Shown in pieces: positions 1 to 34,375 of a stretch of 34,375 nt of DNA. The position numbers and the translations under genes were made by a program. The DNA comes from Bordetella parapertussis (GTDB taxonomy: Bacteria; Pseudomonadota; Gammaproteobacteria; Burkholderiales; SG8-41), in contig CAMDDY010000005.1 of NCBI GenBank assembly GCA_945893125.1, positions 1 through 34,375 of the forward strand, in the 5' to 3' direction. The first letter of the stretch is position 1, and each line of letters opens with the position of its first letter. The notes beneath the pieces were generated by a model. That model was not told the origin of the DNA. It did no database searches and saw nothing but the letters and a program-made list of their open reading frames with translations.

Positions 1-251
1 AACGCCTTTTGAATATCCCCGGGATTGCGGTCGTACAACTCCACGCCCGGCTCCTGGCGCCAGAACAGATCCGGCACCAGGCAGACGAACCCGGCCTCGG
101 CGAATTCCTGCGCGTGCCTGCGCATGGTGTCGTTCACGCCCCAGATTTCCATGATGGCCACGATGCCGCCCTTGGGCGGGCCATCCGGCACGGCGAGGTA
201 CGCGCCCATCACGCCGTCGCGCAGTGGGACTTTGATATTTTTCGTTTTCAT
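1..251 (-). CDS. Dienelactone hydrolase family protein (N-terminal part; truncated by window edge)
   Basis: Reverse-strand reading from ATG at 251: MKTKNIKVPLRDGVMGAYLAVPDGPPKGGIVAIMEIWGVNDTMRRHAQEFAEAGFVCLVPDLFWRQEPGVELYDRNPGDIQKA, typical of the DLH N-terminus; open to the window edge. Confidence 0.8.
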   Translation of the reverse strand, partial: MKTKNIKVPLRDGVMGAYLAVPDGPPKGGIVAIMEIWGVNDTMRRHAQEFAEAGFVCLVPDLFWRQEPGVELYDRNPGDIQKA

Positions 252-277
252 AATGTCCCCTGAAAATCAAAACTTTA

Positions 278-349
278 GACACAGATTTCGCAGATTTACA
301 CAGATTTACCGTTTGGTTTTAATCCGCGTAAATTTGCGAAATCTGTGTC
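278..349. repeat. Imperfect palindrome of ACACAGATTTCGCAGATTTACACAGATT type (copy R1)
   Basis: Left arm gacacagatttcgcagatttacacagattt (278-307), right arm aatccgcgtaaatttgcgaaatctgtgtc (321-349); related arms at 24281-24390 and 28154-28300. Confidence 0.8.
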
Positions 350-362
350 GAGGGTGTTGCCC

Positions 363-1337
363 TTACTGCGGCTTAATCCCCGCCGCCTTAACCACCTTGC
401 CCCACTGCGCGTATTCCTGTTTGAGGAGATCGGCGAAGGCTTCCGGCGTGGAGCCTATGGTTTCCACCGCGAGTGCGGTCATTCTCTCTTTCGTTTCCGG
501 CGCAGCCAACGCACGCAGGGTGTCGCTGCGTAATTTATTCACCAGCACACGCGACAAACCCGCGGGCCCGAGGAGGCCGTACCAGCCCGAGGTATTGAAT
601 TGCAAGCCGCTCTCGGCAATCGTTGGCAAATCGGGCAGCAGCGCCGAACGCTTGTCGCCGCCCACCGCCAACGCGCGCAGGCGGCCTGCCTTCACCTGCG
701 GCAGCGCCGCCGACAAGCCGTTGAACATCATGTTCACTTCGCCCGCGAGCAGCGCGGTCATGCCCGGCCCCGCGCCTTTATACGGGACATGGGTAATTTT
801 CACGCCCGCCGCCACATTGAACAATTCGCCCGCCATGTGGATGCCCACCCCCGTGCCGCCCGAAGCAAAATTTAATTTGCCCGGCTGCGACTTTGCGTAG
901 TCAACCAGATCTTTCACCGATTTCACCGGCAGGCTCGGATGAACCAGCAGTACGTAGGGCGCGGATGCGGCCAGGGTAATCGGGGTGAAATCCTTGTTCG
1001 TATCATAGGGAACCGACTTCACCAGATGCGGCACGATGGCGAGCGGACCGGAGAAACCCATCAACAGCGTGTAGCCATCCGGCGCGGATTTCGCCACGAT
1101 TTCCGCGCCGATCAAGCCTGCCGCGCCCGCGCGATTATCCACCACGATCTGCTGGCCCAGCATGTCGCCCAAGCTGATGCTGATCGCGCGCGCGATCACA
1201 TCCACCGGCCCGCCCGCGGAAGATGGCGCGATCATGCGTATGGGGCGGTTGGGGTAATTCGTGGTTTGCGCTAGCGCCTGCGTTGTAGACAGCGCGCCGG
1301 CTACGAGGCTTATGACTGACAAACGTTTCATGCTCAT
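363..1337 (-). CDS. Bug family (TctC-like) tripartite tricarboxylate transporter solute-binding protein
   Basis: ORF 324 aa; signal peptide; YPNRPIRMIAPSSAGGPVDVIAR, GYTLLMG, ITHVPYKGAGP motifs. Confidence 0.92.
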   Translation of the reverse strand: MSMKRLSVISLVAGALSTTQALAQTTNYPNRPIRMIAPSSAGGPVDVIARAISISLGDMLGQQIVVDNRAGAAGLIGAEIVAKSAPDGYTLLMGFSGPLAIVPHLVKSVPYDTNKDFTPITLAASAPYVLLVHPSLPVKSVKDLVDYAKSQPGKLNFASGGTGVGIHMAGELFNVAAGVKITHVPYKGAGPGMTALLAGEVNMMFNGLSAALPQVKAGRLRALAVGGDKRSALLPDLPTIAESGLQFNTSGWYGLLGPAGLSRVLVNKLRSDTLRALAAPETKERMTALAVETIGSTPEAFADLLKQEYAQWGKVVKAAGIKPQ

Positions 1338-1346
1338 CCTTGTTTG

Positions 1347-2036
1347 CTATTTGGTGCGCGAGGTAACTGTCCCCGCGCTGCGTGACGCGACGCGCGGCAA
1401 TGTCGCCAAAAAATCGTGTGGCGCGTCGTCACTGCGGTACCACGTCTCGAAATCATCCGCCGTATCCAGATCAAACGCCAGCGCCGCATGCACGCAGGCA
1501 ACCGTGCGCACGCCACGCGCATTGCCTTGCACGAGATGTTTTGCGTAGCTGTTTACGCCAAACGCAAACTCGCGCACGCCCGCATCCACCAGCAGTGCGT
1601 TGGTGCCCTCATGATGCCGGTCAGGCGCGATCACCACATCGCCGTCCGTTACCGGTACGGACTCCAGCGCCTGCAATGCTGCCACATCCAGGCACGGCAG
1701 ATCGCACGGTAATATCAACAGGCGTTGCGCGCCGCGCGCGGCGGCATGTGCGGCGGCATGTGTGCATGCGGCATTCAAATCCGCGGCGCCTGCCGGCTCG
1801 GCCAACGCGTGCGCACCGGCCTTGCGCGCCAGCGCGAGGGTCACTTCACACGGGCTTACCACTACGCAACGCCCCGCGTCCCCCAGCCACTGCGCCACGA
1901 CACCGACAGTGCGCGCCAGCAGCCAGCGATTCAACCTGCAGCGCGCCACGTCGGTCAGCACGGCGGACAAACGCGACTTGCCCGCGTTCACGCCGCGGTG
2001 CGGCACAATAATATGTAAGTATTTGTTTTTATTCAT
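1347..2036 (-). CDS. cofC: CofC/FbiD-type guanylyltransferase of F420 biosynthesis (2-phospholactate / PEP / 3PG type)
   Basis: ORF 229 aa; VPHRGVNAGKSRLSAVL, LLILPCDLPCLD, APDRHHEGTNALLV, FDLDTADDF motifs; next to cofD. Confidence 0.88.
   Translation of the reverse strand: MNKNKYLHIIVPHRGVNAGKSRLSAVLTDVARCRLNRWLLARTVGVVAQWLGDAGRCVVVSPCEVTLALARKAGAHALAEPAGAADLNAACTHAAAHAAARGAQRLLILPCDLPCLDVAALQALESVPVTDGDVVIAPDRHHEGTNALLVDAGVREFAFGVNSYAKHLVQGNARGVRTVACVHAALAFDLDTADDFETWYRSDDAPHDFLATLPRVASRSAGTVTSRTK
2011..2033 (-). repeat. AT-rich boundary motif copy M1 (AATAAAAACAAATACTTACATAT)
   Basis: Read on minus strand; overlaps the cofC start codon and encodes NKNKYLHI. Confidence 0.6.
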
Positions 2037-2051
2037 TATTTTATATACGCA

Positions 2052-2981
2052 CTAGCTGCGTGTGAAGCGGATTACACGCCGCGCCAGTGCCGTGCTTTTG
2101 CTGCGATGGCTCATCAGCGTATCCGTCACCAGCACGCGCTTACCGAGTTTTGCTATGGCAGCGGCGAGTGTCGCATCCTGCTCATCAATCACCCAACGAT
2201 CCACCGCGTTGCCGTAGTGCCGCGCGATGGCGAGCGCGGTGGGTTGCAGGCCCAGCTCGCGCATCATCTTGGCGGCAGGGCCTTTGACCGCCGCGCCGCC
2301 GATGATCGGCGACACCGCCACCAGCGGAAAGGTGCGCGATGCCAGCCAGCGTTTGATCGCGGGCACACTGAAAATGGGCGCGATGCTCACGAACGGATTC
2401 GACGGACAAATCACCACCGCATCCACGCGTCCGCGCATCACGCGTGCCAGCGCATCGGGCACGCGCGCTGCTCGTGCTCCCGCAAAACGAAAACCGGTTA
2501 CGCGCGGCGTGCAGCGCCGGCGCACGAAGTAATCCTGAAATGCCAGTTCGCCGGTAGATGTTTTGACGACGGTGCGCACCGGCGTTTCGCTCATCGGCAA
2601 CAACGCGTGTTTGACGCCGAAGCGTGCGGCCAGTTCACGAGTAACGCGCGACAGCAACACGCCACGGCGCAATGCCTCGCGGCGCAACACATGCAGCGCC
2701 AGATCGCGGTCGCCCAATTGAAACCAGTCTTCGCCGCCGAGGTGTTTTATTTCGCGCATGAAATGCCAGGTCTCACCCGCGCGACCCCAGCCCAGCTGGG
2801 GATTATTTTCGCCGGCCAGCGTGTACATCACCGTATCCAGATCGGGGCAAATTCTGAAACCCAGATGATCAAAGTCGTCGCCGGTATTCACCACGATCGC
2901 AAGTTCGCCCGGCGGCAGCACCGCTGCCAGCCCCACGGCAAGGCGCGCGCCACCCACGCCCCCCGCGAGCGCGACGATCAT
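2052..2981 (-). CDS. cofD: 2-phospho-L-lactate transferase-like (CofD/FbiA)
   Basis: ORF 309 aa; MIVALAGGVGGARLAVGLA, NTGDDFDHLGFRICPDLDTVMYTLAG, ICPSNPFVSIAPI motifs. Confidence 0.95.
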   Translation of the reverse strand: MIVALAGGVGGARLAVGLAAVLPPGELAIVVNTGDDFDHLGFRICPDLDTVMYTLAGENNPQLGWGRAGETWHFMREIKHLGGEDWFQLGDRDLALHVLRREALRRGVLLSRVTRELAARFGVKHALLPMSETPVRTVVKTSTGELAFQDYFVRRRCTPRVTGFRFAGARAARVPDALARVMRGRVDAVVICPSNPFVSIAPIFSVPAIKRWLASRTFPLVAVSPIIGGAAVKGPAAKMMRELGLQPTALAIARHYGNAVDRWVIDEQDATLAAAIAKLGKRVLVTDTLMSHRSKSTALARRVIRFTRS

Positions 2982-3757
2982 CGGAACAAGTCCTCCGCCT
3001 CGGGACGCAGCAGTTCCCGCACCGAACTCTCGCGCCGCGCATAGTGAAAACCGCGCACCAGCACGGCGGGCGTGCCGTCGTCGGCCTGCCCCATCACCAG
3101 TGAAGCCGCCGCCGCCAGTTCATCGGCCGCCGCCACCTGCGTCACTTTCAGCACGCGCCCCTCGCGGTCTTTACCGCCGCGCAAATCAACCAGCGCCGGC
3201 AAGCCTGCAACCCCGATTGCCGTGCCGGTAACGCCGTGACGCCACGCGCGGCCGAAGCTGTCGATGATGAGCACGCCCACATCAGTGCCCGTGCGTTCGC
3301 TGATTTCGGCGCGCAATTGTCGTGCGGAGGCGTCGGGGTTCACCGGCAGCAACAACACCGCTTCGTCGCCGCCCGGTAGATTGGATTGATCGATGCCCGC
3401 GTTCGCCATGATAAAACCCAGCCTGTGTTCGGTAATGATGATGCCCGGCTTCACGCGCAACACTTGGTTCGATTCGCGCAGCATCAATTCGACGATGCGC
3501 GGGTCTTTGTGGGCTTCGTTGGCGATTTGTTGTGCGCGTGTGGAGGGCGTAACACTGGCGAGAGTCACGGCCCGGCCTTCGGCTTTGGAGACTATTTTCT
3601 GTGCAAGGACGAAGATGTCGCCGGGTTGTAGGGATAGGCTCGCGCGTTGGGTAGCAGCCATCAACAAGTCACCCAGTGGTGCGTCGCGTTCGACCTCTGG
3701 AATGCCAGGCAGGGCAGTTAGGGTTAACGACCGAGTCAAAAAAAATCTCCGCTCCAC
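2978..3757 (-). CDS. cofE: Coenzyme F420-0:L-glutamate ligase (CofE), no FbiB-type C-terminal domain
   Basis: GDIFVLAQKIVSKAEGR, GIDQSNLPGGDEAVLLP, DSFGRAWRHGVTGTAIGVAG motifs. ORF runs to 3907 but the upstream part translates a repeat; likely GTG start at 3757. ATGA overlap with cofD. Confidence 0.9.
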   Translation of the reverse strand: MERRFFLTRSLTLTALPGIPEVERDAPLGDLLMAATQRASLSLQPGDIFVLAQKIVSKAEGRAVTLASVTPSTRAQQIANEAHKDPRIVELMLRESNQVLRVKPGIIITEHRLGFIMANAGIDQSNLPGGDEAVLLLPVNPDASARQLRAEISERTGTDVGVLIIDSFGRAWRHGVTGTAIGVAGLPALVDLRGGKDREGRVLKVTQVAAADELAAAASLVMGQADDGTPAVLVRGFHYARRESSVRELLRPEAEDLFR

Positions 3758-3774
3758 GGCATATCCAACCCGCC

Positions 3775-4000
3775 AACCCCCTGAGAGCCGCCGAGCAGCG
3801 CAGCCACGCCGGGGGAAGTCGGCGAGGACTGTCTGAGTCCTCGCGTGTTTTTTGCGAGGGCGAGTTCCGCAGCCGCCCGGCGTGGCGAGCAGCTCAGGGG
3901 AGGCCACAGGCCCGGCGAACCGGGGGCGGCGTTTTCTTTGGTTACTTTCTTTTGGCCGTACAAAAGAAAGTGACCAGCCGCCGGGCTGCCCCCGGCGAAG
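3775..4000. repeat. Composite intergenic inverted repeat (proteobacterial REP/BIME-like)
   Basis: Hairpin ggttactttcttttg (3940-3954)/caaaagaaagtgacc (3961-3975); longer GC-rich arms cccctgag...cacgccggg / cccggcgtggcgagcagctcagggg. Confidence 0.7.
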
Positions 4001-4006
4001 TTGACG

Positions 4007-4672
4007 TCAGTCACGCACCACACCAGTAATCCCGGTAATACGAAGGCCCGACCCCGCAACCTTGTAACGCTTGTTGATTGCGATCAACACCGAGGTCAGT
4101 GCTTCGGACGCGATGGAATTCGCCAGCACGCCCGCGTGCCATGCGCGCAGGCCTGCGTCGTGCGCAAGCCCTATCACCACCTCGCGCGCATCCGCATCAT
4201 CGCCGCACACCAGCACATCGCAATCAACCTCATGCGCGGGGTCTTTCAAGTGCGTGGCGGAAACATTCTGAAACGCCGACACCACCTTCACCGCCGCGCC
4301 GAGTGTGCGCTGCAACGCCAACACCGCCGATTCACCGTTGGGCAATTGCACGCGATCCACCTTCGGCGGCATCAGCGGCACGGTGACATCCACGAGGATT
4401 TTGCCGTTCAGTTGCGCCGCCACGCTTTGCGCCGTGGCCAGTTGCGCCGCGTAGGGCACGGTGAGCACCACCACGTCGGCCTGCGCGGCTTCGGGGTTGG
4501 AAGCGCCCCGCACCACCGCTTTGCCGCCGAGCAACTGATTCAGCTCGACAGCGCCCGCCGCAGCCTTCGTGGCGTCACGCGAGCCGATCACGACTTCGTG
4601 CCCCGCCAGCGCCCAGCGGTACGCCAGCCCGCTGCCTTCTTTTCCCGTGCCACCCAGTACTGCGATTCTCAT
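4007..4672 (-). CDS. npdG: NADPH-dependent F420 reductase (F420:NADP oxidoreductase)
   Basis: ORF 221 aa; MRIAVLGGTGKEGSGLAYRWALAGHEVVIGSRD Rossmann motif, VSAFQNVSATHL, CDVLVCGDD; overlaps fbiC by ATGA. Confidence 0.93.
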   Translation of the reverse strand: MRIAVLGGTGKEGSGLAYRWALAGHEVVIGSRDATKAAAGAVELNQLLGGKAVVRGASNPEAAQADVVVLTVPYAAQLATAQSVAAQLNGKILVDVTVPLMPPKVDRVQLPNGESAVLALQRTLGAAVKVVSAFQNVSATHLKDPAHEVDCDVLVCGDDADAREVVIGLAHDAGLRAWHAGVLANSIASEALTSVLIAINKRYKVAGSGLRITGITGVVRD

Positions 4673-6900
4673 GCTGCTGCCTTTTGAAATATCGGTGCCG
4701 CCAAAGGTGCGGCCAAACAGGCGGCGTTATACCGCTCCGCCGCCGCCTCGCCATACAGCGTAGTGCGCTGCTGCGGCACGCGCCCCGCCGCGCGGATCAT
4801 CGCCTCCATGCGCGCGGGCTCCATTTCCTGCCCATGCTGCGTGCCCGCCGCGCGCGAAATGCTTTCGTTCATCAGCGTGCCGCCGAGATCATTGACCCCC
4901 GCCGCCAAGCACCCCGCGACACCATCCTCGCCCAGTTTCACCCACGATACCTGGATGTTTTTTATCACCGGATGCAGCACCAGCCGCGCCACCGCATGCA
5001 TCAAAATCGCTTCGCGCGAGGTGGGTCCCTTGCGGGCGTGGCCCTGCTGATACACCGGCGCGCCCATATGCACAAACGGCAGCGGAATAAATTCCGTGAA
5101 GCCGCCGGTTTTCTCCTGCAGCGCACGGATGCGCAGCAAGTGCCGCGCCCAGTGACGCGGCTGTTCCACGTGGCCGAACATAATCGTCGCGGTAGAACGC
5201 AAGCCCAACTCGTGCGCGGTTTGCATCACGGTCAGCCATTCATCGGTATTCACTTTATCCGGGCAGATCACTTGCCGAACTTCATCATCCAGAATTTCGG
5301 CGGCGGTTCCGGGCAGGCTGTTCAAACCCGCATCGATCAGCCGCGACAAAAACTCGCGCACCGGCAAGCCGAGGGTTTGCGCGCCGTGGGTGACTTCCAG
5401 CGGTGTAAACGCATGCACGTGGATGCCGGGCGCGGCGCGCTTCACGGCGCGCAGAATATTGAGATAGGTGTCGCCGGTGTAGCCCGGATGTATGCCGCCC
5501 TGCATGCATACTTCGGTAGCACCCCGCGACCACGCTTCACTCACGCGCCGCTCGATTTCATCGAGCGATAAATCATACGGCTCGCCGCGCAGCGACTTGC
5601 TATGCGTGCCTTTCGAAAACGCACAAAAGGTGCATCGATACGCGCAGATATTGGTGTAGTTGATGTTGCGGTTCACCACGTAGCGCACGGTGTCGCCTAC
5701 TGTTTGGCGGCGTAAGTCGTCTGCGGCAGCGCAGATGTCCTGCAATTCTTCCCCGCGTGCGGCGAAGAGACGCTCGATACCCACCTCGGATGACGCATCG
5801 TAACCTATTGTTTTTATTGGGTATTTTTTAGATCTGTGGAACTCCTTTAACGGCAACACCAGGCCCGGCGACCAACTATCCGCACGCGCAAAACCCTCCG
5901 AATCACTCGCGCGAATCACTGCAGTAGCGATTGTTTTTTCGTGCCACATCGCGGCGTCTTGCACATACGCCGGATAACTCGGCAGCCGCGCCACCAGTTC
6001 CTTGCCGCGCGACGCGGTGACTTCTCGCAGCGCTTCGACATCGGGCCACGGCGCTTCGGGGTTCACATGATCGGGCGTCACCGGCGACACACCACCCCAA
6101 TCGTTGATGCCTGCATCGATCAACTCACCGCAATTTCCGGCGCTCAAGTTCGGCGGCGCTTGAATGTTCATTTCCGCGCCGAGGATCTGCCGCGCGGCGA
6201 CGATGGTCCACAGCAGTTCTTCATGCGGCGCGTGCGGCGCATCCGCCATGCGCGTATCGGGCTTGGCGCGAAAGTTCTGGATAATCACTTCTTGTATGTG
6301 GCCGTACTGCCGATGCAAATCACGAATCGCATTCAGTGCATCGATGCGCTCGTCGCGTGTCTCGCCGATGCCGATAAGGATGCCGGTGGTAAACGGTATT
6401 TTAAGTTCACCCGCCAGCCGCAACACTTCCAGCCGCACCGCCGGATGCTTATCCGGCGAACCAAAATGCGGCCCGCCTTTTTCGCACAGGCGTTCGGATG
6501 TGCTTTCCAGCATCAGCCCCTGCGACGCGCTGACTTCACGCAGGCGCACCATTTCGTCCCGCGTCATCACGCCGGGGTTCACATGCGGCAGCAGCGATGT
6601 TTCTTTCAAAACCCGCGCGCACATCGCGTGCAGGTAGTCGATGGTGGTGGCGTAGCCGAGTGCCGCAAGTTCTTCGCGCGCCGCTTTGTAACGCAACTCC
6701 GGTTTGTCGCCGAGGGTAAACAGCGCTTCGGTGCAGCCGGCCACTTGGCCAGCCTTCGCGATGGCCAGCACTTCATCTGCCGTCAGATAAGCGCGCTTAC
6801 CCGGCTGCGGCGCGTGGGCGAAAGTGCAATAGCTGCACACGTCGCGGCACAGTAGCGTGAGCGGGATGAAAACTTTGCGGGAGTAGGAGATGCAATTCAC
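4669..6900 (-). CDS. fbiC: Bifunctional FO synthase, fused CofG-CofH radical SAM (FbiC type)
   Basis: ORF 743 aa; two radical-SAM clusters: CRDVCSYC (CofG half) and CAYRCTFC (CofH half). Confidence 0.95.
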   Translation of the reverse strand: MNCISYSRKVFIPLTLLCRDVCSYCTFAHAPQPGKRAYLTADEVLAIAKAGQVAGCTEALFTLGDKPELRYKAAREELAALGYATTIDYLHAMCARVLKETSLLPHVNPGVMTRDEMVRLREVSASQGLMLESTSERLCEKGGPHFGSPDKHPAVRLEVLRLAGELKIPFTTGILIGIGETRDERIDALNAIRDLHRQYGHIQEVIIQNFRAKPDTRMADAPHAPHEELLWTIVAARQILGAEMNIQAPPNLSAGNCGELIDAGINDWGGVSPVTPDHVNPEAPWPDVEALREVTASRGKELVARLPSYPAYVQDAAMWHEKTIATAVIRASDSEGFARADSWSPGLVLPLKEFHRSKKYPIKTIGYDASSEVGIERLFAARGEELQDICAAADDLRRQTVGDTVRYVVNRNINYTNICAYRCTFCAFSKGTHSKSLRGEPYDLSLDEIERRVSEAWSRGATEVCMQGGIHPGYTGDTYLNILRAVKRAAPGIHVHAFTPLEVTHGAQTLGLPVREFLSRLIDAGLNSLPGTAAEILDDEVRQVICPDKVNTDEWLTVMQTAHELGLRSTATIMFGHVEQPRHWARHLLRIRALQEKTGGFTEFIPLPFVHMGAPVYQQGHARKGPTSREAILMHAVARLVLHPVIKNIQVSWVKLGEDGVAGCLAAGVNDLGGTLMNESISRAAGTQHGQEMEPARMEAMIRAAGRVPQQRTTLYGEAAAERYNAACLAAPLAAPIFQKAAA

Positions 6901-6938
6901 TTGGGTTCAACCGTGCAAATCTGTGGCAAAAAAGTTCT

Positions 6939-7898
6939 TCAATTCAACTTCACACCCGTAACCTTCACCACCTCCGCCCAGGTCTTCACATCCTGCTCTA
7001 TCGAGCGCTGCATCACTTCCGGCGTCTGCTTCATCGCCTCGGCGGCATTAACGAGAAAAATTTCTTTTGCCTTGGGTGCATCCACCGCCTTGGCGAACTC
7101 GGCGTTGAGCCGCTCGATGATCGCGCGCGGCACGTTCGCCGGCGCCAGCACGCCGGCGATCACGGCGGCATCCACGCCTTTCACCGTTTCGCCGAGCGCG
7201 GGAATATCCGGCAATGCCGTCGCACGTTTGTCGGCGGTGAGGCCGATGGCGACGAGCTTTTTGCTTTTCACGTGTTCCAGCACGGCGGGTATGGTGTTGA
7301 CGATCAGCGACAACTCGCCGGTCATCAACGACACGGTGGAGGTGGTGCCGCCCTTATAGTTGATCGAGGTGAGATCGATGCCCGCGCGGGTGCGGAATTT
7401 TTCGGCGGCCAGATGCGTCACCGTGCCCGCGCCGGAATTACCGCAGGTGATGCCGGGATTTTTCTTCGCCAGCGCGATCAGCTCTTTGGCGTTTTTCACG
7501 CCCAGCGACGGGTGCGCCGCCATGATCATGGGCGACACCGACACCGGCGCCACGGCGATGAGATCGCGCGCATGGTTGAACGCCAGTTTAGTGTAGAGCG
7601 ACGGCATGATGGCGTGCGTCGACAGGTCTGTGAGCAGCAGCGTGTAGCCATCAGCGGCTGACTTGGCCACGAACTCCGCCGCGATGGTGGTGCCGGCGCC
7701 GGGGCGGTTTTCAACGATCACTTGCTGGCCGAGGCTACGGCTGATTTCGGCAGCGGTGATGCGCGCAAACGTATCGGTGGCGCCGCCGGGGGCGAAGGCC
7801 ACGATCAAGCGGATGGGCTTGGTGGGGTAGGTTTGGGCCAGCGCACCGCCACTCAGCATTACACCGAGCATAATGCACAAATATTTGTTTTTAAACAT
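6939..7898 (-). CDS. Bug family solute-binding protein within the F420 cluster
   Basis: ORF 319 aa; signal peptide; YPTKPIRLIVAFAPGGATDTFARI, NRPGAGTTIAAEFVAKSAADGYTLL. Confidence 0.92.
   Translation of the reverse strand: MFKNKYLCIMLGVMLSGGALAQTYPTKPIRLIVAFAPGGATDTFARITAAEISRSLGQQVIVENRPGAGTTIAAEFVAKSAADGYTLLLTDLSTHAIMPSLYTKLAFNHARDLIAVAPVSVSPMIMAAHPSLGVKNAKELIALAKKNPGITCGNSGAGTVTHLAAEKFRTRAGIDLTSINYKGGTTSTVSLMTGELSLIVNTIPAVLEHVKSKKLVAIGLTADKRATALPDIPALGETVKGVDAAVIAGVLAPANVPRAIIERLNAEFAKAVDAPKAKEIFLVNAAEAMKQTPEVMQRSIEQDVKTWAEVVKVTGVKLN
7877..7898 (-). repeat. AT-rich boundary motif copy M2 (ATGTTTAAAAACAAATATTTGT)
   Basis: Overlaps start codon of the Bug gene and encodes MFKNKYLC. Confidence 0.55.
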
Positions 7899-7908
7899 AT
7901 TACTCGTC

Positions 7909-8862
7909 CTATGTTTTGCGCATCGCCGGCAACACCTGCACGATGAACTGCTCCAACTGCGCCACCTGGTCTTCGCCTACCAAGCGGATGCACAGGTCGG
8001 AAACCCCCGCCGCCTCGTAACGTTTCAGCACATCGACAACCGCCGAGGCTGGCCCCAAGCCCATCATGCCACGAAAATTCACGCCGCCGCCGTAGTACTT
8101 TTCGAGAAACGCATTAGTCAGCGATTCGGCCCTGGCGACATCGTTTTCCATGCGTATCGTGGTGTAGACACACGTCGGGAAATCCGCACGCGGTCTACCA
8201 TGTTTCGCCATAGCCTCAGCACACACCACGCGCAACTGACGGATATCGTCTTCAGTGACGTAAGTGGTAATCACGCCATCGCCAAACTTACCGACACGCT
8301 CAATCTGCGCGGGAATAATCTCGCCGCGATTGCCCGCAGTGACCAACAGCGGCGGACCCGCCTCGTTCCACGGCAACGGGCCGATGGTGTGTTCGGTGAG
8401 CTTGAAACCGTTGCCTTCGTACGACACCGGCTTGCCGCTCCACAGCATGCGCCACACTTTCATGTGTTCTTCGAGATCGCGCGCGCGGCGCTTGTGGTTT
8501 TGCCCGCACGCCTCCCACTCGCGCGCAATCGCGGGCAAGCCCCAGCCCACGCCGAGTCCCAGCACCAGCCGCCCTTGTGAGATCTGATCGATATTGGCAA
8601 GTTGATGCGCGAGCACCGTCGCCTGGCGCAACGCGGGCAGCAAAATCGCGGTGCCGAGGCGCGCGCGTTTCGTCATCGCCGCCACATAGGCGAGTGTCGT
8701 CAACGGCTCCAGACGCGGTTTCGCCACCACGCTGTCGCCGACCCACACATCCATATCCGCGTCATCGCACAGGCGCGCGATAGTCCAGCAGTCTTCCACC
8801 GGCGGACGCCGTGCCGACTGAATAATCACGCCCCGGTGGGGCAACAATACGCCGAGTCGCAT
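7909..8862 (-). CDS. LLM class (luciferase-like) probable F420-dependent oxidoreductase
   Basis: ORF 317 aa; MRLGVLLPHRG, TKRARLGTAILLPALRQATVLAHQLANIDQISQGRLVLGLGVGW typical of LLM oxidoreductases; first gene of the F420 cluster. Confidence 0.9.
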   Translation of the reverse strand: MRLGVLLPHRGVIIQSARRPPVEDCWTIARLCDDADMDVWVGDSVVAKPRLEPLTTLAYVAAMTKRARLGTAILLPALRQATVLAHQLANIDQISQGRLVLGLGVGWGLPAIAREWEACGQNHKRRARDLEEHMKVWRMLWSGKPVSYEGNGFKLTEHTIGPLPWNEAGPPLLVTAGNRGEIIPAQIERVGKFGDGVITTYVTEDDIRQLRVVCAEAMAKHGRPRADFPTCVYTTIRMENDVARAESLTNAFLEKYYGGGVNFRGMMGLGPASAVVDVLKRYEAAGVSDLCIRLVGEDQVAQLEQFIVQVLPAMRKT

Positions 8863-8896
8863 ACTCGATCCTTCTTAAACGAATTGAGACGGGACT

Positions 8897-8926
8897 CTAA
8901 TACAATCCGTCGATACTATCGAGCAA
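8897..8926 (-). promoter_or_regulatory. Weak candidate promoter for the F420 cluster
   Basis: On minus strand TTGCTC - 18 bp - TATTAG, 35 bp upstream of the LLM start; weak consensus match. Confidence 0.25.
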
Positions 8927-8992
8927 CGTGTGTGATGACCTTCGGCGCAAACGCCGCCAAACCGCCGAAAGCAAGACCTCCGCGCCGGCACC

Positions 8993-9021
8993 TTGACGCT
9001 GACGCAAGCTGCAATTAACAT
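8993..9021 (+). promoter_or_regulatory. Candidate promoter of the toxin-antitoxin pair
   Basis: TTGACG (8993-8998), 17-bp spacer, TAACAT (9016-9021). Confidence 0.45.
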
Positions 9022-9054
9022 GGAAGTATCTCATTTGTAATACAAGAATTGAAT

Positions 9055-9333
9055 ATGGCCGTTTCACTGAGAATTCCCGAAAAGACCAAGCGACGCGTCG
9101 AAAAACTGGCGCACGTGCATGACACGACGGCACATGCCTTCATGATCACGGCCATTGAAGATCGTTTGGCGGCGGAAGAAACGCGCGCCGCATTTCTTGC
9201 CCAAGCCGAAGAACGCGCGGCTGAATTCCGGAAGTCAGGCAAAGCCATACCCGCCGATGAAGTTTTCGATTACCTGCGCAAGCGTGTGCAAGGCAAGCCA
9301 GCGGCAAGACCCAAGGCACGCAAATTGCCGTGA
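9055..9333 (+). CDS. ParD/RHH-type antitoxin-like protein
   Basis: MAVSLRIPEKTKRRVEKLAHVHDTTAHAFMITAIEDRLAAEE; RHH-like N-terminus, small, overlaps downstream toxin by 4 nt. Confidence 0.78.
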   Translation: MAVSLRIPEKTKRRVEKLAHVHDTTAHAFMITAIEDRLAAEETRAAFLAQAEERAAEFRKSGKAIPADEVFDYLRKRVQGKPAARPKARKLP

Positions 9334-9626
9334 TTAACTTTTTGGACGGCGCGCTGGCCGATCTCGAAAAGGTTTTTGAGTTCAATGCCAAACGCAATCC
9401 GACCGCCGGGCTGGAGCATGTCGATGCCATCCGGTCGGCGGTTTCGATCCTGGATGCGCACCCCAACATCGGACGGCGAGCATCTCCGCGTTCCGCATTG
9501 CGCGAACTGGTAATTTCCAAGGGAGCTACGGGGTACATCGCCATCTACGAATATTTTCCATTGGAAGGCCGTATCGTCGTCCACGCCATACGCCACCAGC
9601 GAGAGTCGGGGTACTCATCTGATTAG
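9330..9626 (+). CDS. ParE/RelE family toxin-like protein
   Basis: 98 aa, GTG start overlapping antitoxin stop; RELVISKGATGYIAIYEYFPLEGRIVVHAIRHQRESGY is typical of the ParE C-terminus. Confidence 0.85.
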   Translation: MINFLDGALADLEKVFEFNAKRNPTAGLEHVDAIRSAVSILDAHPNIGRRASPRSALRELVISKGATGYIAIYEYFPLEGRIVVHAIRHQRESGYSSD

Positions 9627-9637
9627 CGTCGCGCGGG

Positions 9638-10861
9638 CTACACAATCCCGCCGCTACGCAGCCCCGCTACCTCCGCGTCACTCTTCTTCAGCACGCCACG
9701 CAAAATCTCATCCGTATGCTGCCCCACCGCGGGCGGCGGGATTTCGTGTTTGATCGGCGTTTCGGAAAACCGCATGGGGCTTGCCACCAGCGGCACTTTG
9801 CCCGCCACCGCGTGCGGTAATTCAAACTTGAGACCGCGCGCGATGACTTGCGGCTCTTTGAACACTTCCGCGATGGTGTTGATGGGGCCGTTGGCCACAC
9901 CCGCGTCATCCAATAACTTAACCCAATCCGCCGTGGTGCGCTTTTCAAATATCTCGTTCAACACGCGCGTGACTTCAACACGGTTTTTGACGCGGTCGCT
10001 GTTGGTGGCGAAGATCGGGTTTTTCAATAAATCCGTGCAGCCTGCCGCGTCACAAAACTTGTTGAACAGATTGTCGTTGCCGCAGGCGAGTATAACCGCG
10101 CCATCCTGCGTTTTGAAGGTTTGATACGGCACGATATTCGGATGCGCATTGCCGATGCGCTTGGGGGATTCTCCGGTGGCGAAATAATTCATCGCCTGAT
10201 TGGCGAGGAAAGCCACGGTGGTGTCGAGCAGCGCCACGTCGATCCACTGCCCCTTGCCGCTCACGGCGCGATGCGCGAGTGCCGCGCAAATCGCAATCGT
10301 TGCGTACATGCCGGTGGTCATGTCGATGATGGGGATGCCCACGCGCTGCGGGCCCGCGCCCGGCAAACCATCCGCTTCGCCGGTGATGCTCATCAAGCCG
10401 CCCATGCCCTGCGCCATGAAGTCGTAGCCGGGGCGGTCTTTGTACGGGCCGGTCTGACCGAAGCCGGTGACTGAGCAATAAATCAAACCGGGGTTGAGTT
10501 TTTTCAAATCCTCGTAGCCCAAGCCATAGCGCGTGAGGTCGCCGACTTTGTAGTTTTCCACCAGCACATCGCAGCGTGTCGCCAGCTCGCGCACCAGTTG
10601 CTGGCCTTCGGGCTTGCTCAAGTTGACGGTGATGGATTTTTTGCCGCGGTTGGCGGCGCAAAAATACGCGGACTCTTTGGTTTCATTGCCCTGCTCGTCT
10701 TTGAGGAACGGCGGCGCATAGGCGCGTGAGTCGTCGCCCTTGCCGGGACGCTCCACCTTGATGACTTCGGCGCCGAGGTCGGCGAGATTTTGTGCGGTCC
10801 ACGGGCCGGCGAGCACGCGTGAGAGGTCGAGTACTTTGATGTGTGATAACGGGCCTGACAT
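9638..10861 (-). CDS. CaiB/BaiF family (class III) CoA-transferase
   Basis: ORF 407 aa; LDLSRVLAGPWTAQNLADLGAEVIKVERPGKGDDSRAYAPPF, GFGQTGPYKDRPGYDFMAQGMGGLMSITG. Confidence 0.95.
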   Translation of the reverse strand: MSGPLSHIKVLDLSRVLAGPWTAQNLADLGAEVIKVERPGKGDDSRAYAPPFLKDEQGNETKESAYFCAANRGKKSITVNLSKPEGQQLVRELATRCDVLVENYKVGDLTRYGLGYEDLKKLNPGLIYCSVTGFGQTGPYKDRPGYDFMAQGMGGLMSITGEADGLPGAGPQRVGIPIIDMTTGMYATIAICAALAHRAVSGKGQWIDVALLDTTVAFLANQAMNYFATGESPKRIGNAHPNIVPYQTFKTQDGAVILACGNDNLFNKFCDAAGCTDLLKNPIFATNSDRVKNRVEVTRVLNEIFEKRTTADWVKLLDDAGVANGPINTIAEVFKEPQVIARGLKFELPHAVAGKVPLVASPMRFSETPIKHEIPPPAVGQHTDEILRGVLKKSDAEVAGLRSGGIV

Positions 10862-10870
10862 TCTGCTTTC

Positions 10871-11839
10871 CTAATCCACTTGTATATTGGCGCTCTTCGC
10901 GACCTTGGCCCACTTGGCGATTTCCACGCTGACGAAGGCAGCCATGTCTTTCGAATTCGCCGGCCCCAGCGTTGCGCCTTGCGCAGCCCACAGCGGTTTT
11001 AATTCCGCGGAGGCCAGCGCCTTGGCGGTCTCGCTAACCATGCGGTCATTGATAGGCGGCGGCGAACCGGCAACCCCCCACAGCGCATACCACGTCGAGA
11101 CTTCATAACCTTTCAACCCGGCTTCGGCGGTGGTCGGCACATACGGAAACGCAGTCGTGCGCGTTTTCGCGGCCACGGCCAGCGGCATGATGAGTCCGGA
11201 ACGAATGTGCGCCGCCGATGATCCTAATCCGTCGAACATCACATCGACCTGTTGTCCGCTCAGTAAATCCTGCAACGCAGGCCCCGCGCCTTTGTGGGGA
11301 ACATGCGCGATATCAACGCCGGCGGCGATTTTGAATAACTCGCCCGCCAAGTGATGCGAAGTGCCGCTGCCCGCCGATGCATAATTCAATTTGCCAGCGC
11401 TCTTTTTGGCAAGTGCAATAAACGCTGCCAGATCGGTCTCCTTGACGCGCTTGGGGCTGACCACGATCACCTGCGGCACCACCGCCACCACCGCGAGCGG
11501 CGTGAAATCTTTTTCCAGACTGTAGTCGAGCTTTTTATACACGCTCGGTGCAATGGCATGATGCACCGCGCCCATGAAATAGGTGTAGCCGTCTTTCGAC
11601 GCACGCGCCGCGATGCCCGCGCCGAGGTTGCCGCCCGCGCCGCCGCGGTTATCGTTGACGATCTGCCTGCCGAGTTGCTTGGACAATATCGCCGACAACG
11701 GACGCGCAAACGCATCGGTGCCGCCGCCTGCGGGGAAAGGCACCACCAGGGTGATCGCTTTGGCGGGCCACTCTTGCGCGGGTGCGTGCATCGCGATGGC
11801 ACTTAAAACCGCAAGCACGAGGGTTGATTGGAATTTCAT
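10871..11839 (-). CDS. Bug family solute-binding protein
   Basis: ATG at 11839 (MKFQSTLVLAVLSAIAMHAPAQEWPAKAITLVVPFPAGGGTDAFARP); ORF overextends to 11935. Confidence 0.9.
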   Translation of the reverse strand: MKFQSTLVLAVLSAIAMHAPAQEWPAKAITLVVPFPAGGGTDAFARPLSAILSKQLGRQIVNDNRGGAGGNLGAGIAARASKDGYTYFMGAVHHAIAPSVYKKLDYSLEKDFTPLAVVAVVPQVIVVSPKRVKETDLAAFIALAKKSAGKLNYASAGSGTSHHLAGELFKIAAGVDIAHVPHKGAGPALQDLLSGQQVDVMFDGLGSSAAHIRSGLIMPLAVAAKTRTTAFPYVPTTAEAGLKGYEVSTWYALWGVAGSPPPINDRMVSETAKALASAELKPLWAAQGATLGPANSKDMAAFVSVEIAKWAKVAKSANIQVD

Positions 11840-11923
11840 GACATCTCCTCCGGGCGTGAACTCATCATAGGGCGCGGGCCAAGCCGCGTGATGCGGGCGC
11901 AAGTATACTACATAGAAAAATAA

Positions 11924-11944
11924 CAATAAAAACAAATAGTTGCA
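11924..11944 (+). repeat. AT-rich boundary motif copy M3 (CAATAAAAACAAATAGTTGCA)
   Basis: Intergenic, between the Bug start and the enoyl-CoA hydratase 3' end. Confidence 0.5.
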
Positions 11945-11958
11945 GAAGGTTCTCTAGC

Positions 11959-12744
11959 CTAACGGCCGGTAAATCGCGGCTTTTTCTTATGCATGAACGC
12001 TGCGTGGCCCAGCCGAAAATCCTCGCTCTCGAAGTAATCAAAGCTGTCGTCGATTTCTTTTGCGGTGAGCGGCTCGGCATGCGGCGTCAAGCGGCGGATG
12101 AATTGTTTATGCCAGCGCGCCACCAGCGGCGCGCCCGCGCAGATGCGTTCCACGGTTGCACGCGTTTCATCCGCGAGTTTTTCATCCGGCACGACGCGCG
12201 TGAGCAACCCTTTGGCAAACGCTTCGCGCGCATCCCACACGCGGCCTTCGAGCAAAATCTCCAGTGCCGCCGCGCGACCCACCACCGGCAGTACTGCCGC
12301 GAGTTCATCGTAGGCTATCGAAAACCCCAGCCGGTTGATCGGCACGCCGAAGCGCCCCGATTCACCGCTGAGTCGCAGATCGCACTGGCACGCCAGCTCC
12401 AACCCGCCGCCGACACACGGACCGTGAATCATCGCCACCACCGGATGCCGGCATTCGGCCACCGCTTGCAGCGCGCCGTAGACATGCTCGCGGTGATACA
12501 CAATCCCTTGCTCGCGGGTGTGGCGCACGGTGGCGAATTCCGCGATGTCGGCGCCGGCGGCAAACGCTTTATCGCCTGCGCCGCGCAGTACGATGCAACG
12601 CAACGCGTCGTCCTTTGATAATGCGTGCATCTTGCGCGCGAGGTCTTGCCACATGACCACGGTCAGTGCGTTGAGCTTGTCCGCGTTGTCGATCGCCACC
12701 GTGGCGATCACGCCGTCGCGCGCCACGGTAATGCGGCCGCTCAT
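11959..12744 (-). CDS. Enoyl-CoA hydratase/isomerase family protein
   Basis: MSGRITVARDGVIATVAIDNADKLNALTVVMW, GAGDKAFAAGADIAEF, IHGPCVGGGLELACQCDLRL; ATG at 12744 overlaps azlD stop. Confidence 0.93.
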   Translation of the reverse strand: MSGRITVARDGVIATVAIDNADKLNALTVVMWQDLARKMHALSKDDALRCIVLRGAGDKAFAAGADIAEFATVRHTREQGIVYHREHVYGALQAVAECRHPVVAMIHGPCVGGGLELACQCDLRLSGESGRFGVPINRLGFSIAYDELAAVLPVVGRAAALEILLEGRVWDAREAFAKGLLTRVVPDEKLADETRATVERICAGAPLVARWHKQFIRRLTPHAEPLTAKEIDDSFDYFESEDFRLGHAAFMHKKKPRFTGR

Positions 12745-13070
12745 GACAGCCAAACCCGCAAATATGCGGCGGCCACGAAAAAGCCGACGCCTGCGCCCAT
12801 GCCCGCCAGCAGATTGCGCTTGAACAGCCGGTAAGCCGCCAGCGCGATCAAACAGCCGGCAACGCGATCCACCATCGGCGACGATGCCAGCACGCCGGAA
12901 GGCAACAGCACAATGCGCACCATCAGCCCCGCCACCATGGCATACGCCACGCACTCGATCCAGCGAAACAATTCGCTGTCGAGCGTGAGTCTGCCGGACA
13001 GCAGCACGGCCATGGCGCGCCAGAAGTAGGTGGCCAGCCCGCACAACAGCGTGAGCACAAGCAATTCCAT
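12741..13070 (-). CDS. azlD: AzlD family branched-chain amino acid transport protein
   Basis: 109 aa, hydrophobic, TYFWRAMAVLL; adjacent to azlC; TGATG junction. Confidence 0.85.
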   Translation of the reverse strand: MELLVLTLLCGLATYFWRAMAVLLSGRLTLDSELFRWIECVAYAMVAGLMVRIVLLPSGVLASSPMVDRVAGCLIALAAYRLFKRNLLAGMGAGVGFFVAAAYLRVWLS

Positions 13071-13804
13071 CAGCGCGCCTCGCTTCGTTTCGCGCGCCGC
13101 GCGCGCAGGATGAAATACGCCAGTGTGCCGCCCGCCGCCCCGCCGCCCAACAGGCTCCAATGCGGCGTGATGAGATGCGCCAGCGGCACGGTGATCGCGC
13201 CGCAAGTCACCGCCACGGCAATCGCGCGCGAACGGATGTCGCCGAACATCAGCAAGGTAAAGTAAATCGGCGTCACATACACCAGCCCCGCGTTGATCTC
13301 GGCCGGCACCGCGCCCGACAGCAGATAGCCCAGGCCGCACAGCAAGACGCCCTGCGTGGTGCATACCATGCCAAAACCCGCCAGCCACGGCGCGCGCTCG
13401 GCTTCGGGCATGTGCGGAAAGTGGCGCATCGACAGTACCCAACTGGTGCTCGCCACGAACTGGGCGAAGAACAGTTTTTTCAGCGTTTCGCGGCCTTGCA
13501 TACGCATCAACGGCATCATCGACATGCCGGTGGGCAAAAAGCGCGCGGCGCTCACCCACACCGCCAGCACAATCGCGATCACACCGGCTTTCGCCGCGAC
13601 CATTTCCGCCAGAATGATTTGGCCGGGCAACGCCCACATCAATGCGGTGGCCAGCGCCGCAATCCAGAACGGCATGCCGGAATCACTCGCCAGCGCGCCA
13701 AAGCCGATGAAGCCTGCCGTCATCACCGCGGCGGAAGGGCCGAAGGCTTCGCGCACGCCGTTGCGGAAACCGGTGCGGATGGGGGAAATGGGAGAAGTTG
13801 CCAC
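13070..13804 (-). CDS. azlC: AzlC family branched-chain amino acid permease
   Basis: 244 aa; GFRNGVREAFGPSAAVMTAGFIGFGALASDSGMPFWIAALATALMWALPGQIILAEM. Confidence 0.9.
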   Translation of the reverse strand: MATSPISPIRTGFRNGVREAFGPSAAVMTAGFIGFGALASDSGMPFWIAALATALMWALPGQIILAEMVAAKAGVIAIVLAVWVSAARFLPTGMSMMPLMRMQGRETLKKLFFAQFVASTSWVLSMRHFPHMPEAERAPWLAGFGMVCTTQGVLLCGLGYLLSGAVPAEINAGLVYVTPIYFTLLMFGDIRSRAIAVAVTCGAITVPLAHLITPHWSLLGGGAAGGTLAYFILRARRAKRSEAR

Positions 13805-13810
13805 GACATT

Positions 13811-13918
13811 GCTCCCTCCCTTGCGCGTTGTTTGCGCGGGGGAGGGTTGGGGAGGGGGCAGCTATGGTGCATCCGCGCGCCCCCATCCCAACCTTCTCCC
13901 GCAGGCGGGGGAAGGAGT
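13811..13918. repeat. GC-rich intergenic inverted repeat
   Basis: ctccctcccttgcgcg...gggggagggttggggaggggg / cccccatcccaaccttctcccgcaggcgggggaaggag. Confidence 0.65.
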
Positions 13919-13922
13919 TACT

Positions 13923-14849
13923 CTACTGATGCGAGAACAGTTTCTTCCCCGCCACCGGCAGCTTCGCCATCAAAACATCGCCCGACAGCGATTCAGTGAT
14001 GTACAAAGTTTTCAGATCAGGCCCACCGGCGGCGATATTCGCCAGATGGTGATGCTTGTGATCGGGCGAATGAATTAAATGCGTGGGCAGCATGTTGGAA
14101 TCAAAACGCCAGATGCCGACGCCAAGCTGGCACACCAGCAAGCCGTTCTCGGAATCCATTTCAATACCGTCGGGGCCGCCGACGCCGCCCGACAGTTGTA
14201 TCGCGACGCCGGTTTTAGACACGTTGCCGTCAGCCATGATCGGCAAACGCCACACCTGCTGCGAGCGCGTGACGCCGACGTAGCAATGTTTATCGGTGGA
14301 TGTCAGCGTGATGCCGTTGGGGCTGGGCACGTTGTCGCACAGGCGATCCAGCCGCCCCGCCGTCGAGAAGCGAAACACACGCCCGCTGGGGTCGTTGATG
14401 CCGGTCTGCCCCTGATCGGTGAAATACAAATCGCCGTTGGCGGCAAAGTGCAAATCGTTCAGCCCCTTGAAGCCTTCGCTGAACGCGGTGCGCAAAATGG
14501 TTTCGAGCTTGCCGGTTTTCGGGTCGAGCTTGAGCAGCCCTTCTTTGTAATCACAAATCCAGATGCTGCCGTCCTTGTGGATTTTCAGACCATTCGGCCA
14601 GCCGTCGTATTGCGTGACCAGTTCCCAATCTTTTTTCGGCGTGATGCGAAAAATGCGCCCGAACGGGATATCGACAAACCACAGATTGCCGTCGCGATCA
14701 AACGACGGGCCTTCGAGAAAACACTCGACTTCGGCATTCTGCCGGTTCGGATCAGACCACGCCGTGCGCTGCTTCTTGCGAAACTTCGCCGGCATCGACA
14801 TGAATACTTCGGTTTCGATCAGTTCGAGTTTTTTGAAAGGGTTGAACAT
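13923..14849 (-). CDS. SMP-30/gluconolactonase/LRE family protein
   Basis: ORF 308 aa; FLEGPSFDRDGNLWFVDIPFGRIFRI, NGLKIHKDGSIWICDYKEGLLKLDP, LNDLHFAANGDLYFTD beta-propeller motifs. Confidence 0.9.
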   Translation of the reverse strand: MFNPFKKLELIETEVFMSMPAKFRKKQRTAWSDPNRQNAEVECFLEGPSFDRDGNLWFVDIPFGRIFRITPKKDWELVTQYDGWPNGLKIHKDGSIWICDYKEGLLKLDPKTGKLETILRTAFSEGFKGLNDLHFAANGDLYFTDQGQTGINDPSGRVFRFSTAGRLDRLCDNVPSPNGITLTSTDKHCYVGVTRSQQVWRLPIMADGNVSKTGVAIQLSGGVGGPDGIEMDSENGLLVCQLGVGIWRFDSNMLPTHLIHSPDHKHHHLANIAAGGPDLKTLYITESLSGDVLMAKLPVAGKKLFSHQ

Positions 14850-14872
14850 GTTTCACTTCCGGTTAAAATAAT

Positions 14873-14894
14873 CAATAAAAACAAATGTTTACAT
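14873..14894 (+). repeat. AT-rich boundary motif copy M4 (CAATAAAAACAAATGTTTACAT)
   Basis: About 24 bp upstream of the SMP-30 start. Confidence 0.5.
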
Positions 14895-15089
14895 GACATC
14901 GTTGAAACGCAAACGAGCTTGCCGCACCGTTCAATCCGCGCGTGCCTGGCCCAGTCGCAGGCGCGAAGCTTAACGGCACACTAGTCATCACGCAAACCGT
15001 GCTTTAGTTGACACCCACTGCGAAGCCCATTACAAATCCGCCACACCGAGAGGCCATCGGACAACAAGTAACGCTGGAGGAAATTCACC

Positions 15090-16064
15090 ATGTCCCTAAA
15101 ATACCCGCTGCTGGCCGCGACGTGCGCCAGCTGTGCCGTACTCGCTACCTTGAATGCACAAGCGCAGGATTTCCCCACCAAGGCCATCAACATCACCGTG
15201 CCCAACCCGCCCGGCGGCATGAATCAGGTTCACGCGCAGCCGCTCTCGACGATACTGGAAAAAATCACCAATCAGCCCGCGCCGGTGGTCAATCGCCCCG
15301 GCGCCGTGGCGGCGGCCGGCACGGCTTACGTGGTGAATCAACCGCCCGACGGCCATAGCTGGCTGGTGAGCACGGCCAACCTGCATCTTGCGCTGGAAAA
15401 AGACAAACTCTACGGCGTGAAATCGCCTTACGCGCTGAATCAGATTGGTTTTGTGGCGTTGTTAAGTTCCGATCCGATTATTCTGGGCGTGCATCCGTCG
15501 CTGCCCGTCAAAACCGTCAAGGAGTTGATCGCGCTGGCGAAGTCGCGCCCCAACGAACTGGTGTATTCCACCTCCGGCGCGTTCGGCATCACGCACACGC
15601 CGCAGATATTATTTCTCAACGCCACCAAAACCACCATGCGCCATCTGCCGACCACCGGCGGCGGGCCAGCGATTACACAGGCGCTGGGCGGTCACTCGCA
15701 AATGACCGCCGGCGCCCCCGCGACCATGGCGCCGCACGGCGCCTCGGGCAAGCTGCGGCTGCTGGCAAGCTGGGGCGACAAAGTGCATCCGGCGCTGCCC
15801 GCTGTGCCGACGTTCAAATCGCAGGGCCTCGATATCGAGGCCTATCTGTGGGTGGGCCTTTTTACCTCGGCGGCAGTGCCCGAAGCCACCATGACCAAAG
15901 TGCGTGATCTCGCGCGCCGCGCCACTTCCGACCCGCAATTCAAAAAGGCGCTGGAGAATCTGCAAGTGGTGCCCGATTACCGCGACGGCCCGGAATTTCG
16001 AAAGTTTTTTGATGCCGACCATCAGCGCATGGCGGTAGCGGTCAAAAGCATCGGCAAGATTTAG
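15090..16064 (+). CDS. Bug family solute-binding protein
   Basis: ORF 324 aa; signal peptide; FPTKAINITVPNPPGGMNQVHAQPLSTILEK; RBS-like ggagg upstream. Confidence 0.88.
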   Translation: MSLKYPLLAATCASCAVLATLNAQAQDFPTKAINITVPNPPGGMNQVHAQPLSTILEKITNQPAPVVNRPGAVAAAGTAYVVNQPPDGHSWLVSTANLHLALEKDKLYGVKSPYALNQIGFVALLSSDPIILGVHPSLPVKTVKELIALAKSRPNELVYSTSGAFGITHTPQILFLNATKTTMRHLPTTGGGPAITQALGGHSQMTAGAPATMAPHGASGKLRLLASWGDKVHPALPAVPTFKSQGLDIEAYLWVGLFTSAAVPEATMTKVRDLARRATSDPQFKKALENLQVVPDYRDGPEFRKFFDADHQRMAVAVKSIGKI

Positions 16065-16073
16065 TTACCCTTT

Positions 16074-17645
16074 TTATTTCGCCAGCCACACCTCGGCCAA
16101 ATCCTGGCCAAGGTAATGACTCGGCGTAATCTGCCAGCCGCGCACGTTGCGATCCATCACCACGGCGCGGTGCCACCACAGCACCGGCACACTGTAAGCG
16201 AGACGCAGCGCACGGCGCTCGAATTCGCGCACCAGTTCGCGGCGTTTACGCATATCCGCTTCGCCTGACTGGCGGTCGAACAGGCTGTCGAGCGTGCGGT
16301 CGGTATGGCGGCTCATGCTCGTCGCAGTGCGGTCGTGCGACAGATAACGCGCGAATTGCAGATTGGGTTCGTCGGCGTGGTCACAGGCGAAATCCAGCGC
16401 GGCGTCAAAAACCGGCGGCTCACGATGCAGGGACGTCAGAAACGCGCGCGGTTCAAGGCGCTCGTGGCGCACGGTCACGCCGATCTGCCGCCATTGTTCC
16501 ACCAGAAAATCACCGACGGGGCCGTACAAGGTGTCGGACAGGCGGTTGGTCAGCGTGAAATTCAGACCGCTTGCATCCGCCTCCTGCAACTGCTTGCGCG
16601 CCTGCGCGCGCGCGGCTTCGATGTCTTTGCCAAAGCCGGGTTGCGCGATGAGTTCCTGCTCAGACAGCGCCATCGCCGAACCGGGCCGCGACAGCCCGCC
16701 GACCTGCCGCACCATCGACACTTTCGACAACTCAGGCGCGCCGCCCCAGCGGTCTATCGCCAGCGACAGCGCACGGCGCACGCGGCCCCGGTCGAACGGT
16801 TTCCTTTGGGTATAAAATGTCAGCACCATTGCACACGCCCACGGTGATTCCTGCACCACGGCGCGAGCGCCGAGGGCACGTGTCGCGCGATCAAGGTCCG
16901 CCGGCGCAAGCCCGCGAAACTCGCCGTGTATGTCGCCTGCCGCCAATGCCGCACCCATGCGCTCCCGCGGCATGAACATCGCGGCATAAGCGTCGAGATA
17001 GGGTTTGCCTTTGTCGTGGTAGTTCGCGTAGCGCTTGCCGCTCCACTGCACGCCGGGGGAGTGGGCGTCGAACACAAACGGCCCGCTGCCCAGCACGTTG
17101 CGCTCGGGAAACTTTGCATCTTCGCGCAGTTTGGCGGCGCGGTAGATGCAATCAAACGGACTGGCAAAGTTGAGCAGCATGGCGTTGTTGGGCCGCGCGA
17201 GCTTGAACACCACGGTGTGCGAGTCGGGCGCATCGATCGATGCGATGTCGGCATAACGTTCCGCGCGCACCGAGGTCACGTCCGGCGGCGGGCGTCGGAT
17301 GCGCTCGTAGCTGGCGCGCACGTCTTCCGCCGTCAGCGCGGCGCCATCGTGAAAGCGCACGCCCGGTTTGAGTTTGAAGGTGTAGATGAGCCGATCTTCG
17401 GATATCGACCACGATGCCGCGAGATCGCCCTTGACCGCCGGATATTTTGCGGCGTCGATGGCCAATAACGTCGAGTAATGCGGACGCACCGCGTGGATGA
17501 AACTAAAAGACGATTGCGCGTGGCAATCATAGTTGGTCGGCTCGCCCACCACCGCGAATTTCAGCACGCCGCCGGATTGCGGCAGCGTTTGTGCGTTGGC
17601 AGCAGCCGCTATAAAAAAATATAATATAAACAAATACTTATGCAA
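16074..17645 (-). CDS. ABC transporter substrate-binding protein (family 5, peptide/nickel type)
   Basis: ORF 523 aa; signal peptide; LAASWSISEDRLIYTFKLKPGVRFHDGAALTAEDVRASYERI. Confidence 0.93.
   Translation of the reverse strand: MHKYLFILYFFIAAAANAQTLPQSGGVLKFAVVGEPTNYDCHAQSSFSFIHAVRPHYSTLLAIDAAKYPAVKGDLAASWSISEDRLIYTFKLKPGVRFHDGAALTAEDVRASYERIRRPPPDVTSVRAERYADIASIDAPDSHTVVFKLARPNNAMLLNFASPFDCIYRAAKLREDAKFPERNVLGSGPFVFDAHSPGVQWSGKRYANYHDKGKPYLDAYAAMFMPRERMGAALAAGDIHGEFRGLAPADLDRATRALGARAVVQESPWACAMVLTFYTQRKPFDRGRVRRALSLAIDRWGGAPELSKVSMVRQVGGLSRPGSAMALSEQELIAQPGFGKDIEAARAQARKQLQEADASGLNFTLTNRLSDTLYGPVGDFLVEQWRQIGVTVRHERLEPRAFLTSLHREPPVFDAALDFACDHADEPNLQFARYLSHDRTATSMSRHTDRTLDSLFDRQSGEADMRKRRELVREFERRALRLAYSVPVLWWHRAVVMDRNVRGWQITPSHYLGQDLAEVWLAK
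17623..17645 (+). repeat. AT-rich boundary motif copy M5 (AATATAAACAAATACTTATGCA)
   Basis: Overlaps the start codon of the ABC SBP gene, antisense to it; complementary strand encodes MHKYLFI. Confidence 0.5.
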
Positions 17646-17681
17646 TATCGCTCCTCCGACTTGGACGCCGCCCTGCTGGAT

Positions 17682-19754
17682 TCAAATTTTTATACAGGCC
17701 GCGAAATGGCCTGGCTGAACCTCGCGCAATGGCGACCGCTGCATCTTACACGCCGCGTCCGCGCGCGGGCAGCGCGTGTGGAACACACACCCCGCCGGCG
17801 GCGCAAGCGGGCTCGGCACTTCGCCGCCCAACACGCGATGCGCGCGTTTGGCCTCGATCACGGGATCAGGCACCGGCACGGCTTCAAGCAGCGCCTGCGT
17901 ATACGGGTGCAGCGGGTCGGCGTAAAGCGCATCGCGATCGGCGATTTCCATCACGCGGCCCAAATACATCACGATCACGCGATCCGAAATATGCCGCACC
18001 ACCGCCAGATCGTGCGCGATGAATAAGTACGTGAGACCGAGTTTCTTCTGCAAGTCTTCCAGCAAGTTGATGATCTGCGCCTGTATCGACACATCGAGTG
18101 CCGACACCGGCTCGTCGCACACAATAAATTCCGGCTCCATCGCCAGCGCGCGCGCGATGCCTACGCGCTGACGCTGCCCGCCGGACAACTCATGCGGGTA
18201 GCGGCTCGCCATGTAATCGAACAGGCCTACCTGTTGCAGCAGCTCGCTGACCTTGGCGCGCGCCGCAATTTTGTTGGGCTGAAGTTTATACACCAGCAAC
18301 GGCTCGGCGATGCCCTCGCCAATGGTCATGCGCGGGTTCAACGAGCTGAACGGATCCTGAAAAATCACCTGCATTTTACGGCGGTAGTTTTTCAACGCGT
18401 CGCCTTGCGCGTGTGTGACATCCGCGCCTGCAAACGTGATGGCGCCGGCGGTGGATTTCTCCAGCCGCAGCAAGGTGCGCCCCACCGTGGTTTTGCCGCA
18501 ACCCGATTCGCCCACCAGCCCGACGGTTTCGCCCTTGAACACCTCGAATGAAAGATCATCGACCGCGCGCACTTCGGCGTGCTTGCCGCCAAACGTTTTT
18601 AGTCCTGTCGATACATCGAAGTAGGTTTTGAGTTCGCGCACGGCAAGCAGCGGCGTAGCGCGATCCACGGATTTCACCAGCGCGCTGCTTTCTGCGGCGG
18701 CTTGCAAACCGAGTGCCGTTGGGCCGAGTCGGTCTAGCTCTTGCGAACGCAAACAGGCGGTGTGACGGTCCGCCGCCACCGCCACCATTTCAGGCAAACC
18801 TTGTTCACACGCCGCCTGACGCGCAAGACAACGCGGGGCAAAGCGGCACCCCGGCGGCGGCGCGAGCAAATCCGGCGGCGCGCCGTCGATGGTTTCGAGT
18901 TTTAATCCGCGCGGCTGATCGAGCCGCGGCACCGAACGCAGCAACCCGGCGGTGTAGGGGTGCAGCGGTTTGGCGAACACCTCCGCCGCGTTTCCCTGTT
19001 CGGCCATGCGCGCCGCGTACATCACATTCACGCGGTCGGCGTAGCGCGCGACGATGCCGAGGTTGTGCGTAATCACCACCAGCGCGATGTTCAGCTCGCG
19101 CGACAGGCGTTTCATCAGTTCGAGTATTTGCGCCTGTATCGTCACATCCAGCGCGGTGGTGGGCTCGTCGGCGATGATGAGTTTGGGGTTGCAGGAGAGC
19201 GCGATCGCGATCACCACGCGCTGGCGCATGCCGCCGGAGAATTGATGCGGATACTGATCGAGGCGCGATTCGGCATCGGGAATGCCCACGAGTTTCAGCA
19301 GTTCCAGCGAACGCGCGCGCGCGGCATCGGGAGTCAACTTCAGATGCTGCAGCAGCGGCTCCGCGATCTGGTAACCCACCGTGAGCACCGGGTTCAGCGA
19401 CGTCATCGGGTCCTGAAAAATCATCGCGATGTCGCGCCCGCGGATCGCGCGCATCTCATCCGCACTAATCGTCAGCAGATCACGGCCCTCGAACAAAACG
19501 CGCCCCTGCGTCACGCGCCCCGACTGCGCCAAGAGCCGCATGATCGCAAGTGAAGACACCGACTTGCCGCAACCCGACTCACCCACCAGCGCCACCACAT
19601 CACCGGCTTTGACTTTGTACGAGATGCCCTCCACCGCGCGCACCACGCCGCGCGAGGTGTTGAACTGCACATGGAGGTTTTCGACTTCGAGCAGCCAGGC
19701 ATAGTGCATAGTGGCGGGCAAATCCATTTTCTCGGTCAGGACGGCGAAGGGCAT
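17682..19754 (-). CDS. Fused dipeptide ABC transporter ATP-binding protein (DppD-DppF type double ATPase)
   Basis: ORF 690 aa; two Walker A ([16 protein letters not shown]) and two signature regions ([18 protein letters not shown]). Confidence 0.93.
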
Positions 19755-19796
19755 CGGCGTTATAAATTAGGGAGTTTGCCGCAGTCCCACTTTACG

Positions 19797-21260
19797 TTAT
19801 CGCCAGGTCTCCCGCCACTTTTGATACTGCGATAGCCGCACGCGATAGCGCGCGATATTGCCTTCGTGCAGGCTCATCAATTCGGTTTCCACCACCTCGG
19901 CAAAGCGCGCCTGGTCGTCTTTGGGCACACCTTGTGTGGCGCGCTGCTTGATGGTTGCGATCGCGGCTTTTTGGTCCATGGCGCCGACGACGATTTCGCC
20001 GACGGCTTGCGCGATCAAGGCGCGGTAACGCATCCGAAATGGATCAGGCTCTCCCAGAGAGCGGGCAACCGCCGAGTAGCGCGCGCACGAGCGCTCATAG
20101 GCCCACACAAATACATCGCGCAGCAATTCAACGCGATTCAATTCGTACACCCCCAGTATGCCGTCGATGTAGGCGCGCCCGGGCACGTCCACAAAGGACA
20201 ACGGACACAGGTTGCCGCGAATGAACGGCAAGTTGGCCGCAAGGCGCGACACACGCTTGTTGACATCCTCGAATGGTTGCAGGTAAGGCAGTTGCACCAT
20301 CGCAAAAAATGCTTGCTCGAATGGATCGGTGATTGCCGCGGCAGTGTCAAGAATCTGCTGAAAGCATTCGTCGATCAACTGCGGCACTTCGAGCGGATGA
20401 AACACCGTGCCATCAATACCCACGGCAATCTCGCGCACGCGCCCGCTCGCCTTGGGGTCGAGCAAGTTGTCCGACAACAGCGCATGCAGGTTAAGAAGGG
20501 TGTAGCGATCAAAATTAACGTCGTTCGCCTGTTCGACCAGCAATTCAATTGCGGCCTTGTGATTCAGTATCATCTGCGCTTCGCGCGCGTCTTTGCCATC
20601 GGCGCTTTCGCCCAGATCGAGCAGCCGTTCGGTTTCGAGCAACGAATAGGTGTTGCCCTCCAGCCGGCTTGAGTTCCACGACAGGTCGATCAACAAGCGA
20701 TTGTAAATTTGCCGCGCATACGTGCCTGCCGGACGCTGCGCGTTGGGGGAACGCCCCAATTCGTATAACCGCTGCCGTGTTGGCGCGGTCAGATAGTAAG
20801 TTTCATTGGGCCGGTAGACATCGAGAAATGCGCGGTTATAGCCTGCCGGTTGACGCTGGTGGATGGGTTGGCGGATGGCCTGCTTGATGACTTCGGCTTC
20901 GGTGGAAATGGGAATGTATTTTTCGCCGTGCGCGGTTACGTCACCTGCGCCGGACACCTGCGCCACGCCTGTGGCGTAAATCGGCGCATAACTTTCACTG
21001 CGCGCCTCAACCTTGGGCGCCTGCGGAGCAATCGCCGCTACGTCTGCGTAGGTGGTTGCCCTATAGCGGCTGCCGCGACCGCGGCCCTCCACCACCAATT
21101 GCCGTTGAGCAACCAGTTGCGCTAAGCGGCGCTGTAGTGTGCGGCGCGACAGCTTGGTGGCAAGTGAGTCGCCAATAGTCTCGACGGAGCTACCTCCGGA
21201 AAGCCGGGTAACCGCCTGCACTACTACGTCGAGCTCGTGTTGTGAGACTTGTTTTGGCAC
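19797..21260 (-). CDS. Fic-fold protein with N-terminal HTH-like region; degenerate Fic motif
   Basis: ORF 487 aa (GTG start); SRRTLQRRLAQLVAQRQL HTH-like; SSRLEGN inhibitory-type motif; LQPFEDVNKRVSR at the HPFx(D/E)GNGR position. Confidence 0.85.
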   Translation of the reverse strand: MPKQVSQHELDVVVQAVTRLSGGSSVETIGDSLATKLSRRTLQRRLAQLVAQRQLVVEGRGRGSRYRATTYADVAAIAPQAPKVEARSESYAPIYATGVAQVSGAGDVTAHGEKYIPISTEAEVIKQAIRQPIHQRQPAGYNRAFLDVYRPNETYYLTAPTRQRLYELGRSPNAQRPAGTYARQIYNRLLIDLSWNSSRLEGNTYSLLETERLLDLGESADGKDAREAQMILNHKAAIELLVEQANDVNFDRYTLLNLHALLSDNLLDPKASGRVREIAVGIDGTVFHPLEVPQLIDECFQQILDTAAAITDPFEQAFFAMVQLPYLQPFEDVNKRVSRLAANLPFIRGNLCPLSFVDVPGRAYIDGILGVYELNRVELLRDVFVWAYERSCARYSAVARSLGEPDPFRMRYRALIAQAVGEIVVGAMDQKAAIATIKQRATQGVPKDDQARFAEVVETELMSLHEGNIARYRVRLSQYQKWRETWR

Positions 21261-21269
21261 GTATTAATA

Positions 21270-21294
21270 TGGCGCGATATAAAATATTGAGCCA
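21270..21294. promoter_or_regulatory. 25-bp palindromic candidate operator, site 1
   Basis: TGGCGCgatataaaatattGAGCCA, 6-13-6 architecture. Confidence 0.6.
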
Positions 21295-21322
21295 TGTTAA
21301 TCTATTTTTATGGCGCAATCAA
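21294..21322 (-). promoter_or_regulatory. Candidate sigma70 promoter of the Fic gene
   Basis: On minus strand TTGATT (21322-21317), 17-bp spacer, TAACAT (21299-21294). Confidence 0.5.
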
Positions 21323-21335
21323 TAATTATGCGCCA
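21311..21335. promoter_or_regulatory. 25-bp palindromic candidate operator, site 2
   Basis: TGGCGCaatcaataattatGCGCCA, perfect 6-bp arms; overlaps the predicted -35. Confidence 0.65.
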
Positions 21336-21373
21336 AATAAAATGACTAAAACCAATTTACGCGCCACAATAAC

Positions 21374-24265
21374 TCATACCAGCGCATCCGCCAACACCCG
21401 CGCCACATGCACCGCTTCGCGTTGCGCGCCATCGTGTATCTGATGCCGGCAACTGGTGCCGTCGGCGATGATGAGCGTGTCTTTGCCGGCTTCGCGCACT
21501 TTGGGCAGTAGCGCGGCCTCGGCCATTTGCATCGATACGTCGTAATGTTCGGCGTCGTAGCCAAAACTGCCGGCCATGCCGCAGCAACTGGATTCGATCA
21601 ATTCCGTTTGTAACTCCGGAATCAGTTTCAGCACGCGCAGCACGGCGGGCATCACGGCGAAGGCTTTCTGATGGCAATGGCCGTGCAGCAGCGCTTTTTT
21701 CTGCGGCAATGCTTTGAGGTTGAGTTTGAAGCGGCCCGCGTCGAGTTCGCGCGCGATGAATTCCTCGAACAGAAAAGCATTCAAATCCAGTTCCGCTGCC
21801 TGCGGCGTCGGCCACAACGACAGGAACTCGTCGCGCATGCCCAGCACGCAGGAAGGCTCCAGCCCGACAACCGGGATGCCGCGTTCGATGTAGGGCATCA
21901 ATGTGTTGATCGTGCGCTCGGCCTCAAAGCGGGCTTTGTCCACCATGCCGGTGGCGAGATAGGTGCGGCCACAGCACAGCGGGCGTTTTGTATCCCTGGC
22001 TTGCGGGATGTGTACGGTGTAGCCCGCCGCTTGCAAAACGTTAAGCGCGGCGTGGGCGTTTTCGGGTTCGAAGTAGTTGGTGAAGGTGTCGATGAAGAGG
22101 ACGACTTCGCGGCTTGTAGCGCCCGCTGCTTTGAGGGCAGCGGGTTGGGGTGCGGGTGAAACTTGCCCGCCCAAAAAATTGGTCTTCCACTTCGGCAACG
22201 AACGCTGCGAAGCAAACCCCGCAAACCCCTTACCCAAAGCCTGCGCCCAATTCGCCAGCGGTCCCATTTTCGCAACCCAAGGCGCATACAGCGGCAAGTT
22301 CGCAATCAGCTTGTCCTTGAGGGTAAACCCATGCCGCTGCTTGTAATGATGCAGGAACTCCACCTTCATCTTCGCCATGTCCACGCCGGTCGGGCATTCG
22401 CGTTTGCAGCCCTTGCACGACACGCAGAGATCCATTGCCTTGTGCATTTCGTCGGAGGTAAACGCATCCGGGCCTAGCTGGCCCGATAGCGCCAAGCGCA
22501 AGGTATTCGCCCGTCCGCGCGTCAGATGTTGCTCATCACGCGTGACGCGAAACGAGGGGCACATGGTGCCGGCGTCGAACTTGCGGCAGTGGCCGTTGTT
22601 GTTGCACATCTCCACCGCTTTATCGAGGCCGCCCCACTCCTTCCAATCCAGAACAGTCTTGATCGGTATGGTCTTGTAGCCCGGCTTGAAACGAAACAGC
22701 GAACGATCATCCTGCTTCGACGGGCGCACGATTTTGCCGGGGTTGAGCAAGCCCTTCGGATCAAAAATAGCCTTGATCTCGCCGAACGCCTGCGTGAGCT
22801 TCGGCCCGAAGAACGGCGCGATCCATTCGCTGCGCACCAGCCCATCGCCGTGTTCACCGGAATACGAGCCTTTGTATTGCTTCACCATCTCCGCGGCTTC
22901 TTCGGCGATGGCGCGCATTTTGCCCGCGCCGTCCTCGCGCATATTGAGGATGGGCCGCACGTGCAACGTGCCCACCGAGGCATGCGCGTACCAGGTGCCG
23001 GTGGTGCCGTGTTTCTCGAACACCTTGGTCAAACGGTCGGTGTATTCGGCCAGGTGTTCCAGCGGCACCGCGCAATCTTCGATGAACGACACGGGTTTAC
23101 CGTCGCCCTTCATCGACATCATGATGTTCAGCCCCGCCTTGCGTACCTCCCATACGTCGCGCTGGAACGCGGCATCGGTGATTTCGATCACGCTGTCGGG
23201 GTGACCGAGATCGCCCATCAGTTCTACCAGTTGCTTCAATTTCGCAGTCTGCTCGTCTTTGTCATCACCGGCGAATTCCACCAGCAGAATCGCGTCAGGA
23301 TCGCCTTGAATAAATTTTTCCACGATGGGCCTAAACGCGGCGTTGCTGCGCGCGAGACCGATCATGGTGCGATCCACCAGTTCCACCGCAGTGGGTTTTA
23401 ACTTCACGATCTGCTGCGGCGCTTCCATCGACTTGTAGAACGTGGGGAAGTGGCACACGCCCAGCGTCTTGTGTTTGGGCAGCGTCGATAGATTCAGATG
23501 CACGCGCTTGGAGTAAGCGAGCGTGCCTTCGCTGCCCACCAGCAAGTGCGCCATGTTGAACGCCATGCCCGACACCATGTCGAGGTTGTAGCCGCCCACG
23601 CGGCGCAGCAGCTTGGGGTAGCGCAGCTCGATCTCTTCGGCGTTCAACACCGCGATGTCGCGTATCTTGCGCACCAGATCGCGGTAACCCTGCGGGCCAT
23701 CAAGCTGCGCCAAATCCGACGGCACGGCGCCAAAGTGATACGCGCCGCCGTCAGCCAGCACGGCATCGACCCCGCGCACGTTATGCACCATGTTGCCGTA
23801 GAAAATCGAGCGTGAACCGCAGGAGTTGTTGCCCGTCATGCCGCCGATGGTCGCTTGCGCGCTGGTGGACACATCCACCGGATACCACAGGCCGTGCGGC
23901 TTCAAGAACGCATTGAGTTGATCCAGCACCACGCCCGGCTGCACAACACACGTGCGCGCCTCGGCATTGAAATCCATCACGTTGCGCAGGTATTTGCTGA
24001 CATCAATCACCAGCGCCTCGCCCACGGTCTGTCCGCACTGCGAGGTGCCGCCGCCGCGCGGCAATACCGCAACGCCGGCATCCAGCGCGATTTGCATCGC
24101 GACGGTGGCGTCTTCTTCCGTTTGCGGAATCACCACGCCGATGGGCTCGATCTGATAAATCGACGCGTCGGTCGAGTAACGCCCGCGCGTGGCGGCGTCG
24201 AAGAGGACTTCGCCGTGGATTTCTTTGGCTAGGCGGGCGGCGAGAGTGGTGTTGGTTGTGGTCAC
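21374..24265 (-). CDS. FAD-binding oxidase / (Fe-S)-binding protein (GlcD/D-lactate dehydrogenase-like with C-terminal CCG domains)
   Basis: ORF 963 aa; VLPRGGGTSQCGQTVGEALVIDVSKYL, ATIGGMTGNNSCGSRS, CVSCKGCKRECPTG, PLCCGRTY and SSCCGMAGSFGY motifs. Confidence 0.93.
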   Translation of the reverse strand: MTTTNTTLAARLAKEIHGEVLFDAATRGRYSTDASIYQIEPIGVVIPQTEEDATVAMQIALDAGVAVLPRGGGTSQCGQTVGEALVIDVSKYLRNVMDFNAEARTCVVQPGVVLDQLNAFLKPHGLWYPVDVSTSAQATIGGMTGNNSCGSRSIFYGNMVHNVRGVDAVLADGGAYHFGAVPSDLAQLDGPQGYRDLVRKIRDIAVLNAEEIELRYPKLLRRVGGYNLDMVSGMAFNMAHLLVGSEGTLAYSKRVHLNLSTLPKHKTLGVCHFPTFYKSMEAPQQIVKLKPTAVELVDRTMIGLARSNAAFRPIVEKFIQGDPDAILLVEFAGDDKDEQTAKLKQLVELMGDLGHPDSVIEITDAAFQRDVWEVRKAGLNIMMSMKGDGKPVSFIEDCAVPLEHLAEYTDRLTKVFEKHGTTGTWYAHASVGTLHVRPILNMREDGAGKMRAIAEEAAEMVKQYKGSYSGEHGDGLVRSEWIAPFFGPKLTQAFGEIKAIFDPKGLLNPGKIVRPSKQDDRSLFRFKPGYKTIPIKTVLDWKEWGGLDKAVEMCNNNGHCRKFDAGTMCPSFRVTRDEQHLTRGRANTLRLALSGQLGPDAFTSDEMHKAMDLCVSCKGCKRECPTGVDMAKMKVEFLHHYKQRHGFTLKDKLIANLPLYAPWVAKMGPLANWAQALGKGFAGFASQRSLPKWKTNFLGGQVSPAPQPAALKAAGATSREVVLFIDTFTNYFEPENAHAALNVLQAAGYTVHIPQARDTKRPLCCGRTYLATGMVDKARFEAERTINTLMPYIERGIPVVGLEPSCVLGMRDEFLSLWPTPQAAELDLNAFLFEEFIARELDAGRFKLNLKALPQKKALLHGHCHQKAFAVMPAVLRVLKLIPELQTELIESSCCGMAGSFGYDAEHYDVSMQMAEAALLPKVREAGKDTLIIADGTSCRHQIHDGAQREAVHVARVLADALV

Positions 24266-24280
24266 TTCAAAACCTTTTTT

Positions 24281-24390
24281 GACGCGGATTTACGCAGATG
24301 AACACAGATTACCCCCCTCGCGTCGTTCCAGCGAACGCTGGAATGACGATGGTGGGTTTTAATCTGCGTTCATCTGCGTAAATCCGCGTC
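24281..24390. repeat. Palindrome copy R2, carrying a nested second palindrome
   Basis: Arms gacgcggatttacgcagatgaacacagatt / aatctgcgttcatctgcgtaaatccgcgtc; nested cgtcgttccagcgaacgctggaatgacg at 24321-24348. Confidence 0.85.
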
Positions 24391-24444
24391 GAAATGCAGT
24401 TGATGTACACCCTTATAATACGCCTCCCACCAAGGAGTCTCACC

Positions 24445-25629
24445 ATGCCTCACACCGCCGGCCGCCACTTCCTGCAAATCCCCGGCCCGTCCAACGTGCC
24501 CGACCGCATTCTGCGCGCCATCGACCGCCCGACCATCGATCATCGCGGGCCGGAGTTTCAGCAACTGGGTTACGACGTGCTGGCCGGCATGCAGCGCATC
24601 TTCAAGACCAAGGGCCATGTGGTGATTTACCCCGCGTCGGGCACCGGCGCGTGGGAAGCGGCGCTGGTTAATACCTTGTCCGCGGGCGACAAGATTTTGA
24701 TGTACGAGACCGGCCAGTTTGCCTCGCTGTGGCAAAAACTTGCGCTGCGTTTGGGTTTGCAGCCGGAGTTCATCGCCGGTGATTGGCGGCGCGGGGCGGA
24801 CGCCACCGCGATTGAAGCGCGCCTCAATGAAGACAAAGCGCACGCGATCAAAGCGGTGTGCGTGGTGCATAACGAAACCTCCACTGCCGTCACCTCCAAA
24901 ATCGCCGAAGTGCGCAAGGCGATGGACCGCGCCAAACACCCGGCGCTGTTGATGGTGGATACGATTTCAGGTCTCGGCTCCATCGATTACCGTCACGACG
25001 AATGGGGCGTGGATGTCACCGTCGCCGGTTCGCAAAAAGGCCTGATGCTGCCGCCGGGATTGGCGTTCAACGCCGTCAGCGAAAAAGCGCTGGCCGTGTC
25101 CAAAACCGCGAAGCTGCCGCGCTCCTACTGGAGTTGGGACGAAATGATCGGCCCCAACAAAACCGGGTTTTTCCCCTACACGCCTTCGACCAATTTGCTT
25201 TATGGTTTGCGCGAAGCCGTGGCCATGCTCGAGGAAGAAGGTCTCGACAACGTATTCAAGCGCCACGACCGCCACGCCGAAGCCACGCGCCGCGCGGTGC
25301 AAACGTGGGGCCTCGAAATTCTGTGCAAAAACGAAACCGAGCATTCGAGCGTGTTGACCGCCGTGCTGATGCCCGAAGGCCACAGCGAAGTCGCCTTCCG
25401 CAAAGTCGTGCTCGACAACTTCAACATGTCACTCGGCAGCGGCTTGGGCAAGATTGCCGACAAAGTGTTTCGTATCGGGCACCTCGGCGACTTCAACGAC
25501 CTTACGCTGATGGGCACGCTGGCCGGCGTGGAGATGGGCCTCGCGCTGGCGAAGGTCCCGCATCAAAATGGTGGTGTTTCGGCGGCAATGGAAAGCCTTA
25601 AAGAAAATTGTTTAAAAACAAATACTTAA
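24445..25629 (+). CDS. Serine-glyoxylate/alanine-glyoxylate aminotransferase family protein
   Basis: MPHTAGRHFLQIPGPSNVPDRILRAIDRPTIDHRGPEFQQL; ASGTGAWEAAL; VDVTVAGSQKGLMLPPGL PLP-lysine region; RBS aaggag upstream. Confidence 0.93.
   Translation: MPHTAGRHFLQIPGPSNVPDRILRAIDRPTIDHRGPEFQQLGYDVLAGMQRIFKTKGHVVIYPASGTGAWEAALVNTLSAGDKILMYETGQFASLWQKLALRLGLQPEFIAGDWRRGADATAIEARLNEDKAHAIKAVCVVHNETSTAVTSKIAEVRKAMDRAKHPALLMVDTISGLGSIDYRHDEWGVDVTVAGSQKGLMLPPGLAFNAVSEKALAVSKTAKLPRSYWSWDEMIGPNKTGFFPYTPSTNLLYGLREAVAMLEEEGLDNVFKRHDRHAEATRRAVQTWGLEILCKNETEHSSVLTAVLMPEGHSEVAFRKVVLDNFNMSLGSGLGKIADKVFRIGHLGDFNDLTLMGTLAGVEMGLALAKVPHQNGGVSAAMESLKENCLKTNT
25609..25629 (+). repeat. AT-rich boundary motif copy M6 (TGTTTAAAAACAAATACTTAA)
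   Basis: Forms the last codons (CLKTNT-stop) of the aminotransferase gene. Confidence 0.6.
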
Positions 25630-25653
25630 CGCTTATTCGCCTCAACCATATTT

Positions 25654-25731
25654 TGTAGGATGTGTGCAACCCATCATTTCATCGCGCGACCGCAATCGAT
25701 GGGTTGCGCTGCGCTCCACCCATCCTACTAA
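25654..25731. repeat. Inverted repeat of the GGATGGGTGGAGCGCAGCGCAACCCATC type
   Basis: tgtaggatgtgtgcaacccatc / gatgggttgcgctgcgctccacccatcctacta, between convergent genes. Confidence 0.7.
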
Positions 25732-25732
25732 G

Positions 25733-26170
25733 CTATCGCATATTCGCCTGCGCCGTAGTCCCCAGCGGCACCGCATCCGGCACATGCTCTTTCTCGAAAT
25801 TGAATTCGAGCTTGGTGCCCACCGGGTCGTATAAGAACACCTGGTAGCCGGCGTCCTTGATGTTCTGTTCTTCGAACTCGATGTCGAGCGACTTCAGGCG
25901 CTTCCTGAAATCCACCGCGCCGGTGGCCTTCCATGCGATGTGATCCAGGCTGCCGCTGTGATGATCCTTCACCTGCGCGCCTTTTTTGAAGCGCGCGCCG
26001 ACATGCAGGATGGGATCGTCGCCGTAATAAAGCCACATGCCTGGCGCATTAAAATTGGGGCGCGGGCCGCTTTTGAGGTCGAGCACGTCACCGTAGAATT
26101 TTTCGATGGCCGGCAGGTCGGCTTCGGAGCAACGGATGTTGAAGTGCAAAAAACCCTGGAAGAATTTCAT
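25733..26170 (-). CDS. VOC (glyoxalase/bleomycin resistance/dioxygenase) family protein
   Basis: ORF 145 aa; LHFNIRCSEADLPAIEKFYGDVLDLKSGPRP, DHIAWKAT, YQVFLYDPVGTKLEFNF. Confidence 0.9.
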   Translation of the reverse strand: MKFFQGFLHFNIRCSEADLPAIEKFYGDVLDLKSGPRPNFNAPGMWLYYGDDPILHVGARFKKGAQVKDHHSGSLDHIAWKATGAVDFRKRLKSLDIEFEEQNIKDAGYQVFLYDPVGTKLEFNFEKEHVPDAVPLGTTAQANMR

Positions 26171-26248
26171 GATGTCTCCTGGAAAAAATTTGAAAAGGGT
26201 GATGGCGTAATCTTACCTGCCCTTACGGCTATGGTCTAACCGGGATGC

Positions 26249-27220
26249 TTACTGTGGTTGTATCCCCGCCTCGCGCGCTGCCGCCGCCCACGAAGCCAAC
26301 TGGTCTTTGACGAACGCGGGCACTTCCTGGCGCGGCATATTGCCCACCTCGAAACCGATCCTGCCGAACTGATCCTGCGTTTCCGGGCGCTTTAATACCG
26401 CCATAACTTCGCGGTCGAGTCGCTCGACCACCGCAGCGGGGGTTTTCGACGGCGCGAACAAGGCGAACCAGCCGTAAATCGAAAAATTCGGGAAACCCTG
26501 TTCCACCATCGTCGGCACATCGGGCGCGGGCCGCGTGCGCGTGCGGGTGATCGCCGCGATGGCGCGTAGCCGCCCCTCTTTCACGTGCGGCAACACCAGA
26601 TTGGTGCCGCCGATCACGATGTTGGCGCGCCCAGCAATCAAATCCGGCACCGCCGCCGCATCGCCTTTGTACGGCACGCTCAGCATATCCACTTTCGCGG
26701 TGGCTTTGACCTGCGCCAGGGCAAACACGGTTGACGGATTAGCGGCGGCGACCACCAGCTTGCCGGGATTGGCGCGCGCGTAGCTGATCAGTTCCGCAAG
26801 ATTTTTTGCCGGCGTGCCGGCGTTCACCACCAGCAACTGGCTATTCCATCCCACAAACGTGATCGGCGTGAAATCGGCCACCGGATCAAACGGCAGACTC
26901 TTGCGCATCGCCGGCGCGCCCGCCATGTTGCCGGAACCGCCCAGCAGCAAAGTGTGTCCATCGGGCGTGGCTTTCGCCGCCAGCTCCGCGCCGATCACGC
27001 CATCGGCGCCGGGCCGGTTATCGATCAGCACTGTTTGCCCCAGCGATTGCGACAGCGACTGCGCCATGATCCGGCCAGCCGCGTCGGTGGGTCCGCCGGC
27101 GGGAAAGCCGATCACGAAGCGCACAGGGCGCGTGGGAAAGGCCGCGGCGGATTGCGCTTGTGCCGCAGTGTGTGTCACCAGTAACGCCAGTGCTGCAATA
27201 ACACCCATTTTGTTGTTCAT
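26249..27220 (-). CDS. Bug family solute-binding protein
   Basis: ORF 323 aa; FPTRPVRFVIGFPAGGPTDAAGRIMAQSLSQSLGQTVLIDNRPGADGVIGAELAAKATPDGHTLL. Confidence 0.92.
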   Translation of the reverse strand: MNNKMGVIAALALLVTHTAAQAQSAAAFPTRPVRFVIGFPAGGPTDAAGRIMAQSLSQSLGQTVLIDNRPGADGVIGAELAAKATPDGHTLLLGGSGNMAGAPAMRKSLPFDPVADFTPITFVGWNSQLLVVNAGTPAKNLAELISYARANPGKLVVAAANPSTVFALAQVKATAKVDMLSVPYKGDAAAVPDLIAGRANIVIGGTNLVLPHVKEGRLRAIAAITRTRTRPAPDVPTMVEQGFPNFSIYGWFALFAPSKTPAAVVERLDREVMAVLKRPETQDQFGRIGFEVGNMPRQEVPAFVKDQLASWAAAAREAGIQPQ

Positions 27221-27317
27221 GTTCGCCTCCGATTTATCAACCAGGATTCAGCCCGGCCAGGTCTCGCCCCGGCTCTTTGCGTTATCATGCCACGAACCCA
27301 ACGTTGAGAGGAAAAAC

Positions 27318-28145
27318 ATGAGCCTGCTAGACCGCATCGGCATCGACATCAGCCGCCGTCTGAAACTGGAAACCGCCATTGAGTGGGCCGCGAAAAACGG
27401 GTTGCATCACATCGACATTCAACTCGACACCGGCGACAACGCGCTGCCGAAATTTGACACCAAGCGCTGCGCCGGCGTGCGCAAGCTGCTGGATAAACAC
27501 GGCATCGCGCTGGGGCTGCATACCAACTCGGCGGTGAATGTCGCGGAGTATTCGCCGCATGTCGCCGACGCGGTGACTGAGTACCTCAAACGCTACGTTG
27601 ATCTGGTGCCAAAGCTGGGTGCGAGCTGGACAGAGATGCACGCGGGCTACCATTTCACCAAAGACAAAAAAATGCGCATGGAGGCAGGCCGCGCGCGCCT
27701 GCAGGCGGTGGTGAAATATGCCGAGAAAAAGAAAGCGCTGGTGCTGCTGGAAAACCTCAACAAGGAGCCGGATGACGCCGAGGTGCATTACCTCGCGCAC
27801 ACGGTTGAAGAGTGGCAGTACTACTGGGACATCCAATCGCCCAACTTCAAACTGTGCTTTACCGCCAACCACGCGCATCTGGTGCCCGAAGGTATCGAGG
27901 GCTTCGTCAAAGCGCTCAACTTCAAACGTGTGCATGAGGTGCGGCTGGCGGATTGCTTCCGCAACGGTTTTGAGGTGCATCTGCCGCCGGGCAAGGGCAA
28001 CATCAACTTCGGCAAGATGTTCAAACTGATCGAAGGCGCGGGCTTCAAGGGCGGTTACACCAACGCCTTCGGCACGCTGGATGACATGCTGGCGGCGCGG
28101 CAGACGTTTGTGCAGCAGGCGCGCAAGGCTGGCGTTAAAGTCTAA
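27318..28145 (+). CDS. Sugar phosphate isomerase/epimerase family (xylose isomerase-like TIM barrel) protein
   Basis: ATG at 27318, in frame in the ORF track; MSLLDRIGIDISRRLKLETAIEWAAKNGLHHIDIQLDTGDN, VLLENLNKEPDD. Confidence 0.83.
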   Translation: MSLLDRIGIDISRRLKLETAIEWAAKNGLHHIDIQLDTGDNALPKFDTKRCAGVRKLLDKHGIALGLHTNSAVNVAEYSPHVADAVTEYLKRYVDLVPKLGASWTEMHAGYHFTKDKKMRMEAGRARLQAVVKYAEKKKALVLLENLNKEPDDAEVHYLAHTVEEWQYYWDIQSPNFKLCFTANHAHLVPEGIEGFVKALNFKRVHEVRLADCFRNGFEVHLPPGKGNINFGKMFKLIEGAGFKGGYTNAFGTLDDMLAARQTFVQQARKAGVKV

Positions 28146-28153
28146 AAATCTTT

Positions 28154-28300
28154 TGACGCAGATTTACACAGATTTACGCAGATTATTTCTTGGCTACACC
28201 ACGACATCTGCACGAAAGCGCGTGATGAAATGAGCAACGATCAAACCAAACCAGAAATCACACGGGGTTAATCTGTGAAAATCTGCGCAAATCTGTGTCA
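28154..28300. repeat. Palindrome copy R3
   Basis: Arms tgacgcagatttacacagatttacgcagatta (28154-) / taatctgtgaaaatctgcgcaaatctgtgtca (-28300). Confidence 0.8.
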
Positions 28301-29252
28301 AAGATCTTTGTTTTTCGCCGTTTGCCTCTTAACAGCCCAAGCCCAAGCGCAAACCTGGCCCGCCAAACCCATCCGCTTCATCATCGCGCAACCGCCCGGC
28401 GGACAAAACGATGTGCAGGCGCGCATCATTGGATTGAAGCTCACCGAGTTGTGGGGCCAGCCGGTGGTGTTTGACAACCGCCCCGGCGCGGGCGGCGCGA
28501 TTGGTTTTGAAATCGCGGCGCAGGCGCCCAACGATGGCTACACGCTGGCGATGGGTTCGATCAGCACGCTGGCGGTGATCCCGGCGATGCCACGCAAGCC
28601 GCGTTACGATCCCCTCACGGATTTTGCGCCGGTGTCGATGGTGTCCACCTCGCCGTATGTGGTGACGCTGCATCCTTCGGTACCCGCGCGCACGCTGAAA
28701 GAACTGGTGGCGCTCGCCAAGGCCAAACCCGGTTCGTTGTCGTATGCCTCCAGCGGCACCGCCACCGGCATACATCTGACCACCGAGTTATTCAAGATGA
28801 TCGCCGGCATCGACATGGTTCACGTGCCGTACAAGGGCGGCGCGCCGGCCACCACCGATCTCATCGGCGGACAAGTCGGCGTGATGTTCAACAACGTGAT
28901 CACGGCGGTGCCGCATGTCAAAAGCGGCAAGCTGCGCGCGCTGGCCGTCACCACCGCCAAACGCTCGGCGGCGCTGCCGGACATCCCAACCACCGCCGAG
29001 GCAGGTTACGCGGGTGCGGAATCGAGTTCGTGGCAGGGCATCGTCACGCGCGCCGGCGCGGGCGCCGCTGTGGTCGCCCGCATGCACGCGGATTTGGTGA
29101 AAGTACTGGCCATACCCGAGGTGCGCAGTGCCATTGTGAATCAGGGCAACGATATCGTGGCCAGTTCGTCGCAGGAGTTCGCCGCCTACATCCGCGCGGA
29201 GATCGACAAATGGGCCAAGGTCATCAAAGTGGCAGGCGTGCGTAATGAGTGA
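28275..29252 (+). CDS. Bug family solute-binding protein (start lies in repeat R3)
   Basis: ORF 325 aa, GTG start; QTWPAKPIRFIIAQPPGGQNDVQARIIG, MVHVPYKGGAPATTDLIGGQVGVMF. Confidence 0.88.
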   Translation: MKICANLCQRSLFFAVCLLTAQAQAQTWPAKPIRFIIAQPPGGQNDVQARIIGLKLTELWGQPVVFDNRPGAGGAIGFEIAAQAPNDGYTLAMGSISTLAVIPAMPRKPRYDPLTDFAPVSMVSTSPYVVTLHPSVPARTLKELVALAKAKPGSLSYASSGTATGIHLTTELFKMIAGIDMVHVPYKGGAPATTDLIGGQVGVMFNNVITAVPHVKSGKLRALAVTTAKRSAALPDIPTTAEAGYAGAESSSWQGIVTRAGAGAAVVARMHADLVKVLAIPEVRSAIVNQGNDIVASSSQEFAAYIRAEIDKWAKVIKVAGVRNE

Positions 29253-29280
29253 GTGCATGAAGTGCTATCGTCCGCTGTCG

Positions 29281-29468
29281 CTAGTATTGCAACACATTAA
29301 TTCCACATCATCGTATCAAAGAAACTCCTTCCCCTTCAGGGGGAAGGCGGGGATGGGGGTGGGGGCAAACGCCTGGGAAAACCCCACCCCCATCCTAACC
29401 TTCCCCCTGAAGGGGAAGGGACTTTACATTGGTATCGATGTATCGAAATTAATGTGTCACAGTACTAG
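29281..29468. mobile_element. MITE-like palindromic element with CTAG ends
   Basis: Ends ctagtattgcaacacattaattcc and (reverse complement) ctagtactgtgacacattaatttc; GC-rich inner hairpin ccttccccttcaggggg / ccccctgaaggggaagg. Confidence 0.55.
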
Positions 29469-29726
29469 CACCCCGGCCTGCGGTTATGCGAGACGCGCGC
29501 GTATCCCTGCCGCCGCGTGTCTGGCATCCGTAAGGTCAGGCGCGAGAGTGGAAAATCGGAAAAATATACAATGACAACTCGCACGGCCCCCCCCAATGGA
29601 CGACGATATTCCGTTCTGAAGGCCGCCTGAAATAGACAACGTAAAATTTATTTCCAAAGCTCACATTTTTGCGGGCTTTTTTTACTGTTAAAATTCGAGC
29701 CGATCAGGATGCTGCGGAGAACGACC

Positions 29727-30692
29727 ATGCACACACGCACATGCGTACTCGGTGCGGCTTGTCTGCTCATGCCGACCGCCCCCGCGTGCGCCCAAACTTA
29801 TCCCGATAAACCGGTCCGGCTGATCGTGACCGGCTCGCCGGGGAGTTCCGGCGACACTCTGGGCCGTCTTGTTGCCGAAGGACTGACGCGCACTTTCGGT
29901 CGGCAGGTCATACTCGACAACCGTCCGGGCGGCGGCGCCAATATCGGGCCGGATATCGCCGCCCGGTCGCCGCCGGACGGCTATACGCTGTTCATGGTAA
30001 CCATCAGCCATGCGGTAAACGTCACGCTATACCGCAAACTGCCGTACGACATCGTGCGCGACTTTGCCCCGGTGACACAGCTCGTGACCGACCCCGCCGC
30101 GCTGGTCGTGCATTCGACGGTGGCGGCCAAATCGGTGAGCGAACTCATCGCAATTGCGAAGGCGAGACCCGGCACGCTCAATTATGCCTCCGGCGGAACC
30201 GGCACCTTCACTTTCCTCGCCGCCGAATTATTCAAGGGACAGGCTGGCGTGGACATCGTGCACGTGCCTTACAAGGGCGGCGGGCCGGCGCTGCTCGCGG
30301 TGGTCGCCGGCGAGGTTGCGGTCTACTTTTCGCCGCTCGGAATTTCGTTGCCTCATGTCAGGCAGGCACGGCTGCGCGCATTGGCGGTCACCACATTGAA
30401 GCGCGTGCCGATGGCGCCGGAGTTGCCGACGATTGCCGAATCGGGCCTGCCCGGATTTGAAGCCGGAAACTGGTTCGGACTGCTGGCGCCAGCGGCAGCG
30501 CCGAATGCCGTCATCAACACCATTCATAACGCCGCGGCCGGTTGGCTGAACGAACCGGACGCGCGCAAGCGGCTCGACGAACTCGCGTATGTCCGCATCG
30601 GCAGCACCCCGGCAGCATTCGCCGGGCACATCAAATCCGAAATAGCCCGGCTGGGAAAAATCGTGAGAGCACTCAAGCTCACGGTCGAGTAA
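29727..30692 (+). CDS. Bug family solute-binding protein
   Basis: ATG at 29727 (MHTRTCVLGAACLLMPTAPACAQTYPDKPVRLIVTGSPGSSGDTLGRL); IVHVPYKGGGPALLAVVAGEV. Confidence 0.9.
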   Translation: MHTRTCVLGAACLLMPTAPACAQTYPDKPVRLIVTGSPGSSGDTLGRLVAEGLTRTFGRQVILDNRPGGGANIGPDIAARSPPDGYTLFMVTISHAVNVTLYRKLPYDIVRDFAPVTQLVTDPAALVVHSTVAAKSVSELIAIAKARPGTLNYASGGTGTFTFLAAELFKGQAGVDIVHVPYKGGGPALLAVVAGEVAVYFSPLGISLPHVRQARLRALAVTTLKRVPMAPELPTIAESGLPGFEAGNWFGLLAPAAAPNAVINTIHNAAAGWLNEPDARKRLDELAYVRIGSTPAAFAGHIKSEIARLGKIVRALKLTVE

Positions 30693-30742
30693 TTCGCGTC
30701 CGGCAGCATCAGGCGCAACCGAAGAACATAAGGAGAACAACG

Positions 30743-31171
30743 GTGAAAAGCAAGCGCACTACGGCCACAGCCACCGCCAAGGCCAGAACAAAGTTACTCG
30801 ACGGTGTGCTCGAGGCGCGCGGCTACCGCTACGGGATCCACCGGATACAGGCCGAAGCGGATCTCGACTACATGCGGAAATTCGACGAATGGGTCAAATT
30901 CGTCTATCTAAGTCAGCGCCATCTCGATCGCAAAGTGAAAGAACTCGTGGCGACCGGCATCGTCGCCGCACTGAAAAGCCCGCCCAGGAACATCAAGAGC
31001 CACATCGACAAAGCAGTGAAAGCCGGTGCAACCCGCGAAGAAGTGATCGAAGTGATCGAACTCGCGGGCTATTGGGGCGGCACCGTGGTGCAGGCGAATG
31101 CAGTGGAGGCGTGGCGTCTGCAATTCGCGCCGGAGTTGCCGGGCGTGCATGAACCGGCAAGCGCGAAATAG
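30743..31171 (+). CDS. Carboxymuconolactone decarboxylase (AhpD-like fold) family protein
   Basis: GTG start with aaggag RBS; LSQRHLDRKVKELVATGIVAALKSPPRNIKSHIDKAVKAGATREEVIEVIELAGYWGG. Confidence 0.8.
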   Translation: MKSKRTTATATAKARTKLLDGVLEARGYRYGIHRIQAEADLDYMRKFDEWVKFVYLSQRHLDRKVKELVATGIVAALKSPPRNIKSHIDKAVKAGATREEVIEVIELAGYWGGTVVQANAVEAWRLQFAPELPGVHEPASAK

Positions 31172-31376
31172 AATGCTGCGCAGGCAGAAGAATGAAAGCA
31201 TCCCAGAACAGAGCATGGAAATGGGGGTCGCCGGGCACACCAGGGACGGCGATTACGCGCCGCCCCCGCACAGATCCGTACGTGTGGCCAACGCAATAGT
31301 CCAGTGAAACGGAATCACCGGCGCGGCGACAACCCGCGCAATTTTCATGGCGCGTTCTGGCGCTCCTTCGACACCG

Positions 31377-31781
31377 TTAACGAATGGTGACCTGCAACGC
31401 GTACCGCTGCGAACGTGCTGCCTGCATCGCCTCTCGACTGGGCGTCACATCCACGGTGTATTTATCGGTGCAAGGCAGTTTCCCTTCCCAGCGCAGCGAT
31501 TCGCTCACCAGCGGCGCGCCGAATTCTTCACCGCAATAGGCATACAGCGTCAGGGTCAAATTGCCTTTATCGCCGCCGTCGGGCGCCAGGTTCACCGTGA
31601 AGCTTTGTCCTTTGCGCGCTCTGAATTGGTAAGTTTTGGTGGTGGTCACTTGCCCGCGCACCGTGCCCATGGCCTCGCCTTTTTTGAAGTGGATTTCGTC
31701 CGTGACGGCGGCCGCAGCTTGCAGCGACCATAATAACAACGGCAGCAACAACAGGATCAATCCTGATCGAACGATGTTCAT
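31377..31781 (-). CDS. Small secreted hypothetical protein
   Basis: ORF 134 aa with N-terminal signal peptide MNIVRSGLILLLLPLLLWSLQAAAA; two Cys in the mature part. Confidence 0.65.
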   Translation of the reverse strand: MNIVRSGLILLLLPLLLWSLQAAAAVTDEIHFKKGEAMGTVRGQVTTTKTYQFRARKGQSFTVNLAPDGGDKGNLTLTLYAYCGEEFGAPLVSESLRWEGKLPCTDKYTVDVTPSREAMQAARSQRYALQVTIR

Positions 31782-31959
31782 CGGCTTTCTCTCCCTCTAT
31801 TTCGCAACGACCGGGACGCACTGCGCGCCCAAAGCTTGAATAACAAAATCATAACTGAAATCCACGCCTATCGCTGGCGCATACAAGCACCACAAAAGTT
31901 CGGCGCCACCCACGGCGGCGCTATAATCCGCGCTCCCTCCCCTTGCCGGAAAATCTCCG

Positions 31960-33537
31960 ATGACAACTCGCACTGTCTCCTCCCGCGATCTTAAAAATGC
32001 GCTCCACGACGGCAATGAACTCGCGCTGCTCGACGTGCGCGAAGAAGGCCAGTTCGGCGAAGGGCATTTGTTGTTTGCCACGCCGTTGCCTTACAGCCGG
32101 TTGGAGCTCGGCATCGCAGCACTCGTGCCGCGCAAGAGTGTGCGCATCGTGTTGTGCGACGACGGCGACGGCGTGGCGGAACGCGGGGTGAAACGTCTTA
32201 ACGCCATCGGCTATACCGACGTGTCGGTACTCGCCGGCGGCAACCCGGCGTGGGCGGCGGCGGGGTTTGCGATTTTCAAGGGCGTGAATGTGCCGAGCAA
32301 ATTATTCGGCGAGCTGGTCGAACACGTGTATGACACGCCGCGCATCACGGTGACGGAACTCGTGCACATGAAACAGCGCAATGAGGATTTCATCATCGTT
32401 GATGGCCGTCCGTTCACGGAATACAACAAGATGAATATTCCCGGCGGCATATGCTGCCCGAACGCGGAACTGCCGTTGCGCATCCGCCAGTTGGTGAAAA
32501 ATCCCAAGACCAGGATCGTGGTCAACTGCGCGGGACGCACGCGCTCGATCATGGGCGCGCAAACGCTGCTGAATTTCGGCATTGAAAATCCGGTGGTGGC
32601 GCTGGAGAACGGCACACAGGGCTGGGTGCTCGCCGATTTTGAGTTGGAGCGCGGCGCCACGCGCAAGTATCCCGAACCAATCGACGCGGCGGCGCTGCCC
32701 GGTCTGCAAGCCAGCGCGCAAAAATTACTCGCGCGATTCAAGGTTTCTACCGTCACGGCCAAACAAGTGGAAAGCTGGCGCGGTGAAACCAACCGTTCGC
32801 TGTATCTGCTCGACGTGCGCACGCCGGAGGAATTCGCCGCGGGCTCGCTGCCGGGCGCCGCGCATGCGCCCGGCGGCCAACTGGTGCAGGCCACCGATCA
32901 ATGGGTGGGCGTGCGCAACGCGCGCATCGTGCTCGCCGACAGCGAAGGCGTGCGCGCGCCGGTGGTCGCCGCGTGGTTAAAGCAACTCGGCTGTGATGTT
33001 TATGTGCTGGAAGGCGGCATCAATTCAGGCTTGAAATTGCCCGCCCCGGCGAAAGCCACGCTGCCTGCGCTGGCGAAAATTTCCGCTGACGAACTAAAAC
33101 AAGCACTGGCCAATAAAACATGCAGCGCGTTTTACCTCGGCCCCAGCATGAATTACCGCAAGCAGCATGTGCCGGGCAGCCGCTGGAGCATCCGCTCGCG
33201 TATTGTGAAAGACGCCGCGAATGCAAAGAATGTGGTGTTGATTACGCGCGACACCGATGTCGCGCAAGCTGCGGCTATCGATCTTGCTGTAGCAGGCGTC
33301 ACTCACATCAAACTACTCGAAGGCGGACTCGCCGCGTGGACCAATGCGGGCCACGCACTCGAAGCGTCACCACAAACGCCGCCGGACACCGAATGTATCG
33401 ACTACTTGTTCTTCGTGCATGATCGTCACCTCGGCAATCGCGAGGCGATGAAACAATATCTGGCATGGGAAACCGGCTTGATCGCGCAACTGGATGAGCA
33501 GGATAAGGGTGCATTCCGGGTTGGCGAAAACCAATAA
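31960..33537 (+). CDS. Multi-domain (four repeats) rhodanese-like protein
   Basis: ORF 525 aa; repeated LLDVREE..., IIVDGRPFTEYNKMNIPGG, LLDVRTPEEFAAGSLPGAAHAP; active-site-like loops CDDGDG and CAGRTR. Confidence 0.92.
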   Translation: MTTRTVSSRDLKNALHDGNELALLDVREEGQFGEGHLLFATPLPYSRLELGIAALVPRKSVRIVLCDDGDGVAERGVKRLNAIGYTDVSVLAGGNPAWAAAGFAIFKGVNVPSKLFGELVEHVYDTPRITVTELVHMKQRNEDFIIVDGRPFTEYNKMNIPGGICCPNAELPLRIRQLVKNPKTRIVVNCAGRTRSIMGAQTLLNFGIENPVVALENGTQGWVLADFELERGATRKYPEPIDAAALPGLQASAQKLLARFKVSTVTAKQVESWRGETNRSLYLLDVRTPEEFAAGSLPGAAHAPGGQLVQATDQWVGVRNARIVLADSEGVRAPVVAAWLKQLGCDVYVLEGGINSGLKLPAPAKATLPALAKISADELKQALANKTCSAFYLGPSMNYRKQHVPGSRWSIRSRIVKDAANAKNVVLITRDTDVAQAAAIDLAVAGVTHIKLLEGGLAAWTNAGHALEASPQTPPDTECIDYLFFVHDRHLGNREAMKQYLAWETGLIAQLDEQDKGAFRVGENQ

Positions 33538-33540
33538 TTA

Positions 33541-33563
33541 TTGTTTAAAAACAAAAGCTTACT
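33541..33563 (+). repeat. AT-rich boundary motif copy M7 (TTGTTTAAAAACAAAAGCTTACT)
   Basis: Begins 4 bp after the rhodanese stop codon. Confidence 0.5.
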
Positions 33564-33582
33564 ATATTCCCTAACCTGCCGG

Positions 33583-34230
33583 CTACATTTTGGGAATTTT
33601 CGCATCCTTGATCACCTGCGCCCAGCGCGCAATCTCGCCACGCATGAACTTGTCGAATTCCTCGCGGGTGGTCGGTTCGGGAGGCATCCCCAGATCGTTT
33701 AGGCGCCGCTCGACTTCCGGGGTACGCATTGCCGAGTGAATGTCTGCATTTAACTTATCCAGCAACGCCACGGGTGTCCCGGCCGGCGCGCATACGCCGT
33801 ACCACGAGTTGACCTCGAAGTCAGGCACGCCGGATTCCGCCATCGTCGGCATGTTCGGCAACAACGGCTGCCGCTTTGCACTCGCAACCGCCAGCGCGCG
33901 CAACTGTCCGGCCTGAACCGGCGCCACGAGAAACGGAATGTTCGTAATATTAATCGGCAGTTGGCCTGCAATAACATCGCTCGTCGCCTGTGCCGCGCTT
34001 TTGTAGCCGATATGCACGATGTTGAATTTCAATCGCAACTTGAGCAACTCCATCGTCAAATGCGGCGAAGTGCCGGGCGTGCTGGCGGTATAACTCAGCT
34101 TGCCGGGATTTAACTTGGCATACACCACCAGATTCTGGATCGAGTTAAACGGCACCGATGGATGTACGGCTCTGATGTTAGGCGGCATGCCGATACGGGT
34201 AATCGGCGCGAAATCGCTGTGCTGGTAAGG
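33583..34230 (-). pseudogene. Bug family solute-binding protein gene truncated at its 5' end by an IS30-type element
   Basis: Frame reads ...PYQHSDFAPITRIGMPPNIRAVHPSVPFNSIQ; Bug homology stops at about 34230, where IS sequence begins; signal peptide and first roughly 100 residues missing. Confidence 0.82.
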
Positions 34231-34375
34231 GCGGATTCAAGTCTGAAGTGCAACCGCGTTATGATGCGAGTGTAGCTTCTTCCAGAAGACTTCGTGGGGT
34301 GTTTTGAAGCCGAGGCATTTTCTGGGGCGATGGTTGAGGTAGTGCATGGCGGCAGAGATGTCTTTTTTGGTGATT
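34231..34375 (-). mobile_element. IS30 family insertion sequence end (cut by window edge)
   Basis: Begins gcggattcaagtctgaagtgcaaccgcg; carries the transposase 3' end. Confidence 0.8.
34237..34375 (-). CDS. IS30 family transposase, C-terminal fragment
   Basis: Minus-strand frame: ITKKDISAAMHYLNHRPRKCLGFKTPHEVFWKKLHSHHNAVALQT-stop; LNHRPRKCLGFKTPxE is the typical IS30 transposase C-terminus. Confidence 0.85.
   Translation of the reverse strand, partial: ITKKDISAAMHYLNHRPRKCLGFKTPHEVFWKKLHSHHNAVALQT

Follow-up and report, generated by a model that had tools for sequence, protein, structure and literature searches.

Arrayed inverted repeats upstream of an HTH-Fic gene as probable operators of its own product

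Background

Two palindromes in the intergenic gap upstream of a fic gene are, in our reading, operators for that gene's own product, which would thereby regulate itself and is most likely a repressor; judging from sequence comparison, we put the probability of this reading at about 0.83. The window analysed here, that is, the whole stretch of 34,375 nucleotides, had been given an initial annotation in which the fic gene encodes a self-repressing HTH-Fic regulator. That proposal is supported by conservation of the sites upstream of relatives and by co-variation of the operator word with the DNA-reading helix, from which we infer binding and negative autoregulation. Activation and repression are indistinguishable by sequence.

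Fic-HTH fusions are common, and in phd-doc and other toxin-antitoxin operons a Fido-domain gene is autoregulated through palindromic operators. The Fic-HTH protein CccR of Yersinia pseudotuberculosis represses itself via an inverted repeat at its own promoter (PMC9755527) and, within the literature searched, is the sole Fic-HTH protein with a mapped operator. CbFic2 also binds DNA and was tested with random DNA (PMC10628234). Literature searches on Fic regulators that lack the His, and on control of type I restriction by a Fic gene, turned up nothing relevant besides these two proteins.

Methods

Relatives of the window protein were obtained by scanning 84,980 species genomes, which gave 80 loci, full-length or nearly so and 53-70% identical, and by two more searches, in about 600 additional genomes, which added relatives down to approximately 36% identity. 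The alignment contains 109 relatives, 35-73% identical and most above 45%, with start codons and gene ends derived anew by script. Control windows for the enrichment of half-sites were taken from the same loci.

The palindromes and the candidate promoter

The palindromes lie in a gap of 113 bp, flanked by an FAD-linked oxidase gene (21374-24265, minus strand) and the fic gene (19797-21260, minus strand). Site 2 (21311-21335; TGGCGCAATCAATAATTATGCGCCA) is a perfect TGGCGC-N13-GCGCCA dyad, and site 1 (21270-21294; TGGCGCGATATAAAATATTGAGCCA) has the same 6-13-6 geometry with one mismatch (GAGCCA); a lone half-site, GCGCCA, follows at 21361-21366, all three being recorded without strand. The half-site starts within a dyad are 19 bp apart, and the starts of the two sites are separated by 41 bp. 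The letters and coordinates that had been reported for the paired palindromes, their 41-bp offset and the extra GCGCCA proved exact.

A scan of the window with up to 2 mismatches allowed returned 16 pattern matches against 10.6 +/- 3.5 expected, which is not significant, and the 5.02-Mb genome contains perfect matches in 8 places. TGGCGC being a frequent word in this DNA, the palindromes are unremarkable by the window alone. A pattern with A/T arms is found at 23 places in the genome, and the sole clustered pair among them is that of site 1 and site 2; what is distinctive is that a single intergenic gap holds two dyads with A/T-rich arms, offset by 41 bp. As to further genomic targets, there was no second cluster among the 23 A/T-arm matches genome-wide, and the next-best match (C313:968) lies within coding sequence, in a 417-aa ORF that looks to us like a NuoD-type NADH dehydrogenase subunit.

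The initial annotation had also placed a "good" promoter over the sites. Its positions, its 17-bp spacer and its overlaps with the sites are correct: the candidate -35, TTGATT (21317-21322, minus strand), lies inside site 2, and the candidate -10, TAACAT (21294-21299, minus strand), shares one base with site 1; site 1 overlies the predicted transcript start and 5' leader. The word "good" does not stand, each putative hexamer matching at 4/6 positions (8/12 together, a weak match), and a promoter scan at a threshold of 9/12 found none. The GTG start codon has no clear ribosome-binding sequence ahead of it. When promoter position was compared across the family, no single conserved placement emerged except in 15 loci (L008, L011, L020, L022-L024, L027-L029, L033, L034, L037, L039, L063 and L071), where TATAAT stands exactly 7 nt 5' of ATG, right behind the last half-site. 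Transcripts from these loci are probably leaderless, as far as this arrangement indicates; the place of the promoter in the window is uncertain.

The encoded protein

The fic gene (19797..21260, minus strand) encodes 487 aa from a GTG start that aligns with the MPK start of its orthologues. Membership of the Fic/Fido superfamily is given by Pfam PF02661 at residues 250-344 (E=6.9e-10; 40.1 bits against a cut-off of 24), and the PADLOC profiles PDC-S04 (E=1.2e-14) and SoFic (E=1.9e-11) match the Fic domain only. An AlphaFold2 model (pLDDT 87.9, pTM 0.71) has a winged HTH at residues 7-68, then a linker modelled with low confidence (78-110), and after it the Fic domain, with a helical part at its C-terminus; the nearest solved folds identified by Foldseek include FICD, FIC-1 and SoFic. 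In the winged HTH (21057..21242, minus strand), predicted helices span residues 7-19, 26-32 and 39-51, and predicted wing strands 55-58 and 65-68. The last of the helices, RRTLQRRLAQLVA (21108..21146, minus strand), is the predicted recognition helix, and its residues 39, 41, 44 and 45 vary with the operator word.

The inhibitory-helix motif SSRLEGN (residues 197-203; 20652..20672, minus strand) is near-invariant in the 109 relatives and contains, in the same chain, the (S/T)xxxE(G/N) pattern of class II Fic proteins as S197-x3-E201-G202. The active-site motif YLQPFEDVNKRVSR (20244..20285, minus strand) departs from the HxFx(D/E)GN(G/K)RxxR of active AMP-transferases in that Gln328 occupies the position of the catalytic His. 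This position is Gln in 108/109 relatives and Leu in the remaining one, a pattern of conserved loss rather than the decay of a single gene. In Fic chemistry the catalytic His is the general base, and its replacement by Gln therefore makes canonical AMPylation unlikely; going by the motif, the Fic domain here is probably non-AMPylating in the usual way. In active Fic proteins NKR and a later Arg hold phosphate and meet the inhibitory Glu. The phosphate-binding residues of NKRxxR, including R339, are retained here, so the domain may still bind a nucleotide or another ligand.

Half-site arrays upstream of relatives

Upstream of most relatives there is an array of half-sites that extends to the start codon. 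An operator word could be assigned to 100/109 relatives (GCGCCA in 65, GCGACA in 28 and GCGCAA in 7), leaving nine unclassed. Per locus, the 75 bp directly before the gene contain 2.29 class-specific half-sites and the preceding 75 bp 1.23, compared with 0.03-0.14 per bin farther upstream and 0.18 in the 150 bp 3' of the gene. At least 3 half-sites are present in the upstream 150 bp of 54/65 GCGCCA loci, 20/28 GCGACA loci and 4/7 GCGCAA loci, against 1/1,409, 0/713 and 0/119 control windows, respectively, the class labels having come from the same upstream regions as these counts. In a label-free count, 42/80 upstream regions and 58/2,058 control windows had 4 or more copies of the top repeated hexamer. 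Conservation upstream of orthologues was the test that had been set for the palindromes, and it is strongly passed.

For all three words the mode of the inward spacing is 13 bp, with 11-15 tolerated, and at least one perfect dyad is present in 69/100 classified loci. Where perfect dyads are consecutive, 10/16 of the distances between them fall at 39-44 bp. The 6-13-6 geometry and the 41-bp offset are therefore traits of the family. Many relatives also have an additional half-site upstream, often as GCGCCA-N7-TGGCGC.

Operator word and recognition helix

The operator word follows the recognition helix. Tyr44 (QYR) goes with GCGCAA; helices of the RRTLQRR(L) type, which includes that of the window, go with GCGCCA; and P39/M41 (PPRM), or W45 with L42 (NRRTLQRW), goes with GCGACA. 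Helix residues agree with the GCGCCA/GCGACA split in 89/91 cases, an agreement established post hoc. On a tree built from the Fic part only, the operator word must have changed 14 times or more; for the GCGCAA group three changes are required, every one of them accompanied by Tyr44. All supported independent contrasts are concordant (4/4 and 2/2), numbers too few for a significant sign test.

A rule written down in advance and then applied to 19 previously unused genes from plasmids and viral contigs was right for 15/19, including 9/9 of those with Tyr44; the held-out genes are partly non-independent, most of the Tyr44 genes being related alphaproteobacterial copies. The held-out failures, L144 and L146-L148 (near-copies; two distinct genes), are NRRTLQRRL with GCGACA, on three near-identical contigs, and SRRSLQRWL, which goes with a mixed array. 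The rule also fails for L093 and L103, which carry D and T, respectively, at residue 38, and on this post-hoc comparison that residue probably matters too. The HTH and the operator adjoin in the DNA, so joint inheritance without contact could explain the co-variation.

Pairs of relatives with similar Fic domains can differ in both the HTH and the operator: L014 and L027 are 86% identical in the Fic part and 44% in the HTH, L036 and L031 80% and 39%, and L008 and L007 87% and 53%, and in each pair the operator words differ. The closest HTH relatives mostly have the same word (L027, L036, L063 and L008), with L014 as an exception. On these identities, either the 5' end and the operators would have been exchanged as a unit or the HTH would evolve much faster.

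Paralogues in the same genome have different words in 5/5 pairs, among them L069 and L082 of one Chlamydiae MAG. In each of the other four genomes (G249, G295, G140 and G486), one of the three words accompanies a near relative, and a more distant relative has an inverted repeat of its own, such as TGGCCGTAT/ATACGGCCA or ATCTCCTCA/TGAGGAGAT. Such differences are the outcome that selection against crosstalk would be expected to produce.

Inverted-repeat arrays also lie at the start codons of four more distant genes (L162, L163, L164 and L165), approximately 41-44% identical to the window protein and most with a QPF motif; these arrays are the genes' own and differ from those of the close family. 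The self-operator principle thus appears to reach past the close family.

Genomic context and distribution

No neighbour family is common to more than 5/80 loci, and comparison of the 80 loci revealed no adjacent partner gene of the toxin-antitoxin kind. In about five loci (L010, L023, L027, L028 and L034) hsdR-like type I restriction genes adjoin the fic gene, and in L010 and L027 the hsdR-like gene overlaps its end by about 10-22 bp; at these loci the regulator may control restriction. PADLOC and Pfam scans of the 116 nearest neighbours gave no defence theme, defence genes being rare among them.

Relatives with arrays span phyla; 30 plasmid records and a few viral contigs also carry relatives, in some cases beside integrases. 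No close relative was found in the window's own genus and family among the sampled genomes, and the fic gene has therefore probably been acquired. It is a solitary and sporadic gene. On a plasmid of Sagittula sp. P11 (L155) the fic frame is shortened to 384 aa and matches in three pieces, a probable broken copy, and the operator array is intact.

Elsewhere in the window, positions 2052-6900 hold coenzyme F420 genes (cofD, cofE and a fused cofGH), and an LLM-class oxidoreductase gene is located at 7909-8862; F420 synthesis looks unusual in a Burkholderiales-like genome. By eye, seven genes in the 34 kb resemble TctC-type periplasmic receptors (363-1337, 6939-7898, 10871-11935, 15090-16064, 26249-27220, 28275-29252 and 29709-30692), one of them without an NCBIfam match.

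Discussion

The mechanism that we infer takes in DNA binding, dimerisation, repression, cooperativity and a role for the Fic domain. The N-terminal winged HTHs of a dimer would each read one TGGCGC half-site, one per arm of the 6-13-6 dyad. Half-site starts 19 bp apart place the bound helices about 65 A from each other, which is wider than in most winged-HTH dimers, and this wide offset would fit HTH domains that are kept apart by the remainder of the dimer. The 41-bp period points to dimers lined up next to each other on one face of the DNA; with dyads about four helical turns apart, filling could be cooperative. Once the protein accumulates, the filled dyads would cover the promoter and start region and exclude RNA polymerase. 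The Fic domain, lacking its His, could serve as a ligand-sensing or dimerising module. In evolution, the HTH and the operators shift specificity jointly, the Fic part remaining conserved, and copies in one cell would therefore avoid interference.

Autorepression by occlusion is the best reading because the operators cover all candidate promoters and CccR represses likewise. The Fic protein might instead bind the same sites and activate its own promoter, through positive autoregulation or a ligand-dependent switch. The -35 hexamers in the window are poor, and some relatives have a strong TATAAT straight behind the last half-site and no good -35, as activator-dependent promoters can. We nevertheless consider activation improbable, since the operators span the -35/-10 region and the start site, and in many loci run to the start codon, as is typical of occlusion, and since the sole studied Fic-HTH precedent represses (PMC9755527).

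The dyads might also act as hairpins in a leader RNA, in attenuation or translation control, rather than as operators in DNA. The region does fold better than shuffled sequences (z = -2.29), and site 1 lies within the predicted 5' leader. We rejected this reading, which we hold to be very unlikely, because one hexamer is repeated across arms and across the loci of a class where hairpins would drift with compensating changes, because lone half-sites and outward-facing pairs are common, and because the word tracks the recognition helix; some array-bearing relatives, moreover, probably have leaderless transcripts. There is a similarly slight chance that the sites serve a different, host-encoded regulator of which the fic gene is merely a target: TGGCGC is common in a GC-rich genome, but nothing else was found in favour, and the array is found with the gene in different phyla, on plasmids and on a few viral contigs, its word changing with the gene's own HTH. 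That the palindromes arose by chance in a GC-rich genome, as the insignificant count in the window alone would allow, is refuted by their conservation in about 100 relatives.

Fic-HTH autorepression is a known kind of regulation, and the fic gene shares two features with it, a winged HTH of its own (in the predicted structure) and inverted repeats at its own promoter. CccR is likewise a dimeric class II Fic protein with an HTH that represses itself through inverted repeats at the -35/-10 region, and its helices too are widely spaced (70 A, with a 26-bp spacer); its HTH, however, is C-terminal, its catalytic His is present, it AMPylates FtsZ, and its operator is a single AGATAATCAT-N26 repeat (PMC9755527). 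Here the HTH is N-terminal, Gln replaces His, and dyads of 6-13-6 form arrays whose word varies within the family. The CccR/SoFic subfamily is defined by a Fic domain followed by a C-terminal HTH, so the window protein stands outside that subfamily, though by analogy it would work like CccR, its nearest precedent. SoFic and CbFic2 (3eqx, 8cil) share the Fic fold and a winged HTH by fold match, but have a C-terminal HTH, a catalytic His and low sequence similarity to the window protein (PMC10628234). For the Fic domain, FICD/HYPE and C. elegans FIC-1 match best in the PDB, by sequence and by fold; they are eukaryotic and catalytically competent, and have TPR where the window protein has its HTH. 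Unlike phd-doc, the system described here combines DNA binding and the Fido domain in one protein, has no partner gene and carries Gln for His. The distinct features are thus the N-terminal HTH, the Gln, the dyad arrays and the switchable specificity.

Beyond self-control, the protein may be a private sensor under its own control, a toxin-like protein whose dose is limited, or a component of defence. More tentatively, we can picture a large and mobile family of pseudo-Fic transcription factors, mutually orthogonal self-repressors in which HTH and operator switch specificity together, probably because the 5' end of the gene is exchanged along with its operators, and whose Fic domain, without its His, senses a ligand and is not an enzyme; we regard this wider picture as possible, at somewhat less than even odds. 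The approximately 100 natural protein-operator pairs, with operators that differ by one word, make the DNA code of the family readable and testable by single substitutions. They also offer a testable case of Fic domains that have departed from AMPylation and turned into parts of regulators. Across bacteria, the DNA-reading helix of the protein and its sites change together, giving each copy a private switch.
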